Positions 1 to 64,000 of a stretch of 64,000 nucleotides of DNA are shown in pieces. Positions within the stretch are counted from its first letter, which is position 1. Every line of letters begins with the position of its first letter. Source of the DNA: Pseudoflavonifractor sp. Marseille-P3106 (GTDB lineage Bacteria > Bacillota > Clostridia > Oscillospirales > Oscillospiraceae); the NCBI GenBank assembly GCA_900169975.1, contig LT827122.1, positions 124,001 to 188,000 of the forward strand, given 5' to 3'. The notes under the pieces were generated by a model. That model was given only the letters and a program-made list of their open reading frames with translations. It had not been told where the DNA came from and searched no databases. A program made the translations under genes and the position numbers.

Positions 1-123
1 GGCCTTTTCCGCCCACTCGGCGGCAATGGCATCGGCCTTGGCCTGGGCGTCCGCCAAGATGCGGCCGGCCTCCGCCTTGGCGTCGGCATCAATTCGTTCC
101 GTGATCTTATCCAATCCGTTCAT
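1..123 (-). CDS. atpE: V-type ATP synthase subunit E, N-terminal fragment
   Basis: Partial gene running off the left edge; only the first 41 codons are present, starting at an ATG at 123. The fragment begins MNGLDKITERIDADAKAEAG and continues as an Ala/Glu/Lys-rich amphipathic helix, the expected N-terminal coiled coil of subunit E, which pairs with the G/H subunit to form the peripheral stalk of the V/A-type ATPase. It lies 30 nt downstream of the K subunit in the same direction, which is the usual order in bacterial ntp operons. Identification relies on helix composition plus operon position, because the conserved C-terminal head domain is outside the window. Confidence 0.85.
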   Translation of the reverse strand, partial: MNGLDKITERIDADAKAEAGRILADAQAKADAIAAEWAEKA

Positions 124-153
124 ACGGTTTCCGCCTTTCCAGTGTGATCCTCA

Positions 154-2591
<2,438 letters not shown>

Positions 2592-2592
2592 T

Positions 2593-2907
2593 TCAGGTAT
2601 TCACGACCCTTCTGACGATCAGCGCCGCGGCTTCGTCCAATTTCTCCGCGGCCTTCTCCCGGAGCGTCTGGCAGTCCTTTTCATATTCCGCCAGCGCCTC
2701 CCGGGTCTTATCCCGGGCGGTCTCCTCCGCCTGGCTCATCCACACCCTGGCCTGAGTCTGGGCGGCCTTCCGAGCCTCGTTCAGCTTTGCCTGCCCGTCC
2801 TTCTGGGCCTGGGCCAGCAGCGCCTGGGCCTGGGCCTGGGCCTGGGCTTTGCGCTCCCGGGCCTCCGCTTCCGTCTCAGTCACCTGTTTGATCGCGTCCA
2901 TCGACAT
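2593..2907 (-). CDS. V-type ATP synthase stalk subunit G/H (coiled coil)
   Basis: 104 aa, almost entirely a predicted coiled coil rich in Ala, Gln, Glu and Lys (for example KAQAQAQAQALLAQAQKDGQ), ending in a short hydrophobic segment ALIVRRVVNT. This is the profile of the small G/H (NtpF-type) peripheral-stalk subunit that pairs with subunit E. It is the first gene of the ntp operon, which is where this subunit is normally found. ATG at 2907 has a GGTGAG-type ribosome site; the second Met at codon 3 is an alternative. The repeat-like AQ runs make alignment-based naming difficult, so the call rests on position and architecture. Confidence 0.8.
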   Translation of the reverse strand: MSMDAIKQVTETEAEARERKAQAQAQAQALLAQAQKDGQAKLNEARKAAQTQARVWMSQAEETARDKTREALAEYEKDCQTLREKAAEKLDEAAALIVRRVVNT

Positions 2908-2956
2908 GTTCTCACCGCCTTTTTATCCTGGGAATCATAGGACATTGCTATTTTTT

Positions 2957-2985
2957 ATCTTACTCGAAAGCCGACCGGATTGCAA
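2957..2985 (-). promoter_or_regulatory. Promoter of the V-ATPase operon
   Basis: On the minus strand TTGCAA (2985-2980) and TAAGAT (2962-2957) are separated by exactly 17 nt. Transcription would begin near 2950, about 43 nt before the first ATG. The surrounding sequence is much more AT-rich than the genes. Confidence 0.6.
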
Positions 2986-3184
2986 GCCCATTTTCTTGTC
3001 GTCATTTTGCACTGGACATCAAAAAATAGACTAAAATATCTTTTTTTATCGCATATTTTAGCACTTTTTTTGTTGTTTTTTCGCCCATTTTCTCCCTTTT
3101 CCAAAATAGATATGAAAAATTATATATAAACTTTTTAGTTTAAACTTATAATTTGGTTATTTTAAATAAATCCAGCCTGTCTTC
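2986..3184. other. AT-rich intergenic stretch
   Basis: About 200 bases of T- and A-rich sequence between the V-ATPase promoter and the terminator of the upstream gene. It holds no open frame with a ribosome site and no hairpin that I can support. It may carry upstream promoter elements for the operon, but nothing specific is visible. Confidence 0.5.
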
Positions 3185-3229
3185 AAAAAACAACGCGCCG
3201 GGGCCCATGTCACGGGTCCCGGCGCATTG
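3185..3229 (-). terminator. Intrinsic terminator overlapping a stop codon
   Basis: Arms 3191-3206 and 3214-3229 pair at 14 of 16 positions plus wobble pairs, with a 7-nt loop, and are followed on the minus strand by a run of six T (3190-3185). The TGA of the upstream glycosidase-like gene sits in the loop, so the last codons of that gene form the ascending arm. Confidence 0.85.
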
Positions 3230-4331
3230 TTTCCTGCGCGGGGGAGAAAAGCGTGCCCCCCATTGGGGCGTAAGAGGAAGCGGGCTGCGGCACATAGGGC
3301 GGCGAGGTAAAGACCATCCGGGCCGGGGACAGCCCCATCCCCTCCAGCGCCCGGTCGTATTGGCGGGAGACCTCCTCGCTCTCCGGGCCTGGGAGATAGA
3401 GCCGGTCGGCGTACTTTCCCAGCAGCCGGGCCGTCTGGCCGCTTTTGTCCCCCGCCCCGGTCAGGGCCGCGCCGCCTGCGGACAGGGAGAGCTTCACCTC
3501 CGGGTAGTCCTTCAACGCCTCCCGCACCTTTGCGTAAAAGGCGTCCAGAACTTGGGAAAACCGGCTCTCGTCATAGTTTTCCCCCCGCTTGATATACTCC
3601 AGCTGTCCGGCAGTGGGGTAGGCGGCGTTGTCCAGCAGGATCTCGTCAAAGCCCAACGCTGCCAGTTCCCGGCAGACGCCCGCCACATAGTCCTGAGCGC
3701 CCTCGACAGTGGGGCTCAGCCAGCGGATGTCTCCGGCGTCCCGCCAGTTATAGCCGCTGTTGGTCCTGACCGCCAGAGAATTGTCCTGCCGGGGCGCCAG
3801 GTTGTCCCGGAAGCAGGACACCCGGGCTACCGTGTAGAGCCCCCCGTCGTTGAGGGCTTTGATGGCCGCGTTGAGGGCGGGGTCGGCAGCGGAAGAGCCG
3901 AAGCGGATGGCGGCGGGCAGGTCGGAGACGTAGCCCAGGGTGCCGTCGTCGGCCTTCATGTCGAACCAGGCGGCGTTGCCGCCCGCGGCGGCCACCTGCT
4001 CCTCCGCCGTGCCGTCATAGAGGGCGCTGCGGGGCAGGACTGCGGCCCGCAAAAATTCCTCCTCCGGCGCGGGGCTGGGCTGGGCCGTCACCACCACCAC
4101 AGGCGGCTCCCCCACCCCGGCGGATGCCGGGGGCAGGCTCTCCTTCTGCTGGAGGAAAGGCAGCTCCAGCCGGGCCTGACCGTCATCGGTATAAACCACA
4201 TATTTTTGCAGCAGGAAAAAGGCGGCCACTGCCGCTGCCAGCACGACCAGCAGGAACACAATGAGGATCGTCAGGACATTTCTCCACCCAAAACGCCCCC
4301 GATAGGAGTCATACCCATATGTCCTTCGCAC
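3210..4331 (-). CDS. Membrane-anchored glycosidase-like protein (DUF4015 type)
   Basis: About 373 aa. A basic N-terminus is followed by one hydrophobic helix (VLTILIVFLLVVLAAAVAAF), then an extracellular Pro/Glu linker and a TIM-barrel-like domain. Motifs such as WFDMKADDGTLGYVSD, ARVSCFRDNLAP and GFDEILLDNAAYPT are the pattern of the putative glycoside hydrolases grouped as DUF4015, where the buried Asp residues suggest an alpha-glucanase-like fold. The substrate is unknown; a cell-wall or capsule polysaccharide is likely from the location outside the membrane. I chose the GTG at 4331 because AGGAGG lies 10 nt before it; a GTG at 4352 gives seven more residues but lacks such a site. It follows a MarR gene in the same direction. 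Its terminator includes the stop codon. Confidence 0.75.
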   Translation of the reverse strand: MRRTYGYDSYRGRFGWRNVLTILIVFLLVVLAAAVAAFFLLQKYVVYTDDGQARLELPFLQQKESLPPASAGVGEPPVVVVTAQPSPAPEEEFLRAAVLPRSALYDGTAEEQVAAAGGNAAWFDMKADDGTLGYVSDLPAAIRFGSSAADPALNAAIKALNDGGLYTVARVSCFRDNLAPRQDNSLAVRTNSGYNWRDAGDIRWLSPTVEGAQDYVAGVCRELAALGFDEILLDNAAYPTAGQLEYIKRGENYDESRFSQVLDAFYAKVREALKDYPEVKLSLSAGGAALTGAGDKSGQTARLLGKYADRLYLPGPESEEVSRQYDRALEGMGLSPARMVFTSPPYVPQPASSYAPMGGTLFSPAQETMRRDP

Positions 4332-4414
4332 TCGCTCTCTTCCTCCTCTCACGGCCCGCCCCTCACGGTCCCTGCGGGGCTGCCGCGCTTATCTTAACCA
4401 CCGGGCCTGCCGGT

Positions 4415-4840
4415 CTATTCCTCCTGCCCGCCGGTCAGCGCCCGATCCAGCAGCTTCAGGCCCCTGGCCACGGTCTCCTGCTCCTCCGGTGCCAGCTCTC
4501 CCAGCAAGCTGTCAAAATATTCATTCACCCCGGTCTCGGCCTTGGTGCGCAATTTCTGATAGTGATCGGTGGCCTCTACGTAAATGACGCGGTGGTCGGT
4601 CTCCGACCGGGTGCGTCTGGCCAGACCCAGCTTCTCCAGCCGGTCCACGATCCCGGAGACTGTGGAATTGGCGCTTCCCGTCCGCTCGGCCAACTGACTG
4701 ATGGGCATCGGCCCCTCTCCTCCCAGCACACTGAGCACCAGAGCCTGGGGAAATGTGAGGTTCAGCTTCCCAAAGTGACTGCGGAACTGCTGGGAGAGAT
4801 GCTGACTGACCCGGAGATAGTACATCAGAACGTGGTCCAT
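4415..4840 (-). CDS. MarR family transcriptional regulator
   Basis: 141 aa. The central winged helix-turn-helix is clear: PMPISQLAERTGSANSTVSG as the helix-turn-helix and RTRSETDHRVIYVEATDHY as the wing, the usual MarR sequence pattern, with N- and C-terminal helices for dimerisation. Length matches the family. A consensus-like promoter lies directly upstream and an inverted repeat flanks it, suggesting autoregulation. The gene for the glycosidase-like membrane protein follows after 83 nt in the same direction and may be cotranscribed. The ligand cannot be read from the sequence. Confidence 0.9.
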   Translation of the reverse strand: MDHVLMYYLRVSQHLSQQFRSHFGKLNLTFPQALVLSVLGGEGPMPISQLAERTGSANSTVSGIVDRLEKLGLARRTRSETDHRVIYVEATDHYQKLRTKAETGVNEYFDSLLGELAPEEQETVARGLKLLDRALTGGQEE

Positions 4841-4878
4841 GATGGTCCGTCCCTTCCTTCCATTTTATTTGTGAGCGA

Positions 4879-4907
4879 AGCATACCGCAAAGACACCCCG
4901 CCGTCAA
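4879..4907 (-). promoter_or_regulatory. Promoter of the MarR gene
   Basis: TTGACG (4907-4902) and TATGCT (4884-4879) on the minus strand with a 17-nt spacer, about 35 nt before the ATG at 4840. Confidence 0.6.
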
Positions 4908-4918
4908 GGAATCCCGGG

Positions 4919-4936
4919 AAAGGTTCACAAACCTTT
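4919..4936. promoter_or_regulatory. Inverted repeat, candidate operator
   Basis: AAAGGTT-CACA-AACCTTT, a perfect 7-bp inverted repeat just upstream of the -35 box of the MarR gene. It has no T-run on either side, so it is not a typical terminator. Binding by the adjacent MarR protein is a guess from position. Confidence 0.35.
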
Positions 4937-4961
4937 TCCAATTCAGACACAAATAAGGTGC

Positions 4962-5582
4962 TCATCCCGCCGCCGGGATAAGCATCCTCTGGAGCATGAC
5001 CGCCAGGGCGGCCCGGTTGGCACTTCCCTGGGGCTCCAAGGTCCCCCGGTCGCTCCCCTGCAGGATCCCGGCCCCCACGGCATGGCTCACCGCCGTCTTG
5101 GCCCAGCCGGAGATCGCGCCCGCGTCGCTGAACAGGCCCAGGGTCCCGTCAGCCAGAGGCTGTCCCATCTGGCAGGCATAGCGATAGAGAAAAGCGGCCA
5201 GCTGCTCCCGGGTCACCGCATCGCTCCCGCCGAAGGTGCCGTCTGCATAGCCCGTGGCGATCCCCCGCCCCTTTGCCCAGGCCGCCGCCACATCGTACCA
5301 GGTGTCCACCGCATCGGGGAATGGCTTCGCCACTGTGGCCGCAGGCGCGCCGGCCAGCCGCCACAGCACCGTGACCACGGTGGCCCGGTCCACCACCGCA
5401 TAAGGGGCGAACCGGCCGTCCGCCAGTCCTGTCATGACCCCCTTCTCCGTCATTTCCTGCACGGCGGGGGCAAACCAGTCCCCGGCGGAAACATCGGGAT
5501 ATCCTTCACCGGCGGCCAGAACCGGGCCGGTCAAAAGACTCAGCGCACAGGCCAATGCCGCCAGTTTTCTTTTCAGCCGCAT
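4962..5582 (-). CDS. Secreted protein with three SLH domains
   Basis: 206 aa. Signal peptide at 1-24 (MRLKRKLAALACALSLLTGP...), then three S-layer-homology repeats and little else: YPDVSAGDWFAPAVQEMTEK..., FPDAVDTWYDVAAAWAKGRG... and FSDAGAISGWAKTAVSHAVG.... Each ends in the usual acidic/TRxQ-like segment (VDRATVV, VTREQLA, ANRAALA). SLH domains bind secondary cell-wall polymer, so this is likely a small wall-bound anchor or spacer protein. ATG at 5582 is preceded by GAGGTGG; an upstream GTG at 5591 is part of that site. No catalytic domain is fused. It is followed by the MarR gene. Confidence 0.9.
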   Translation of the reverse strand: MRLKRKLAALACALSLLTGPVLAAGEGYPDVSAGDWFAPAVQEMTEKGVMTGLADGRFAPYAVVDRATVVTVLWRLAGAPAATVAKPFPDAVDTWYDVAAAWAKGRGIATGYADGTFGGSDAVTREQLAAFLYRYACQMGQPLADGTLGLFSDAGAISGWAKTAVSHAVGAGILQGSDRGTLEPQGSANRAALAVMLQRMLIPAAG

Positions 5583-5657
5583 AGAATCCACCTCACAGTG
5601 TGTCGATGGATACAGCTTAACATATATTTTTTAAATATCTTTGAACTTTTCACATTT

Positions 5658-7469
5658 TTATAAAAACGTAACAGTTTCTCCGTTTTGACGAAGGAGCAGC
5701 CGCCCGGCGCCGCCGGGCAGCTCCAGATTCTCGCCCCATGGGAGGGCCAGCTCCGCCGGCGCCTCTCCGGCGTTGACCGCCGCCACTGCCGTCTGCCCCT
5801 CCAGCGTCCGGGCAAAGGAGAGCAGGCCTCCGGAACACGTCAGCCAGGAGACCCCGCCCCGCCGAAGGCAAGCCAGCTCCCTCCGGGCCCTCCCCAGGGC
5901 GGTGAACCAGGAGACCAGGCCCCCGGCCTCCTCCCCCCAGGGGAACGTGCGGCGGTTGAGGGGGTCTTCAAACCCCTCCATTCCCGCCTCGTCTCCATAG
6001 TAAACGGTGGGAGAGCCGGGAAAGGCATAGAGGAGCAGCGCGCCCAGCCGAAGCCGGGCTTCTCCCCGCTCCCGCTCCGCCGCGGTCATCCGGTAGGAGG
6101 CCCGCCAGTCCCGGGAGCGGTCCTTCCCTTCGCCCCCTGTCCCCAGCAGCGTGAGGATCCGGGGGGTGTCGTGGGTGCCCAGGGCGTTCATGGCCGAGGC
6201 AAAGGCCCAGGGCGGATAGTTCTGCCGCAGCCGCTCCATCGTCCGGCGAAAGGCCCCGGCGTCTCCCCCCAGCAGATAGTCCAGCAGAGCGGAGCGCAGA
6301 GGATAGTTCATCAGCCCGTCGCAGTGCCCGCCCAGCAGGTGGCGGCGGCGGACCGAGTAGGCGATCTTGTTGGAGCCGTCCTCCCACACCTCGCCGATGA
6401 CCACCGCGTCCGGTTTTTCCGCCCGGGCGGCGGCATGAATGGCGGCCACCACGGCATCAGGGAGCTCGTCGGCCACGTCCAGCCGCCAGCCGTCCGCCCC
6501 GGCGCGCAGCCAGCGGCGGATGATCCCGTTCGGCCCGGTGATATAGTCCAGCCACGCCCGGCTCTCCTTGTTTGCGGCGGGCAGGGAATAGATCCCCCAC
6601 CAGGCGGAATATTGATCCGGCCAGTGCTGGAAGGTGAACCAGTCATAATAGGGAGAGTCCTGGCTCTGATGGGCCCCCTGCCCGGGATAGAAGCCGTCGC
6701 CGTTGAAGTAGCGGGAGACAAAGCCCATGTGGTTGAACACCCCGTCCAGCATCACCCGCATCCCCAGGGCGTGGGCCCGGCGGCAGAGGACGGAAAAATC
6801 CTCCTCCGTACCCAGCATGGGGTCGATCTTCTCATAGTCGGCGGTGCCGTAGCGGTGGTTTTCAGCGGCCTCAAAGATGGGGCAGAGATAGAGGGTCTCC
6901 ACCCCAAGGCTTTGGAGATAGGGGAGTTTCGCCGTGATCCCCGGCAGACTCCCGCCGAAGAAGTCCCGGTTGCGCACCTCTCCCCGCTCGTCGGGACGGT
7001 ACTCCGGCTCCTCCGTCCAATCCCCGTGGACCGTGCGGCCGCCCACCATCCCTGTGGGATCGGGGACCCTCAGGCGGCAGAACCGGTCGGGAAAGATCTG
7101 ATAGGTGACCCCCTCCCCAAACCAGCTGGGCACCCGTTCGGCAGGGTCATAGACGGTGAGCTGGAGCTCCTCGGTGGTCTCCCGCCGCCCGTCCAGTCCC
7201 TCCAGCCGAAGGGTGTACCAGACCAGCCCCACATAGCCCTCGGTCTCCAGCGCAGCGGAAAAAAGGTCCCGGTCGCCATCCATCCCAACCCAGGGAAGGG
7301 ACGTTTCCGTGACCCGGTCTGCGTCGAACTCCCAGCGGGCGGCGAGCACCGCCCTGGAAAAGCCCTCCGACCGGGCCGGCCGGAGGGTAAACGTCACCGT
7401 CGTCCCCGACGGCACGGCCCCGTAGGGGGCCCTGCACCGGGGATCGGCGGGATCAAACCACTGCGTCAA
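5658..7469 (-). CDS. Glycoside hydrolase family 13 alpha-glucan hydrolase
   Basis: 603 aa. An N-terminal beta domain (about 1-115), like those of neopullulanases and cyclomaltodextrinases, precedes the catalytic barrel. Catalytic residues are visible in the four GH13 regions: DGVFNH (region I, about 242-247), GWRLDVADE with nucleophile Asp331, VIGEVWEDG with acid/base Glu360, and GTHDTPR with Asp434. There is no signal peptide, so it should act in the cytoplasm on maltodextrin, glycogen or cyclodextrin. The start is a TTG at 7469 with GAGG seven nt upstream. It lies 33 nt after the PBP2 gene in the same direction but has no obvious functional link to it. Confidence 0.9.
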   Translation of the reverse strand: MTQWFDPADPRCRAPYGAVPSGTTVTFTLRPARSEGFSRAVLAARWEFDADRVTETSLPWVGMDGDRDLFSAALETEGYVGLVWYTLRLEGLDGRRETTEELQLTVYDPAERVPSWFGEGVTYQIFPDRFCRLRVPDPTGMVGGRTVHGDWTEEPEYRPDERGEVRNRDFFGGSLPGITAKLPYLQSLGVETLYLCPIFEAAENHRYGTADYEKIDPMLGTEEDFSVLCRRAHALGMRVMLDGVFNHMGFVSRYFNGDGFYPGQGAHQSQDSPYYDWFTFQHWPDQYSAWWGIYSLPAANKESRAWLDYITGPNGIIRRWLRAGADGWRLDVADELPDAVVAAIHAAARAEKPDAVVIGEVWEDGSNKIAYSVRRRHLLGGHCDGLMNYPLRSALLDYLLGGDAGAFRRTMERLRQNYPPWAFASAMNALGTHDTPRILTLLGTGGEGKDRSRDWRASYRMTAAERERGEARLRLGALLLYAFPGSPTVYYGDEAGMEGFEDPLNRRTFPWGEEAGGLVSWFTALGRARRELACLRRGGVSWLTCSGGLLSFARTLEGQTAVAAVNAGEAPAELALPWGENLELPGGAGRLLLRQNGETVTFL

Positions 7470-7502
7470 GCGGATTCCTCACTTCTTTATTCAGGTCGTG
7501 TC

Positions 7503-9587
7503 TTACCGCGCCAGCGCATTCTCCGCCGGAGCGGCCTCCATGGCGCCCTTGGCGGAAAAGTAGTAGTCCAGGATCTCGGCGGCGATGGCCGCCACCAGTG
7601 TGCCGGAGCCGCCCTTCTCCACCACGATGGAGAGTGCGATCTCGGGGTTTTCATAGGGGGCGAAGGCCACCAGAATGGCGTTGGCCTCGCTGTTGCGGGA
7701 GACCTGCGCGGTGCCGGTCTTGGCCCCCACTGTCACGCCCAGATCCTTGAAATAGACGGCGGCAGAGCCCTCGCTGGCCACCATGCCCATTCCCTTTTTC
7801 ACCGCCGCCAGGTTGGCCGGATCAAGGTTGATCTCGTCCCGGATCTCCGGGCGGTATTCCTCCACCACCTGAGAAAAATCGCTGGATTTCACGGTTTTGA
7901 GCAGGTGCGTGGCGTAATGGGAACCGCCGTTGACCAGGGTGGACACATAGTTGGCCAACTGGATGGGCGTGACTTTCGTGTTGCCCTGTCCGATGGCCGC
8001 GTACATGGTGTCGCCCTCGTACCAGGCCTGACCGTGCTTGGCGCTGGTGGCCGGCCCGGCCATCTCCCCGGCCTCCTCGTAGAGCTCCAGACCGGTTTTT
8101 TGTCCCAGGCCGAAGAGGGCGGCGTAAGTGTCGATCTTCTCGATGCCCAGCCGCAGGCCGGTCTCGTAAAAGTAGATATTGCAGGAGTCCCGGATGGCCT
8201 CCGACACATTCTCCCAGCCGTGGGTCCGGCCGTACTGGCGGTAGTACCAGCACATGGGCTGATCCTCAATTCGGTCGTAGTGCTTGTAGCGGCCGGTGTC
8301 CAGGATCTCCTCGGTGGTGGAGATGACCCCCTCCTCCAGCCCGCCCGCCGCCACGGCCATCTTTATGGTGGAGCCCGGGGCGTAGAGTCCCTGGAGCGCC
8401 CGGTTGAAAAGCGGCTTGAGGGGATCGGCGGAGAGGGCGTTGTAGTCCCGGGAATAGGATTCCGGGGAAAAGGTGGGGTAGGACGCCATGGCCAGGATGC
8501 CGCCGGTCATATCGGTGACCACGCAGGCGGCCCCCTCGGTCTCGTCGGTCATCCCGGGAACGTGGCGCTTGAGGGACTCCTCCACTACCTCCTGGAGCTT
8601 GATATCGGCGGTGAGCATCACGTTGTTCCCCGGTTTTGGTGCCTCCACCTCGCCGGTCTCAGCGTTGACGTGCCAGTTCTCGCTGACCACCTTGCCGCTC
8701 TGGTTGAGCTCAATGTCCCGGGTGCCCGGTGTGCCCCGGAGCAGATCCTCAAAGGCGGCCTCCACGCCGTCCTTGCCCACGGTGTCGTTCATGGAATAGC
8801 CCTTGTCCTTGTACCGGTCCCAGTCCTCGGCGTAGATGGGCCCCACCTGGCCCAGCAGGTGGGCGGCGTACTCGGTCTCATACTGGCGCACGGTGACCGT
8901 GTCAATCTTCACGCCGGAGAGCTTCCCCTCCTTCACCGCGGTAATAAACGCGATATTCACATCCCGGGCAAAGACATAGGAGGTGCGGGCCACGTCCTTG
9001 GAACGAAGGGCCAGTTCGTAGAGGACCCCCACCAGCGCCCGCCCCTCGGCCTCGCCCACGCTTCCATCCACTTCAAAGTAGGCGCGCAGTGCGTCCACCA
9101 TCTGACCGGCGGTGGGGTTTTCGGGCAGATCCTTCAGCTTCAGCGACTCGACCAGTCGGGCCAGCTGGGAGGGAGATGCCGTCCCGTCGGCGGAAAGGGT
9201 CTCGAACGGCCGTGCCTGCGTATAGGAAAAAGGAGCCTCCCCGCTGATGCACAGGGTGTCCGTCCAGGCCACCCCCTGCTCCCGGCAGACCGCCAGCAGC
9301 TTTAAAAGGGTTGTGTTGCGGCCCTGGATATCCCCCATCAGGGAGGTGTCCAGACTCACCTGATAGCTGGCCCGATTGGAGACCAGCACCCGGCCGTACC
9401 GGTCCAAGATCTCCCCCCGGGCCGCCTGGACCGTCTCGGTGTTGGCGATCTTCCGGGTAGACTGCTCCAGATAATAGCCCCCGTGAACCACCTGCAGGTT
9501 GTAAAGCACACCCGTGAAGGCCAAAAAGACAGCGGCCAGGATCAAAAGCACTGTCCGGGTGCGAAATTGAAATTGTTTCCCATCCAT
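7503..9587 (-). CDS. mrdA: Penicillin-binding protein 2, elongation transpeptidase
   Basis: 694 aa class B PBP. One N-terminal membrane helix (about 13-32), a dimerisation/pedestal region, and a transpeptidase domain with all active-site motifs: S406-T-I-K409 (YAPGSTIKM), S468-C-N470 and K623-T-G625 (VGAKTGTAQVS). It crosslinks peptidoglycan during lateral wall growth together with RodA and MreCD. Immediate upstream genes are mreD and mreC, which fixes the assignment to the elongation rather than the division PBP. The start ATG at 9587 has a GAGG site at a slightly long 11-nt spacing. rodA is not in the window. Confidence 0.93.
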   Translation of the reverse strand: MDGKQFQFRTRTVLLILAAVFLAFTGVLYNLQVVHGGYYLEQSTRKIANTETVQAARGEILDRYGRVLVSNRASYQVSLDTSLMGDIQGRNTTLLKLLAVCREQGVAWTDTLCISGEAPFSYTQARPFETLSADGTASPSQLARLVESLKLKDLPENPTAGQMVDALRAYFEVDGSVGEAEGRALVGVLYELALRSKDVARTSYVFARDVNIAFITAVKEGKLSGVKIDTVTVRQYETEYAAHLLGQVGPIYAEDWDRYKDKGYSMNDTVGKDGVEAAFEDLLRGTPGTRDIELNQSGKVVSENWHVNAETGEVEAPKPGNNVMLTADIKLQEVVEESLKRHVPGMTDETEGAACVVTDMTGGILAMASYPTFSPESYSRDYNALSADPLKPLFNRALQGLYAPGSTIKMAVAAGGLEEGVISTTEEILDTGRYKHYDRIEDQPMCWYYRQYGRTHGWENVSEAIRDSCNIYFYETGLRLGIEKIDTYAALFGLGQKTGLELYEEAGEMAGPATSAKHGQAWYEGDTMYAAIGQGNTKVTPIQLANYVSTLVNGGSHYATHLLKTVKSSDFSQVVEEYRPEIRDEINLDPANLAAVKKGMGMVASEGSAAVYFKDLGVTVGAKTGTAQVSRNSEANAILVAFAPYENPEIALSIVVEKGGSGTLVAAIAAEILDYYFSAKGAMEAAPAENALAR

Positions 9588-9602
9588 ATTCTTAAAAACC
9601 TC

Positions 9603-10115
9603 TCACAGGACCGTGGCCTTGGGGACCCGCCGGAACACCCAGCGGAACAGCAGGTAGACAAGGGGCACAAAGCACAGCGACCAGGCGATCTCCCGCCCGG
9701 CCACCGCCGCCATGGCCGACAGCCCGGCCCGCCCTGTCAGGAGCCGGGCGAGGATCCGCCCGGCATCAATGGCCCCCAGGGCCAGCACCGAGCAAACCAG
9801 ACAGCCCAGCAGATCCTGGCGCAGCACGTACTGGGCCAGCAGACCCGCGCACAGCCCCACCAGGGTGAGCGCCAGAGTCATCCACCCCGCGCTCCCCGGC
9901 TCCAGCGTGTCGAACAGCACGCCCACCGCCAGGCCGAAGCCCGCCCCGGCGGAAGCCCCCTCCAGCACCGCCACCGCCACCGCGGCCAGGGGCAGCAGAG
10001 AAGGGACCACGCCAAAGAGGGGAAAGCGGTTGACCAGAAACGCCTGGGCAAACCACACCGGCAGCAGAGCCAGCGCATAGGCCAGCCACTTGATAGAGAA
10101 ATCTTTGGTCGTCAC
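9603..10115 (-). CDS. mreD: Rod shape-determining protein MreD
   Basis: 170 aa, very hydrophobic, with about five to six predicted membrane helices (for example LAYALALLPVWFAQAFLVNR), the pattern of MreD. It lies between mreC and the PBP2 gene, the conserved order of the rod operon. MreD is a membrane component of the elongasome that binds MreC. The start is a GTG at 10115 with AAGGAGGG ten nt upstream. MreD sequences are poorly conserved, so the call leans on topology and position. Confidence 0.88.
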   Translation of the reverse strand: MTTKDFSIKWLAYALALLPVWFAQAFLVNRFPLFGVVPSLLPLAAVAVAVLEGASAGAGFGLAVGVLFDTLEPGSAGWMTLALTLVGLCAGLLAQYVLRQDLLGCLVCSVLALGAIDAGRILARLLTGRAGLSAMAAVAGREIAWSLCFVPLVYLLFRWVFRRVPKATVL

Positions 10116-10139
10116 GGCTCCGATACCCTCCTTCGTATT

Positions 10140-10994
10140 TTATTCCACCATGCTGAATTCTTTGATGACAAACACCTGCTCCAGCTTGCCCAGTTCGGCG
10201 GCCGGGGTGAGCACAGCGTAATCGCTCATGCCGCTGTCGTCGGAGCGGACCTCCTCCACATAGCCCACCACCAGCCCCGAGGGGTAGGCGGCGGTGTCTC
10301 CGGACTTCAGCCCGGAGGTGAGGATGGTGTCCCCCGCCAGCAGCCGGGTGTCCTCCGGCAGATAGGCCAGCTTCAGCCTTCCCTGTCCCATCAGCTGGAA
10401 GTCCCCCTCCAGGATGGCGGCCCCGTCGGTACGGGCGATGAGCCCGCCCACCTCCAGGTCCACATCCACCACGGTGATGAGGCGGGACCAGTTGAGCCCC
10501 ACCTCGGAGATCACGCCCACCAAATTGCCGTATTCATCCACCACGCAGTCTCCCGCCGCCACATCGGCGGCCGAGCCCTTGCTGATGGTGAGGGTAGAGC
10601 TCCAGTTGGAGGCGCTCCGGGCAGTGACGGCGGCCTCCTGCAGTTGGAAATCGGGCCGCTCGGTCTTCAGCCCCAGCAGATTGCGCAGCCGCTCGTTCTC
10701 CCGGCTGGCCGCCGCCCCGTCCCGGGCCTGCTTCTTCAGCTCGGCGTTCTCTTTTTTCAGTGCCTCCAGCTCCTCCTGCATGCTCTCCCGCTGGAAGGCG
10801 TCGGAGTAAACTCCCTCGGTCCAGTTGACGAAGGCGTTGATGCCGTTTCGGAAGGGGGTGGCGATGACTCCCGCGGCGTTGGACAGGGGATCGGCCATCC
10901 CCCCGAAGGTCAGGGAGAGCACCGCCGTGATGAGGGCCAGCAGCACCGCGATCACCAAAATCAGGATTCCATTGTGTTTGAGGAAATCTTTCAC
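10140..10994 (-). CDS. mreC: Rod shape-determining protein MreC
   Basis: 284 aa. A single membrane helix near the N-terminus (ILILVIAVLLALITAVLSL) is followed by a coiled coil (ESMQEELEALKKENAELKKQ) and two beta-barrel subdomains with motifs such as NWSSTLTISKGSAADVAAGD and GDTILTSGLKSGDTAAYPSG. This is the MreC architecture; it acts outside the membrane to activate PBP2/RodA. I chose GTG at 10994 (TTAGGAGACAAGAGC before it); a longer frame reaching 11060 would overlap maf. No mreB gene lies upstream, where it is often found. Confidence 0.93.
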   Translation of the reverse strand: MKDFLKHNGILILVIAVLLALITAVLSLTFGGMADPLSNAAGVIATPFRNGINAFVNWTEGVYSDAFQRESMQEELEALKKENAELKKQARDGAAASRENERLRNLLGLKTERPDFQLQEAAVTARSASNWSSTLTISKGSAADVAAGDCVVDEYGNLVGVISEVGLNWSRLITVVDVDLEVGGLIARTDGAAILEGDFQLMGQGRLKLAYLPEDTRLLAGDTILTSGLKSGDTAAYPSGLVVGYVEEVRSDDSGMSDYAVLTPAAELGKLEQVFVIKEFSMVE

Positions 10995-11022
10995 GCTCTT
11001 GTCTCCTAACCGTGTTCGGCGT

Positions 11023-11613
11023 TCACCGCCGGGCGGACAGGGCCAGACAGTCCACGCCAAACCCCGCCAATACCTGTCCCAGGGCGCACACCGGAAGGCC
11101 CATCACATTGAAATAGTCCCCCCGGATGCGCTCCACCAGCAGCGCGCCCACGCCCTGGATCCCGTAAGCCCCCGCCTTGTCCAAGGGTTCTCCCGTAGAC
11201 ACATAGGCGTCGATCTCCCCGGGGGAGAGAGGGCGGAAGGCCACCTCAGTGGCCTCGCTGCGGGTGACGGCCTCCCCGCCCCGGAGGACGGTGAAGCCGG
11301 TGTAGACCTGATGGCGGCGCCCGGAGAGGGCGGCGAGCATCCGGCGGGCATCGGCGGGATCGGCGGGCTTCCCCAGGACGGCTCCGTCCAGGGCCACCAC
11401 CGTATCGGCGGCGATGACCAGAGCGTCCGGCCCCGCCTGGGCCGCCACCGCCCGGGCCTTCTCGGCGGAGATGGTCTCCACCAGCCGGCCGGGGGGCAGG
11501 GGCCGGTCGGAGTGCTCGTCGATATCAGGGGTCAGGGTGCGAAAGTTCCGGACACCCATCTGCCCCAGCAGCTCCCGCCTGCGGGGAGAGCCGGAGGCCA
11601 AAATGATCTCCAT
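11023..11613 (-). CDS. maf: Maf nucleotide pyrophosphatase
   Basis: 196 aa. The N-terminal ILASGSPRRRELL and the segments ADTVVALDGAVLGKP and YGIQGVGALLVERIRGDYFN are signature motifs of the Maf/YhdE family, which hydrolyses dTTP, UTP and modified nucleoside triphosphates to the monophosphate. Maf sits beside mre genes in many Firmicutes. It is 21 nt downstream of dut, so two nucleotide-pool cleaning enzymes are adjacent. Length is normal and the start ATG at 11613 opens directly into the conserved motif. Confidence 0.95.
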   Translation of the reverse strand: MEIILASGSPRRRELLGQMGVRNFRTLTPDIDEHSDRPLPPGRLVETISAEKARAVAAQAGPDALVIAADTVVALDGAVLGKPADPADARRMLAALSGRRHQVYTGFTVLRGGEAVTRSEATEVAFRPLSPGEIDAYVSTGEPLDKAGAYGIQGVGALLVERIRGDYFNVMGLPVCALGQVLAGFGVDCLALSARR

Positions 11614-11634
11614 GGTAAAACAACCCTCTTTCCC

Positions 11635-12093
11635 TTACGCCTTGCCGGTAGAGCCGAAGCCACCGGAGCCCCGCTCGGTGTCGTCCAGCGTGTCGGTGAC
11701 CAGAATCTCCGCCTGGGCCACCGGCAGCACCACCAGCTGGGCGATGCGCTCGCCGGGTTGAATCAAATAGTCCTTCCAGCCATGGTTGAAAAGCGCCACC
11801 TGAATCTCCCCGCGGTAATCGCTGTCGATGACCCCCACACCGTTGGCCAGAGCCACGCCGTGTTTGGCGGCCAGCCCGGATCGGGCAAAGACCAGGGCCA
11901 CGTACTCCGGCCCCGGCAGGGCGATGGCCAGTCCGGTGGGCACCTTCACGCAGGTCCGGCCGCCGCCGGGGACGGTGAGCGGTCCATCGATACAGGCTCT
12001 GAGGTCCATCCCGGCGGAACCGGATGTGGCGTAGGAGGGGTATTCGATCTCCGTCCCGATTTTGGGGGAGAGGGCTTTGATTTTCAATTCCAT
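11635..12093 (-). CDS. dut: dUTP diphosphatase
   Basis: 152 aa, the usual size of trimeric dUTPase. The five family motifs are present in order: SAGMDLRA, ARSGLAAKHG, NGVGVIDSDYRGEI, GERIAQLVVLP and the C-terminal GSGGFGSTG. It converts dUTP to dUMP plus pyrophosphate, keeping uracil out of DNA and feeding thymidylate synthesis. The frame is open to 12297 but residues before MELKIKALSP are not family-like, and GAGG lies upstream of this ATG, so 12093 is chosen. It lies between the U32 peptidase gene and maf. Confidence 0.95.
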   Translation of the reverse strand: MELKIKALSPKIGTEIEYPSYATSGSAGMDLRACIDGPLTVPGGGRTCVKVPTGLAIALPGPEYVALVFARSGLAAKHGVALANGVGVIDSDYRGEIQVALFNHGWKDYLIQPGERIAQLVVLPVAQAEILVTDTLDDTERGSGGFGSTGKA

Positions 12094-12146
12094 CGTGTGT
12101 GACAACCTCGTTTTCTCAATCATGGATGGGATCTGTCCCGGCACGC

Positions 12147-14228
12147 TCATTCCACGCCCCGGTAATAGAGTCCCCGGGTCAGCTCCGCCGGAGCCCAGCC
12201 GCTCTTCCCCTGATAGCGCTCCAGCACCCGGACGCACTCGGCCGGGCTTTCGGTGGTGAAGGCCAGCCGGGCGTAGGTGAGCCCCGCCTTTTTCCACTCC
12301 GGCTTGTCCGCCAGGAAGAGGGGGCGGCTGTTCAAAATCTCGCTGCGGCAGCCGGGGGCCTTGACCACCGGGAACCGGGCCCCCCGGCGGTCGGTGAGGA
12401 CGTTCTCCCCCTCGCAGCCGCAGCGGCCGGTGCGGTTTTTGATGATACAGTTCTCGGTGAGCATCAGGGGCAGGCGTCCGTAGACGATGGCCTCGGCGGG
12501 AATGGCCTTGGACAGGTCCCGGATCTGGGCCAGCTTCAGCTCAAAGGACAGGGTGGCCGAGGCAAAGCCCAGGCGCTTGAACTCCTTGAGAGCCTGGGCG
12601 TTGAACGCCGGCAGGCCGTAGTCCGCCCGGAGGGTGAACCCCTGTTCCGCCGCCGCCGGGATCAGGCCCAGGTTGCCCACCAGGGCTTCGGCGGCTCCCA
12701 GCTCCCGGGCGCGCCGGAGCTGGGAGCGCACCCCCGGCAGCTCCCGGTCCCAGGCCACCCGGGGCACAATGACCCCCAGAGCCGTCCCGGCCTGCAGCCC
12801 CTCCAGGCACTCGGGGTGGAGGGAAAGCTCCTCGGCGGGGACATACACAATGGCGGGGGAGAGCGCCAGCAGTTGGGGGGTGATCTGTCCGGCGGTCTGC
12901 ACCGACACGGTGAGGGCGGGGGGCTCCCCCGGATTTTCATAACGGACGCCGGGGTGATACTCACCGGTGCGGCAGGGCTCCAGCGTCTGACGCTTTTCGG
13001 AGAGTTCCTCCAGCACCTGACGCCGCAGGGCGTTGAGGGCGGAGAGGGACACGCTCAGCCCATCCTCCACCGCCGCCTTCACCCCGGCGCAGCGGTAGGG
13101 GGTGCCGCCGGTGCGGGAGAGCTGCTTCTCCACCTGCCCGGCGGTGACGGCCCGGGTGAGCGCGGCCTGGGGCGGCTCCCCGGCGGCGGTGACCACCCGG
13201 CCCTCGCCGTCCTCCACCCCCACCCGCACCGGCTCCCCGGCGCGGATCATGGCGTAAAATCTGACCTCCACCAGGGGATTTTCCTGGCCCACATAGGTCT
13301 GTCGGGCCTGGGCGAAGAGTTCCTTGGGCTCGGGGGTCTTTTCCTCCCGGACGCCGAACATGGCCGGGCCGGTCTTGTCCTCAAAATAGCCCCTGGTAAA
13401 ACCCTGGCGGGAGAAGGCATCCTCCAGGGCCTGCCGCTCCTGGGGAGTGGGCAGACGGTCCTCCCGGAGCAGGGTAGCGTAGATGCGGGTGACCACCGCC
13501 ACATACTCGGCCCGCTTCATCCGTCCCTCCAGCTTGAGGCAGGAGACCCCCATTTTTTTCAGACGGCGGAGCTGGTCGATGAGGCAGGCGTCCTTCAGGG
13601 ACAGCGGGTAGCTGTCCGCCCGGCCGCCCCAGCCGTATTTCATCCGGCAGGGCTGGGCGCACAGCCCCCGGTTGCCGCTTCTCTCCCCCACCACAGCGGA
13701 GAAAAAGCACTGCCCGGAGTAGCACATGCACAGCGCCCCGTGTCCGAACACCTCGATCTCAATGGGCGAGCGGTCGCAGATATACTCGATCTCCGACGCG
13801 GGCAGCTCCCGGGAAAGCACCGCCCGCTTCAGGCCCAGATCGGCGCAGGCCTTCACCCCGTCCAGGTTGTGGACGGTCATCTGGGTTGAGGCGTGGAAGG
13901 TGAGGTCGGGGGCGGCCTGTCGGGCCGCCCGCAGGACGCCGAGATCCTGCACCAGCACCGCGTCCGCCCCCAGCTCGGCCGCCCGACGGGCCAGGTCGGC
14001 GGCGGCCGGGAGCTCCCGGTCGGTGAGCAGGGTGTTCAGCGTCAGGTAGACCTTCACCCCCCGCAAGTGGCAGTAGGAGATCGCCGCGGCGAAATCCGCC
14101 TCGGTGAAATTCTTGGCGTTGCGGCGGGCATTGAAATCGCCGAAGCCCATATAAACGGCGTCCGCCCCGTTCTGGACGGCAGCGGTGAGGGCCTCCATGG
14201 ACCCGGCGGGCGCAAGCAGCTCCAACAT
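12147..14228 (-). CDS. U32 family peptidase / RlhA-like protein with C-terminal extension
   Basis: 693 aa. The N-terminal TIM barrel has LLAPAGSMEALTAAVQNGAD, GAVYMG-type and VFGHGALCMCYSGQC motifs, and the Cys-rich signature SGNRGLCAQPCRMKY of peptidase family U32. A C-terminal collagenase-like extension (DUF3656 type) follows and ends with further conserved cysteines (NRTGRCGCEGE). Related proteins such as RlhA hydroxylate 23S rRNA C2501 and others are secreted-collagenase-like; an RNA-modifying role with prephenate or iron-sulfur chemistry is more likely than proteolysis, since there is no signal peptide. It starts just after zapA (1-nt gap), implying coupling. Confidence 0.85.
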   Translation of the reverse strand: MLELLAPAGSMEALTAAVQNGADAVYMGFGDFNARRNAKNFTEADFAAAISYCHLRGVKVYLTLNTLLTDRELPAAADLARRAAELGADAVLVQDLGVLRAARQAAPDLTFHASTQMTVHNLDGVKACADLGLKRAVLSRELPASEIEYICDRSPIEIEVFGHGALCMCYSGQCFFSAVVGERSGNRGLCAQPCRMKYGWGGRADSYPLSLKDACLIDQLRRLKKMGVSCLKLEGRMKRAEYVAVVTRIYATLLREDRLPTPQERQALEDAFSRQGFTRGYFEDKTGPAMFGVREEKTPEPKELFAQARQTYVGQENPLVEVRFYAMIRAGEPVRVGVEDGEGRVVTAAGEPPQAALTRAVTAGQVEKQLSRTGGTPYRCAGVKAAVEDGLSVSLSALNALRRQVLEELSEKRQTLEPCRTGEYHPGVRYENPGEPPALTVSVQTAGQITPQLLALSPAIVYVPAEELSLHPECLEGLQAGTALGVIVPRVAWDRELPGVRSQLRRARELGAAEALVGNLGLIPAAAEQGFTLRADYGLPAFNAQALKEFKRLGFASATLSFELKLAQIRDLSKAIPAEAIVYGRLPLMLTENCIIKNRTGRCGCEGENVLTDRRGARFPVVKAPGCRSEILNSRPLFLADKPEWKKAGLTYARLAFTTESPAECVRVLERYQGKSGWAPAELTRGLYYRGVE

Positions 14229-14229
14229 G

Positions 14230-14547
14230 TCAGCCCTTCTTGTTCTGGAGCTTGAAGATCTCCCGCTTGGCCTCGGACAGCTCCATCTTCAGCGCGGTGG
14301 CCTCCTCCAGATACTCCTTGAGCTGGCCCCGGAGGTTTTCAGATGCCTCCACCTCCTTAAAATACTCGTCCGCTATATTGAGTGCAGCCAGGGTGGCGGC
14401 CTCTGTGGTGGAGACCTTGCCCCCCGACAGCACTTCGTTCACCTTGGCATCCACATGCTGGGCCACCCGCTCCATGTAGGAGGCGTCTTCGGACGCCACC
14501 AGCGTGTACTCCAGACCGGCGATATTCACACTCACCTTGTTTTTCAC
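14230..14547 (-). CDS. zapA: Cell division protein ZapA
   Basis: 105 aa. The N-terminal KNKVSVNIAGLEYTLVASED beta domain followed by a long coiled coil (AALNIADEYFKEVEASENLR...) is the ZapA layout; ZapA crosslinks FtsZ filaments at midcell. The GTG at 14547 is chosen because AAGGAGG lies eight nt upstream; a longer frame to 14595 has no site and non-family residues. First gene of the run zapA-U32-dut-maf-mreC-mreD-mrdA. Confidence 0.9.
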   Translation of the reverse strand: MKNKVSVNIAGLEYTLVASEDASYMERVAQHVDAKVNEVLSGGKVSTTEAATLAALNIADEYFKEVEASENLRGQLKEYLEEATALKMELSEAKREIFKLQNKKG

Positions 14548-14605
14548 AACGCGCCCCTCCTTACTTTTTTGCCGCGGGCTTTGCGCGGCAGACATACTAT
14601 GAGTT

Positions 14606-14633
14606 ATTATAACATAGGAACCACGGATTGAAA
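14606..14633 (-). promoter_or_regulatory. Extended -10 promoter of zapA
   Basis: Minus-strand TATAAT (14611-14606) with a TG dinucleotide one base upstream, and TTTCAA (14633-14628) 16 nt away. It would drive the division/shape run. Confidence 0.5.
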
Positions 14634-14682
14634 AACAAAAAATCGTGAATTTTTTTCCCGCCTTCGCCCCGTGGATTTCCTA

Positions 14683-14711
14683 TTTACGGCGGGGCTGTTT
14701 TCGTGTAGAAT
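14683..14711 (+). promoter_or_regulatory. Promoter of dnaD
   Basis: TTTACG (14683-14688) and TAGAAT (14706-14711) with a 17-nt spacer, about 35 nt before the GTG start at 14747. Confidence 0.5.
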
Positions 14712-14746
14712 AAAAGATTGAAAACGATCGAACAGGAGGTGTGCGC

Positions 14747-15640
14747 GTGTCTGATCCCACATTTTTGCCCGGAGGAATTCTGTCCATGGCCGCCGGGGCC
14801 GTCGACCGGCTTCTCTCCGCCGGGAGCGGAGACGCCGCCCTTCTCTACCTCTGGCTGCTCAAAACCGGCGGGGAATACGACGCCGCGGGCGCCGCCCGGG
14901 CCCTCAAATGGGACCCGGTCCGGGCCGATGGGGCCATGCAGCTGCTGGCCGGGATGAAGCTGGCCGATCCGAAGCGGAGCAAGGCTCCCCCGGCCCCCGC
15001 CCCGGCAGAGCCTCCGGAATACACTGCCGCAGATCTCAACCGGGAGCTGGAAAATCCCGCCTCTCCCTTCCCGGCCCTGGTCTCCGAAGTGCAGCGGCGG
15101 CTGGGAAAAGTGCTCTCCACCGCTGATCTGAAGAGCCTCTACACCGTCTACGACTTCGCCGGGCTCCCCGCAGAGGTCATCTTGCTGGCGGTGAGCTGGT
15201 GCGCGGAGGAGACCGGGCGGAAATACGGTACCGGTCAGAAGCCCCGCCTCCCCCAGATCCAGAAGGAATGCTTCCGCTGGAAGGAGCTGGGGGTGGACAC
15301 GGTGGAGGGTGCGGAGGCCCATCTCAAGCGCCTGGCGTCCCTTCGCACCCGGACGGGGCGGATCCTGGCCCTCATGGACATCCGGGACAGGCCCCCGGTG
15401 GCCCGGGAGCGGGAATACATTACAGCCTGGGTGGACATGGGCTTTTCCGACGAGGCCATTCGTCTGGCCTACGAGAGGACCGTGCTGAAAAAGCAGACCC
15501 TCAACTGGCCCTACATGAATTCGATCTTGAAAAGCTGGCATCAGAAGGGCCTGCACACCCCCGAGCAGATCACCGCCGGGGACTCGCAGCGCCCCCAGCG
15601 CCCCGCCGGGGCCACCGCACCCCCGTCTCTGAAGCCTCAC
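14747..15640 (+). CDS. dnaD: DnaD domain protein, 3' end lost to an assembly artefact
   Basis: Primosome/replication-restart protein. Residues 1-95 form the N-terminal winged-helix DDBH1-like part; two tandem DnaD_2-type helical domains follow, with LGKVLSTADLKSLYTVYDFA and YITAWVDMGFSDEAIRLAYE-TVLKKQTLNWPYMNSILKSWHQ, the second ending in the YxNxI signature of DNA-binding DnaD proteins. GTG at 14747 has AGGAGG seven nt upstream; the GTG at 14741 is too close to it. The frame stays open far into the next gene because the natural stop is missing: around 15640 the sequence turns into adapter-like DNA. The end given here is where family-like sequence stops. The DnaI-type loader gene follows, the normal arrangement. 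Confidence 0.85.
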
Positions 15641-15664
15641 TTCCATATAATATCTTTTTTTTTA

Positions 15665-15734
15665 AATGATCGGCCACCCACAAAGCTCCCCCCCTACGCC
15701 TTCTTCGGCGGCGTCAGATGTGTAAAAGAGACGG
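15665..15734 (+). other. Illumina Nextera P5-i5-Read1 adapter embedded in the assembly
   Basis: Positions 15702-15734 match the 33-nt Nextera Read-1 primer at 29 of 33 bases, including GCGTCAGATGTGTA then AAGAGAC. The 8 bases before it (15694-15701, CTACGCCT) match index S508 (CTAAGCCT) at 7 of 8. The 29 bases before that (15665-15693) begin AATGAT and then CGGC-ACC as in the P5 oligo, with one deletion, one insertion and several A-to-C changes. Total length is exactly 29+8+33 = 70. Just outside the P5 end lies a T9 run (15655-15663), i.e. poly-A in read direction, the known result of reading off the end of a template. The adapter sequences are recalled from memory. Confidence 0.93.
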
Positions 15735-15782
15735 GAGCGGATGCGGGCATTTCTCAGACAGCAGAGCAAGGAGGGGAATTAA

Positions 15783-16787
15783 ATGGCATACGATCCCGCC
15801 GTTCTCCGCCGGGCCTCCGGGCGTCTGGAGGACGCCCGGAAGAGCCGTCAGGAGGCGCTGGAGCGCCGCCGGAAACAGCTTTTTGCCCGTCTGCCCGAGC
15901 TGGCCGACATCGACCGGCAGCTCCGCGGCACCATTCTGGACATCATCCGCTCCTCCCTTCGCTCGGGCGTCGACCCAGGCCCCGCCCTCCGGGTGGTCAA
16001 AGACCGGAACATGGTCCTTCAGGACCGGCAGGCCGAGCTGCTCCGCTCCGCCGGGTATCCCCCCGACGCCCTTGCCGACACGCCCGCCTGCAAGGCCTGC
16101 GGGGACACGGGCTGGGTGGGGACCCGCATGTGCTCCTGCCTCAGGGCCCTGTGCGCCGAAGAGCAGGTGAAGGAGTTGTCCAAGCTGCTGGATCTGGGGG
16201 AGCAGTCCTTCGACTCCTTCTCTCTGGACTGGTATTCCCCCCTCCCCTGGACGGGGGAAACGATCCCGCCCCGGGAAAACATGGAGTTCATCTGTGAGCT
16301 CTGCCTCAACTACGCCCAGAAGTTTGGAAAATTTTACTTTAAAAATCTCTTTCTCTCGGGAAACCCGGGGCTGGGCAAGACCTTCCTCTCTGCCTGCATC
16401 GCCCGCACGGTGGCCGAGAAGGGCTTTTCCGTGGTCTACGACACGGCGGTGAATGTATTTGCCCGGTTTGAGGAACAAAAGTTTTCCAAAAGCGTCGAAG
16501 AGGGGAGAGAGGCCCAGGGGGAGACCCGGCGGTATCTGGGCTGCGACCTGCTGATCCTGGACGATCTGGGCAGCGAGATGACCACTCCCTTTGTCCAGTC
16601 GGCCCTCTACACCCTGGTGAACACCCGCCTCACCCGGGGGCTTTCCACCGTCATCTCCTCCAATCTGTCCATGGACGGGGTCCGCTCCCGGTATGCCGGA
16701 CAGACCGCCTCCCGGCTGGAAGGGGAATACCGGGTCCTCCGGTTTTACGGGGAGGATATCCGGCTCCTGCGGAAGAAAAAGCTGTGA
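15783..16787 (+). CDS. dnaC: DnaI/DnaC-type replicative helicase loader ATPase
   Basis: 334 aa AAA+ ATPase. A helical N-terminal region with a zinc-binding cluster (CKACGDTGWVGTRMCSC, about 100-120) is followed by the ATPase core: Walker A GNPGLGKTFLS, Walker B LLILDDLGSE, sensor I SSNLSMDG and an arginine-finger-like R in VRSRYAGQTASRLEG. It loads the replicative helicase DnaB at restart or initiation, working with DnaD upstream. AAGGAGG nine nt before the ATG supports the start. The gene lies 48 nt after the adapter artefact and looks intact. A symbol of dnaI would be equally fitting. Confidence 0.92.
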   Translation: MAYDPAVLRRASGRLEDARKSRQEALERRRKQLFARLPELADIDRQLRGTILDIIRSSLRSGVDPGPALRVVKDRNMVLQDRQAELLRSAGYPPDALADTPACKACGDTGWVGTRMCSCLRALCAEEQVKELSKLLDLGEQSFDSFSLDWYSPLPWTGETIPPRENMEFICELCLNYAQKFGKFYFKNLFLSGNPGLGKTFLSACIARTVAEKGFSVVYDTAVNVFARFEEQKFSKSVEEGREAQGETRRYLGCDLLILDDLGSEMTTPFVQSALYTLVNTRLTRGLSTVISSNLSMDGVRSRYAGQTASRLEGEYRVLRFYGEDIRLLRKKKL

Positions 16788-16823
16788 GGGTTCTCCGGCG
16801 GGGATTCCTGCGACGTGAAAAGA

Positions 16824-16852
16824 TTGCTTTTTTCACCGGGAACGTATATACT
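16824..16852 (+). promoter_or_regulatory. Promoter of the large SLH protein gene
   Basis: TTGCTT (16824-16829) and TATACT (16847-16852) with a 17-nt spacer; start codon 45 nt downstream. Confidence 0.6.
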
Positions 16853-16896
16853 TTATAGAATGAATCCATTTTTTTGAATATTGGAGGTACAGGAGT

Positions 16897-19224
16897 ATGA
16901 ATCTGAAACGGTTCGGGGCGCTGGCCGCCTCGCTGGCGCTCACCCTCTCCCTGACCGCAGTGCCCGCTGCCGCCATTGAGTTTACCGACGTGCCCAGCAC
17001 CTACTGGGGCTACGCGGACATCAGCAAAATGTCCAACCTGGGCTACGCCAGGGGCTATGAGGACGGCACCTTCAAGCCGGACGGCAAAATGACCGCCGCC
17101 GAGACGCTGCTCTTCTGTGCGCGGGCCACCGGCGTGGGCACCGGCACCCAGGCCAAGATCGCAGAGGCCCGGGCCGACGAAATGAAGAAACTGCTTCCGG
17201 AAAGCATGGTCTCCTGGGCCGCCAAGGAGATGGCGGTGGCGGTGGAGACCGGGGTGCTCTCCCTGTCCGAGCTGGACGCCCTGTCCCAGGCGGGGGCGCT
17301 GGCCAAAACCATCACCCGGGAGAACATCTGCATGTATCTGGTGCGGGCCATGCAGCTGGAGCCCCTGGCCAAGAGCCTCTCTACCTACTCTCTGTCTTAC
17401 AAGGACAAGAGCAGTATCTCCGCCTCTCTTCAGCCCTATGTCTATGTACTTACCAACTTCGGCATCGTCAAGGGCACCGAGACCGGGAATTTTGACCCCA
17501 AGGGTGCCGTGACCCGGGCCCAGATGACCGCCATGCTCAGCCGGGCCCTGACCTTCATGGAGTCGGCGGGGATCGAGACCGAGCTGAGCGAGTACACCAC
17601 CTACGGCTGGCAGGCGGGCACCATCTCCGCGGTCACCACCGCCGGGGACGGCGCCACCGTTCTCACTCTGACCAGCGACTTTCAGGGCACCCGCTCCTAC
17701 TCCATCCCCTCCGCTGCCAAAATTTATGAGGACAATATGCTCACCACCGCCTCCGCCCTCAAAACCGGGCAGTATGTCCGGCTGAACCTCACCGCCGGAG
17801 GCGCCGTGTCCGAGGCGCGTCTGTGCGGCGTGCTCACGACCTACACCGGCTCAGTGTCCAGTCTGGCCGACGGCCAGCTCTCCGTTCTTTCCGGCGGGGC
17901 CGTGAAAAACTTTGCCATCGACCGCTTTACCGATGTGATGGTGGGCAAGACCGCGGGGGACCGCTCCCTCATCGATGAGGACGCCGGCTACGCCACCGCC
18001 GTGTGCTATGTGGATGAGATGAACCATCTGGCCGGGGTCAAGCTCTCCGGCGGCACTCAGCTGGTCACCGGTCTGGTGGAGAACGTGACCACCGCCTCCG
18101 GCGTCACCACCCTGCGGGTGGCGCTGTTCAACGGCGTGGTGTACACCTACAAGCTGCCCTCCGGCATCGCCGTCACCGTCAACGGGGTACTGGGCTCCCT
18201 CACCACAGGGAACGTGGGCGATTACGTTCAGGTCCGGGTGAGCAACGACAGCATGGAGGCCGCCAGCGTGGCCGTGGACACCGTCACACAGTACGTCCAG
18301 GGCCCCATCAAGCGCCTGGGCACCGTGGGCACCGCCAAGGCGGTCTACATCACCGACACCTTTACCGGCAAGGAGGTCTCCTACACCGTCAGCTCCAGTG
18401 CCGTCATCACCTATAACGGCGAGTCCCGCACCGCGTCTCAGATCGAAAGCGGCTGGTACGCCACCGCCCTCATCTCCAACAATATGATCGCTCAGCTGAC
18501 GGCCTACTCCGGGTCTGTCACAGTGGAGGGGACCCTCACCTCCATCAACTATGGCACCACCACCGTCCTCTCGGTCACCAAGGCCGACGGCAATGTGGTC
18601 ACCTATAATCTGGACATCACCGACCTGCCCGACATTGCGCGGGACGGCAAGTCCAGCTCCATCGACCGGCTCCGCACGGGAGACAGTGTGGTGGTCACTC
18701 TCCGCTACAACGAAGTCAACAAAATTGCCGCCACCTCCCGGTCCGCCAATCTCACCGGCACCATCAGCAGGATCACCATGGAGTCTGCCGGGGTGACCAT
18801 GGAGCTGAAGCTCTCCGACGGTTCCACCGAGACCTACACCGTTTCCGAGGGGGTCTCCGTCACCCAGAACGGCTCCTCCTCCAACATTTACAGCCTGAAA
18901 CCGGGCTATGCCGTGGCGCTGGTCACCGAGGGCGATTCCGTGATCTCCATCGCCATCACCGGTACAGCCTCCTCCGCCACATCCCTCACCGGAACGGTGC
19001 TTCTCACCAACTCCTCCAGCGCCGTCCGCACGATGACCGTTCAGGTCACCGACTCTCTGGGCAAGGTCAGTCTGGTCACGGTGAATGTGAAGAGTGCCAG
19101 CCTGCTGGATCTCTCCGGCGCCTCCTTGAGTCTGTCCAACGGCTTTGCCGCCGGGGACACCGTCATCGCCTACGGCAGCTATGACGGCGCCACCTTCGTG
19201 GCCACCATCGTCATCAAGCAGTGA
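16897..19224 (+). CDS. S-layer homology domain protein, large surface protein
   Basis: 775 aa. Signal peptide 1-26 (MNLKRFGALAASLALTLSLT...AAA). Three SLH repeats occupy about 27-225: FTDVPSTYWGYADISKMSNL..., the divergent middle repeat around SWAAKEMAVAVETGVLSLSE, and a third ending NFDPKGAVTRAQMTAMLSRA. The rest is a Thr/Ser/Val-rich array of small beta domains with recurring GxYVQVRVS, SGWYATALI and LRTGDSVVVTL-like strands, probably a repeated beta-sandwich stalk. No catalytic motif is seen, so a structural S-layer or surface-coat role is inferred. Strong RBS (GGAGG) and own promoter and terminator make it a single-gene unit. Confidence 0.9.
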   Translation: MNLKRFGALAASLALTLSLTAVPAAAIEFTDVPSTYWGYADISKMSNLGYARGYEDGTFKPDGKMTAAETLLFCARATGVGTGTQAKIAEARADEMKKLLPESMVSWAAKEMAVAVETGVLSLSELDALSQAGALAKTITRENICMYLVRAMQLEPLAKSLSTYSLSYKDKSSISASLQPYVYVLTNFGIVKGTETGNFDPKGAVTRAQMTAMLSRALTFMESAGIETELSEYTTYGWQAGTISAVTTAGDGATVLTLTSDFQGTRSYSIPSAAKIYEDNMLTTASALKTGQYVRLNLTAGGAVSEARLCGVLTTYTGSVSSLADGQLSVLSGGAVKNFAIDRFTDVMVGKTAGDRSLIDEDAGYATAVCYVDEMNHLAGVKLSGGTQLVTGLVENVTTASGVTTLRVALFNGVVYTYKLPSGIAVTVNGVLGSLTTGNVGDYVQVRVSNDSMEAASVAVDTVTQYVQGPIKRLGTVGTAKAVYITDTFTGKEVSYTVSSSAVITYNGESRTASQIESGWYATALISNNMIAQLTAYSGSVTVEGTLTSINYGTTTVLSVTKADGNVVTYNLDITDLPDIARDGKSSSIDRLRTGDSVVVTLRYNEVNKIAATSRSANLTGTISRITMESAGVTMELKLSDGSTETYTVSEGVSVTQNGSSSNIYSLKPGYAVALVTEGDSVISIAITGTASSATSLTGTVLLTNSSSAVRTMTVQVTDSLGKVSLVTVNVKSASLLDLSGASLSLSNGFAAGDTVIAYGSYDGATFVATIVIKQ

Positions 19225-19239
19225 TCAAAAATCCAAAAA

Positions 19240-19266
19240 GGTCCGCCCCCGGGGCGGACCTTTTTT
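19240..19266 (+). terminator. Intrinsic terminator after the SLH gene
   Basis: Stem GGTCCGCC/GGCGGACC (19240-19247, 19253-19260) followed by T6. An A-run on the other side means it may also stop the convergent GTPase gene. Confidence 0.9.
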
Positions 19267-19281
19267 GTCTCCTGTTCCTGT

Positions 19282-21897
19282 CTACTTCTCTCCCGCCCGC
19301 TCAAAGGCGGCCCGCACAGGCTGACTGCCGCCGGTGCGGTTGTTGGCCCGGATGATGGCGGAGATCTCACCCCGGGTGCGCTCCAGTTCTGCCCGCAGGT
19401 CCTGGGCCGACACCCGGAGGGCTCCGTGGCCCAGAATGATGAGCTGCTCGGCCCCGTCGGAGGTGGCCACCTTTACCCGGCAGCGCTCCCGGGAGAGCTG
19501 ATAGCTGGCCTTTTCAATATAGGTGTCCGCAGTCTCAGCCTCCTTGGTGTAGACCACGTGGATGTTGTGGTAGCGGGAAACGGAGCCCGTGCCCTGGGGC
19601 ACCTTGTAGGCGTCAAAAACCAGGATCACCCGGCACTTTCGGAAGCCCTGGTAGTTGCTCAGAAGATCCATGAGGACCTTCCGGGCGGCGTCCAGATTCT
19701 CCCGGGCCACCGCCTTCAGATCCTCCCAGGCAAAAATGATGTTATAGCCGTCCACCAGCAGATACTCCGGCCCCACGGGGGCGGCGGTGTTCACCGGCCT
19801 CAGGCTCTCGGGAGGCGCTGCGCGGGGCGCTTTGGGAGGCGGCTGAAAGGCCCGGGGCTTGATCGCCCCATAGGTCTTTTCAAAAATGGCCCGCAGCTCC
19901 CGGTCATCCTCCAGGCTCCCGGCAGACGGGGCCGACCGGCGGGCGGGCGCGGCGGCTTCCGCTTCCTTCTTCTCACCGGACAGGTCCAGGGCAGGAAGGT
20001 GCATGTGGGCGGGCACCTCGTTCCAGGGCACGTTGTACCCCGCGCCGTGGGCACAGAACACCGAGCCTGCGGGGTTTTCCACATCCCGCTCGGGGTCGTA
20101 GCCCAGCGCCTCCGCCACCGCCGCCTGATCGGGGCAGGGGCGGTACTCCCCGGGGGTCAGAGAGATCCGCCCCCGGCCCCTGGTATAGGCGGCCACTTCT
20201 CCGGCGTAGTCCCGCAGCCCCGCCACCGGGGCCTGTCCCTCCAGCACAGTCTCCTCGCCCACCTGTTCCGGGGGCCGGACCTCTCCCCCCATCCGCTGGA
20301 GGTCGGTCATGGCCCGACCCAGGCTGGCGGCGGGCAGCTCCAGCCGAAAGCGGTACCAGGGCTCCAGCAGGACGGACCGAGCACCCATCAGCCCCTGGCG
20401 CACCGCCCGGTAGGTGGCCTGGCGAAAATCGCCCCCCTCGGTGTGCTTTTCATGGGCCCGGCCGGAGATCAGGGTGAGCTTCATGTCGGTGATGGGGGAG
20501 CCTGTGAGCACCCCCGGGTGGGCCTTCTCAGCCAAATGGGTGAGGATCAGCCGCTGCCAGTTTCGATCCAGCTGGTCCTCCGGGCAGGCAGAGGCAAAGC
20601 GCAGCCCGCTCCCCCGCTCTCCCGGCTCCAGCAGCAGGTGCACCTCGGCATAGTGGCGCAGCGGCTCGAAGTGTCCCACCCCCTCTACCGGTGCGGCAAT
20701 GGTCTCCCGGTAGACTACCTGTCCGGGGCCGAAATCCACTGCCAGACCGAAGCGGCCGGCGATGACCCGGCGGAGGATCTCCGCCTGCACGGTCCCCATG
20801 AGCCTCAGATGGAGCTGCCCCAGCCGCTCGTTCCACTCCAGATGGAGCTGGGGGTCCTCCTCCTCCAGCTCCCGGAGTTTGGGGAGGGCGGTATGGGGAT
20901 CACAGCCCTCCGGGAGGATGAGTTGATAGACCAATGCGGGCTCCAGCACCGGCGGGGCCCAGAGCCGCTCCGCCCCCAGGGCCTGTCCGGGCCGGGTGTC
21001 CGCAAGCCCGGTCACCGCACACACCGTCCCGGCGGCGGCCTCCTCCGCGGGGAGAAATTTGGCCCCCGAGTAAATACGGATCTGATCCACCTTCTCCGCG
21101 CCTCCGGGGAGGGCCACCAGGTCCTTTACCCGCAGGGTCCCCCCGGTGACTTTCAGGTGGGTCAGCCGCGCCCCCTGAGGGTCTCGGGAAATCTTGAACA
21201 CCCGTGCGGCGAAATCCGGCCCCCGGAGCGGGCGGGGGGCCAGCCGGGAAAGGGCGTCCAGCAGCTCGTCCACCCCCTCCGCCCGGAGGGCGGAGCCGAA
21301 CAGGCAGGGGAAGAGCTTTCGAGTCCCCACCAGACGCCGAAGGGTCTCACGGGACAGGGTACCGGTCTCCAAAAACTCCTCCATGGCCTCTTCGTCGCCC
21401 AGGGCGGCCTCCTCCCAGACTGCGGGATCGCTCAGGTCGAGGCAGGCGTCCGAAAGAGAAGCGCGGGCCTTTTCCAGCAGGGCGGCCCGCTCGGCCCCCG
21501 GCTGGTCCATTTTATTAAAAAAAAGGAAGGCAGGCACCCCCGCCCGCTCCAACAGCCGCCACAGCGTGAAGGTGTGCCCCTGGGGGCCGTCGGGGCCGGA
21601 AATCACCAGCAGGGCGCAGTCCAGCACCGCCAGTGTGCGCTCGGCCTCGGCGGAAAAATCCACATGGCCCGGGGTGTCCAGCAGGGTCAGTTCCACGTCC
21701 TCCAGCGGAAGGACCGCCTGCTTAGAAAAAATGGTGATGCCCCGCTCCCGCTCCAGGGCGTCGGTGTCCAGAAAGGCGTCGGCGTGGTCCACCCGGCCCA
21801 GACGGCGCAGCCGCCCGCCCCGGTAGAGCAGCGCTTCGGATAAGGTTGTCTTTCCTGCGTCCACATGGGCCAGGATGCCGACGGTCAGCTTGTCCAT
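19282..21897 (-). CDS. TetM/EF-G-like ribosomal GTPase fused to a Rae1/YacP NYN endoribonuclease
   Basis: 871 aa, two proteins in one chain. Residues 1-about 640 are a translational GTPase: G1 AHVDAGKTT, switch RGIT, G3 DTPGHVDF, G4 NKMD, G5 GSAL, then EF-G domains II-V in the arrangement of TetM/TetO (LLEPWYRFRLELPAASLGRA). After a Pro/Ala/Lys linker (about 660-710) comes a full NYN domain (about 711-855): LLVDGYN with Asp716, VFDAYKV, TKEAETADTYIEK with Asp791, and ATSDGAEQ with Asp814, close to Bacillus Rae1, a ribosomal A-site mRNA nuclease. Tip loop IV reads GRAHEKHTEGGDFR instead of the TetM SPVSTPADFR-type tip, so true tetracycline protection is doubtful. ATG at 21897 has AAGGAG. Monocistronic. 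Confidence 0.88.
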   Translation of the reverse strand: MDKLTVGILAHVDAGKTTLSEALLYRGGRLRRLGRVDHADAFLDTDALERERGITIFSKQAVLPLEDVELTLLDTPGHVDFSAEAERTLAVLDCALLVISGPDGPQGHTFTLWRLLERAGVPAFLFFNKMDQPGAERAALLEKARASLSDACLDLSDPAVWEEAALGDEEAMEEFLETGTLSRETLRRLVGTRKLFPCLFGSALRAEGVDELLDALSRLAPRPLRGPDFAARVFKISRDPQGARLTHLKVTGGTLRVKDLVALPGGAEKVDQIRIYSGAKFLPAEEAAAGTVCAVTGLADTRPGQALGAERLWAPPVLEPALVYQLILPEGCDPHTALPKLRELEEEDPQLHLEWNERLGQLHLRLMGTVQAEILRRVIAGRFGLAVDFGPGQVVYRETIAAPVEGVGHFEPLRHYAEVHLLLEPGERGSGLRFASACPEDQLDRNWQRLILTHLAEKAHPGVLTGSPITDMKLTLISGRAHEKHTEGGDFRQATYRAVRQGLMGARSVLLEPWYRFRLELPAASLGRAMTDLQRMGGEVRPPEQVGEETVLEGQAPVAGLRDYAGEVAAYTRGRGRISLTPGEYRPCPDQAAVAEALGYDPERDVENPAGSVFCAHGAGYNVPWNEVPAHMHLPALDLSGEKKEAEAAAPARRSAPSAGSLEDDRELRAIFEKTYGAIKPRAFQPPPKAPRAAPPESLRPVNTAAPVGPEYLLVDGYNIIFAWEDLKAVARENLDAARKVLMDLLSNYQGFRKCRVILVFDAYKVPQGTGSVSRYHNIHVVYTKEAETADTYIEKASYQLSRERCRVKVATSDGAEQLIILGHGALRVSAQDLRAELERTRGEISAIIRANNRTGGSQPVRAAFERAGEK

Positions 21898-21980
21898 AAT
21901 TTCTCCTTTTTGCTTGGTTCGATTTTCTCTATTTTACCGTTGGGGCGAAAATTTGTCCACCGTTTTCCCAGAAGGTGTGG

Positions 21981-22020
21981 AAAAAGTCCCCGCGCCGTCA
22001 AAGCGGCGCGGGGACTTTTT
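21981..22020 (-). terminator. Terminator of the fatty-acid operon
   Basis: Perfect 17-bp inverted repeat (21981-21997 and 22004-22020) with a 6-nt loop; A5 and T5 at its ends make it able to work on both strands. It begins right after the stop of the distal marR gene. Confidence 0.9.
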
Positions 22021-22491
22021 TCAGTTCTTTTCCATGCCGGCGGTGACCTCCGGCATCAGCTCGTTGGTGATGACCCGAAGAATCTCCGTGAATTTGGCCT
22101 GATCCTCAGGGGTAAAGCGCTGCCGCATCCGGCCCACTACCGTCTCGATATAACTGCTGGAGATATTGTAGTAGTCCTGATATTTTCTCGTCACCTCCAG
22201 GTGGTATTCCCGTTTGTCCTCCCGGGACTGGACCTTGCGGACATATCCCTTGCGGATCAGGCTGTTGACCTTGTAAGCCGCGTTGGGCGGCGAAATGCGC
22301 ATAAAAGAGGCAAACTCGTTGATGGTAGGGGAATCCAGCGCCTGAATGGTCTCCATGGCAAAGGTCTCCACCGTGGTCAGGCTGGCCTCCCGGTTCTGAA
22401 AGCGCTCAAAGATCTCCTGATAAAAATGCAGTTTAAATTTGGTATACACTTCTACAAACAGCTTCTCCAGCATGCCGCTTCCCCCCGCCAT
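22021..22491 (-). CDS. MarR family regulator, FabT-like by position
   Basis: About 156 aa. Winged helix-turn-helix: SPTINEFASFMRISPPNAAY (helix-turn-helix) and RKVQSREDKREYHLEVTRKY (wing), with flanking dimerisation helices. It is the last gene of the acp-acc-fab operon, and MarR-type FabT repressors control fab genes in lactic acid bacteria, so control of this operon is inferred; the candidate operator is the palindrome at 31632-31657. The start is uncertain: ATG at 22536 touches the fabZ stop but has no ribosome site, ATG 22491 has AAGGA, and ATG 22473 is also possible. FapR is unlikely since no hot-dog domain is present. Confidence 0.85.
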   Translation of the reverse strand: MAGGSGMLEKLFVEVYTKFKLHFYQEIFERFQNREASLTTVETFAMETIQALDSPTINEFASFMRISPPNAAYKVNSLIRKGYVRKVQSREDKREYHLEVTRKYQDYYNISSSYIETVVGRMRQRFTPEDQAKFTEILRVITNELMPEVTAGMEKN

Positions 22492-22536
22492 TTCTTCTTT
22501 TTCCTTAGTATACCACAGTTTTGGCGGGCGGGCCAT

Positions 22537-22977
22537 TTATTTTGAGTCCGTCAGCGCAAAAGTGAGTTCAGCTACGGCCGCCGTCTGCCCGTTCACGGTG
22601 GCTTTGGCCTCTCCCACTCCCACGGACCCCTTTTGCCGAACCATGCGGCACTCCAGTTCCAGCACGTCCCCGGGGATCACCTGACGTTTGAAGCGGGCGT
22701 TTTTGATGCCGCCGAACACCGCCAGCCTGCCCCGGTTTTCCGGCAGAGAGAGGACGGCCACAGCCCCCACCTGGGCCAGGGCCTCCAGAATGAGAACGCC
22801 GGGCATGAGATGCTGCTGGGGAAAGTGGCCGCAAAAATGCATCTCGTTGACCGACACGCACTTGATGCCCCTGGCCCACACCCCCGGCTCTCCGTCCACA
22901 ATGCGGTCCACCAGGGCAAAGGGGTACCGGTGGGGGAGGATCTCCGCGATCTCATTGGAATTGAGCTGCAAACCCAT
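22537..22977 (-). CDS. fabZ: 3-hydroxyacyl-ACP dehydratase FabZ
   Basis: 146 aa hot-dog fold enzyme that removes water from 3-hydroxyacyl-ACP in each elongation cycle. Catalytic His is in [13 protein letters not shown] and the partner Glu in [13 protein letters not shown], the FabZ signature. Its ATG follows the TGA of fabF with no gap (TGAATG), so translation is probably coupled. Length is standard. No FabA- or FabM-type isomerase accompanies it. Confidence 0.96.
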
Positions 22978-24228
22978 TCATTTCCCCTCCCATCTGCGCA
23001 GCAGCAGGCAGGCGTTGTGCCCGCCGAAGCCAAAGGCGTCGGTCAGGGCGTACTCTACCTGCTCTTCCCGGCCCGCATTGGGAATGTAGTCCAGATCGCA
23101 GGCCGGGTCGGGGACGCGGTAGTTGACGGTGGCCGGGAGAAAGCCTTCCTTCAGCGCCAGGGCGGTGAACACCGCCGCCGCCGCGCCGGCGGCTCCCAAC
23201 AGGTGACCGGTCATGGATTTGGTGGAAGACACCGCCAGTGTCCGGGCGTGGGCGCCGAACACCGCCTTAATGGCGGCGGTCTCTCCGGCGTCGTTGAGGG
23301 CGGTGGAGGTGCCGTGGGCATTGATGTAGCCCACCTGCTCCGGCGCCGCGCCTCCGTCGGCCAGCGCCTCGGCCATGGCCCTTGCGCCCCCTTCCCCCTC
23401 CGGGGCGGGAGCAGTCATGTGATAGGCGTCGCAGGTGGCGCCGTAGCCCGCCACCTCCGCATAGATCCGCGCGCCCCGGGCCTGCGCCTGCTCCAGGCTC
23501 TCCAGCACCAGCACGGCCGCACCCTCGCCCATGACAAAGCCGGAGCGCTCCGCGTCAAAGGGAATGGAGGCCCGCAGAGGGTCGGTGCCGGTGTGCAGGG
23601 CTTTCATGGAGGTAAAGCCCCCGATGGCCAGGGGGGTGATGGCGGCCTCGGTGCCGCCGCAGACCATCACGTCAGCGTAGCCGTCCCGGACGGCCCGGAA
23701 GGCGTCCCCAATGGCGTTGGAGCCTCCGGCACAGGCAGTGACCGGGCAGGCGCTCATGCCTTTGAGGCCGAAGCGGATTGCCACCAGCCCGGCGGCCATG
23801 TTGGAGATGATCATGGGGATATAGAAGGGAGAGACCCGGTCGTAACCCTTTTCCTCTCCCTTCAGCGTCTCCTCCTGGGTGAGATCCAGCCCGCCGATGC
23901 CGCTGGAGACGGCGCAGCCCCAGCGGGTGCGGTCCTCCCCCTCCCGGGGCTCGCCCAGTCCGGCGTCGGCCATGGCCTCCACGGCGGCCGCCATGGCGAA
24001 CTGGGTATAGCGGCCCATCCGCTTGGCGTCTTTTTTCTCCATCCACTCCTCCGGATCAAAGTTTTTGACCTCGGCGGCCAGCGTGACTTTTCGTCCCGTC
24101 GTATCGTAGCGGGTGATGGCTCCAATTCCGCACACGCCGTCCCGGACGGCCTTCCAGCTATCCGGTACGCTGTGCCCCAGGGGGTTCACGGTCCCCATGC
24201 CGGTGATGACGACCCGTCGTCTGTCCAT
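22978..24228 (-). CDS. fabF: Beta-ketoacyl-ACP synthase II FabF
   Basis: 416 aa thiolase-fold condensing enzyme extending acyl-ACP with malonyl-ACP. The Cys-His-His triad is visible: ACAGGSNAIG (nucleophile Cys), NAHGTSTALND (His) and KSMTGHLLGAAGA (His with the conserved Lys). The N-terminal RRVVITGMGTVNPLG is typical. GAGGAG lies upstream of the ATG at 24228. It is 14 nt after fabG in the operon. Confidence 0.96.
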   Translation of the reverse strand: MDRRRVVITGMGTVNPLGHSVPDSWKAVRDGVCGIGAITRYDTTGRKVTLAAEVKNFDPEEWMEKKDAKRMGRYTQFAMAAAVEAMADAGLGEPREGEDRTRWGCAVSSGIGGLDLTQEETLKGEEKGYDRVSPFYIPMIISNMAAGLVAIRFGLKGMSACPVTACAGGSNAIGDAFRAVRDGYADVMVCGGTEAAITPLAIGGFTSMKALHTGTDPLRASIPFDAERSGFVMGEGAAVLVLESLEQAQARGARIYAEVAGYGATCDAYHMTAPAPEGEGGARAMAEALADGGAAPEQVGYINAHGTSTALNDAGETAAIKAVFGAHARTLAVSSTKSMTGHLLGAAGAAAAVFTALALKEGFLPATVNYRVPDPACDLDYIPNAGREEQVEYALTDAFGFGGHNACLLLRRWEGK

Positions 24229-24242
24229 GGTAATCTCCTCCT

Positions 24243-24971
24243 TCAGACCGCCATGCCGCCGTCCACACAGACGACCTGGCCGGTGATGTAGCCAGCCGCG
24301 TCGGAGCAGAGGAAGGCCACCAGAGCGGCGACTTCCTCCGGCCGTCCCAGCCGGGCCATGGGAATGGTCTTTTCCAGTTCCGTCCGGGCCTTCTCCGGCA
24401 GGGCGGCGGTCATGTCGGTGTCAATGAAGCCGGGGGCCACGGCGTTGGCTGTGATCCCCCTCCCGGCCAGCTCCTTGGCCGCCGACTTGGTCAGTCCGAT
24501 GAGTCCGGCCTTGCTGGCGGCGTAATTGGACTGACCGGCGTTGCCCCGCAGGCCCACCACCGAGCTCAGATTTACGATGCGGCCCCAGCGCTGCTTCATC
24601 ATGGGTCGGCACACCGCCTTCATGGTGAGGAAAGCCCCCTTCAGGTTGGTGTCCAGCACCGCATCAAAGGCCTCTTCCTTCATGGTCATGAGCAGCCCGT
24701 CCCGGGTGATGCCAGCATTATTGACCAAAATGTCCACCCGGCCGAAGGCGGCGAGAGCGGCGTCCGCCAGAGCCTTCGCTCCGGCGGGGTCCGCGGCGTC
24801 CGCCTGCACCGCCAAAGCGCCGGTGGCGTCGGCAGTCTCCCGGGCAGCGGCGGCGTTTCCCGCATAGGAAAACACTACGTTGGCCCCTTTGGCCCGCAGC
24901 TCAGTCACAATGGCCCTGCCGATGCCCCGGCTGCCGCCGGTGACCAGAGCGGTCTTTCCCTCCAATGTCAT
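24243..24971 (-). CDS. fabG: 3-oxoacyl-ACP reductase FabG
   Basis: 242 aa short-chain dehydrogenase using NADPH. Cofactor motif TGGSRGIG near the N-terminus, NNAG, and catalytic Ser/Tyr/Lys in [20 protein letters not shown]. The C-terminal [15 protein letters not shown] is the family ending. The frame is open upstream to 25442 inside fabD, but the ATG at 24971 overlaps the fabD stop by 4 nt (ATGA) and has an AAAGGGGAAG site, so it is chosen. Confidence 0.96.
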
Positions 24972-25903
24972 CTCTCTTCCCCTTTCCACATCTTTAAAAA
25001 GGCCTCCAGCTGGGCTGGGGTCTCCACCGGGCAGCAGTTCAGCTCCGGACAGGTCTTGCGGACAAAGCCCGTAAGGACCTTTCCCGGGCCGACCTCCACG
25101 ACGGTGTCCACCCCGTATTCCGCCAGACGGCGAATGGTGTCCTCCATCTGCACCGGGTGACTGACCTGTTCCACCAGAAGCTGTTGAACCGTGTCCCCGG
25201 GCCCCATCACATCCCCCAGGCGGTTGAAGAGGACGGGAAACGCCATTTCCCCCAGGGAGACCTCCGCCAGCTTTTTCTCCAGGGCCAGCCCCGCCGGGGC
25301 CAGCAGGGAGGTGTGGAAGGGGCCGCTGACCTTTAACGGCAGGCACCGTTTCGCCCCCCTGGCGCGGCAGTGTCCGGCCGCCTCGGTCACTGCCCGCAGC
25401 GTCCCGCCGATAACGATCTGTCCGGGACAGTTCAGGTTGCACACCTCGGCCACCCCAAAGGAGGATGCCTCACGGCAGCATTGGGCAACAGACTCCTCAT
25501 CCAGTCCCAGCACCGCCACCATGGCGCTCTCGATCCCCCGGGAGGCCTCCGCCATGGCCCGGCCCCGGAAGGCCACCAGGGAGACGGCTGTCCCCGCGTC
25601 AAAAACCCCCGCGCAGTGGAGGGCGGAATACTCCCCCAGGCTCAGCCCGGCGGCATAGGCGGGGACGCCCCCCGCCTCCGGGAGCGGGGCGGGGCCCCCC
25701 GCCGCAAAGGCCACCATGCAGGGCTGGGTGTACTCGGTCCGGTCCAGCAGCCCCTCAGGGTCGGAGAGGCAGGTGGTTTTCAAGTCAAAATCCACCGGCG
25801 CGGCATCGTAGATCTCCCGAAAGCGTGGGAACGCCTCATAAAATTCCGCCCCCATTCCGGGGTGCTGGCTGCCCTGCCCGGCGTAGAGAACCGCAAGCTT
25901 CAT
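24968..25903 (-). CDS. fabD: Malonyl-CoA:ACP transacylase FabD
   Basis: 311 aa. Moves malonyl groups from CoA to ACP. N-terminal [16 protein letters not shown], nucleophile Ser in [12 protein letters not shown], and the catalytic His in SGPFHTSLL are all present. The ATG at 25903 overlaps the fabK stop (ATGA). Length is normal. Slightly unusual is the loop [18 protein letters not shown] before the active site, which replaces the more common AL-WR region but keeps spacing. Confidence 0.95.
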
Positions 25904-26829
25904 TCTGCCGCCATCCCCTTTCCGCAGGTGCAATACCCATTGTATAATTCCTCAAAAATATGCCGGAGAGGTTTGATCTCCCGGAGCTGGCCTGCCACCT
26001 GGCCCGCCATGAAGCTGCCGGTGTCGGTGTCTCCGTCGAAAACCGCCCGGCGCAGGGAGCCAAGAGTGAGCTTTTCCAGCTCGGCCAGGGGCAGGTGCTC
26101 CTTCTCCATGCGGACATATTCCCGGGCCATTCTGTTTTTCAGCACCCGCACCGGCGCGCCGGTGGTGCGGCCGGTGACCATGGTGTCGGTATCCGCCGCC
26201 TTCAAAAGCGCCCGCTTGTAGTTTTCGTGAATGGGACACTCCTCACTCACCAGCAGACAGGTGCCCAGCTGCACGCCGACCGCCCCCAGACAGGCGGCGG
26301 CAGCCACCTGTCTGCCGTCGGCAATGCCTCCGGCGGCGATGACGGGCACGTCCACTGCATCGCAGACCTGGGGGACCAGGGCCATGGTGGTCATTTCACC
26401 CACGTGGCCGCCGGACTCGGTGCCCTCGGCGATGACGCCGTCGATGCCGTAGCGGGTGAGCCGCCGGGCCAAAACGGCGGCGCCCACCACGGGAAAGACT
26501 TTGATCCCGGCCTCTTTCCAGGCGGGAACATACTTGCCGGGATTGCCCGCCCCGGTGGTGACTACCTGCACTTCTTCCTCTGCCAGGAGCTTTGCCTGCT
26601 CCTCCACACAGGGGTTCATGAGCATGAGGTTGACGCCAAAGGGCTTGTCGGTGAGCGCCCGGCAGGCGCGGATGTGGGTACGCAGGGTCTCGGTGTCCAT
26701 ACCGCCCGAGCCGATGAGCCCCAGAGCCCCGGCGTTGGAGACGGCGGCGGCGAATGCGCCGGTGGCCACGTTGGCCATGCCGCCCTGGATAAAGGGAAAT
26801 TCCGTTCCCAGAAGGGTGTTCAAATTCAT
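25900..26829 (-). CDS. fabK: Enoyl-ACP reductase II FabK
   Basis: 309 aa FMN-dependent TIM-barrel reductase of the nitronate monooxygenase fold. Visible motifs: FIQGGMANVATGAFAAAVSN at the N-terminus, the GAGNPGKYV loop, and the phosphate-binding IAAGGIADGRQVAAA and GAVGVQLGT. FabK performs the last reduction of each cycle and is insensitive to triclosan; no fabI is present here. ATG at 26829 has AAGGAGG. The 67-nt gap after fabH is the largest between fab genes in the operon. Confidence 0.93.
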   Translation of the reverse strand: MNLNTLLGTEFPFIQGGMANVATGAFAAAVSNAGALGLIGSGGMDTETLRTHIRACRALTDKPFGVNLMLMNPCVEEQAKLLAEEEVQVVTTGAGNPGKYVPAWKEAGIKVFPVVGAAVLARRLTRYGIDGVIAEGTESGGHVGEMTTMALVPQVCDAVDVPVIAAGGIADGRQVAAAACLGAVGVQLGTCLLVSEECPIHENYKRALLKAADTDTMVTGRTTGAPVRVLKNRMAREYVRMEKEHLPLAELEKLTLGSLRRAVFDGDTDTGSFMAGQVAGQLREIKPLRHIFEELYNGYCTCGKGMAAE

Positions 26830-26896
26830 GGGGGTGCCTCCTTTTTCTGTGTGCGAAAACCGTCCTGCACATCTTCCCGCCCTGATCCGCAGGCCT

Positions 26897-27844
26897 TCAG
26901 GCAAGCTCCACCAGGGCGCCCGCCCAGGTCAGTCCGCCGCCGAAGGCGCAGCACAGGGCCTTCTGCCCGGGGGCAAGCCGCCCTGCCCGGACGGCATCGT
27001 CCAGAGCGATGGCGGTGCTGGCGGACGAGACGTTTCCGTAGTGTTCCATGTTCATCCAGACCTTTTCCTCCGGGATCCCCATCTTCTTCATGACCCGTTC
27101 CAGGATGCGGCGGTTGGCCTGGTGAAAGACAAATTGATCCACGTCCTCCGGCGTCAGTCCCGCCCGGTCCAGCAGCGCCCGGATGCACTCCGGCACGGTC
27201 TCCACAGCGAATTTGAACACTTGGGTGCCTCCCATGTGGAGCACCGGCGGCTCCCCCCGGCCGATCCCGGGGGCATAGAGGGATTCCCGGTCCCCCCGAG
27301 CGCCCAGCACCGACGGCATGGGGGCGTATCGGTCGGAATACTCCACCACGGCGGCCCCCGCCCCGTCTCCGAAGAGGATGCAGGTGCCCCGGTCGGTGTA
27401 ATCGGTAATGCGGGAGAGAACCTCCGAACAGACGATGAGGCCGTATTTCCGGCGGCTGTACGCCAGCAGCGCCTGTGCCGTATGGAGCCCAAAGACGAAG
27501 CCGGAACAGGCGGCGCTGAGATCAAAGCACACCGTGTCCTCCGGCATCCCCAGCTCCTTTTGCAGCATGCAGGCGGTGGAGGGGGTAATATAGTCTGGAG
27601 TGATGGTAGGCACCAGACACACTCCGATGTCCGCCGGGCTTGCTCCGGCCATCTCCAGCGCCGCCCGGGCGGCGTTGAGCGCCAGCTCGCACTGGCTCTC
27701 CTCCACACACCGGCGGCGCTCCCGGATCCCGGTGCGGGCATAGATCCACTCGTCGCTGGTCTCCACCATCCGGCTGAGGTCCTGGTTGGTGACCGTCTGC
27801 CGGGGCAGAGAGCACCCCGTTCCTCTGATCCTGATTCCACTCAC
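26897..27844 (-). CDS. fabH: Beta-ketoacyl-ACP synthase III FabH
   Basis: 315 aa. Starts chains by condensing acyl-CoA with malonyl-ACP. Catalytic Cys in DLSAACSGFVFGL, His in VFHQANRRI and Asn in EHYGNVSSAST. N-terminal RIRGTGCSLPRQTVTNQDL is family-like. Start is the GTG at 27844, which overlaps the accA stop (GTGA) and has GAGGG upstream; a longer frame inside accA is rejected. Residues around the acyl pocket do not tell straight- from branched-chain primer use. Confidence 0.95.
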   Translation of the reverse strand: MSGIRIRGTGCSLPRQTVTNQDLSRMVETSDEWIYARTGIRERRRCVEESQCELALNAARAALEMAGASPADIGVCLVPTITPDYITPSTACMLQKELGMPEDTVCFDLSAACSGFVFGLHTAQALLAYSRRKYGLIVCSEVLSRITDYTDRGTCILFGDGAGAAVVEYSDRYAPMPSVLGARGDRESLYAPGIGRGEPPVLHMGGTQVFKFAVETVPECIRALLDRAGLTPEDVDQFVFHQANRRILERVMKKMGIPEEKVWMNMEHYGNVSSASTAIALDDAVRAGRLAPGQKALCCAFGGGLTWAGALVELA

Positions 27845-28659
27845 GCGCGTTCCCTCTTTCCCGCCGGGTCTCCCATGGCCCGGAACTTTTTGTATCTCTG
27901 TGCGGCCAAAAAGCTTCCACTCTGGCGTTTCCAGCCCTCCAGGGCACGGCACAGAGCCTCATCCACCGTGCGGAATACCGACTGGGGAGCGGTGTGGGCG
28001 CCCCCCTCCGGCTCCGGAAGGATCCCGTCAATGACCCCGGCGGCCAGCAGGTCCTCGGCAGTGAGCTTCATGATCCCGCAGGCTTCCTCCGCACGGGCGG
28101 CGTCCTTCCACAGAATGGAGGCAAAGCCCTCGGGGGAGAGGACGGAATAGACCGCGTTTTCCAGCATGAGCACGGTGTTTCCCACGCCGATGGCCAGCGC
28201 CCCGCCGGAGTTTCCCTCTCCGGTGACGACGCAGATCACCGGCACGGTAAGGGCGCTCATCACGGCCAGATTCCGGGCGATGGCTTCCCCCTGGCCCCGG
28301 GCCTCGGCCTCCACGCCTGGATAGGCTCCCGGGGTGTCGAGAAAGGTGAAGATCGGCCGCCGGAATTTTTCCGCCTGTTCCATCATCCGCCGGGCCTTGC
28401 GGTAGCCCTCCGGCCCCGGCATTCCAAAATTGCATTTTAAGTTTTCTTCCAGATTTTTGCCCTTTCGATGTCCCAGCACCGTCACCGGACGGCCGTGGAA
28501 GAGGGCCACGCCCCCCAGAATGGCGGGATCCTCCCGGCACTGCCGGTCCCCCTTCTGCTCAAAAAAGTCCGTACAAAGGGCGGCGATGTAGTCGGCGGTT
28601 CCGGGACGGCCCGGGTGCCGGGCCAGCGCCACCCGCTCGGCGGCAGTGCGCCCGCTCAT
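27841..28659 (-). CDS. accA: Acetyl-CoA carboxylase carboxyltransferase alpha subunit
   Basis: 272 aa crotonase-fold subunit. Motifs DTPGAYPGVEAEARGQGEAI and VTGEGNSGGALAIGVGNTVLM form the carboxybiotin/CoA site with AccD. Compared with E. coli it lacks part of the N-terminal helical region, as in many Clostridia. It overlaps accD by 4 nt and fabH by 4 nt, so AccD, AccA and FabH are likely coupled in translation. Confidence 0.95.
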   Translation of the reverse strand: MSGRTAAERVALARHPGRPGTADYIAALCTDFFEQKGDRQCREDPAILGGVALFHGRPVTVLGHRKGKNLEENLKCNFGMPGPEGYRKARRMMEQAEKFRRPIFTFLDTPGAYPGVEAEARGQGEAIARNLAVMSALTVPVICVVTGEGNSGGALAIGVGNTVLMLENAVYSVLSPEGFASILWKDAARAEEACGIMKLTAEDLLAAGVIDGILPEPEGGAHTAPQSVFRTVDEALCRALEGWKRQSGSFLAAQRYKKFRAMGDPAGKRERA

Positions 28660-29513
28660 GGCTTTTCCCCCTTTCCGTGGAGCTTCAGCAGCCGGGCCAG
28701 GGTCTCCCGCATCTGCGCCCGGGGGACAACGGCGTCCACAAAGCCGTGCTCCTCCAGATATTCCGCCCGCTGAAAGCCCTCAGGAAGCGTCTGCCCGATG
28801 GTCTGCTGAATGACCCTCGGCCCGGCGAAGCCCACCAGGGCGCCCGGCTCTGCCAGGGTGATGTCCCCCAAACTGGCAAAGCTGGCGGTGACCCCTCCGG
28901 TGGTGGGGTCGGTGAGTACAGAAATGTAAAACCCGCCTTTCCGGGAAAAACGCTCCAGGGCGGCGGCGGTCTTGGCCATCTGCATCAGGGACAAAATCCC
29001 CTCCTGCATCCGGGCCCCGCCGCTGGCGGAGAAGAGGATGAGGGGAAGCTTGTTTTTCCCGGCATACTCGATGAGCCGGGTGACTTTTTCCCCCACGGCT
29101 GCGGACATACTGCCCATGAAAAAGCGGCTGTCCAGCACGCCGACGGCCGTTTTCCGGCCCTCGACGGCGCCAACGGCGGTGACCACCGCTTCGGAAAGTC
29201 CCGTGCGGGCCCTGCTCTCATCCAGCTTCCCGGCGTAGCCCGGAAAATGGAAGGGATCCCGGGAGGTCAGCCGCTCGTCCAGCTCCCGGAAGCTCCCGGC
29301 GTCCAGCAGCAGGCTCAGTCGGTGATAGGCACCGATGGGGTAGTGATAGCCGCACTTGGGACAGACGTGGCGGGCCTGGACCAACTCCCGGCGGGGGACG
29401 GTCTCCCCGCACCGGGGACAGGGGGCCGACCGGGCCAGGTGGCTGCTCTGCCCGTCCCGCATGGCCTTCAGCGCCAGCAGGTGCTGCCTCCTCTTAGCAA
29501 ACACTCCGTTCAT
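28656..29513 (-). CDS. accD: Acetyl-CoA carboxylase carboxyltransferase beta subunit
   Basis: 285 aa. A four-cysteine zinc ribbon at the N-terminus (CPRCGETVPRRELVQARHVC...CGYHY) precedes the crotonase-like domain with FSASGGARMQEGILSLMQMA and TDPTTGGVTASFASLGDIT. It pairs with AccA to move the carboxyl group from biotin to acetyl-CoA, giving malonyl-CoA. Its ATG overlaps the accC stop by 4 nt. Confidence 0.96.
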   Translation of the reverse strand: MNGVFAKRRQHLLALKAMRDGQSSHLARSAPCPRCGETVPRRELVQARHVCPKCGYHYPIGAYHRLSLLLDAGSFRELDERLTSRDPFHFPGYAGKLDESRARTGLSEAVVTAVGAVEGRKTAVGVLDSRFFMGSMSAAVGEKVTRLIEYAGKNKLPLILFSASGGARMQEGILSLMQMAKTAAALERFSRKGGFYISVLTDPTTGGVTASFASLGDITLAEPGALVGFAGPRVIQQTIGQTLPEGFQRAEYLEEHGFVDAVVPRAQMRETLARLLKLHGKGEKP

Positions 29514-30892
29514 GCCCCGCCCTCCTCTCCGGTGTCACACCACTTCAGCAGAGTGTCCAGATTTCGTTCCAGAAACGCCGTGTCCACATTTCCCCGGACA
29601 AACTCCGGGCAGTACATGATCTGGTGGGCCAGCGCGGCGTTGGTGGTACAGCCCTCGATCACCAGCTCCTCCAGCGCCCGGCGCATCCGGCGCACCGCGT
29701 CCAGTCGGGTGGGGGCGTGGACCACCACCTTGGCGCAGAGGGAGTCATAAAAAGAGGGAAGGGTGTACCCGGTGTAAAGGGCGGTCTCCACCCGTACGCC
29801 CAGGCCGCCGGGGAGGTGAAGAAAGTCCACTGTCCCCGGGCAGGGGGCAAAGCCCCGGCGGGGGTCCTCGGCATTGATACGGCACTCCAGGGCATGGCCG
29901 GTGAGGGTAATCTCCTCCTGCCGCCGGGAGAGAGGAAGACCGGCGGCAATGCGGATCTGCTCCCGCACCAGATCCATCCCGGTGACAAACTCCGTGACCG
30001 GGTGTTCCACCTGAATGCGGGTGTTCATCTCAATAAAGTAAAAGCGCCCCTCCCGGTCCACCGCAAATTCCACGGTCCCGGCGTTTTCATACCCGGCGGC
30101 CCGGGCAGCCTTCACCGCGGCCTCGCCCATGGCCGCGCGCAGGGCGGGTGTGAGGGCCCTGGAGGGGGATTCTTCAATGAGCTTCTGATTTTTCCGCTGG
30201 ATGGAGCAGTCCCGTTCCCCCAGCTGGATCACATTTCCGTGGCGGTCGGCCAGGATCTGAAACTCGATGTGCCTGGGGGAGAGGATGAGCTTTTCCAGAT
30301 ACATCTCCCCGTCTCCGAAGTTGGCCACCGCCTCGCTCCGGGCCTCCTCAAACGTTCCCTCCAGCTCCTCCGGGGAGAAACACCGCCGCATCCCCCGGCC
30401 CCCGCCGCCGGCGGCGGCCTTGATGAGTACGGGGTAACCGATGGCGTCGGCCGCCCGGCGTGCCGCCGTGGCGTCGGCCACCGCACCGTCCGAGCCGGGC
30501 ACCACGGGTACTCCCACCGCCCGCATCAGCGACCGGGCTGCGGCCTTGTTGCCCATTTTTCGAATGACCTCCCCGGATGGACCGATGAACTTCAGTCCCT
30601 CCCGGGCGCAGGCGTCGGCAAAGTCGGCGTTCTCCGACAAAAAGCCGTAGCCGGGGTGGATGGCGTCGCACCCGGCAGACTGGGCGGCAGTGAGGATGGC
30701 GGCGGTGTTGAGATAGCTCTCTCCCGCCCGGGGCGGACCCACGCACACCGCCCGCCCCGCCAGCTGGACGGGGAGGCTGTCGGCGTCGGCGGTGGAGTGG
30801 ACCACCACCGTATCGATGTCCAGATCCCGGCAGGCCCGTAGGATCCGGAGAGCAATCTCCCCCCGGTTGGCGATTAAAATCCGCTGAAACAT
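29510..30892 (-). CDS. accC: Acetyl-CoA carboxylase biotin carboxylase subunit
   Basis: 460 aa ATP-grasp enzyme that carboxylates the biotin on AccB. N-terminal MFQRILIANRGEIALRILRA, glycine-rich ATP loop KAAAGGGGRGMRR, catalytic region MNTRIQVEHPVTEFVTGMDL and HALECRINAEDP are all characteristic. It follows accB by 3 nt. Full length. Confidence 0.97.
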   Translation of the reverse strand: MFQRILIANRGEIALRILRACRDLDIDTVVVHSTADADSLPVQLAGRAVCVGPPRAGESYLNTAAILTAAQSAGCDAIHPGYGFLSENADFADACAREGLKFIGPSGEVIRKMGNKAAARSLMRAVGVPVVPGSDGAVADATAARRAADAIGYPVLIKAAAGGGGRGMRRCFSPEELEGTFEEARSEAVANFGDGEMYLEKLILSPRHIEFQILADRHGNVIQLGERDCSIQRKNQKLIEESPSRALTPALRAAMGEAAVKAARAAGYENAGTVEFAVDREGRFYFIEMNTRIQVEHPVTEFVTGMDLVREQIRIAAGLPLSRRQEEITLTGHALECRINAEDPRRGFAPCPGTVDFLHLPGGLGVRVETALYTGYTLPSFYDSLCAKVVVHAPTRLDAVRRMRRALEELVIEGCTTNAALAHQIMYCPEFVRGNVDTAFLERNLDTLLKWCDTGEEGGA

Positions 30893-30895
30893 TGC

Positions 30896-31306
30896 TTACA
30901 CCGCCCGATACCGGAGAATGGGATCGCCGAAACCCACCAGCTCCCCATCCGTCCGGAGCAGTTCCTCCACCACCAGATCGCAGGGGGCGGGGACCTCGCT
31001 CATCATTTTCATGGCTTCCATCAGGCACACGGTCTGCCCCTTCTTCACCTGATCCCCGGCCCGGACGAAGGGGGGCTGATCGGGGGCGGCGGCGGAGTAA
31101 TAGGTACCCACCAGGGGTGCAGACACAAAAAGGCCCTCGGGCTCCCGGGACGAAGCGGCGGGAGTCTGAGTTGGGGCCGGAGCCTTCACGGGCACCCCAA
31201 ACTCCTTCTTCAGCTCCAGGGTCACATCCTTTGTGGACAGCTTGAACGCGGTGCACCGCCCCGCCTCAAACCGGTCCAACAGGGCAAAAATTTCTTCGTT
31301 GGTCAT
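30896..31306 (-). CDS. accB: Biotin carboxyl carrier protein AccB
   Basis: 136 aa. The C-terminal biotinyl domain carries the target lysine in LMEAMKMMSEV. An N-terminal helical part and a Pro/Ala linker (VKAPAPTQTPAASS) precede it, the standard BCCP layout. The N-terminal half is somewhat short and divergent. Second gene of the operon after acpP, 66 nt downstream. Confidence 0.94.
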   Translation of the reverse strand: MTNEEIFALLDRFEAGRCTAFKLSTKDVTLELKKEFGVPVKAPAPTQTPAASSREPEGLFVSAPLVGTYYSAAAPDQPPFVRAGDQVKKGQTVCLMEAMKMMSEVPAPCDLVVEELLRTDGELVGFGDPILRYRAV

Positions 31307-31372
31307 GGAAAACTCCTTTCCCGGTGGAAAAAGCCCGCCGGAACCACGATGTCCCAGCGGGCCTCCCGGCGC

Positions 31373-31603
31373 TCAGTTGGCGTGGCTTTTCAGGTACTCG
31401 ACAATGTCGCCCACCGTAGCAAACTTGGCTACATCCTCGTCCGGGATGGTGACCCCGAACGCCTCCTCCAGCGCCATGGCCAGCTCCACAGCGGCCAGAG
31501 AGTCGGCTTCCAGATCCTCCGCCAGCCGGGCCTCGGGGAGCACTTTGTCCGCGTCACAGCTCAGGGTCTCCACAATGATATCGCGTACTTTTTCAAACTC
31601 CAT
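31373..31603 (-). CDS. acpP: Acyl carrier protein
   Basis: 76 aa acidic four-helix protein. The phosphopantetheine serine is in DLEADSLAAVEL. First gene of the acc/fab operon; AAGGAGG lies upstream of the ATG. Its placement at the head means ACP is made in step with all cycle enzymes. Confidence 0.96.
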   Translation of the reverse strand: MEFEKVRDIIVETLSCDADKVLPEARLAEDLEADSLAAVELAMALEEAFGVTIPDEDVAKFATVGDIVEYLKSHAN

Positions 31604-31631
31604 AGTAAAATCCTCCTTATTAGTTCAATTA

Positions 31632-31657
31632 TTTTAATTAAAAATTTTTAATTAAAA
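31632..31657. promoter_or_regulatory. 26-bp perfect palindrome, candidate operator of the fatty-acid operon
   Basis: TTTTAATTAAAAA and its exact reverse complement meet without a spacer. It begins about 5 nt after the predicted transcription start of the acpP operon and ends before the ribosome site, a roadblock/repressor position. The MarR protein encoded at the operon's end is the natural candidate binder; this link is inference. Confidence 0.6.
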
Positions 31658-31668
31658 AGGATGAAGTA

Positions 31669-31696
31669 ATGATACCATGATTTTTCGGATTGTCAA
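31669..31696 (-). promoter_or_regulatory. Promoter of the acp-acc-fab operon
   Basis: Minus-strand TTGACA (31696-31691), 16-nt spacer, TATCAT (31674-31669) with an extended TG element. A strong consensus match, back to back with the promoter of the acetyltransferase gene. Confidence 0.75.
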
Positions 31697-31703
31697 GAAA
31701 AAG

Positions 31704-31732
31704 TTTTCGGCAGCGGACTTTCATGGTATACT
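31704..31732 (+). promoter_or_regulatory. Extended -10 promoter of the acetyltransferase gene
   Basis: TATACT at 31727-31732 preceded by TGG (extended -10); the -35 at 31704-31709 (TTTTCG) is weak. Start codon 35 nt downstream. Confidence 0.5.
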
Positions 31733-31766
31733 GGGCAGTGAAAAACTGTCGAGAGGAGAGTTGACA

Positions 31767-32372
31767 ATGACACAGCATGAGCGGGCCCTGGCGGGCCGGC
31801 TGTTTGACGCCCGGTGCCCGGAGATGCGTCGGCTCAAGCACAAAGCCCACGTCCTCTGCCAGCGGTTCAACGCCATGGACGAGTTCGATCCCGACCGGCT
31901 CCCCCTGATTCGGGAATTCATCGGCTCCATCGGGGACGGGTACTACTTCCAGGGGCCCATTCAGTTCAATTATGGCTGCAACACCCACATCGGGGCCGGC
32001 TTTTTCGCCAACTTCAACCTGACGGTGATGGACGACGGGCCCATCACCATCGGCGACCACGTGATGCTGGCCCCCAACGTCTCTCTGATGGCCACCACCC
32101 ACCCCCTGATCGCCGCGGAGCGGGGGGCCCTGACCTATCCGGACGGCCACGTCTCCACCTCGGAGTACGCCCCCGCCATTCACATCGGCAGTCATGTGTG
32201 GCTGGCCTGCAGCGTCACGGTATGCGGCGGGGTGACCATCGGGGACGGCGCCGTCGTGGGTGCCGGGAGCGTGGTGACCAAGGACATCCCCGCGGGATGG
32301 CTGGCCTACGGAAACCCCTGCAGACCCATTCGGCCCATTACTCAGGCGGACAGCAAGCTGGACCTGCTGTGA
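31767..32372 (+). CDS. Maltose/galactoside O-acetyltransferase family protein
   Basis: 201 aa left-handed beta-helix acetyltransferase using acetyl-CoA. The N-terminal mac domain (LAGRLFDARCPEMRRLKHKA) and the hexapeptide repeats with NTHIGAGFFANFNLTVMDDG, VMLAPNVSLMATTHPL (catalytic His) and GDGAVVGAGSVVTKDIPAGW mark the Maa/LacA/NodL group. Acceptor sugar unknown. ATG at 31767 has GAGGAG upstream; an earlier ATG at 31677 lies in the promoter region and is rejected. Divergent from the fatty-acid operon, single gene. Confidence 0.92.
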   Translation: MTQHERALAGRLFDARCPEMRRLKHKAHVLCQRFNAMDEFDPDRLPLIREFIGSIGDGYYFQGPIQFNYGCNTHIGAGFFANFNLTVMDDGPITIGDHVMLAPNVSLMATTHPLIAAERGALTYPDGHVSTSEYAPAIHIGSHVWLACSVTVCGGVTIGDGAVVGAGSVVTKDIPAGWLAYGNPCRPIRPITQADSKLDLL

Positions 32373-32393
32373 CCCCAACCTCCAAACACACGC

Positions 32394-32426
32394 AAAAAAG
32401 TCGCCCCATGGAATATCCATGGGGCG
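32394..32426 (-). terminator. Terminator of pnp
   Basis: Perfect 11-bp stem (32402-32412, 32416-32426), 3-nt loop, T6 on the minus strand (32399-32394). Confidence 0.9.
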
Positions 32427-32449
32427 GCCTTACGTTTGAAACCGGGGGC

Positions 32450-34591
32450 TTACTTTTTCAGTCCGGGGTTGTTTTTCAGTTCCTTCAGGGCATCCTTGTA
32501 GGAGAGGTTGACCCGGCCCTTCTCGTCGATTTCGGTGACCTTCACCCAGATCATGTCGCCGATGTTCACCACATCCTCCACCTTCTCCACCCGGTGGTCG
32601 GCCAGCTTGGAGATGTGGACCATGCCGTCCTTGCCGGGAGCCAGCTCCACGAAGGCGCCGAAGGTCATGATGCGCACCACTTTGCCGTAGTACAGCGCGC
32701 CCACCTCGGGCACAAAGACGATGGTCTCGATCATCTTCTTGGCCGCGTCGCAGGCCTCGGAATTGGGGGAGGCGATATGGATGGTGCCGTCGTCCTCGAT
32801 GTCCACCTGGGCGCCGGACTCGGCGGTGATCTTCTGAATGACCGAGCCGCCCTTGCCGATGACCTCGCGGATCTTGTCCACGTCGATCTTCATGGTGATC
32901 ATCTTGGGGGCGTACTTGCTCACCTCGGCGCGGGGCTTTCTGATGCAGGGGAGCATCACCTCGTCGAGGATGGCGAAGCGGGCGTCCCTGGTGATCTCCA
33001 GGGCCTCTTTGATAATGGCGTGGGAGAGGCCGTCGTTCTTGATGTCCATCTGGATGGCAGTGATGCCGGCCTTGGTGCCGGCCACCTTGAAGTCCATCTC
33101 ACCGTGGAAGTCCTCCACGCCCTGGATGTCGATGAAGGTGGTAAAGCCGCCGTTATCGTCCTGGATGAGGCCGCAGGAAATGCCGGCCACAGGGGCCTTG
33201 ATGGGCACACCGGCGTCCATGAGGGCCAAGGTGGAGCCACAGATGGAGCCCTGGGATGTGGAGCCGTTGGAGCTGAGGACCTCAGAGACCACGCGGATGG
33301 CGTAGGGGAACTCCTCCACGGAGGGGATGACGGGCTCCAGGGCCCGCTCGGCCAGCGCGCCGTGGCCCTTCTCCCGGCGGTTGGTGGACCGGGCGGCCCG
33401 GGCTTCGCCGGTGGAGTAGGCGGGGAAGTTGTAGTGGTGCATGTACCGCTTCTCCTCCTCCTCCCAGATGGTGTCCAGCTTCTGGGAAGCGGCGAGAGTG
33501 TTCAGCGTGCAGATGGAGAGGACCTGCGTCTGGCCGCGGGTGAAGAGGCCGGAGCCGTGGACCCGGGGCAGAACGCCCACCTCTGCGGAGAGGGGCCGGA
33601 TCTCGTTCTTCTTCCGGCCGTCCACCCGGTGGCCCTCCAGGAGCCATGCCTTGACGATCTTCTTCTGGAACTTGTAGGTGATCTCCTCGAGGTACTTGTC
33701 CATCTCGGGGTAGTCGGCCAGGAACAGCTCGTGCCAGTGATCCACCAGAGCGTTCCACCGCTCCTCCCGGACGTTCTTGTCGTCGGTGTCCATGGCGGCC
33801 TGAGCCTCGGTCATGGTGGATTCCACGATCTTGTCGAAGAGCTCCTGATCGAAGTCGGCGTGGTCGTAGGTCATCTTCTCCCGGCCGATCTCGGCCACCA
33901 TGGTATTGATGAGCGCCACCTGCTTCTTGATCTCCTCGTGGGCCTCAACAATGGCGTTGTACATGATGTCGTCGGGGAGCTCGTTGGCGCCCGCCTCGAT
34001 CATGATGACCTTGCCCTCGGTGGCGGCCACGGTGAGGTCCAGCTTGGAGGCGTGCTTCTGCTCCTGATTGGGATTGAGGACGATCTGACCGTCCACATAC
34101 CCGGCCTCCAGGCAGCCGATGGGACCGGCCCAGGGAATGTTGGAGTAGGCCAGGCAGGCGGAGGTTCCGATCATGGCGGTGACTTCGGGAGAGCAGTCCC
34201 GATCCACGCTCATCACGGTGCAGGTGACCACCACGTCGTTGCGGAAGTCATAGGGGAAGAGGGGCCGGATGGACCGGTCGATGACACGGCTGGCCAGCAC
34301 GGCGGGCAGAGAGGGCTGGCCCTCCCGGCGCATAAAGGAGCCGGGGATCCGGCCCACGGCGTACAGCTTCTCCTCAAAGTCCACGCTCAGAGGAAAGAAG
34401 TCAATGCCGTCCCGGGGGCGGGCAGAGGCGGTGACGGCCACCAGCACGGTGGTCTCGCCATAGGTGACCATGGCGGAGGCGGTGGCCAGCTCGGCCACCT
34501 TGCCCACCTCGATCTTGAGGGGGCGGCCGCACAGGTCCATCTCATAGACCTTGCGGTTGGGGAACTGCTTGTGGGTAATGACGGTTGACAT
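32450..34591 (-). CDS. pnp: Polyribonucleotide nucleotidyltransferase
   Basis: 713 aa. Two RNase PH-like domains (about 10-230 and 320-550), the second with the phosphate-binding GSTSQGSICGSTLALMDAGV and the catalytic Asp in KVAGTKAGITAIQMDIK, then a KH domain (VIGKGGSVIQKI) and a C-terminal S1 domain. It degrades RNA 3' to 5' using phosphate. The C-terminus after S1 is short. ATG at 34591 has GGAGGA; an upstream open frame to 34759 covers the hairpin leader and is rejected. Downstream of rpsO, the conserved order. Confidence 0.97.
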   Translation of the reverse strand: MSTVITHKQFPNRKVYEMDLCGRPLKIEVGKVAELATASAMVTYGETTVLVAVTASARPRDGIDFFPLSVDFEEKLYAVGRIPGSFMRREGQPSLPAVLASRVIDRSIRPLFPYDFRNDVVVTCTVMSVDRDCSPEVTAMIGTSACLAYSNIPWAGPIGCLEAGYVDGQIVLNPNQEQKHASKLDLTVAATEGKVIMIEAGANELPDDIMYNAIVEAHEEIKKQVALINTMVAEIGREKMTYDHADFDQELFDKIVESTMTEAQAAMDTDDKNVREERWNALVDHWHELFLADYPEMDKYLEEITYKFQKKIVKAWLLEGHRVDGRKKNEIRPLSAEVGVLPRVHGSGLFTRGQTQVLSICTLNTLAASQKLDTIWEEEEKRYMHHYNFPAYSTGEARAARSTNRREKGHGALAERALEPVIPSVEEFPYAIRVVSEVLSSNGSTSQGSICGSTLALMDAGVPIKAPVAGISCGLIQDDNGGFTTFIDIQGVEDFHGEMDFKVAGTKAGITAIQMDIKNDGLSHAIIKEALEITRDARFAILDEVMLPCIRKPRAEVSKYAPKMITMKIDVDKIREVIGKGGSVIQKITAESGAQVDIEDDGTIHIASPNSEACDAAKKMIETIVFVPEVGALYYGKVVRIMTFGAFVELAPGKDGMVHISKLADHRVEKVEDVVNIGDMIWVKVTEIDEKGRVNLSYKDALKELKNNPGLKK

Positions 34592-34635
34592 AGTAGATCC
34601 TCCTTCGATCTCCCCCGACCGACCTCTTTCTTTAG

Positions 34636-34686
34636 CACTTGAATCCGGGCCTCCTCCGGGGAGACGGGGCGCAGATTCAACTGCTA
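34636..34686 (-). promoter_or_regulatory. Long hairpin in the pnp leader
   Basis: AGCACTTGAATC (34636-34647) pairs with GATTCAACTGCT (34674-34685) at 11 of 12 positions around a GC-rich loop. A large leader hairpin before pnp is the target of RNase III/PNPase autoregulation in E. coli; the same role here is inferred. Confidence 0.5.
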
Positions 34687-34730
34687 AATGAGCGGCGGAA
34701 TGGGGGTATTTTCGCTTCCACAGAATGGGG

Positions 34731-34761
34731 AAAAAGGGTGGCGCGGTAAACCACGCCACCC
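34731..34761 (-). terminator. Terminator/attenuator between rpsO and pnp
   Basis: Stem of 11 bp (34736-34746 with 34751-34761, one wobble), TAAA loop, T5 on the minus strand. Partial read-through would feed pnp, since no clear promoter separates the genes. Confidence 0.8.
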
Positions 34762-34775
34762 TCTATTCACATTTC

Positions 34776-35042
34776 TTACTTACGGATGCCCAGCTTGGCG
34801 ATGAGGGCGCGGTAACGCTCCACGTCCTTGGCAGCCAGATAGTCCAGCATCTTGCGGCGCTTGCCGATCATCTTGTACAGGCCGCGGCGGGAGTGGTTGT
34901 CGTGGATGTGAGTGCGCAGGTGCTCGGTGAGCTCATTGATGCGGGCGGTGAGGATGGCCACCTGAACCTCGGGGGAGCCGGTGTCGGTAGCATGGGTGCG
35001 GTTGGCCTCGATCACGGCCGTCTTTTCGTCTTTACGAATCAT
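34776..35042 (-). CDS. rpsO: 30S ribosomal protein S15
   Basis: 88 aa all-helical protein binding the 16S rRNA three-way junction. [20 protein letters not shown] and [20 protein letters not shown] are universally conserved S15 segments. The ATG at 35042 has AAAGGTGG eight nt upstream; an ATG at 35054 lies before that site. Standard length. Confidence 0.97.
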
Positions 35043-35054
35043 AAAAAATTCCAC

Positions 35055-35152
35055 CTTTCATTTTTCTGCCCAAAGGGCTGAGGGAGGGGTGGGTGAACAC
35101 CTCCAAACGGAGGCCGTCTCCCGCTCTCTAAGCCGATGGACGGTTTGCATGC
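35055..35152 (-). promoter_or_regulatory. Structured rpsO leader, candidate S15 autoregulatory RNA
   Basis: Between the predicted start of transcription near 35152 and the ATG, the minus strand forms a CCTCC-GTTT-GGAGG hairpin and a GCCC-TTT-GGGC hairpin close to the ribosome site. S15 commonly represses its own mRNA through such leaders; the match here is by position and hairpins only. Confidence 0.35.
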
Positions 35153-35158
35153 TTTCAA

Positions 35159-35187
35159 AATATATCACACATTTTACCCGGTGTAAA
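35159..35187 (-). promoter_or_regulatory. Promoter of rpsO
   Basis: Minus-strand TTTACA (35187-35182), 17-nt spacer, TATATT (35164-35159). Confidence 0.6.
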
Positions 35188-35230
35188 GGAAAATTATCAC
35201 GAAATGCGGAAATTGCCGTTCTTTTTCCTT

Positions 35231-36289
35231 TCATCCCGCCGGGGCGTCCGCCCACTGATAGCCCGCCGCGGCCAGTTCCTCGGCGGTGTGGAGCAATCCG
35301 TCACCCAGAGCGGCGTCCAAGTAGAGCCGCTCCCCGGAGTCCACTTGGACGGCGTTCCAGAACCAGCTCTGGCCGAGATGCGTCCCCTCCACCACCTCGC
35401 AGGCGGTCCCAACCTGCTGACACAGCAGGGCGTAGGCCAGGGCCAGGCCCTCAGCGTCGGCAGAGCCGTCCACCAGGGCGGCGTAGGCGGTGTTTCCGCC
35501 CCCTGCGGCGTAGGCGGCATAGCTCCGCAGCTCCGAAGCCGCCCGCAGCGCGGCGGCGCGGGGATCCAGGCCCCGCAGGGAGCCGGAGATGGCCCCCGCC
35601 TGGGCCGCCAGCCGCTCACTCTTGCCCCACAGTTCGTCGGCGGCCTCGGGATAGGTCAGGGTGATCTCCACCACCCGCTGGCTGCCGTGGTCCGGATAGA
35701 GGGTAATCCCGGCCTGCGGCATCCCCAGAGCCGCCACCGGCGTATCATAATAGGCCTGGCGGATGAGCTGGGCAATGGACGCCTCATCCTCCGCAAAGTA
35801 GGCCACCCGGAGCACCACTTCGCCGGAAAAGGAAGTCAGGGCCTCCTGAAGCTCCGATCGGATGGCACTGGAGCCGGTGACATTGACGATGGAGCGGATC
35901 TGGTCCGCCGTGCGGCGGTATCGGATGGCGATGGACGCCTGATAGTAGGAGACCACCCGGGTGCACTCGTGCTTGATGTAATCCACCGCGTAGGCCCCCA
36001 CCGGGTCCTCGGCGGCCACCTCCAGGCAGGCGGCGGTGAGGGCGGACTCCACGTCGTCGGCGTAGTCGTAGAGCTGGATGACTCCTGCCTCCTGGCCCTG
36101 GGAGACCAGATACAAAACCGCGGAGACCAGCTCCTGATAGTTCTCCACCCGAAGGACGGAGGAGTCCTCCGCGGTGACGGGCTTGTCCACATGGGCCGTC
36201 ACCGACTCGTAGGAGCGCTCCAGCATGGAAGAGCAGCCGGACAGCAGCAGGCACAGCGCCAGCAGTCCGCTCAGGGCGCGCAGTTTCAT
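35231..36289 (-). CDS. Lipoprotein with a degenerate transglutaminase-like C-terminus
   Basis: 352 aa. Lipobox LLLSGC with Cys19 after a short basic signal, so the protein is anchored outside the membrane. The mid region is helical without known motifs. The C-terminal 80 residues (LALAYALLCQQVGTACEVVE, then WFWNAVQVDSGERLYLDAAL) have the strand order of transglutaminase-like domains, but the catalytic Cys position is GSADAEG and the His position WFWN, so only the Asp site remains; it is probably a non-enzymatic binding module. Similar proteins occur in Oscillospiraceae as hypothetical lipoproteins. Neighbours give no functional hint. Confidence 0.7.
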   Translation of the reverse strand: MKLRALSGLLALCLLLSGCSSMLERSYESVTAHVDKPVTAEDSSVLRVENYQELVSAVLYLVSQGQEAGVIQLYDYADDVESALTAACLEVAAEDPVGAYAVDYIKHECTRVVSYYQASIAIRYRRTADQIRSIVNVTGSSAIRSELQEALTSFSGEVVLRVAYFAEDEASIAQLIRQAYYDTPVAALGMPQAGITLYPDHGSQRVVEITLTYPEAADELWGKSERLAAQAGAISGSLRGLDPRAAALRAASELRSYAAYAAGGGNTAYAALVDGSADAEGLALAYALLCQQVGTACEVVEGTHLGQSWFWNAVQVDSGERLYLDAALGDGLLHTAEELAAAGYQWADAPAG

Positions 36290-36341
36290 TCCGGGGCCTC
36301 CTCTCCCGCAAAATCAGGGCCGTCTCCGCAGCGCGGGGGCC

Positions 36342-36941
36342 TCAATAGCCCAGTTCTTCCTCCACCAGCACCACCTCGGCGCAGGGAATCCCCACCGGCT
36401 TGCGCCACAGGGTCACCAGGACCCCGCAGATCCGCTCGGGACTGTCACAGTCGTAACAGCGGTCGCCCCGGGCGGCGCAGGGGGTCCTGCGCCCAAGCCG
36501 CTGGGCGTTCTTCGGCCCGGCCACGTTCCGGGCCCGGGAAAGGGCGGCCTGCGCATCGGGGGCGATCTTGTTGGCCCCCACCACAAAATAAACCGACTCG
36601 TGGCCGTCCAGGGTGGCGGCCACCCGGTTGCCGTGGCCGTCGATGTTGAAGATCTCCCCGGTCTCGGCCAGCGCGTTGGCGGAGGTCAGGTAGACCTGGG
36701 CCGTGCGGGCGGCGGCGCGGGCCTCCGGTCCCTGGGCCGACCAGTGCCAGTAGACGGTGTTGTGGGCAGCCAGCCGCTCGTAGAGCCCCAGCTCCTGAAG
36801 GGTGACCGATCCCCCCATGCCGATGGTTCGGCCATCCAGCTTTCCATCCAGATAGTCCGCGGCCTCTCTTCCCGTGGCGAAGCGGGAAACCGCAAAGCCG
36901 CGGCGTTCCAGCGCCTGGGTCAGCTTGTCCCATTGGATCAT
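36342..36941 (-). CDS. LUD domain protein (LutC/YkgG-like)
   Basis: 199 aa. The pattern GMGGSVTLQELGLYERL, then VYLTSANALAETGEIFNIDG-GNRVAA and FVVGANKIAPD-AALSRARNVAGPKNAQRL belongs to the LUD (DUF162) family, whose member LutC acts in lactate oxidation. In this short stand-alone form without LutA/LutB nearby, the substrate cannot be inferred. C-terminal Cys residues (CAARGDRCYDCDSPERICG) form a metal-binding-like cluster seen in such single-domain members. Confidence 0.88.
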   Translation of the reverse strand: MIQWDKLTQALERRGFAVSRFATGREAADYLDGKLDGRTIGMGGSVTLQELGLYERLAAHNTVYWHWSAQGPEARAAARTAQVYLTSANALAETGEIFNIDGHGNRVAATLDGHESVYFVVGANKIAPDAQAALSRARNVAGPKNAQRLGRRTPCAARGDRCYDCDSPERICGVLVTLWRKPVGIPCAEVVLVEEELGY

Positions 36942-36974
36942 GATACCCCTCTTTTCTCTTTGTTCAATCGCCTG

Positions 36975-37844
36975 TTACAGCTCGCTTTGGTGATAGCTCC
37001 GGAAGCCCTCGCCCAGCACCTCATGGGCGGCGCAGACGATCATAAAGGCGTTGGGGTCCACCTGTCGCACCGTCTCCTTGATGACCACGATCTCCCGCTG
37101 CTTGAAAGCGCAGAGGATCACTTTTTTGCTGGCTCCGGAATAGCCGCCCTCCCCGGGAAGATAGGTCACGCTCCGGTCCAGGTCATGGATAATGACCTTG
37201 GTGATCTCCTCGGGGTGATTGCTGATGATATAGGCCACCTTGGCGTTGTCCAGGCCGTAGAGCACCCCGTCCATCACCAGTGTGGAGATGTAGAGGGCCA
37301 CCAGGCCGTAGAGGGCGCTGTTGAGGCTCCGGAACGCCAGGGCCACCGCCACAATGACCACCAGGTCGATGCCCATGAGCAGCTTGCCCATGGGGAGCCA
37401 CGCCAGCTTCAGTTTCAGCAGCCGCGCCACCAGATCGGTGCCGCCGGTGGTGGCTCCCTGGAGGAAGATGATCCCCAGCCCAAGGCCCAGCACCGCGCCG
37501 CCGAAGATGCAGGCCAGCAGCGGCTCCATGGCCGGAAACGTGTAAAGGGCCGCCAGGCCGTCGATCATCAGAGAGGACAGAGCCATGGCCACCAGAGAGG
37601 AGACCAGCAGATGCCCGCCCAGAAGCTTCCACCCCAGCAGGAAGAGCGGGATGTTGAAGAGGATGACCAGAGTGCCCACCGGGGCCCAGGGCAGGGAGGC
37701 GTTGACGATCTGGGCCAGACCGGTGATGCCTCCGAAGGCAATGCCGTTGGGCACGAAGCACCAGTCGAAGGCCACGGCGTACAGGAGTGATCCCAGGACG
37801 ATCAGGCAGTAATTTTGGATCAGTTTCCCCACAGAACGCTTCAT
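36975..37844 (-). CDS. YitT family membrane protein
   Basis: 289 aa. Five to six membrane helices in the first 200 residues with the family signature PNGIAFGGITGLAQIVN and FLQGATTGGTDLVARLL, followed by a cytosolic ferredoxin-fold DUF2179 domain (KKVILCAFKQREIVVIKETV). Function of the family is unknown; transport or sensing is suspected. ATG at 37844 follows the topoisomerase stop after 1 nt with GGAGGAG, so expression is likely coupled to the topoisomerase gene. Confidence 0.9.
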   Translation of the reverse strand: MKRSVGKLIQNYCLIVLGSLLYAVAFDWCFVPNGIAFGGITGLAQIVNASLPWAPVGTLVILFNIPLFLLGWKLLGGHLLVSSLVAMALSSLMIDGLAALYTFPAMEPLLACIFGGAVLGLGLGIIFLQGATTGGTDLVARLLKLKLAWLPMGKLLMGIDLVVIVAVALAFRSLNSALYGLVALYISTLVMDGVLYGLDNAKVAYIISNHPEEITKVIIHDLDRSVTYLPGEGGYSGASKKVILCAFKQREIVVIKETVRQVDPNAFMIVCAAHEVLGEGFRSYHQSEL

Positions 37845-37845
37845 C

Positions 37846-40095
37846 TTACTCCTCCAGCAAAGAAAGCTGCCGCTCTCCCCGGTCATTCTCCCGCAGGAGC
37901 ATACCCGCCACGGGGAGAGACCGGGCCCGATAGCGGGCCGGGTCCTGGATGGCGGTGTCGGCCAGGGGCCGGGCCGCCTCCAGACGGTATTTGGGTTTGA
38001 GAGTCATCACGTTGACCCCCTGGGTGGACCGGGTGGTCTTGGGCGAGAGGACGGCGGTGTGGAAAATGAGGCACCGTCCCTCGGAGGAGGTGAGCGCCAT
38101 CTCCAGATCCTCCTTCAGGTGGTAGGCCGCCGCAAGGGGGGACTTGTCCGAATAGGCTCCCGTGAGCTTCTTCCGCCTGGTCTGGGTCCGGTAGGCCGCC
38201 AGCTCCACCCGGGCGACCTTACCGTTTTGAAAGAAGAACAGCAGGTGGCCGGAATAGTCGGCGGTGACGCAGGCCCACACCGCGCTCTCCCCGGGATCCA
38301 TCCCCAGTTTGGTGGGCAGGTAGTCGCCCAGCACGCTGGCCTTGGCGTCGTCGAAGTCGCTCAGCCGGGTCTTATAGCACTGCTGGCGGTCGGTAAAGAC
38401 CAGCAGCTCGTCCCGATTGCCGGCATCCCAGCGGAGGGAGGGCCCGTCCCCCTCCTTGTACTTCTGCTCGGAGCTCATCCGCAGAGAGGCGGGGGTGATC
38501 TTCTTCAAGTATCCCTCCCGGGAGAGGAATACATGCACGGGATAGTCGGCGATCTCCTCTTCCGGTTCAGGCTCGGCGGCCATCTGGTGCTCATAGAGGA
38601 TCCCGGTGCGCCGGGGCGCGGGGTACTTTTTCATCACCTCTTTGAGTTCAGCGGCGATGATGTTCTTCACCCGCTCGGGGTGGTCCAGAATATCCTGGAG
38701 ATCGGCGATCTCCCGCTCCAGCTCAGCGGTCTCGGCCACCCGCTTGAGGATATACTCCTTGTTGATGTTGCGCAGGCGGATATCCGCCACATAGTCGGCC
38801 TGGATCTGGTCGATGCCGAAGCCGATCATCAGGTTGGGGACCACCTCGGCATCGGCCTCGGTGTCCCGGATGATGCGGATGGCCCGGTCGATGTCCAGCA
38901 GGATCTTTTTCAGGCCCTTGAGCAGATGGAGCTTGTCCTGCTTTTTCTTCTGCGCAAAGTAGGTCCGGCGGCGGACCCCGTCGGAGCGCCACGCCGTCCA
39001 CTCGTCCAAAATCTCCCGCACCCCCATCACCCGGGGCATCCCCGCAATGAGGATGTTGAAGTTGCAGGCAAAGGAGTCCTGGAGAGGCGTGGATTTGAAG
39101 AGCCGGGCCATGAGCTTGTCCGGGTCGGCCCCCCGCTTGAGGTCGATGGTGAGCTTGAGGCCGTTCAGGTCGGTCTCGTCCCGCATGTCGGCGATCTCTT
39201 TGACCCGGCCGGCCTTGACCAGCTCGGTCACCTTGTCCATGATGGCCTCGACGGTGGTGGTGTATGGGATCTCATAGATCTCCACCACGTTCTCCTCCTT
39301 CACGTAGCGCCACCGGGCACGCACCTGGAAGGAGCCCCGGCCGGTCTCGTAGATGGAGGCCATGGCCGCGCCGTCGTAGAGGAGCTGGCCCCCGGTGGGG
39401 AAATCCGGGGCCTTCAGAAGGGAGAGAAGATCACAGCCGGGGTCCTTCAGGAAGGCGATCGTGGCCTGACAGACCTCGTGGAGGTTGAAGCCGCAGAGGT
39501 TGGAGGCCATGCCCACGGCGATGCCCTGATTGGCGCTGACCAGCACGTTGGGGAAGGTGGTGGGCAGGAGGGAAGGCTCCAGCATGGAGCCGTCGTAGTT
39601 GGGCACAAAATCCACCGTGTCCTGGTCGATGTCCCGGAAGAGCTCGGCGCAGATGGGGTCCAGCCGGGCCTCGGTGTACCGTGAGGCCGCCCAGGCCATA
39701 TCCCGGGAGTAGACCTTGCCGAAGTTGCCCTTGGAGTCCACCAGGGGGTGGAGCAGGGCCCCGTAGCCCCGGGAGAGGCGGACCATGGTGTCATAGATGG
39801 CCTGGTCGCCGTGGGGATTGAGCTTCATGGTCTGGCCCACGATGTTGGCGGACTTGGTCCGGGCTCCCCCCAGCAGCTTCATGGTGTACATGGTGTAGAG
39901 GAGCTTGCGGTGGGAGGGCTTAAAGCCGTCGATCTCGGGGATGGCCCGGGAGATGATCACGCTCATGGCGTAGGGCATGTAGTTGATCTCCAGGGTCTGG
40001 GTGATGGGCTGCTCCAGCACCTCGGGGCGCAGGCCCATCACATTGGGGTCGGCGCCCCGGTTGATCCCCTTTTCGGGGGCTTTTTTCTTAGCCAT
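37846..40095 (-). CDS. parC: Topoisomerase IV subunit A (ParC type)
   Basis: 749 aa type IIA topoisomerase breakage-reunion subunit. Catalytic Tyr140 is in AASRYTEARL, the winged-helix region has NPHGDQAIYDTMVRL, and the C-terminal beta-pinwheel is short and lacks the QRRGGKG GyrA box, so decatenation (ParC) rather than gyrase is inferred. In the quinolone-determining region the Ser83 equivalent is Gln98, while the Asp87 equivalent is retained as Asp102. The partner subunit B gene lies upstream on the same strand, separated by secreted-protein genes. ATG at 40095. Confidence 0.9.
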   Translation of the reverse strand: MAKKKAPEKGINRGADPNVMGLRPEVLEQPITQTLEINYMPYAMSVIISRAIPEIDGFKPSHRKLLYTMYTMKLLGGARTKSANIVGQTMKLNPHGDQAIYDTMVRLSRGYGALLHPLVDSKGNFGKVYSRDMAWAASRYTEARLDPICAELFRDIDQDTVDFVPNYDGSMLEPSLLPTTFPNVLVSANQGIAVGMASNLCGFNLHEVCQATIAFLKDPGCDLLSLLKAPDFPTGGQLLYDGAAMASIYETGRGSFQVRARWRYVKEENVVEIYEIPYTTTVEAIMDKVTELVKAGRVKEIADMRDETDLNGLKLTIDLKRGADPDKLMARLFKSTPLQDSFACNFNILIAGMPRVMGVREILDEWTAWRSDGVRRRTYFAQKKKQDKLHLLKGLKKILLDIDRAIRIIRDTEADAEVVPNLMIGFGIDQIQADYVADIRLRNINKEYILKRVAETAELEREIADLQDILDHPERVKNIIAAELKEVMKKYPAPRRTGILYEHQMAAEPEPEEEIADYPVHVFLSREGYLKKITPASLRMSSEQKYKEGDGPSLRWDAGNRDELLVFTDRQQCYKTRLSDFDDAKASVLGDYLPTKLGMDPGESAVWACVTADYSGHLLFFFQNGKVARVELAAYRTQTRRKKLTGAYSDKSPLAAAYHLKEDLEMALTSSEGRCLIFHTAVLSPKTTRSTQGVNVMTLKPKYRLEAARPLADTAIQDPARYRARSLPVAGMLLRENDRGERQLSLLEE

Positions 40096-40149
40096 CGGTA
40101 TCAGTCCTTGTCCTTTGGATGATTGGTGGGGCCGTTCATTCCGGCGAAA

Positions 40150-41736
40150 TCAGTCGGGCAGGCCGATGACGCCGGCGGTAAATAAGGCGTCGTCAAAAAT
40201 AGGGGCCACGGCGGGGTCGGCCTTCATCTCGCCGTAGAGCTGGCCCCGGGGCGTGGCCCAAATATCCGCGGCACTCAGGCCGGCCCATTTGCAGTACCCG
40301 GCCAGGTAGGCGCCCTGGGCCTCATCCCAGGAGCCATAGGTCTCACAGACCTTTTGCGCGGCGGGCTCCACCAGGGCCAACGCCTCGGGATAGGTCACAT
40401 AGCCCGCCAGGTAGCCCCACTGGGCCAGACTGGACACGCGGAACCAGTCCCAAGCATCCGATCCCGTGGCCAGAGCCGCCGTCGTGGTCATCAGGGCTTC
40501 CCGGTCCTGGATCCCCCAACCACCCCATAGTAAGTCCCGGCTAATTGTTTGGGCAGGAATGCGGGCCATGCTGCGTCCATCGTCCACTGGGGCAAGATAA
40601 CGATGACTTCGGATCATCGTGCCAAACAGAGTGGGGTCATCTCTGTTCACCTTGGTCAAAATCGCCCCCATGGGAAGCGCCCATGCTTCCAAATTGGAAG
40701 GCTGAACCACCGTCTTATTCTCGGTGACGAGCACACGGTGATGGGGGCCATCCCACTCCACCATTTGACCAAAAAATTCCGCAATATACCGAACAGGGAC
40801 AAACGTTGTTCCAGCTTCAGCAAAAGGCGCAACATCCATTTGGAAAGAGACGCCGTTTCGAGTAGCTTCGGTTTGACTCAGGGTCATGACGATTTCATCC
40901 CCACCCCTCATAAGGTGGACTTGATTGGTTTCCTGGACCCATTTCACCTCTGCGCCAAGCGCCTCAGAAATTGCTCGGATGGGGACCAGCGTCCGACCGT
41001 TTTGGGCCCGCCCCGGCAGATGAGACGGTCTTCCGAATTCATCTCTGCCCGGGATGATCTCTTCACCATCCAAATAAACATAGATCTTCGCCCGCTCCGC
41101 CGAAAGTGCTTGGGACAGTCGTTCATATTCCGCAGGGTCAACAGGCTGCAATGCACCATAGGCCAAAAATTGATTCAAGGAGTTCAAGCCGTTTATCCGC
41201 ATCGTCTCTTCGATCACATCTGCAAAAGAACTTAAATCTTTGTTCGGTTGCAGGTAAAAATTAATTTGGTACATTGACCGGACGTGCCACAGGGACAATT
41301 TTGCGGCGTTTGGGCCACCTGCCTTTTTGTCATCTTTTACCGATGAACTGAACGGCTCATATGTAGCCCAACGGTCTGGATAGCCGGCATTTTTATGCCA
41401 CATAAGCTCGAGGAGCGCCAATTCAAACTCCGCAGCCTGGTCATGGCCTTTATAGCCTTGAAGGCTTCCGCTTCCGAGGGCGCTTAATTGGGTAAGCATC
41501 GTCCACAGCGGATCCCCCTTCTGGGGCTTTTTCCCTCCAGCTTCAGCATCTGCCCGGAGTTGGGTCACATAGTTCCAGAATTTCGATTCGTAGGCATAGC
41601 TGCCCGGGAACACAATATACTCCTCCTCGCGCACCCAGCTGGGCGGCGTGGGGGTGACGCTCTCCGCCGCAAAGGCGGGAACGCAAAGGGAAAAGACCAG
41701 AGTCAGCACCAAAAACAAACTTGTCCGCTTTTTCAT
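40150..41736 (-). CDS. Secreted stalk-domain protein with C-terminal DUF1266, copy 1
   Basis: 528 aa. Signal peptide 1-24 (MKKRTSLFLVLTLVFSLCVP), an N-terminal helical region, a copper-amine-oxidase-N-like stalk domain (about 230-350: IIPGRDEFGRPSHLPGRAQN, then TLVPIRAISEALGAEVKWVQ and TFVPVRYIAEFFGQMVEWDG) and a DUF1266 helical domain at the C-terminus. Function unknown; the stalk domain is a surface module. The 3' 243 bp are 99 percent identical to copy 2 next door, whereas the middle of the gene (about 40540-41480) is clearly lower in GC than all neighbours. ATG at 41736 has AAGGA eight nt upstream. Confidence 0.8.
   Translation of the reverse strand: MKKRTSLFLVLTLVFSLCVPAFAAESVTPTPPSWVREEEYIVFPGSYAYESKFWNYVTQLRADAEAGGKKPQKGDPLWTMLTQLSALGSGSLQGYKGHDQAAEFELALLELMWHKNAGYPDRWATYEPFSSSVKDDKKAGGPNAAKLSLWHVRSMYQINFYLQPNKDLSSFADVIEETMRINGLNSLNQFLAYGALQPVDPAEYERLSQALSAERAKIYVYLDGEEIIPGRDEFGRPSHLPGRAQNGRTLVPIRAISEALGAEVKWVQETNQVHLMRGGDEIVMTLSQTEATRNGVSFQMDVAPFAEAGTTFVPVRYIAEFFGQMVEWDGPHHRVLVTENKTVVQPSNLEAWALPMGAILTKVNRDDPTLFGTMIRSHRYLAPVDDGRSMARIPAQTISRDLLWGGWGIQDREALMTTTAALATGSDAWDWFRVSSLAQWGYLAGYVTYPEALALVEPAAQKVCETYGSWDEAQGAYLAGYCKWAGLSAADIWATPRGQLYGEMKADPAVAPIFDDALFTAGVIGLPD
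40186..40428 (-). repeat. 243-bp near-identical repeat, copy A
   Basis: Matches 41827-42069 at 241 of 243 bases. It encodes most of the DUF1266 domain of the first tandem paralogue. Confidence 0.95.
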
Positions 41737-41781
41737 TCTGACCATCCTTTCGTCCGTGTGGTTAGAAGGCCCGGGGCAGTC

Positions 41782-43340
41782 TTACTCGGCCATCTCCGGC
41801 AGCCCCATCACGCTGGTCTGGAAGAGGGCGTCGTCAAAAATAGGGGCCACAGCGGGGTCGGCCTTCATCTCGCCGTAGAGCTGGCCCCGGGGCGTGGCCC
41901 AAATATCCGCGGCACTCAGGCCGGCCCATTTGCAGTACCCGGCCAGGTAGGCGCCCTGGGCCTCATCCCAGGAGCCGTAGGTCTCACAGACCTTTTGCGC
42001 GGCGGGCTCCACCAGGGCCAACGCCTCGGGATAGGTCACATAGCCCGCCAGGTAGCCCCACTGGGCCAGGTGGCTCGCCCGGAACCAGTCCCAGGCATCC
42101 GCGCCCACGGCCAGGGTCTCCGCCGTGGTGATCAGGGCCTCCCGGTCCTCGATGCCCCAGCCCTCCCGCAGGATCTTGCGGCCGAAGTCCGGGCCGGTGG
42201 TCTCGTGGCGGTTGGTGACCTCGCCCCCCACGGGGCCGGCGCCAAAGCGGGCCTTGCCGCCGAAGAGGGTCACTTCATGGGGGTTGCTCTCGTAGTTGAG
42301 GACGGCCCCCATGGCCAGGGCCCAGGCTTCCAGGTTGGAATCGCCCGCCGCCGACTTGTCCTCGGTGATGACCACGTGCTGCTGGGCCCCGTTCCACTCC
42401 ACCTTCTGGCCAAAGAACTCGGCGATATAGCGGATGGGGATGTAGGTGCGGTTGTTCTCGGCGTAGGGGGCCACGTCCATCTGGAAATGCTCCCCGTTGC
42501 GGAGGGCTTCGGTGCTGTCCAGGGTCATGACAAAGGTATCCCCCGCCCGCCGGATGGTGATCCGCCGGGCGGCGGCGTCATAGTCCACCGTGGCCCCCAT
42601 CAGCTCGGCCAGGCGGCGCACGGGCACCATGGTGCGCTGATTGCGCACCTGGGGAACGGTGGTGTCCAGGTAGTCTGCGCTCACCCGCACCGCCTTGGGG
42701 TGGACGACCTCCCCGTCCAGGGTAACAAAAAGGAGCGCTTTGGCGGCCGCCAGGTTCCCGGCAGACACGCCGTTGGCCGCGCCCCAATCCAGCACCTGGG
42801 CCATGGTGAACCGGGGATCAGGGAGCAGATACTCCACCGCCCCCACAAAACGGCCCAGGCCCCGGCCCTCCAGGCCGTCGGTCAGGTCCTGGTCCCAGAG
42901 CCCGGCCCGGGCGTTCCAGAGGTAGGCCAGAGCGCGGGGGGACGCCTGGCCGGACGCGCCATAGGCGGCACTTTCAAAGTCGGCCCCGATTTTCGCCGTT
43001 TGCCCTTTGGCGGCGCGTTGAGGGCATATTTCACCTTCAAAAGGCCTACCTCGAAGTCCACACTGGCCCCGCCCATCCGTTTCAGCTCCCGCAGGCGGTT
43101 GAAGAGCACCGTGTCCGTGCCGGACTGGGGCTCCGGATTCCCCGCCCCGGCGTGCTCCCGGAGGGAGAGAATTTTGTCCCAGGTTGCCGTCTCATAGGCC
43201 GCGCCGTCCGCGAAGACGGCGTACTCCTCCGCCGGACACCAAGAGGGCGGCGCGGGAACCACCGGTTCCACAGCCCGGGCGGGCGGGCAGAAGGTCAGAG
43301 CCAATGCCAGGACCAAGGGGAATAAAATGGTCTTTCTCAC
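41782..43340 (-). pseudogene. Secreted stalk-domain/DUF1266 protein, copy 2, frameshifted
   Basis: Two frames together give a protein of about 520 aa colinear with copy 1. The first (GTG 43340, GAGGAGG upstream) has a signal peptide and AVEPVVPAPPSWCPAEEYAV, and stays family-like to VKYALN near 43010; it then runs out of frame to a stop at 42882. The second frame continues from about 43020 with AKGQTAKIGADFESAAYGAS and carries the stalk domain (TMVPVRRLAELMGATVDYDA, TYIPIRYIAEFFGQKVEWNG) and DUF1266 to the stop at 41782. One single-base indel near 43000-43020 explains everything. It could be a real mutation or a sequencing error. Confidence 0.8.
41827..42069 (-). repeat. 243-bp near-identical repeat, copy B
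   Basis: Second copy of the repeat at 40186-40428; only two substitutions differ. Sequence outside these limits drops to roughly 80 percent and then lower. Confidence 0.95.
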
Positions 43341-43414
43341 AAGGCTGTCCTCCTCGTACTCAAGCAAAATTTAGAAAACCGGAAAACTGACATGCGGAGC
43401 GCGTCAGGAAACGG

Positions 43415-43455
43415 AAAAATCAGCGCTGCCGGCCCGCCCGTCCGGGCGGGCCGGC
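43415..43455 (-). terminator. Strong GC hairpin after the secreted 699-aa protein gene
   Basis: Perfect 12-bp GC stem (43428-43439, 43444-43455) with GTCC loop. On the minus strand a T5 run follows eight bases later, so termination is likely but the spacing is not ideal. Confidence 0.6.
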
Positions 43456-43485
43456 GGCACACACGGCGCGGAGAACACGCTCAGC

Positions 43486-45585
43486 TCACAGCTCCACGAT
43501 CTCAGCGCCTGCCGGAGGGGCGGAGCGGGGAAGATCGGTAGTGGCCTTGCGGGCGGCGGTGCCGCTCACGGTGAGCTGAAACTGGTTTTTCCAGTGGAGT
43601 TCCGCCGTCTCGGTGGCATGATCGGCGGTGCCTGACGCCTGGGCCGCCATCCGGAAATCCAGGAGATTCATCAACCAGGTCATGGCAGCGGTCTCCGCGG
43701 CGCTGCCGCCGCTCCAGCTGTCGTCGCTCAGTCCGGCGGCAATGGCGTCCATGTCGGGGCGGAAGACCGCCTGCGTGGAAAAGCGCCCGGTCTCACTCAC
43801 GGAAACGGAGAGGCCGAACTCCTTGAAGGGGGCTCCAAAGCTCCCTCCCGTCATCTCACCTATCAGGCTGTCCAGCGCCTTGGCGTCCAGGCTCCAGGTC
43901 AGGGTGCCGTTCCGGTCGGTAAAACGCTCCGGCCCAAAGAGAAGGGCCATGGCCGCCCGGCCCTCGTCAAAGTTTTGGTAGGCGTATTCGGCGCCCAGAC
44001 AGCCGCTCTCGCTTTCAGACAGGAGCGCGTTGTAGAGGAGCTCCGTGCCCCAGCTCTCAGTATTCACGGTGAGGGCGGACAGGCCCGTCCCTCCGCCCAG
44101 ATCCCAGGCAAACCAGGTGTTCTCGCTCACCGTCTCGTCAAAGGCCGCCAGAATGGGGGCGTTGGCGTACAGCTTTCCGCTCTCCAGGTCAAATAGGACC
44201 TGGACCTTGCAGCCGGTGAGCAGGGTCTTGAGGTTCTGTGCCGTGAACTTGGGCATCTCGGAAGCCAGCTGGTCCATGGTCTGCCGGCTGAGCAGATTCA
44301 AAAGGTCGGCCGCGCTGATGGACAGCGTCAGATCCAGCTGATTGTCCCGGAGCAGGGTATCGGCGCGGAGGGTGGCGGTGCAGGTCTTGTTCCCGTCCAG
44401 GGAATTGAAGGCAGTCAGGGCCAGTTCACAGGTCTCGGTGGTGCGGTAGCTCTGCCCGTCCTGGGGCATGGCGGCGGTGAACAGCCGCCCCATCAGGGTG
44501 TTGAGGTCGGCCAGTTCCCCGTCCAGCTGGGTCCGAAGGGCCGTCCGGTCCAGCAGGACGACCTGATTGCTGCCGGCGTTCCACACCACGTCCCAGCCCT
44601 GGGCGGCGGCGGTGCTCCGGACAGGGAGACGGTCCCCGGTCTCCGCCGTGCCCAGGATCGCGCCCAGCGCATCGGCCGAGGCATAGGTCACGCCGTTTTC
44701 CGCGGTGAGCGCCACATCCTCCCGGGCCTGTCCGTTGACCACCAGGACCGGCTGGTCGGGCCGCCGGGAGGGGTAGCCGGGCTCCTCGTTCTGCCAGCCG
44801 GCGGAATCCACATACATGGCGTCGACAAACTCCTCCTGAGAGAGGAGGAAGTTGTCGATGAGATACTCCTCCTTTGGGTACCACTCGCCGTAGACATCGG
44901 CGTAGTAGGCGTCGGCGTCAAAGGCGGCGTATCCGGCGGGGTCTGCGGCAGCAAGGCTCTTGGCCTGGGCGATCAGGCCGGATACGCTCTCGCGGCCCTG
45001 AACGTACCGGGCCTGCACATAGGTGGTCATCTCCTGAACGGTGGCAAGGCCGTAATCCTCCATGGCGGCCTCCATGGGATCCCGGTAGCCCTGGGAGGAC
45101 AGCCAGGCCTTTACGTCGTAACGCTCCAGCTCGCCGGGATGGGCGGAGCGGTAGTCGGCCACCAGCTTGGCGTCGTAGGCCGGATCAGCCAGGCTTCGCA
45201 CATACTCCTCCCACATGGCGTCCCGGAAGCCCTCTTCCGTCACGCCGAAATTCTCCATGTACTCCTCCCGGGTCCACCACCCCCACTCCTGGGAAAACCA
45301 GGCGTCTGGATCAAAGGCGGCATACTCCTCGGGGTGGGCGGAGCGGTAGTCCGCGGTGAACTGGCGCAGGAAGGCGGTATAATCGTCCTCCTCTTCCACC
45401 GAGACGCCCCAGCCTGCGTCCGCGGGCGGGAGGGGCGGCGTCTCTTCTGCCAGTGCGTACTTTTCATTGAGCGTACGGATCTCCTCCGGAGTCGGGGATG
45501 CCTCTGCGGCAAAGGCAGGGGCGGCCAGGGAGCATCCCAGCGCCAGTGCGGCGAGGGAGGCGGGGAGCCATCGGTTGCGTTTCAT
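43486..45585 (-). CDS. Large secreted protein of unknown function with a stalk-like region
   Basis: 699 aa. Signal peptide 1-27 (MKRNRWLPASLAALALGCSL...). Residues about 30-260 contain repeated units around YRSAHPEEYAAFDPDAWFSQ, YRSAHPGELERYDVKAWLSS and AAADPAGYAAFDADAYYADV, so three copies of an acidic aromatic module. Around 265-320 a copper-amine-oxidase-N-like segment follows (VLVVNGQAREDVALTAENGV), and the remainder is a beta-rich domain without recognised motifs. No catalytic residues can be named. ATG at 45585 has AAGGAGG. It shares the stalk theme with the two downstream paralogues, suggesting a local cluster of surface proteins. Confidence 0.75.
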   Translation of the reverse strand: MKRNRWLPASLAALALGCSLAAPAFAAEASPTPEEIRTLNEKYALAEETPPLPPADAGWGVSVEEEDDYTAFLRQFTADYRSAHPEEYAAFDPDAWFSQEWGWWTREEYMENFGVTEEGFRDAMWEEYVRSLADPAYDAKLVADYRSAHPGELERYDVKAWLSSQGYRDPMEAAMEDYGLATVQEMTTYVQARYVQGRESVSGLIAQAKSLAAADPAGYAAFDADAYYADVYGEWYPKEEYLIDNFLLSQEEFVDAMYVDSAGWQNEEPGYPSRRPDQPVLVVNGQAREDVALTAENGVTYASADALGAILGTAETGDRLPVRSTAAAQGWDVVWNAGSNQVVLLDRTALRTQLDGELADLNTLMGRLFTAAMPQDGQSYRTTETCELALTAFNSLDGNKTCTATLRADTLLRDNQLDLTLSISAADLLNLLSRQTMDQLASEMPKFTAQNLKTLLTGCKVQVLFDLESGKLYANAPILAAFDETVSENTWFAWDLGGGTGLSALTVNTESWGTELLYNALLSESESGCLGAEYAYQNFDEGRAAMALLFGPERFTDRNGTLTWSLDAKALDSLIGEMTGGSFGAPFKEFGLSVSVSETGRFSTQAVFRPDMDAIAAGLSDDSWSGGSAAETAAMTWLMNLLDFRMAAQASGTADHATETAELHWKNQFQLTVSGTAARKATTDLPRSAPPAGAEIVEL

Positions 45586-45647
45586 ACGGGGTACCTCCTT
45601 TTGATTGACAGGTTTGCGCCCCCCCCGGCAGTCCGCCGGGCAGGCCG

Positions 45648-47636
45648 TCACGAAATATCGGCCAGCTCTAAAAACTTATAGCCGTTTTCGGCGATGTGGT
45701 CCTTCCGGCCCTGGAGGTTGTCCCCCAGCAGCAGGTCGAACATCCGGGCCGTGGCCTCCATATCCTCGGGCATGACCTTGATGAGGCGGCGGGTGGCCGG
45801 ATTCATGGTGGTCAGCCACATCATCTCCGGCTCGTTCTCGCCCAGGCCCTTGGAGCGCTGGATGGAGATCTTTTTGTCCCTGCCGATCTCCTCCACGATG
45901 TCGTCCTTCTCCTTGTTGGAGTAGGCAAACCAGGTCTTTTCCTTGTATCCGATCTCATAGAGGGGAGATTCCGCGATGTAAACGTATCCCCGGCGGATGA
46001 GGGTGGGAGTGAGCCGCCAGAGCATGGTGAGGATGAGGGTGCGGATCTGGTAGCCGTCCACGTCGGCGTCGGTACAGATGACCACTTTGTTCCACCGCAG
46101 GTTCATCAGGTCGAAGGAGGCCAGATCCCTGGCCCGCTTGTCGCTGACCTCCACCCCGCAGCCCAGCACCTTCAGAAGGTCGGTGATGATCTCCGACTTG
46201 AAGATCTTGCCGTAGTCGGCCTTGAGGCAGTTCAAAATTTTGCCCCGCACGGGCATGATGCCCTGAAACTCCGCGTCCCGGGAGAGCTTGACGCTGCCCA
46301 GGGCGGAGTCGCCCTCCACGATGTAGAGCTCCCGGCGCTCAGCGTCCCGGGTGCGGCAGTCCACAAATTTCTGCACCCGGTTGGACAGGTCCATGGCCCC
46401 CGTGAGCTTCTTTTTGATGTTCAGCCGGGCCTTTTCGGCAGATTCCCGGCTCCTCTTGTTGATGAGCACCTGCTCGGCGATCTTTTCGGCGTCGAAGGGG
46501 TTTTCGATGAAGTAGACCTGCATCTGCTCCTTCAGGAAGTCGGTCATGGCCTCCTGAACGAACTTGTTGTTGATGGCCTTCTTGGTCTGGTTTTCATAGG
46601 AGGTCTGTGTGGAGAAGTTGTTGGAGACCATCACCAGACAGTCGGAAATGTCGTTCCAGGTGACCTTGCTCTCGCTCTTCTGATACTTCCCCTGCTGACG
46701 GAGATAGCCGTCGATGGCCGAGACGAAAGCGGACTTGGCCGCCTTCTCCGGGCTTCCGCCGTGCTCGAGCCAGGAGGAATTGTGATAATACTCAATGGTA
46801 TTCACCGTGTTGGAAAAACAGAAGGACACCGAGAGTTTGACCTTGTATTCCGGCTTGTCCTCCCGGTCCCGGCCCCGCCGCTCGGTCTGCCAGAACACCG
46901 GCTGGGTGAGGGTGTTTTCCCCCGCCAGTTCCTTTACATAGTCCTGAATGCCGTTTTCATAGAGAAAATCGGTGGTCTCGAATTTGCCCGGGGCGGTCTC
47001 GTTGAAAAACCGGAAGGTGACCCCGGCATTGACCACCGCCTGGCGCTTCATCACGTCGGTGAAGTAGTCTGTCGGGATATCGATGTCAGTGAACACGTCC
47101 AGGTCGGGCCGCCAGCGGATGGTGGTGCCCGTCTTTTTCCCCTGGTCGGCGGGCTCGTCCCGGAGCCCGCCCACGTTCTCGCCCTTTTCAAAGCGGAGGG
47201 AGTACTTCCTGCCGTCCCGGCGGACGGTGACGTCCATATACTCGCTGGCGTACTGGGTGGCGCAGGAGCCCAGACCGTTGAGGCCCAGGGCGTATTCGTA
47301 GTTGTCCTTCCCCCCGCCGTACTTGCCGCCGGCGTAGAGCTCGCAGAACACCAGCTCCCAGTTGTATTTCTGCTCCTTCTCGTTCCAGTCCACGGGGCAG
47401 CCCCGGCCCTGGTCGGCCACTTCGATGGACTTGTCCAGGAAGCGCCGGACGGTGATGAGACTGCCGTGGCCCTCCTTGGCCTCGTCGATGGCGTTGGAGA
47501 GGATCTCAAAGACGGCGTGCTCGCAGCCGTCCAGTCCGTCGGAGCCGAAGATGACCCCCGGGCGCTTCCGGACCCGGTCCGCCCCCTTCAGCGAAGAGAT
47601 GGAGGTATTGTCGTATTGCGGTTTGACCCTTGCCAT
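45648..47636 (-). CDS. parE: Topoisomerase IV subunit B (ParE type)
   Basis: 662 aa. GHKL ATPase domain with ILSNAIDEAKEG, VADQGRGCPVDW and ALGLNGLGSCATQYASEYMD, transducer domain, then a Toprim domain with IVEGDSALGSVKLSRD and ICTDADVDGYQIRT. It supplies ATP-driven gating to ParC. The lid motif GLNGLGSCATQ differs from the common GLHGVGASVVN, and EGDSALG replaces EGDSAGG, so this is a divergent clade seen with the ParC variant here. Its gene is about 5.5 kb upstream of parC on the same strand. ATG at 47636, GAGG upstream. Confidence 0.9.
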   Translation of the reverse strand: MARVKPQYDNTSISSLKGADRVRKRPGVIFGSDGLDGCEHAVFEILSNAIDEAKEGHGSLITVRRFLDKSIEVADQGRGCPVDWNEKEQKYNWELVFCELYAGGKYGGGKDNYEYALGLNGLGSCATQYASEYMDVTVRRDGRKYSLRFEKGENVGGLRDEPADQGKKTGTTIRWRPDLDVFTDIDIPTDYFTDVMKRQAVVNAGVTFRFFNETAPGKFETTDFLYENGIQDYVKELAGENTLTQPVFWQTERRGRDREDKPEYKVKLSVSFCFSNTVNTIEYYHNSSWLEHGGSPEKAAKSAFVSAIDGYLRQQGKYQKSESKVTWNDISDCLVMVSNNFSTQTSYENQTKKAINNKFVQEAMTDFLKEQMQVYFIENPFDAEKIAEQVLINKRSRESAEKARLNIKKKLTGAMDLSNRVQKFVDCRTRDAERRELYIVEGDSALGSVKLSRDAEFQGIMPVRGKILNCLKADYGKIFKSEIITDLLKVLGCGVEVSDKRARDLASFDLMNLRWNKVVICTDADVDGYQIRTLILTMLWRLTPTLIRRGYVYIAESPLYEIGYKEKTWFAYSNKEKDDIVEEIGRDKKISIQRSKGLGENEPEMMWLTTMNPATRRLIKVMPEDMEATARMFDLLLGDNLQGRKDHIAENGYKFLELADIS

Positions 47637-47781
47637 TCCAGTTCCTCCACAGTATAATTGATAAGAAATGTCCGCTTGGACAATTTAGATAATATTACAA
47701 GTTAGTATTATAGCACAGATGAATCAACTACGTCAAACGGAAGCGGAATTCCTCCGCTTTCGCCCGGAAAGGAAGATTTTT
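47637..47781. other. Divergent AT-rich promoter region parE/aminopeptidase
   Basis: Contains several TATACT/TATTAT-like hexamers on both strands, an imperfect inverted repeat with TGTCC-GCTT-GGACA, and an AAGCGGA/TCCGCTT hairpin just before the aminopeptidase ribosome site. No single promoter pair has both a good -35 and spacing, so start sites are not assigned. Confidence 0.4.
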
Positions 47782-49032
47782 ATGCCGAAACAGGAAATTC
47801 TGCAAAATTACGCCCGGCTGCTGGTCCGCACGGGCTGCGCCCTGAAGCCGGGGCAGGAGCTGCTCCTCACCGCTCCGGTGGAGGCCGCTCCCTTTGCCCG
47901 CCTGGTGGCTGAGGAGGCCTGGGCGGCCGGGGCGGGAGACGTGATCGTGGAGTGGGCCGACCAGCCGGTGAGCCGCCTGCGCTATCTCCACGCCCCTCTG
48001 TCCTCCTTTGAGTCCGTCCCGGAATGGAAGCGCGCCCTCCTCAACGGCGCGGCGGGGCGGGGGGCCGCCATCCTCACCCTGGACGGGGACGACCCCGACG
48101 GCATGGCGGGTATCGATCCCGCCCGGTTCACCGCCTGGTCCCGCGCCTCCCACCGGGACTGCAAGGCCTTTTACGACGGCATGGATCTGGGCCGCAACGT
48201 CTGGTGCATTGCGGGCGTGTCCACCCCTGCCTGGGCCAAAAAGGTCTTCCCCGGCTGTTCGGAGTCCGAGGCCGTGGAGAAGCTGTGGGACGCCATCCTC
48301 TACACCGCCCGGGCCGACGGGGCCGACCCGGCGGCGGCCTGGGCCGACCACTCCGCCGCCTTCCAGGCCCGGATCAAGCTGCTCAACGAGAAGCAGTTCG
48401 ACGCCCTGCGGTACACCTCCTCCAACGGCACCGACTTCACCGTGGGGATGAATCCCGGCCATATCTGGGCGGGCGGGGGTGCGGAGACGGTGGACGGCAC
48501 CTGGTTTTTCCCCAACATGCCCACCGAGGAGATCTTCACCTCCCCCCACCGGGACCGGGCCGACGGCGTGGTCCACTCGGCCCTTCCCCTCAACTACCGG
48601 GGCGGGATGATCGCGGACTTCTGGATCAAATTCGAGGGGGGCGTGGCCGTGGACTGCGGCGCGAAAACCGGGCTGGACCGTCTGAAGAGCATCCTGGACA
48701 CCGACGAGGGGGGCCGTCACCTGGGCGAGGTGGCCCTGGTGCCCCACGCCTCCCCCATCGCCCAGAGCGGCATCCTCTTCTACTCCACCCTCTACGATGA
48801 GAACGCCGCCTGCCACCTGGCGCTGGGCAAGGGTTTCCCCGAGTGCGTGGAGGGTGGTCTGGAGATGGACGAGACGGCCCTCGCCGCCCACCACATCAAT
48901 CTCTCCGCCACCCATGTGGACTTTATGATCGGCACCGCCGACCTCACCATCACCGGCATCGCCGCCGACGGCAGCGAGACGCCGGTGTTCCAAAACGGCA
49001 ACTGGGCGGGAGCGTTCGCCGGAGACCTGTAA
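47782..49032 (+). CDS. Aminopeptidase, family M29
   Basis: 416 aa metallopeptidase of the AmpS/PepS/aminopeptidase T group, which trims N-terminal residues with two cobalt or zinc ions. N-terminal NYARLLVRTGCALKPGQELL, the PTEEIFTSPHRDRADG motif carrying a metal-binding Glu, and the C-terminal NAACHLALGKGF and HHINLSATHVDFMIGTADL with metal-binding His and Asp are characteristic. Cytoplasmic, no signal. The ATG at 47782 has GGAAAGGAAG upstream; an ATG at 47719 begins before family-like sequence and is rejected. Single gene. Confidence 0.93.
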   Translation: MPKQEILQNYARLLVRTGCALKPGQELLLTAPVEAAPFARLVAEEAWAAGAGDVIVEWADQPVSRLRYLHAPLSSFESVPEWKRALLNGAAGRGAAILTLDGDDPDGMAGIDPARFTAWSRASHRDCKAFYDGMDLGRNVWCIAGVSTPAWAKKVFPGCSESEAVEKLWDAILYTARADGADPAAAWADHSAAFQARIKLLNEKQFDALRYTSSNGTDFTVGMNPGHIWAGGGAETVDGTWFFPNMPTEEIFTSPHRDRADGVVHSALPLNYRGGMIADFWIKFEGGVAVDCGAKTGLDRLKSILDTDEGGRHLGEVALVPHASPIAQSGILFYSTLYDENAACHLALGKGFPECVEGGLEMDETALAAHHINLSATHVDFMIGTADLTITGIAADGSETPVFQNGNWAGAFAGDL

Positions 49033-49131
49033 CGCCCCCCTTTCTTTCGCCAAAGGGCCCAGTGGAACGGGGAGAAAACCCTCCGGTTTTGGACAGGTCC
49101 ACAGAATAAAGGAAGCCCCCCTCCCCCCGCC

Positions 49132-49160
49132 TTGACATCCCTTTTTCCCAATGATACCCT
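49132..49160 (+). promoter_or_regulatory. Promoter of the FNT channel gene
   Basis: TTGACA at 49132-49137, 17-nt spacer, TACCCT at 49155-49160. The weak -10 is part of the operator-like palindrome, as in regulated promoters. The resulting start near 49167 lies before GTG 49195 and after ATG 49162, supporting the GTG as start codon. Confidence 0.6.
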
Positions 49161-49170
49161 TATGGGTATC
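49153..49170. promoter_or_regulatory. GATACCC-TTAT-GGGTATC palindrome, CsoR/CstR-like operator
   Basis: Perfect 7-bp inverted repeat with a 4-nt centre overlapping the -10 box. The TACCC...GGGTA form is the one described for CsoR-family repressors of copper (CsoR) and persulfide (CstR), recalled from the literature. No such repressor gene is in the window. Confidence 0.5.
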
Positions 49171-49194
49171 TTTTGTCGAGAAAGGGTGGTTCTT

Positions 49195-50007
49195 GTGCTC
49201 TCTCCCTCGGAATTTGTGGACAGCTATGCGGCCATTGGCGCGCGCAAGACCCAAACTCCCGCGCTTCGTCTGCTCCTGCTGGGGGCTTTGGCGGGGCTCT
49301 TTATCGCGCTGGGCGGTGCGGTGACCAACACAGCGGCCCACACCATCGCCAACGTCTCCGCGGCCCGGATCATCTGTGGATTTCTCTTTCCGTTCGGGCT
49401 CATCATGGTCATCCTCACCGGCGCGGAGCTGTTCACCGGGAACTGCCTGATCTCCATCTCGGTCCTGGAGCGGAAAGCCTCCCCGGGCGGGATGCTCCGC
49501 AGCTGGGGTCTGGTCTATCTGGGGAATTTCGGGGGAGCGCTGGCTCTGGCTGCCGCCTGCGCCTTCTGCGGACAGCTGGATTATTCCGGGGGCGCTCTGG
49601 CGGTATACACCGTCAAGACGGCGGCGGCCAAGTGTGCTCTTCCCTGTGGAAACGCCGTGGTGCTGGGCGTTCTCTGCAACATTCTGGTCTGCGCGGGGGT
49701 GATGTGCTCCCTGTGCGCCAAGGACGTGTCCGGCCGGGCGGTGGGGGCCTTTGTGCCGGTGTGCGTGTTCGTCCTCTGCGGCTTTGAGCACTGCGTGGCC
49801 AATATGTATTACGTCCCGGCGGGGATCTTCGCGATCTCCGTCCCCCGCTACGCCCGGCTGACGCTGGAGGCGGGGGTGGACGTCTCTGCTCTTACCTGGG
49901 GCAGCTTCCTCCTGCACAACCTCCTGCCGGTGACTCTGGGCAACATTCTGGGCGGTGCGGGACTGGGGGCCCTTCTGTGGGCCTGTCACGGAAAACGCGC
50001 CTCATGA
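49195..50007 (+). CDS. Formate/nitrite transporter family channel
   Basis: 270 aa, six membrane helices in two pseudo-repeats. FNT signatures: LTGAELFTGNCLISIS and VCVFVLCGFEHCVANMYYVP with the conserved central His, plus AKCALPCGNAVVLGVLCN, a re-entrant loop motif. Family members conduct formate, nitrite, lactate or hydrosulfide anions. The CsoR/CstR-like operator makes hydrosulfide (HSC-type) export the most attractive option here, but selectivity residues alone do not prove it. The GTG at 49195 has AAGGGTGG upstream and fits the predicted start of transcription. Ends with a terminator hairpin. Confidence 0.88.
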   Translation: MLSPSEFVDSYAAIGARKTQTPALRLLLLGALAGLFIALGGAVTNTAAHTIANVSAARIICGFLFPFGLIMVILTGAELFTGNCLISISVLERKASPGGMLRSWGLVYLGNFGGALALAAACAFCGQLDYSGGALAVYTVKTAAAKCALPCGNAVVLGVLCNILVCAGVMCSLCAKDVSGRAVGAFVPVCVFVLCGFEHCVANMYYVPAGIFAISVPRYARLTLEAGVDVSALTWGSFLLHNLLPVTLGNILGGAGLGALLWACHGKRAS

Positions 50008-50071
50008 CCGCACGTCTGACCACCTCCCAAAAACGGAGTGCTTTGCAAGCCTCAGCCTAATAAAGATATTT

Positions 50072-50115
50072 CGAAAGGCGGCAGCTGTGATGGTTTTCAT
50101 AGCTGCCGCCTTTCG
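50072..50115 (+). terminator. Hairpin after the FNT gene
   Basis: Perfect 15-bp stem (50072-50086, 50101-50115) with a 14-nt loop; the T-run is interrupted (TTTCGTCCTTT), so efficiency is uncertain. Confidence 0.65.
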
Positions 50116-50293
50116 TCCTTTGAGGGTTTTGGATCCCACCCGGCAAGGTTGTTATACGATGACGTATCTCGTCACGGCCCGGCTGTGGTGGTAACCACTA
50201 TTTCCTGCCGTTATAATGAAATTGATATGAGGTTTTGGGCATAGAGAAGAATGACTGAACTCTGATCTTTCATAAGATTATGCGCATAACACG
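50116..50293. other. Non-coding stretch, nothing recognised
   Basis: About 180 bases, more AT-rich than the genes, with a short GTGGT-A-ACCAC palindrome around 50188 and a TTATAAT hexamer near 50211. No gene, RNA or known element can be supported. With the neighbouring broken gene it may be deletion scar sequence. Confidence 0.4.
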
Positions 50294-50335
50294 AAATCAG
50301 GGCATCACCGTTCAAAAACGGTGATGCCCTGATTT
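50294..50335. repeat. Perfect 19-bp stem-loop
   Basis: Arms 50294-50312 and 50317-50335 are exact reverse complements with a CAAA loop. No T-run follows on either strand (TTTCG on minus, TTTGAG on plus). It could terminate the coaX transcript or be one end of a lost mobile element. Confidence 0.7.
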
Positions 50336-50397
50336 GAGACTGTCGAAAACGTGACGAAGCCGCTTTCTCGGGCGGGATACAGCCCATCGCGGCAGAA

Positions 50398-50598
50398 AGA
50401 CCATGCTGAAGGCAACCGTGTATACCCCCATGGGGACGGGGTGAGCACGAAGGAGACGCCGGAGATGGGAGATGCGCCCAGACCGGCCCGGGTGATAAAA
50501 GCGATCCCGGTCGCCGCCCAAAATACGCCGGTCAAAAAACAGAGCAGGCGGATCCGCCCGCTCTGTTTGAATACGCCGTCAGACAGCGTCTCTTCCAT
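50398..50598 (-). pseudogene. Remnant of a YczE/YitT-like (DUF6198) membrane protein
   Basis: The first frame gives RIRLLCFLTGVFWAATGIAF then ITRAGLGASPISGVSFVLT, the N-terminal helix and GASPIS motif of YczE-like proteins. After that the family sequence continues in another frame (GVYTVAFSMVFL), so a frameshift lies near 50440, and family-like sequence stops near 50398. About 65 of the usual 200 residues remain. It starts inside the 3' end of coaX. It may be a decayed gene or a deletion junction. Confidence 0.6.
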
Positions 50599-51355
50599 TT
50601 TTCCGAGCCCGATCGTACAAATACCGCAGTCCCTTCAAAAGCAGATGCTCGTCATATTGAAGCGGTCTGCGGCAGTGGGGGCAGACCAGGCGGCTCAGAC
50701 CGCCGGTGACCACGGCGGTGACCGGACGCCCCAAATGTTCCTCAATCCGCGCGGACAGCCCGTCGATCTGCGCCGCCGTTCCAAAGACGGCCCCGCTCAG
50801 CATGCAGGAGACGGCGTCCGTTCCCAGCAGCGCCCGGGGAGGCTCCAGCCGGATCTTCGGCAGCTGGGACGCCTGAGCGGTGAGCGCGTTGACCGAGGAC
50901 TGCACGCCGGGCAAAATCATACCGCCCAGAAAGCGTCCTTCCCCGTCCAGAACGGACAGGGTGGTGGCCGTGCCCAGGTCAAAGACGGCCAGCGGCGGCT
51001 GGTACTGCGCGAGGGCCGCGACGGCATCCGCCACACGGTCGTTGCCCAGACCCTTCCGGTCGTAGCCCACCAGCACCAGGCCGTCGTCCAGATCGGGGCA
51101 GACTGTCAGGACACGCCGGCCCGTCAGGGAGGCGAGGGCAGGCTCGATCCGCGCGGTAAGCTCGGGAGCCACCGAGGAGAGGATGCAGCCCTCCGGCTCG
51201 CCGCAGCCGTCCAGCAGGTTCTCCATCTCCCGGTGCCACCTGATGCCGTCCCAGTCGCGGCGGCTGGGCAGCCGCCGGACAAACACCGGCTCCTTCCCGG
51301 CATCAAAGCCGCCCAGCACCACGTTGGAATTTCCGATATCAACGGCGAGGATCAT
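50579..51355 (-). CDS. coaX: Type III pantothenate kinase
   Basis: 258 aa ASKHA-fold kinase making 4'-phosphopantothenate, the first step from pantothenate to CoA. Phosphate loops LAVDIGNSNVVLGGFD and FDLGTATTLSVLDGEG, and the GGMILPGVQSSVNAL substrate region are typical of CoaX. The frame is open upstream through the transporter gene, but the ATG at 51355 lies 2 nt after its stop and begins with the family motif. Located with an ECF S-component and coaBC, giving a CoA supply cluster. Confidence 0.95.
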   Translation of the reverse strand: MILAVDIGNSNVVLGGFDAGKEPVFVRRLPSRRDWDGIRWHREMENLLDGCGEPEGCILSSVAPELTARIEPALASLTGRRVLTVCPDLDDGLVLVGYDRKGLGNDRVADAVAALAQYQPPLAVFDLGTATTLSVLDGEGRFLGGMILPGVQSSVNALTAQASQLPKIRLEPPRALLGTDAVSCMLSGAVFGTAAQIDGLSARIEEHLGRPVTAVVTGGLSRLVCPHCRRPLQYDEHLLLKGLRYLYDRARKNGRDAV

Positions 51356-51357
51356 GC

Positions 51358-52038
51358 TCAGACCTCGGCCCCCGCGCTGGGGCTCTTTCCGCCCAGCTTC
51401 AGGACCTGGGCCAGGGGCATGCACACGGCGGGAGTGATGACGGCCGCCACAACGGCCTCGGGCAGGCCGTTGGCCCCCACGATACCCAGGATCACGCCGA
51501 GCACGGCGTCCACGGGAATGCCCTTCATCACGGCATAGGCCTGGCGAAACACCAGGAAGATCAATCCCATGACCAGAATGGTATTGGTAAAGGCTCCGGC
51601 CACAGCGGCAAAAGCCATCCCGGAGGCCCGGCCCGCGGCGCTCTTCGATCCGAAGAGCTGCTTTGCCCCCTGGAACACCAGCCAGGGCGTCACCCCCACC
51701 AGAATGCGGGGCACAAAACAGATGACCAGCGCCCATGGGCTCCCATGGTCCAGGCCGGGGACCGGGATGAAGGGCGAGAAGGCGAAGGAAAGGGCGCTGG
51801 GGACCATCGTGTTTTTGAGGATGCTGGTCAGCCCGAACACAAAGCCGAGGAACGCACCCTTTTTAGGTCCCAGCAGGATCGAGCCGATGATAACGGGCAC
51901 GTGAAGGATGGTGGCCTTGATCAGCGGCAGGTCGATCAGGCCGATGGGGGTAAACGCCAAGAGAAAGAGGATGCCGGAGAACATGGCGAGCAGCACCAGT
52001 TCACGGGTCTGGCTGCTCCGGTTGCGCGCGTGGTTCAT
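51358..52038 (-). CDS. ECF transporter S component, probably for pantothenate
   Basis: 226 aa, six membrane helices; the N-terminal RELVLLAMFSGILFLLAFTP and LPLIKATILHVPVIIGSILL with the following GFVFGLTSIL pattern match ECF substrate-binding subunits. These bind a vitamin and share energising ATPases encoded elsewhere. Direct linkage to coaX (2-nt gap) points to pantothenate (PanT) but specificity is inferred from context only. ATG at 52038 has AGGAGG; the upstream open frame to 52257 covers the leader. Confidence 0.88.
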   Translation of the reverse strand: MNHARNRSSQTRELVLLAMFSGILFLLAFTPIGLIDLPLIKATILHVPVIIGSILLGPKKGAFLGFVFGLTSILKNTMVPSALSFAFSPFIPVPGLDHGSPWALVICFVPRILVGVTPWLVFQGAKQLFGSKSAAGRASGMAFAAVAGAFTNTILVMGLIFLVFRQAYAVMKGIPVDAVLGVILGIVGANGLPEAVVAAVITPAVCMPLAQVLKLGGKSPSAGAEV

Positions 52039-52212
52039 TTTTACTACCTCCTGCTGCCGTTCCCTCTGGGGGATACAGCGCATATTTGAGAGCGAGGCGC
52101 AAACGCCGCGGGGCTCCGCGGGTTTTCCCATCGCTCCGGGCGGCCGGACGTCGGCTTCACCGGGGGCCTGCCGTCCCGAACGGGTACAGCGGCTCCCAAG
52201 CCGGCCTGACCA
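52039..52212 (-). promoter_or_regulatory. Long GC-rich leader of the S-component/coaX transcript
   Basis: About 173 nt separate the predicted start of transcription from the ATG. The minus strand can form several GC hairpins (for example CCGCGG-AGCC-CCGCGG-like pairing near 52110 and GTACCCGTTCGGGAC near 52180). Vitamin uptake genes often carry riboswitches; I cannot match a known class, so this is only a candidate. Confidence 0.35.
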
Positions 52213-52218
52213 AACCAC

Positions 52219-52247
52219 ATTATATAAAAAGCGGATTGGAAGTGCAA
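52219..52247 (-). promoter_or_regulatory. Promoter of the S-component/coaX operon
   Basis: TTGCAC (52247-52242), 17-nt spacer, TATAAT (52224-52219) on the minus strand. Confidence 0.6.
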
Positions 52248-52265
52248 GCCATAACACGGAACTTA

Positions 52266-52294
52266 TTTACTTCCCGGCGCTTTTTTGTTATACT
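52266..52294 (+). promoter_or_regulatory. Promoter of coaBC
   Basis: TTTACT (52266-52271), 17-nt spacer, TATACT (52289-52294) with an extended TG element; divergent from the operon promoter with 18 nt between the -35 boxes. Confidence 0.6.
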
Positions 52295-52331
52295 CTATTC
52301 GACAAAGCTGCGGAAAACGGAGTGGATCATC

Positions 52332-53537
52332 ATGTTGAGCGGAAAAACCGTACTATTGGGAGTAACGGGCGGGATCGCCTGCTACAAGGCGGCGGAGCTG
52401 GCCTCCGCCCTGGTCAAGCAGCACTGCAAGGTCCGTGTGCTCATGACAAAGAACGCCACGGAGTTCATTGCGCCCCTGACCTTTGAATCTCTCACGGGCA
52501 ATCCGGTGGCGGTGGATACCTTTGACCGGGACCGGCCGTGGGAAATCGAGCACATCGCGCTGGCCGACCAGGCAGATCTGGTGCTCATCGCTCCCGCCAC
52601 CGCCAATGTTCTGGCCAAGCTGGCCCACGGGCTGGCCGATGATATGCTGACCACCACGGTGCTGGCCTGCGACTGCCCCAAACTCGCCGCGCCGGCCATG
52701 AACACCAGAATGTACGAAAATGCGGTAACGCAGGACAATCTGGATGCGCTCCGGAGATACGGATGGGAGATCATCGAACCTGTCAGCGGACGGCTGGCCT
52801 GCGGCGCGACGGGCAAGGGCAAACTGCCCGACCCCGAGCGGCTGCTGGAAGCCGTTCTCCACGCGCTTACCCATCGGAAGGATATGACCGGCCTGAAGGT
52901 ACTGGTGACCGCAGGCCCCACCCGGGAGGCCCTGGACCCGGTGCGGTACCTCACCAACCTCTCCACCGGGCGGATGGGCTATGCCGTGGCCCGTGCCGCC
53001 GCCGCCCGCGGGGCGGATGTAACCCTGGTCACCGGCCCCACGGAGCTGCCCCGGCCGCCCTATATGGCGGAGGTGGTGGAGGTGACTTCTGCCCGCCAGA
53101 TGTTTGAGGCGGTCACTGCCCGCAGCGCAGAGATGGACCTGATCGTCAAGGCCGCTGCCGTGGCGGACTACCGCCCGGCGACCGTGGCGGAGAACAAGAT
53201 CAAAAAGACGCGGTCCGGGACGGACCTGTCCCTTCCTCTGGAGCGGACGGACGATATTCTGGCCTGGCTGGGGGCACACAAGCGGGACGGGCAGGTGCTG
53301 TGCGGGTTCTCCATGGAGACGGCGGACCTGCTGGAGCACTCCCGGGAGAAGCTGGAGAAAAAGCGGGTGGATCTGATCGCCGCCAACAACCTCAGGGAGG
53401 AGGGCGCAGGGTTTGGAACCTCCACCAACCTGCTCACGTTTCTCACCGCGGATGCGGTCATCCCTCTCCCCCTGATGTCCAAAACCGAGGCTGCCCATCA
53501 GCTGCTGGACGAGCTGCTGCGGCTGATGGGTATGTAA
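52332..53537 (+). CDS. coaBC: Bifunctional phosphopantothenoylcysteine synthetase/decarboxylase
   Basis: 401 aa. The N-terminal flavoprotein CoaC (LGVTGGIACYKAAELASALV, then APAMNTRMYEN and the lid with ACGATGKGKL) removes CO2 from phosphopantothenoylcysteine; the C-terminal CoaB (VTAGPTREALDPVRYLTNLS, KAAAVADYRP, NKIKK) joins cysteine to phosphopantothenate. These are steps two and three of CoA synthesis after CoaX. ATG at 52332 has a GGAG site; longer frames upstream are promoter sequence. Single gene with its own terminator. Confidence 0.97.
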   Translation: MLSGKTVLLGVTGGIACYKAAELASALVKQHCKVRVLMTKNATEFIAPLTFESLTGNPVAVDTFDRDRPWEIEHIALADQADLVLIAPATANVLAKLAHGLADDMLTTTVLACDCPKLAAPAMNTRMYENAVTQDNLDALRRYGWEIIEPVSGRLACGATGKGKLPDPERLLEAVLHALTHRKDMTGLKVLVTAGPTREALDPVRYLTNLSTGRMGYAVARAAAARGADVTLVTGPTELPRPPYMAEVVEVTSARQMFEAVTARSAEMDLIVKAAAVADYRPATVAENKIKKTRSGTDLSLPLERTDDILAWLGAHKRDGQVLCGFSMETADLLEHSREKLEKKRVDLIAANNLREEGAGFGTSTNLLTFLTADAVIPLPLMSKTEAAHQLLDELLRLMGM

Positions 53538-53559
53538 TCTGGAGATCCTTTCAAACACG

Positions 53560-53607
53560 GAAAAAGCCCGCGGGACATCTTAAAAGATGTCCCGCGGGCT
53601 TTTTCCT
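53560..53607. terminator. Bidirectional terminator between coaBC and queH
   Basis: Perfect 23-bp inverted repeat with A5/T5 at its ends, serving both convergent genes. Confidence 0.92.
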
Positions 53608-53685
53608 TTCGGCATCCCCCAAACGATGGAAACACACGCTGTCTCCAGTACCTGTCTGCCTCCGACGGGCCAACAGAGACGGCCT

Positions 53686-54237
53686 TCATTCACTTTGGGC
53701 TTTTTTCTTTTTTTTGCAGTACCGGTCCTCTTCGCTGAAGATACAGCCGCAGTACTTCTGCATGTAGAGTCCCAGCTCCCGGGCTTCCGCCTGCCCCTCC
53801 CGAAAGCGCGGGGAGAAGTCGTAGGGAGCAAATTTCACCCCGTACTGGGCCGCCAGCTTCTCTCCCGTCTCAAAAATAAGCGGAGTGTTCTGGTAAGGAC
53901 TGACGGTAAGGGTCGTACAGAACGCATCGAATCCGTGCTCTGCGGCATATCGGGCGGTCTCGGCCAGACGGCAGGCATAGCAGTAGCCGCAGCGGCGGTC
54001 AATGTCGCCGCACACCGCCTTCACAAAGGGGCGCAGGCCGTACTCATCCTCCGTCACCAGCTCCAGCCCGATCGATTTGGCGTAGTCGCTCAGGCAGTTG
54101 CGCCGGGCGCGGTATTCGGTAAAGGGGTGGATGTTGGGGTTGTACCAAAAGCCCACCGGCTCAATGCCCTCCTCCCGAAGCTTCTTGACGCAGGCCACCG
54201 AGCAGGGTGCGCAGCAGATGTGGAGCAAAAGTTTCAT
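53686..54237 (-). CDS. queH: Epoxyqueuosine reductase QueH
   Basis: 183 aa (DUF208). The last step of queuosine synthesis in tRNA, reducing epoxyqueuosine with an iron-sulfur cluster. LLLHICCAPCS near the N-terminus and GYCYACRL plus YCGCIFSEEDRY hold the conserved Cys ligands, and WYNPNIHPFTEYRARR is typical. ATG at 54237 has GGGAGGGA; an upstream frame to 54438 is not family-like. The C-terminal run KKKKK ends the protein. Single gene with its own promoter. Confidence 0.93.
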   Translation of the reverse strand: MKLLLHICCAPCSVACVKKLREEGIEPVGFWYNPNIHPFTEYRARRNCLSDYAKSIGLELVTEDEYGLRPFVKAVCGDIDRRCGYCYACRLAETARYAAEHGFDAFCTTLTVSPYQNTPLIFETGEKLAAQYGVKFAPYDFSPRFREGQAEARELGLYMQKYCGCIFSEEDRYCKKKKKAQSE

Positions 54238-54313
54238 AATCAGTCCCTCCCGGACTTGTTTTCCGCGAAAGCGCGCAGAGGCAGAGGCGCCCCGGCTCAT
54301 TTCCGCAGATATC

Positions 54314-54341
54314 ATTATAACAGGCTTTTGAGGCAGAGCAA
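54314..54341 (-). promoter_or_regulatory. Promoter of queH
   Basis: TTGCTC (54341-54336), 16-nt spacer, TATAAT (54319-54314) with extended TG, on the minus strand. Confidence 0.6.
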
Positions 54342-54437
54342 GCCCCCTTCGCATAATTGCGGAGCGCGCGCCGCCCCCGCTTCTCTCCGGCGCCCCGGCG
54401 CGGGGCGGGCAAAAAAGAATATCCGGGGCGGCAGGCA

Positions 54438-54481
54438 AAAAACGGTCCTGAGCGCCGTTTGGAGCGCTCAGGACCGTTTTT
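54438..54481 (-). terminator. Terminator of the serine dehydratase operon
   Basis: Perfect 18-bp inverted repeat (54438-54455, 54464-54481) ending in A5/T5; functional in both directions. Confidence 0.92.
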
Positions 54482-54525
54482 CTCTTGCTTTGATCTCGCG
54501 GAAGTCCTCCGAAAGCCGGACAGCC

Positions 54526-55437
54526 TTACTTGCTCTTCCGGGCGGTCTTGGCGCCTGCGCACCCCATCTCCCCGCCGATCCCGCAGCGGCTGCAGGCGGA
54601 GGGGGCAGTGGCGCAGCCGCCCAGAGCGGTCTCCCGCAGCTCGGCGGGCAGGCGTTTGCCCACGGTGTACATGGTCTCCAGCATCTCATCGAAGGGAATG
54701 AGCTGGCTCACCCCGCTCAGGGAAAGTTCGGCGGCAATGAGGGCGTTGGCCACGCCGGCGGCGTTCCGGTTCTGGCAGGGGTACTCCACCAGCCCGCCCA
54801 CGGGGTCGCACACCAGGCCCAGCATGTTCATCAAAACGGTGGAGGCCGCGTCCAGGCACTGCTCGGGCTCGCCCCCCATGAGCTCCACCGCAGCGGAGGC
54901 CGCCATGGCGGAGGCCACGCCCACCTCGGCCTGACAGCCGCCCACGGCTCCTGCCACAGTGGCGTTGCGCATGGCCAGGTATCCCACGGCTCCGGCGTTG
55001 AACAAAGCGTCCACCAGCCGGTCGTCGGAGATGTGGTAGCACTCCTGCAGGGCCAGCAGCAGCCCGGGCACCACACCCGCTGAACCGGCGGTGGGGGCAG
55101 CCACGATGAGGCCCATGGAGGCGTTGACCTCCAGCACGGCCATGGCATAGGTCATAGCCTTCCCCAGCACGTCCCCGCAGATGCTCTTCCCCTTGGCACT
55201 GTGGACGGAGAGTTTCTTGGCCTCCCCGCCGATGAGCCCGCCCATGGACTTGCCCGGGGTCTTGATGGGCTGGACGGCGGAAGCGCGCATGATCTCCAGC
55301 GCCCGTCCCATGCGGTGATCCACCACATCCACAGTGGTCTCGCCCAGCTCGCACTCCCGGCGGCGCATGGCCGCGGAGATGGAGCAGTGTTCGGTCTTGC
55401 AAACTTCCAGCAGCTCTCTGGCTGATTTGAAATCCAT
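54526..55437 (-). CDS. sdaAA: L-serine dehydratase, iron-sulfur type, alpha subunit
   Basis: 303 aa catalytic subunit that deaminates serine to pyruvate with a 4Fe-4S cluster. Conserved GSAGVVPGLLLALQE, GAVGGCQAEVG (cluster Cys), GLVCDPVGGLVEYPCQNRNA (cluster Cys) are present, and the C-terminal CATAPSACSRCGIGGEMGC adds the Cys-rich tail. It follows sdaAB by 13 nt. The Cys-rich C-terminus is characteristic of Clostridial members. Confidence 0.95.
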   Translation of the reverse strand: MDFKSARELLEVCKTEHCSISAAMRRRECELGETTVDVVDHRMGRALEIMRASAVQPIKTPGKSMGGLIGGEAKKLSVHSAKGKSICGDVLGKAMTYAMAVLEVNASMGLIVAAPTAGSAGVVPGLLLALQECYHISDDRLVDALFNAGAVGYLAMRNATVAGAVGGCQAEVGVASAMAASAAVELMGGEPEQCLDAASTVLMNMLGLVCDPVGGLVEYPCQNRNAAGVANALIAAELSLSGVSQLIPFDEMLETMYTVGKRLPAELRETALGGCATAPSACSRCGIGGEMGCAGAKTARKSK

Positions 55438-55450
55438 GCTCTCTCCCCCC

Positions 55451-56119
55451 TTACGGCTGCACGATCATCACATCGTGAATATTCGGGTTTTCCCAGAGGG
55501 TCTCGGCGATCTCCTCCGGCAGTCGGTCGTCCGACTCCACGATGGTGTAGGCGGTATGCCCCTTGGCCTCCCGAAACAGCCGCATGAAGGCGATGTTCAC
55601 ATTGCGGTCGCTGATCACCTTGGTGATGTGGGCGGCCACGCCGGGCTTGTCCTGGTGGACGACGATGACCGCGCTGTACTCTCCGGTAAAGTCCACCTTG
55701 ACGCCGTTGATGCGCACGATGCGCACCTTGCCGCCGCCCAGAGACTCGCCCCGCACGGTCATGACCCGTCCGGCGGTGTTTTCCATGCGGATATCCACGG
55801 TGTTGGGATGGACCTCCGTCTCGGTCTCATTGGGCGTGAAGCAGTAGCTCAGCCCCCGCTCCCCGGCGATCCGAAAGGAGTCCCGGATCCGGGTATCGTC
55901 GGTGGAAAAGCCCATGATGCCGCCCAGCAGGGCCCGGTCGGTGCCGTGGCCCCGGTAGGTCTTGGCAAAAGAGCCGTACAGGGTGAACTCCACCTGCTTG
56001 AGCGGGGGGGCGATCATCTTCTGCGCCAAATAGGCAATGACCGCCGCGCCCGCCGTATGGGAGCTGGAGGGGCCGATCATGTTGGGCCCCAGCACATCGA
56101 AAACGCTGATAAATGCCAT
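55451..56119 (-). CDS. sdaAB: L-serine dehydratase, iron-sulfur type, beta subunit
   Basis: 222 aa. The N-terminal part (VFDVLGPNMIGPSSSHTAGA) is the conserved substrate-binding sequence with the SSSHT motif; the C-terminus is an ACT domain (AVIVVHQDKPGVAAHITKVI) likely sensing serine. Works with SdaAA. Lies 9 nt after the transporter gene in the same operon. Confidence 0.95.
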   Translation of the reverse strand: MAFISVFDVLGPNMIGPSSSHTAGAAVIAYLAQKMIAPPLKQVEFTLYGSFAKTYRGHGTDRALLGGIMGFSTDDTRIRDSFRIAGERGLSYCFTPNETETEVHPNTVDIRMENTAGRVMTVRGESLGGGKVRIVRINGVKVDFTGEYSAVIVVHQDKPGVAAHITKVISDRNVNIAFMRLFREAKGHTAYTIVESDDRLPEEIAETLWENPNIHDVMIVQP

Positions 56120-56128
56120 AAATGCTCC

Positions 56129-57352
56129 TTACGCCTCCACGGTGTCCTTTTTCACGATAAACTTCCGATAGATGGTGTCCACAATGACGCCGATGGCGTT
56201 GTCGCCGGAGACGTTGCAGGCGGTACCGAAGGAGTCCTGGGTGATGTACAGCGCAACCATCAGGGCACAGATCGGGCCGTTGGGGTCACCGGCCTCACGG
56301 CCGAAGATCATGTAGAGGAAGGGCAGGGCGGTCATGATGGAGCCGCCGGGGGCGCCGGGGGAGGCCACCATGGCAACGCCCAGCGTCATGATGAAGGGCA
56401 CCACGGTCATCAGGCTGATGGGCAGCTGATTCATCAGGCACACGGCGGTGGCGCAGGCGGTGATGGTGATCATGGACCCGGCCATGTGGATGTTGGCGCA
56501 CAGAGGCACCACAAAGTTGCGGATCTGCTCGGAGATGCCGTCGGCCTCGGCGCACTTGAGGTTGACCGGGATGGTGGCGGCGGAGGACTGGGTGCCGATG
56601 GCAGTGGCATATCCGGGGATCTGGTTCTTGATGAGAGTGAAGGGATTCTTCTTGCTGATGGCGCCCGCCACCAGGAACTGGATGAAGATGCAGATGAGGT
56701 GCATGGCGATGACCACCAGGAACACCTTCCAGAGGATGCTGAGAATGGCGAAGGTCTTGCCGGACTTGGTCATGTCGGTAAAGGTGCCGCAGATGTAGAG
56801 AGGCAGCAGGGGGATGATGACGGAGTTGAGGACCTTGTCGATAATGCCGGAGAAATCCTTCATCCCGTCATAGAGAGTGCTGCCGATGGTCTTGCCCCGC
56901 ATCAGGGACAGGCACAGGCCCAGGACAAAGGCCAGCACCACGGCGGACAGGGTATCCAGCAGGGGAGGGATGGAGATGCTCAGGTAGCTGTCCAGGGAGC
57001 TGCCCGCAGTGGCCGCGATCTGGTCCAGGGCCCCCTCGCTCATAAAGTGGGGGAAGAGCGTGGAGGACACCAGATAGGAGGCGGAGCCCGCCAGCAGAGT
57101 GGAGGCGTAGGCGATGGCCACCGTAATGATGAGCAGCTTGCCTGCGCCGCTCTTCAGGTCGGCGATCCCCATGGTGACGTAGGCTACGATCATCAGGGGG
57201 ATGATGAATTTGAGGAACGTGCTGAAGATACCGGACGCAGTCACCACGATCCGGGCGAACCAGATCGGCATGAACTGTCCGACCAGGATACCCAAAATGA
57301 TCGCGATGATGAGTTTGGGCAGCAGGCCAAGTTTGAATGCTTTCTTTTCCAT
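56129..57352 (-). CDS. Dicarboxylate/amino-acid:cation symporter, probably serine uptake
   Basis: 407 aa, DAACS (GltP/SstT) fold with eight membrane helices and two re-entrant loops. Loop signatures are GTQSSAATIPVNLKCAE (serine-rich hairpin 1), MAGSMITITACATAVCLMNQ (NMDGT-like segment) and SPGAPGGSIMTALPFL (hairpin 2). Sodium coupling is likely. First gene of the operon with sdaAB and sdaAA, so serine or threonine is the expected substrate. ATG at 57352 has GGAGGGAG. Confidence 0.9.
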   Translation of the reverse strand: MEKKAFKLGLLPKLIIAIILGILVGQFMPIWFARIVVTASGIFSTFLKFIIPLMIVAYVTMGIADLKSGAGKLLIITVAIAYASTLLAGSASYLVSSTLFPHFMSEGALDQIAATAGSSLDSYLSISIPPLLDTLSAVVLAFVLGLCLSLMRGKTIGSTLYDGMKDFSGIIDKVLNSVIIPLLPLYICGTFTDMTKSGKTFAILSILWKVFLVVIAMHLICIFIQFLVAGAISKKNPFTLIKNQIPGYATAIGTQSSAATIPVNLKCAEADGISEQIRNFVVPLCANIHMAGSMITITACATAVCLMNQLPISLMTVVPFIMTLGVAMVASPGAPGGSIMTALPFLYMIFGREAGDPNGPICALMVALYITQDSFGTACNVSGDNAIGVIVDTIYRKFIVKKDTVEA

Positions 57353-57410
57353 GTTACTCCCTCCGTTAATTCCATAATTCCCAATTTTCTCTTGACTTCT
57401 CTGTTTTTTT

Positions 57411-57439
57411 AGTATAACCTGTCCACACCGTTGAATCAA
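57411..57439 (-). promoter_or_regulatory. Promoter of the transporter-sdaAB-sdaAA operon
   Basis: TTGATT (57439-57434), 17-nt spacer, TATACT (57416-57411) on the minus strand. Confidence 0.65.
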
Positions 57440-57454
57440 ATTCATAAATTGAAT
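57440..57454. promoter_or_regulatory. LysR-type box next to the sda promoter
   Basis: ATTCA-TAAAT-TGAAT, an inverted repeat containing the T-N11-A form of LysR sites, touching the -35 of the sda operon and lying about 60 nt before the divergent lysR gene. Confidence 0.55.
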
Positions 57455-57516
57455 GGAATCATTTTAAAAATTTTATATCATCTTTCCCTAATATTCCAGA
57501 AAAGGAGGCCCGGTCC

Positions 57517-58413
57517 ATGGAGATCCGGCAGCTCAACACATTCATTCGGGTGGCACAGTTCCAAAGCTTCTCCAAGGCGGCGGAGAGTCTGGGCTATTCC
57601 CAGTCGGCCGTCACGGTACAGATCCGGCTGCTGGAGGAGGAGCTGAACACCCGGCTGTTTGACCGCATGGGCAAGCGGGTGGCCCTCACCGGGCAGGGCC
57701 GGCGGTTCCTCTCGGGGGCCTATGACGTGCTCTACGAGGCCAATCGGGCCAGACTCTCGGTGGCGGACGAGGAGGAACTCCACGGCCAACTCCACATCGG
57801 AGCCATCGACTCTCTGTGTTTTTCCTCTCTGCCCCCCGTCCTCCACCGCTTTCAGGTCGACCACCCCCGGGTGGGCATCCGCATCACCACCGGCTCCCCC
57901 GGGGAACTCATCGAAAAGATGGAGCGGGGGGAACTGGACCTCATCTACATCCTGGACGAGCCCCGGTACAACAACAACTGGTACAAGCTCATGGAGAAGA
58001 AGGAGGAGGTGGTCTTTGTGGCCTCGGCCGACTTCCGGCAGGAATTGGGGGGCGCGCGCAACCTCCGGGTGGAGGACCTGCTGGACAAGCCCTTTTTCCT
58101 CACTGAGCGGGAGGCCAACTACCACCGGGTGCTGGACCGCTACCTGGCCACTCGGGACAAGGTCCTCACCCCCTTTCTGGAGATCAGCGACGTCTCCTTC
58201 ATCATTAAGATGCTGGAGACCACCCGGGGGCTGTCCTTTCTGCCCTGGTTTGCCGTGGAGGAGAGCGTGCGTCAGGGCAAGCTGTCGGTGCTGGACGTCA
58301 CCGACCTGCACGTGTCCATGTACCGGCAGATCTTTTACCACAAGGCCAAGTGGAAAACCCGGGAAATGGATGAGTTTGTCCGCCTGACGGCCGGGGAGTG
58401 CAACGCCGTTTGA
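57517..58413 (+). CDS. LysR family transcriptional regulator
   Basis: 298 aa. N-terminal helix-turn-helix (MEIRQLNTFIRVAQFQSFSK and YSQSAVTVQIRLLEEELNTR) followed by the periplasmic-binding-like effector domain (LHIGAIDSLCFSSLPPVLHR). Divergent from the serine transporter/dehydratase operon, so it probably activates it and itself in response to serine or pyruvate. AAAGGAGG lies before the ATG. Normal length. Confidence 0.93.
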   Translation: MEIRQLNTFIRVAQFQSFSKAAESLGYSQSAVTVQIRLLEEELNTRLFDRMGKRVALTGQGRRFLSGAYDVLYEANRARLSVADEEELHGQLHIGAIDSLCFSSLPPVLHRFQVDHPRVGIRITTGSPGELIEKMERGELDLIYILDEPRYNNNWYKLMEKKEEVVFVASADFRQELGGARNLRVEDLLDKPFFLTEREANYHRVLDRYLATRDKVLTPFLEISDVSFIIKMLETTRGLSFLPWFAVEESVRQGKLSVLDVTDLHVSMYRQIFYHKAKWKTREMDEFVRLTAGECNAV

Positions 58414-58456
58414 CCTTGCCCCAAAAATTTTTTGATTTTTATGGAAAGTATTGCAT

Positions 58457-58485
58457 TTGAAAAATAGTTACAAAACAGTTACAAT
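58457..58485 (+). promoter_or_regulatory. Strong promoter upstream of the cysteine-rich micro-ORF
   Basis: TTGAAA (58457-58462), 17-nt spacer, TACAAT (58480-58485). Predicted start of transcription near 58492. Confidence 0.7.
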
Positions 58486-58536
58486 CTATTTTGTCCTCGA
58501 GAGACAAATGATTAAGATGGGAGGTCGGTGAGTCAG

Positions 58537-58602
58537 ATGTACAGTTTTGATTGCAGCTCTTTCTGGCAGATCCTGTGCCAGCTGTGCGGGTTCGGCTGCT
58601 GA
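58537..58602 (+). CDS. 21-codon cysteine-rich micro-ORF, unknown function
   Basis: Encodes 21 residues beginning MYSFDCSSFW and ending QLCGFGC, with four cysteines and a short hydrophobic stretch. GGGAGG at 58519-58524 is a ribosome site; it sits 12 nt before the ATG and 3 nt before an in-frame GTG at 58528 that would add Val-Ser-Gln, so the exact start is open. A consensus promoter precedes it and an intrinsic terminator follows 20 nt after the stop, so it forms a complete small transcription unit. The layout recalls single units of the high-cysteine repeat proteins of Clostridia (Ser-hydrophobic-Cys-Cys-Gly), which are probably spore- or wall-related; this likeness is from memory and weak. 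Confidence 0.5.
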   Translation: MYSFDCSSFWQILCQLCGFGC

Positions 58603-58622
58603 GCGGTTCCCGCGGTCACCCC

Positions 58623-58662
58623 GGGGCGGCCCGCCCGACGGGCGGAGCCGCCCCCATTTTTT
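58623..58662 (+). terminator. Intrinsic terminator between micro-ORF and CAP gene
   Basis: GC stem GGGGCGG...CCGCCCC with an inner GCCC/GGGC pairing, followed by T6 (58657-58662). The CAP gene starts only 17 nt later, so read-through is needed for cotranscription. Confidence 0.75.
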
Positions 58663-58678
58663 GATTTGGAGGTACAGC

Positions 58679-59284
58679 GTGAAAAAACTGATCGGTGCAT
58701 GCATCGCACTTTTCCTGGTTGCCGCCGCCGGGCTTTCGGCCTCGGCGGCCGACCTGTCCCACACCGTAGCGGCAGGTGACACCATGTGGAAGCTGGCCGT
58801 CAAGTATCAGGTGGGCACCAGCGAGATCATCCACGCCAACACGCAGATCAAGGATCCGAACCTGATCTATCCGGGGCAGGTCCTCACGATCCCCCAGCCC
58901 GACGCCGCGGTTTCCTCTTATGAGGCCGAGGTCATCCGTCTGGTCAACGAGATCCGCGTCCAGAACGGCCTGAGCGCGCTCAAGGCAAACTGGGAGCTCT
59001 CCCGGGTGGCCCGCTACAAGTCTCAGGACATGGCAGACAATCGCTATTTTTCCCACACCAGTCCCACCTACGGCACGCCCTTTGAAATGATCCGCGCTTT
59101 TGGGCTCTCCTACCGAACCGCCGGAGAGAACATCGCCTACGGCCAGGCTACCCCCCAGGCCGTGGTCACGGCCTGGATGAACTCCAGCGGGCACCGGGCC
59201 AATATTCTGAGCAGTTCGTACACACAGATCGGCGTGGGATATGCGGCAAAGGGCCGCTATTGGACCCAGATGTTCCTTGGATAG
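58679..59284 (+). CDS. Secreted LysM-CAP domain protein
   Basis: 201 aa. Signal peptide 1-22 (VKKLIGACIALFLVAAAGLS), a LysM domain (about 27-72: HTVAAGDTMWKLAVKYQVGT) that binds peptidoglycan, and a CAP/SCP domain (about 80-201) with VIRLVNEIRVQNGLSALKAN, YFSHTSP, GENIAYG and the HRANILS motif. This is the YkwD/SafA-like architecture seen on walls and spore coats of Firmicutes; the molecular role of bacterial CAP domains is not settled. GTG at 58679 has TTGGAGG; the upstream frame is not protein-like. The micro-ORF and terminator lie directly upstream. Confidence 0.9.
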   Translation: MKKLIGACIALFLVAAAGLSASAADLSHTVAAGDTMWKLAVKYQVGTSEIIHANTQIKDPNLIYPGQVLTIPQPDAAVSSYEAEVIRLVNEIRVQNGLSALKANWELSRVARYKSQDMADNRYFSHTSPTYGTPFEMIRAFGLSYRTAGENIAYGQATPQAVVTAWMNSSGHRANILSSSYTQIGVGYAAKGRYWTQMFLG

Positions 59285-59322
59285 CCTCTCCCCCGCACGG
59301 TATGAGTCCATTCTTCTCCCCA

Positions 59323-59366
59323 GCCGCCCCCGGCGACGCAGACATGCCGCCGGGGGCGGCTTGTTT
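59323..59366 (+). terminator. Terminator after the CAP gene
   Basis: 13-bp GC stem GCCGCCCCCGGCG/CGCCGGGGGCGGC (59323-59335, 59348-59360), then TTGTTT. Confidence 0.75.
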
Positions 59367-59400
59367 CCTCGTCATTTTAATAGCATTTGGGGAAAAAATA

Positions 59401-59409
59401 TGGTACAAT
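59401..59409 (+). promoter_or_regulatory. Extended -10 promoter element of yifB
   Basis: TGGTACAAT, an extended -10 box, 30 nt before the ATG. No convincing -35. Confidence 0.45.
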
Positions 59410-59438
59410 ATCCCCAAAACGAAAGGGGGGAATGCTCC

Positions 59439-60956
59439 ATGATGACCCAGGTCCGCTCTCTGGGCCTCCATGGCGTGGAGGGCTACGAGGTCACCGCCGA
59501 GTGCGATCTGTCCCGGGGCCTGCCCAACTTTGAAATTGTGGGCCTGCCTGACACGGCGGTCAAGGAGGCCCGGGAGCGGGTGCGCGCGGCGGTGAAAAAC
59601 TGCGGCTTCCCCTTTCCCGTCTCCCGGATCACGGTGAATCTGGCCCCTGCCGACCGCAAAAAGGGCGGCACCATTTACGACCTCCCCATTTTGGTGGGCA
59701 TCCTCTCCGCGGGAGAGCAGCTCCCGCCCCCCGATCCAAAGGCCGCCTTTCTGGGGGAGCTCTCCCTCTCCGGCGCGCTGCGCAGCGTCTCCGGGATGCT
59801 CCCCATGGCCCTGGCCGCCCGGCGGGCGGGGATCGAGACTCTCTACGTCCCCGCCGACGCCGCCCCGGAGGCCACTCTGGCCAAGGGGCTCACGGTCTAC
59901 CCGGTGGCCCATGTGAGTGAGCTGGTGGCCCACCTGAAGGGGGAGGCCCCCCTCTCTCCGGCGGCGGCCTGGACGCCGGACGGGGAATCGGGCGAGCTTC
60001 CGGACTTTGCCGAAGTGAAGGGCCAGGAGCAGGCCAAACGGGCGCTGGAGATCGCGGCCGCCGGCGGACACAACGTGCTCATGATCGGCCCGCCGGGCTC
60101 CGGCAAATCCATGCTGGCAAGGCGTCTTCCCTCCATTCTCCCGGAGCTTTCGGAGCGGGAGGCGCTGGAGGCCACCGCGGTCCACTCGGTGCTGGGCCTC
60201 ACCTCCCGGGAACACCCCCTGCTCACCCGGCGGCCCTTTCGTGCGCCTCACCACACCATTTCGGCCGCGGGGATGGCGGGGGGCGGCGTCCCCCTCATCC
60301 GCCCCGGGGAGATCTCTCTGGCCCACCGGGGCGTCCTCTTTCTGGACGAGCTGCCCGAGTTCCACAAGGACGTGCTGGAGGTGCTCCGCCAGCCCATGGA
60401 AGAGGGGACGGTGCAGATCACTCGGGCGTCCGGAAGCGAGGTCTTTCCCGCCCGATTCATGTTGGTGTGCGCCATGAACCCCTGCAAATGCGGCTGGTAC
60501 GGCCATGGCCAGCGGTGCAAATGCGCCCCCAGGGACGTGGAAAAGTATCAGTCCCAGATCTCCGGCCCACTGCTGGACCGGGTGGATCTGACCGTGGAGG
60601 TGGACGCCCCCGATTTCGACACCCTCTCGGAGCGCCCCTCGGGTGAATCCTCCGCCGTCATCAAGGCCCGGGTGGACGCGGCCCGGGCCGTCCAGGCCCG
60701 CCGGTTCGGCCCCGGCGGCGTGCCCTGCAACGCCCAGATGGGCAGGGGGGAGCTGGAGGAATTCTGTCCGCTGGACGAGGCCTGTCAGGGCCTTCTCAAA
60801 AGCGCCTTCCAGCGCATGGGCCTCACCGCCCGAAGCTATGACCGCGTCCTCCGGGTGGCCCGCACCATCGCCGATCTGGACGGCGGCGGAGACATCCGGG
60901 CGTCCCATCTGGCCGAGGCGCTGCAATACCGCTCCAGCGGTTGGCTGACCCGATAA
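59439..60956 (+). CDS. YifB/ComM family Mg-chelatase-like AAA ATPase
   Basis: 505 aa. An N-terminal Lon-like S5/ChlI domain (VRSLGLHGVEGYEVTAECDL, GLPDTAVKEARERVRAAV), then an AAA+ module with Walker A GPPGSGKSMLA, Walker B VLFLDELPEF, a zinc-binding-like cluster (CAMNPCKCGWYGHGQRCKC) and the C-terminal Mg_chelatase_C helices. ComM is a hexameric helicase that promotes branch migration during natural transformation in Gram-negatives; the role in Clostridia is not known. Start ATG at 59439 with AAAGGGGGG; the frame before it is non-coding. Confidence 0.93.
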   Translation: MMTQVRSLGLHGVEGYEVTAECDLSRGLPNFEIVGLPDTAVKEARERVRAAVKNCGFPFPVSRITVNLAPADRKKGGTIYDLPILVGILSAGEQLPPPDPKAAFLGELSLSGALRSVSGMLPMALAARRAGIETLYVPADAAPEATLAKGLTVYPVAHVSELVAHLKGEAPLSPAAAWTPDGESGELPDFAEVKGQEQAKRALEIAAAGGHNVLMIGPPGSGKSMLARRLPSILPELSEREALEATAVHSVLGLTSREHPLLTRRPFRAPHHTISAAGMAGGGVPLIRPGEISLAHRGVLFLDELPEFHKDVLEVLRQPMEEGTVQITRASGSEVFPARFMLVCAMNPCKCGWYGHGQRCKCAPRDVEKYQSQISGPLLDRVDLTVEVDAPDFDTLSERPSGESSAVIKARVDAARAVQARRFGPGGVPCNAQMGRGELEEFCPLDEACQGLLKSAFQRMGLTARSYDRVLRVARTIADLDGGGDIRASHLAEALQYRSSGWLTR

Positions 60957-61019
60957 ATTTTTTCCTGTCCCATATTTTCAACGCGATCCGTCCATATTAA
61001 AAAAAGCGAGGTTTTTCCA

Positions 61020-62195
61020 TTGAATGAGATCATCCTTTTAAAACTGGGCGAGCTGGTCCTGAAGGGCTTGAACCGCCGGAGCTTTGAAGAAAAGCTCATG
61101 TCCAACGCCAGGCGGCGGCTGCGCGCCCTGGGCTCCTTTCAGGTCACCACCAAGCAGTCCATCACCTACGTGGAGCCCCTGAACGACGACTGCGACATGG
61201 ACGGGGCCTTCGAGGCCATGAAAAAGGTCTTTGGCGCCGCGGGGGTGTGCCGCTGCCGCGCCTGTGAGAAGGACAAGGACGTGATGCTGGCCGCCGTGAA
61301 GGACTTCCTGGCCCCCCAGCTGGCCGCCGCACGCACCTTTAAGGTAGAGAGCAAGCGCTCCGACAAGGCCTTTCCCCTCAACTCCATCCAGCTCTCCCAG
61401 TACATCGGGGGAGAACTGGACGACGCCTATCCCCACCTCACCGCCGACATGCACCACCCCGACCTCACCGTCTATGTGGAGGTCCGGGACGACGCGGCCT
61501 TCATCCACGGCAACACCGAGCCGGGCGCGGGCGGCCTGCCCGTGGGCATGGGCGGCCATGCCGTGAGCCTGCTCTCCGGCGGGATCGACTCCCCCGTGGC
61601 CTCCTGGATGATGGCCAAACGGGGCCTGTGTCTGGATATGGTCCACTTCTTCTCCTATCCCTACACCTCCGAGGAGGCCAAGCAGAAGGTGCTGGACCTG
61701 GCCAGGCTCCTGACCCCCTGGACGGGACGGCTGGTGGTCCATGTGGTCCCCTTCACGGCCATTCAGGAGGAGCTGCGCCGCTCCTGCCCCGAGGAGCTGT
61801 TCACCATCCTCATGCGCCGGTTCATGATGCGCATCTCCGCCGAAGTGGCCCGCCGCGTTGGGGCGGGGGCCATCGTCACCGGCGAGAGCCTGGGCCAGGT
61901 GGCCAGCCAGACCATGGAGGCCATGCAGTGCACCGGCGCGGTGACCTCCCTGCCCATTTTCCGCCCCGTGGTGGGCATGGATAAGGAGGAAATCGTCCGC
62001 ATCTCCCGGAAGATCGGCACCTTTGAGACCTCCATCCTGCCCTATGAGGACTGCTGCACGGTCTTTACCCCCAAGCACCCCAAGCTCAGGCCCACCATGG
62101 AAGAGTGCGCCGCCGCCGAGGAAAAGCTGGATGTGGAAGCCATGGTGAAGGACGCCGTGGACAACATCGAGCGCATTCGCATCGGGGCAGAGTAA
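61020..62195 (+). CDS. thiI: tRNA 4-thiouridine synthase ThiI
   Basis: 391 aa. Ferredoxin-like and THUMP domains (about 1-165) bind tRNA; the PP-loop ATPase domain has SLLSGGIDSPVASWMM, adenylating U8 before sulfur transfer. There is no C-terminal rhodanese domain, as in the Bacillus type, so a cysteine desulfurase must deliver sulfur; none is adjacent. The start is TTG at 61020 with GAGG eight nt upstream (the ATG at 61024 is out of frame). A 63-nt gap follows yifB. Confidence 0.95.
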   Translation: MNEIILLKLGELVLKGLNRRSFEEKLMSNARRRLRALGSFQVTTKQSITYVEPLNDDCDMDGAFEAMKKVFGAAGVCRCRACEKDKDVMLAAVKDFLAPQLAAARTFKVESKRSDKAFPLNSIQLSQYIGGELDDAYPHLTADMHHPDLTVYVEVRDDAAFIHGNTEPGAGGLPVGMGGHAVSLLSGGIDSPVASWMMAKRGLCLDMVHFFSYPYTSEEAKQKVLDLARLLTPWTGRLVVHVVPFTAIQEELRRSCPEELFTILMRRFMMRISAEVARRVGAGAIVTGESLGQVASQTMEAMQCTGAVTSLPIFRPVVGMDKEEIVRISRKIGTFETSILPYEDCCTVFTPKHPKLRPTMEECAAAEEKLDVEAMVKDAVDNIERIRIGAE

Positions 62196-62279
62196 TTTTT
62201 CATCCACAGCCTGTGGATCTTTTTCGGAGATTCTCTTTCTTTTTTCGACCACACTTTACAAAAAAAGGAAGTCCTGCTT

Positions 62280-63539
62280 ATGTCTCATACCGCCGAACTC
62301 ATCGCCGTGGGCACCGAGCTGCTCCTCGGCAACATCGCCAACACCGACGCCCAGACCCTCTCCCGGGAGCTGTCCGCCCTGGGCATCAACGTCTACTACC
62401 ACACCGTGGTGGGCGATAACCCGGAGCGGCTGAAAAAGGCTGTGGAGATCGCCAAGACCCGGGCCGACCTCATCATCACCACCGGCGGCCTGGGCCCCAC
62501 CTGCGATGACCTGACGAAAAACGTCCTGGCCGAAGCCTTTGGGAAAAAACTGGTCTACAACCCCGAGGCAGCCCGGCGGATGGAGGCCTATTTCCAAAAG
62601 CTCCATCCGGAAAGCGGCAGGACCATGACGGAGAACAACTATCAGCAGGCCTATCTCCCCGAAGGCTGCACCCCCTTCCAAAACGACCGGGGCACCGCCC
62701 CCGGCTGCGGCTTTGAAGCGGACGGCATTTGGGTGCTCATGCTCCCCGGCCCCCCTTCCGAGTGCGGGCCCATGTTCCGCTCCCGGGCGGTGCCCTATCT
62801 GGCCGGCCTGGCCGACGGGGCCATCGTCAACCGCTCCCTGCGGATCTTCGGCATGGGGGAGTCAGCGGTGGAGTTCCAGCTGCGGGATCAGATGAACGCC
62901 ATGAAAAACCCCACCCTGGCCCCCTACGCCAAGGAGGGGGAGGTGGAACTGCGCATCACCGCCAAGGCGCCCGACCCCGTCGCCGCCCAAGCCCTCATCG
63001 CCCCGGTGGAGGAGGAGCTGCGCAGCCGGTTCGGCCCCCTGGTCTACGGTGTGGACGTCTCTTCCCTGGAAGAGGTCTGCCTGGCCCTTTTAAAGGACCA
63101 GGGCCTCTCCCTGGCCTGTGCCGAATCCTGCACCGGCGGCCTCATCGCCAAGCGCATCACCGATCTGGCGGGGGCCTCCTCCGTCTTTCGCGGCGGAGTG
63201 GTGAGCTACACCAATGAAGTCAAGCACGGCGTTCTCGGGGTACCGCGGGAGCTGCTGGATCAATTCGGCGCAGTGTCCGCCCCAGTGGCGGAGGCCATGG
63301 CCGAAGGGGCCCGACGGACTCTGGGGGCGGATCTGGCGGTGTCCGCCACCGGAGTGGCGGGGCCGGATCCGGACGACCGGGGCAACCCGGTGGGGCTGGT
63401 CTATGTGGCTCTGGCCTGGGACGGCGGCGTTTTCGTCCACACCGTCCACGCCGCCGGGCCGCGGGAGCGGGTGCGCACCGTGGCGGCCAGCCATGCCTTC
63501 GACCTGCTCCGCCGAAGGCTCACCGGCCTGCCCCTGTGA
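62280..63539 (+). CDS. cinA: CinA family nicotinamide-nucleotide amidase
   Basis: 419 aa. N-terminal MoCF-like (COG1058) domain with AELIAVGTELLLGNIANTDA and TTGGLGPTCDDLTKNVLAEA, and a C-terminal CinA domain with AESCTGGLIAKRITDLAGAS and SVSATGVAGPD-like residues (active-site Ser, Lys region). It salvages NMN by deamidation and possibly ADP-ribose pyrophosphate cleavage; in some species it joins the competence regulon. ATG at 62280 has AAAGGAAG. A terminator follows. Confidence 0.95.
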   Translation: MSHTAELIAVGTELLLGNIANTDAQTLSRELSALGINVYYHTVVGDNPERLKKAVEIAKTRADLIITTGGLGPTCDDLTKNVLAEAFGKKLVYNPEAARRMEAYFQKLHPESGRTMTENNYQQAYLPEGCTPFQNDRGTAPGCGFEADGIWVLMLPGPPSECGPMFRSRAVPYLAGLADGAIVNRSLRIFGMGESAVEFQLRDQMNAMKNPTLAPYAKEGEVELRITAKAPDPVAAQALIAPVEEELRSRFGPLVYGVDVSSLEEVCLALLKDQGLSLACAESCTGGLIAKRITDLAGASSVFRGGVVSYTNEVKHGVLGVPRELLDQFGAVSAPVAEAMAEGARRTLGADLAVSATGVAGPDPDDRGNPVGLVYVALAWDGGVFVHTVHAAGPRERVRTVAASHAFDLLRRRLTGLPL

Positions 63540-63598
63540 CAGTTTCCCGGGAAATGCGCTTTGTCGCGTTTCTTTTGAAAAAACAGACTGAAAGCAAG

Positions 63599-63650
63599 AG
63601 GGCAGACGGCATTTTTGAAAAGAAATTTGTCGTCTGTCCTTACTTTTTCT
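63599..63650 (+). terminator. Terminator of cinA
   Basis: AGGGCAGACG (63599-63608) pairs with CGTCTGTCCT (63631-63640) at 9 of 10 positions, followed by TTACTTTTTCT. Confidence 0.7.
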
Positions 63651-63660
63651 GTAAATCACA

Positions 63661-63689
63661 TTGCTTTTTTTCCTTTCGCGGGTTATAAT
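63661..63689 (+). promoter_or_regulatory. Promoter of typA
   Basis: TTGCTT (63661-63666), 17-nt spacer, TATAAT (63684-63689). Confidence 0.7.
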
Positions 63690-63750
63690 ACGAAGCTGTA
63701 TGTGAAAATCATGAATTTTTGACCAGCGGAAAGATTTGAGGTGCAGGAAG

Positions 63751-64000
63751 TTGCAGGATCAGCATTTGAGAAACGTCGCCATCATCGCCCACGTTGACCA
63801 TGGCAAAACCACCCTGGTGGACGAGATGTTGAAGCAGGGCGGCATTTATCGGGAAAACCAGGCCACCGTGGACCGCGTGATGGACTCCGGGGACCTGGAG
63901 CGGGAACGGGGGATCACCATTCTCGCAAAGAACACAGCCGTCCACTATAAGGACACGAAGATCAATATCGTAGACACTCCGGGCCACGCCGACTTCGGCG
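63751..64000 (+). CDS. typA: Translational GTPase TypA/BipA, N-terminal fragment
   Basis: First 83 codons of a gene cut by the right edge. [20 protein letters not shown] (P-loop), [17 protein letters not shown] (switch I) and [12 protein letters not shown] (G3) are the TypA/BipA pattern, a ribosome-associated GTPase for 50S assembly and stress growth. The start appears to be TTG at 63751 with GAGG nine nt upstream; a GTG at 63741 is in another frame. It has its own promoter. Confidence 0.93.

Follow-up and report, generated by a model that had tools for sequence, protein, structure and literature searches.

Adapter contamination of published genomes has a described precedent in Moeller et al. 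(2024; PMC11536531). There, contamination was scored at p<0.01 in 1110 of 15,657 MGnify reference genomes and was concentrated at contig ends; the search looked for perfect matches to 12-base words from the TruSeq universal adapter. The cases given there, isolates as well as MAGs, resemble the locus described here in that an Illumina adapter was built into a published assembly. They differ from it in type and position: the adapters reported there are exact TruSeq words, concentrated at contig ends, whereas the present one is a degraded Nextera adapter that lies 139 kb inside a contig of 246.8 kb. The window (the whole 64,000-nt stretch of DNA that was analysed) corresponds to C16:124001-188000 of its own genome assembly, which comprises 3,118,585 bases in 20 contigs and is rated 99.15% complete.

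The adapter lies inside dnaD. In window coordinates, the features of the locus are as follows:

14741 to 15622, + strand: 5' part of dnaD, native up to the break, matching the relative G010 up to 15623
15623 to 15654, no strand: non-native junk beginning with CCGTCTCT; homology to the relatives G010 and G001 stops at 15623
15655 to 15663, no strand: run of nine T, interpreted as poly-A where a read entering from the right ran off its template
15665 to 15693, + strand: degraded P5, placed by joint alignment with the rest of the adapter and not above chance by itself
15694 to 15701, + strand: i5 index (CTACGCCT), S508 at 7/8
15702 to 15734, + strand: Nextera Read-1 with the transposon mosaic end, 29/33 ungapped (whole adapter, E 2.0e-10 in its own genome)
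15735 to 15782, + strand: native tail of dnaD with ERMRAFLRQQSKEGN and the stop codon, in a different frame from the 5' part
15783 to 16787, + strand: dnaC-like gene of 334 aa, an apparently intact ORF (Pfam IstB_IS21, E 2.3e-11; Bac_DnaA, E 5.4e-06)

The presence of the adapter in dnaD is confirmed. We read the stretch as an assembly artefact produced by read-through into a degraded Nextera i5 adapter, with a probability of about 0.97.

Positions 15665-15734 read, in order, as P5, the i5 index, and Read-1 with its mosaic end; the Read-1 and S508 matches given in a preliminary description of this DNA were both reproduced. At the site, Read-1 gave a local score of 25, compared with 12 for the runner-up in the window (both strands scanned); when the window was shuffled 61 times by mononucleotide and scanned on one strand, the score never exceeded 15. 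By arithmetic, about 6e-9 matches of at least 29/33 are expected by chance per 64 kb (both strands, uniform bases), which agrees with the earlier statement that a chance match is practically impossible. P5 was matched only weakly. By itself P5 scored 11 at the site and up to 14 by chance at other places in the window; because it falls below those chance matches, the P5 part rests on its position and on the joint alignment, in which it was placed at 15665-15693 with one gap on each side and the full adapter (index masked) scored 27 versus 14 at the next-best place. To the left, CCGTCTCT at 15623-15630 matches the CTGTCTCT start of an opposing adapter at 7/8, and it may, as a suggestion only, be a remnant of such an adapter. 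The preliminary description had put a possible opposing remnant at about 15640-15664, downstream of these eight bases. Alignment of 15616-15668 to adapter parts in different orientations, eight in all, gave no score above 7, and with so few bases the left remnant cannot be called an adapter. A second adapter was not detectable in the window: the next-best tiles scored at most 16 (Read-2, at this same site) and at most 14 elsewhere.

The consequences for gene prediction are direct. Translation of 14747-15634 carries Pfam DnaB_2 (PF07261; E 5.2e-29). The stop codon of dnaD, which the preliminary description had held to be destroyed, survives as TAA at 15780-15782, out of frame: the start of the gene is in frame 2 and the stop in frame 0. 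A 518-aa ORF at 14741-16297 spans the dnaD start, the adapter, and part of dnaC; since the dnaD start and stop are in different frames, this ORF crosses dnaC in the wrong frame, and it is spurious. The dnaC-like protein matches its G010 counterpart at 83% over the full 334 aa. The earlier claim that this is not a natural fusion is upheld: in this genome dnaD should be taken neither for a pseudogene or a long variant nor for a fusion of DnaD with DnaC.

The dnaD 3' end was compared with related genomes, a check that the preliminary description had proposed. A homology search with the site as query covered 60 genomes (its own included), 39 of which matched. In 15 of 15 same-genus genomes the left piece ended at or before query position 878 (window 15623); the right piece started at query position 989 (window 15734) in nine of them and further right in the other six. 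None of the 15 gave an alignment crossing the site. Across 16 of 16 loci (the 15 same-genus genomes plus one from another genus of the family), the flanking matches lie closer together than they do in the window, by 43-64 nt. The single-contig relative G010 has 47 nt between the flanks where the window has 111, so that native linker is missing too, with junk in its place. The 70-nt length first given for the adapter therefore describes the span 15665-15734 correctly but not a clean insertion: judged from G010, about 111 nt stand in place of a native linker of about 47 nt. A readable DnaD tail was present at 13 of the 16 loci, and all 13 keep GAT-x-PQP and a continuous intact tail; in the window, GATAPP is followed by the artefact, after which come ERMRAFLRQQSKEGN and the stop. 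The dnaD linker is of low complexity and varies among relatives, as one would expect if the stretch were a real, rapidly evolving linker that happens to resemble an adapter. Against this are the conserved motif and intact tail at all readable loci, the broken frame in the window, and the minute number of chance Read-1 matches expected, and together they leave such a coincidence practically negligible.

Further copies were found in the same assembly. The whole i5 adapter gave five matches at E <=10, three of them strong and two at E 1.23, and the i7 adapter gave one strong match and two weak ones (E 0.096 and 2.2). The strong copies outside the window are as follows:

C19:163270-163326: i5-side copy, E 3.3e-14, S508 at 7/8
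C18:84358-84400: i5-side copy, E 4.8e-12, S508 at 8/8
C13:111228-111291: i7-side copy, E 5.8e-14, N706 at 7/8

S508 is thus found at three i5 sites and N706 at the strong i7 site, as a single library with one index pair would explain. A search with the 17-base mosaic-end core (<=3 mismatches) gave 14 matches in the genome versus six for the reversed control. Four of the 14 are the strong sites, four scored above all 1187 null tiles, and six fell within the null. The four weaker sites (C16:20945, C17:22450, C18:82884, and C19:201605) scored 20.5 to 22.8 versus a null maximum of 20.0, the tile null being smaller than the genome and the mosaic-end sites having been picked genome-wide; we regard them as probable adapter copies only. 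The assembly thus holds four strong and four probable adapter cases. At C16:20945 (L012), two opposing degraded i7-like adapters face each other, one of them followed by 12 consecutive A that lie between the pair; the index reads as N706 with extra bases. The two-sided arrangement is better seen there than at the dnaD site. The mosaic-end-like stretch at C18 ~82,884 (L002, 1-120; score 22.8) lies where a lipoprotein-like reading frame begins, and the strong C18 site is 1.5 kb away.

Relatives were also compared at the strong sites outside the window. At the C19 site the two G010 pieces abut (3-nt overlap) where the assembly has 163 extra nt, and the pieces lie at most 26 nt apart in 14 of 15 same-genus genomes, G005 giving a weak match only. 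The C13 site measures 12 nt in G010 versus 71 in the assembly, and the C18 site 50 nt versus 117 (13 of 15 genomes matching). Gene predictions at C13:111228, C18:84358, and C19:163270, and probably at the four weaker sites, need the same caution as dnaD.

The recurrence of one index also bears on a natural origin. The Nextera mosaic end is derived from Tn5 ends, and a natural insertion with a Tn5/IS50-like end could accordingly resemble it. The match, however, continues past the mosaic end through the synthetic Read-1 tail and the index, which are not known to belong to any transposon; no transposase or repeat is seen in 15623-15734 (112 nt); and the other copies carry the same index. We consider a natural insertion exceedingly improbable.

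The errors within the adapter copies are not random. Mismatches were counted at the four strong sites, starting at the insert side and taking in 41 to 42 bases per site. Of 17 mismatches, counting those at the last position at C19 and C13, which could be indels instead, 14 equal the preceding base in the read direction (expected 5.67; 0 of 20,000 random-substitution simulations reached as high), six equal the next base, and 16 match at least one of these two neighbours (expected 8.67). Phasing, the lagging of strands in late Illumina cycles, yields bases copied from the preceding position, and the mismatches look like phasing errors in reads running from insert to adapter. This pattern favours read-through over a rival in which the sequenced molecule itself contained the adapter, adapter or library concatemers having been ligated or having jumped into an insert, and reads carried it internally at good quality. 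One index pair at many sites would be expected from that process as well. It should have left near-clean letters, but 4 of 33 letters are wrong in the window copy, mismatches at four sites repeat the base before them in the read direction, and a poly-A/T run-off follows the adapter both in the window and at C16:20945. An adapter within the molecule is thus very unlikely. The low-quality, untrimmed adapter postulated in the preliminary description is borne out by the same index at several sites, the phasing-type errors, and the absence of the sequence from 15 of 15 same-genus genomes. The same index together with bases copied from the preceding position provides a simple test for this kind of artefact that can be applied without reads.

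Under the preferred reading, adapter read-through built into the assembly, the order of events would be as follows: originally, a short tagmented fragment would have had its end at 15735, within the native tail of dnaD. From the dnaC side, a read would have passed along the fragment and on into the Read-1 tail, index S508, and P5, before leaving the template (poly-A, seen as the nine T on the + strand) and continuing into noise. Finally, the assembler or a gap filler would have used the untrimmed tail to bridge a poorly covered, GC-rich dnaD linker, and about 47 nt of native sequence would have been lost in the bridging.

The preliminary description had also warned that nearby frameshifts should be distrusted, and this was only weakly borne out, with one other frame-broken gene noticed in the comparable part of the window. 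The frame check against G010 proteins was by eye, with several two-frame rows taken as shadow frames of stronger ORFs; it covers mainly the first 49 kb, the G010 stretches compared having no match to about 49.1-53.6 kb and 54.3-64 kb of the window. The gene (41782-43367, - strand) is frame-split in the G010 comparison at about 42.9-43.0 kb (42.94-43.01), and its downstream part carries Cu_amine_oxidN1 and DUF1266. It matches a single 546-aa G010 ORF in two frames, at 43343-42939 and 43014-41794. A paralogue with the same two domains adjoins it at 40150-41745. An adapter was not detectable at the split, which may be a sequencing error or may mark a true pseudogene.

Adapter sequence of this kind is not confined to one assembly. 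The canonical or window-variant 28-mer occurred in at least 119 stretches in 84,980 species genomes, a set that may leave out the window's own genome. Among the matches listed, 80 stretches held 87 matches, all canonical, and 83 of these were within 60 nt of a stretch end. These other Nextera adapters share the Read-1 sequence of the window copy; among the matches listed they are canonical and mostly at stretch ends, whereas the window copy is internal and mutated. Within the phylum, the 24-base core (<=3 mismatches) was found in seven of 398 genomes, the window's own included; its reversed control gave no match among the matches listed for the same 398 genomes. In an unrelated member of the phylum (G376), an adapter at a contig end has an index that looks different but shares both changes within the 24-mer, along with the T run plus AAATGA. 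At L168, in an unrelated genome, a degraded adapter close to a contig end has a similar T run and AAATGA next to it. Such runs, at L168 and at C16:20945, are comparable to the T run at 15655-15663 and accord with its first description as run-off poly-A outside the adapter. A further phylum member (G276; L176 and L182) has Nextera adapters adjoining N runs inside scaffolds. A literature search on phasing combined with adapter read-through found no publication.

We tentatively propose that internal adapter joins degraded by phasing could form an overlooked class of assembly error, though we hold this to be somewhat doubtful as a generalization. Rather than breaking contigs, such joins would bridge gaps in GC-rich linkers; they would escape exact-match screens of contig ends and would break genes in good-looking genomes. 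For the window copy itself, an exact search with the 12-mer of PMC11536531 would miss it. That adapters contaminate genome databases has been published before (PMC11536531), and the dnaD case is an artefact of this ordinary kind in an unusual form, internal and degraded.
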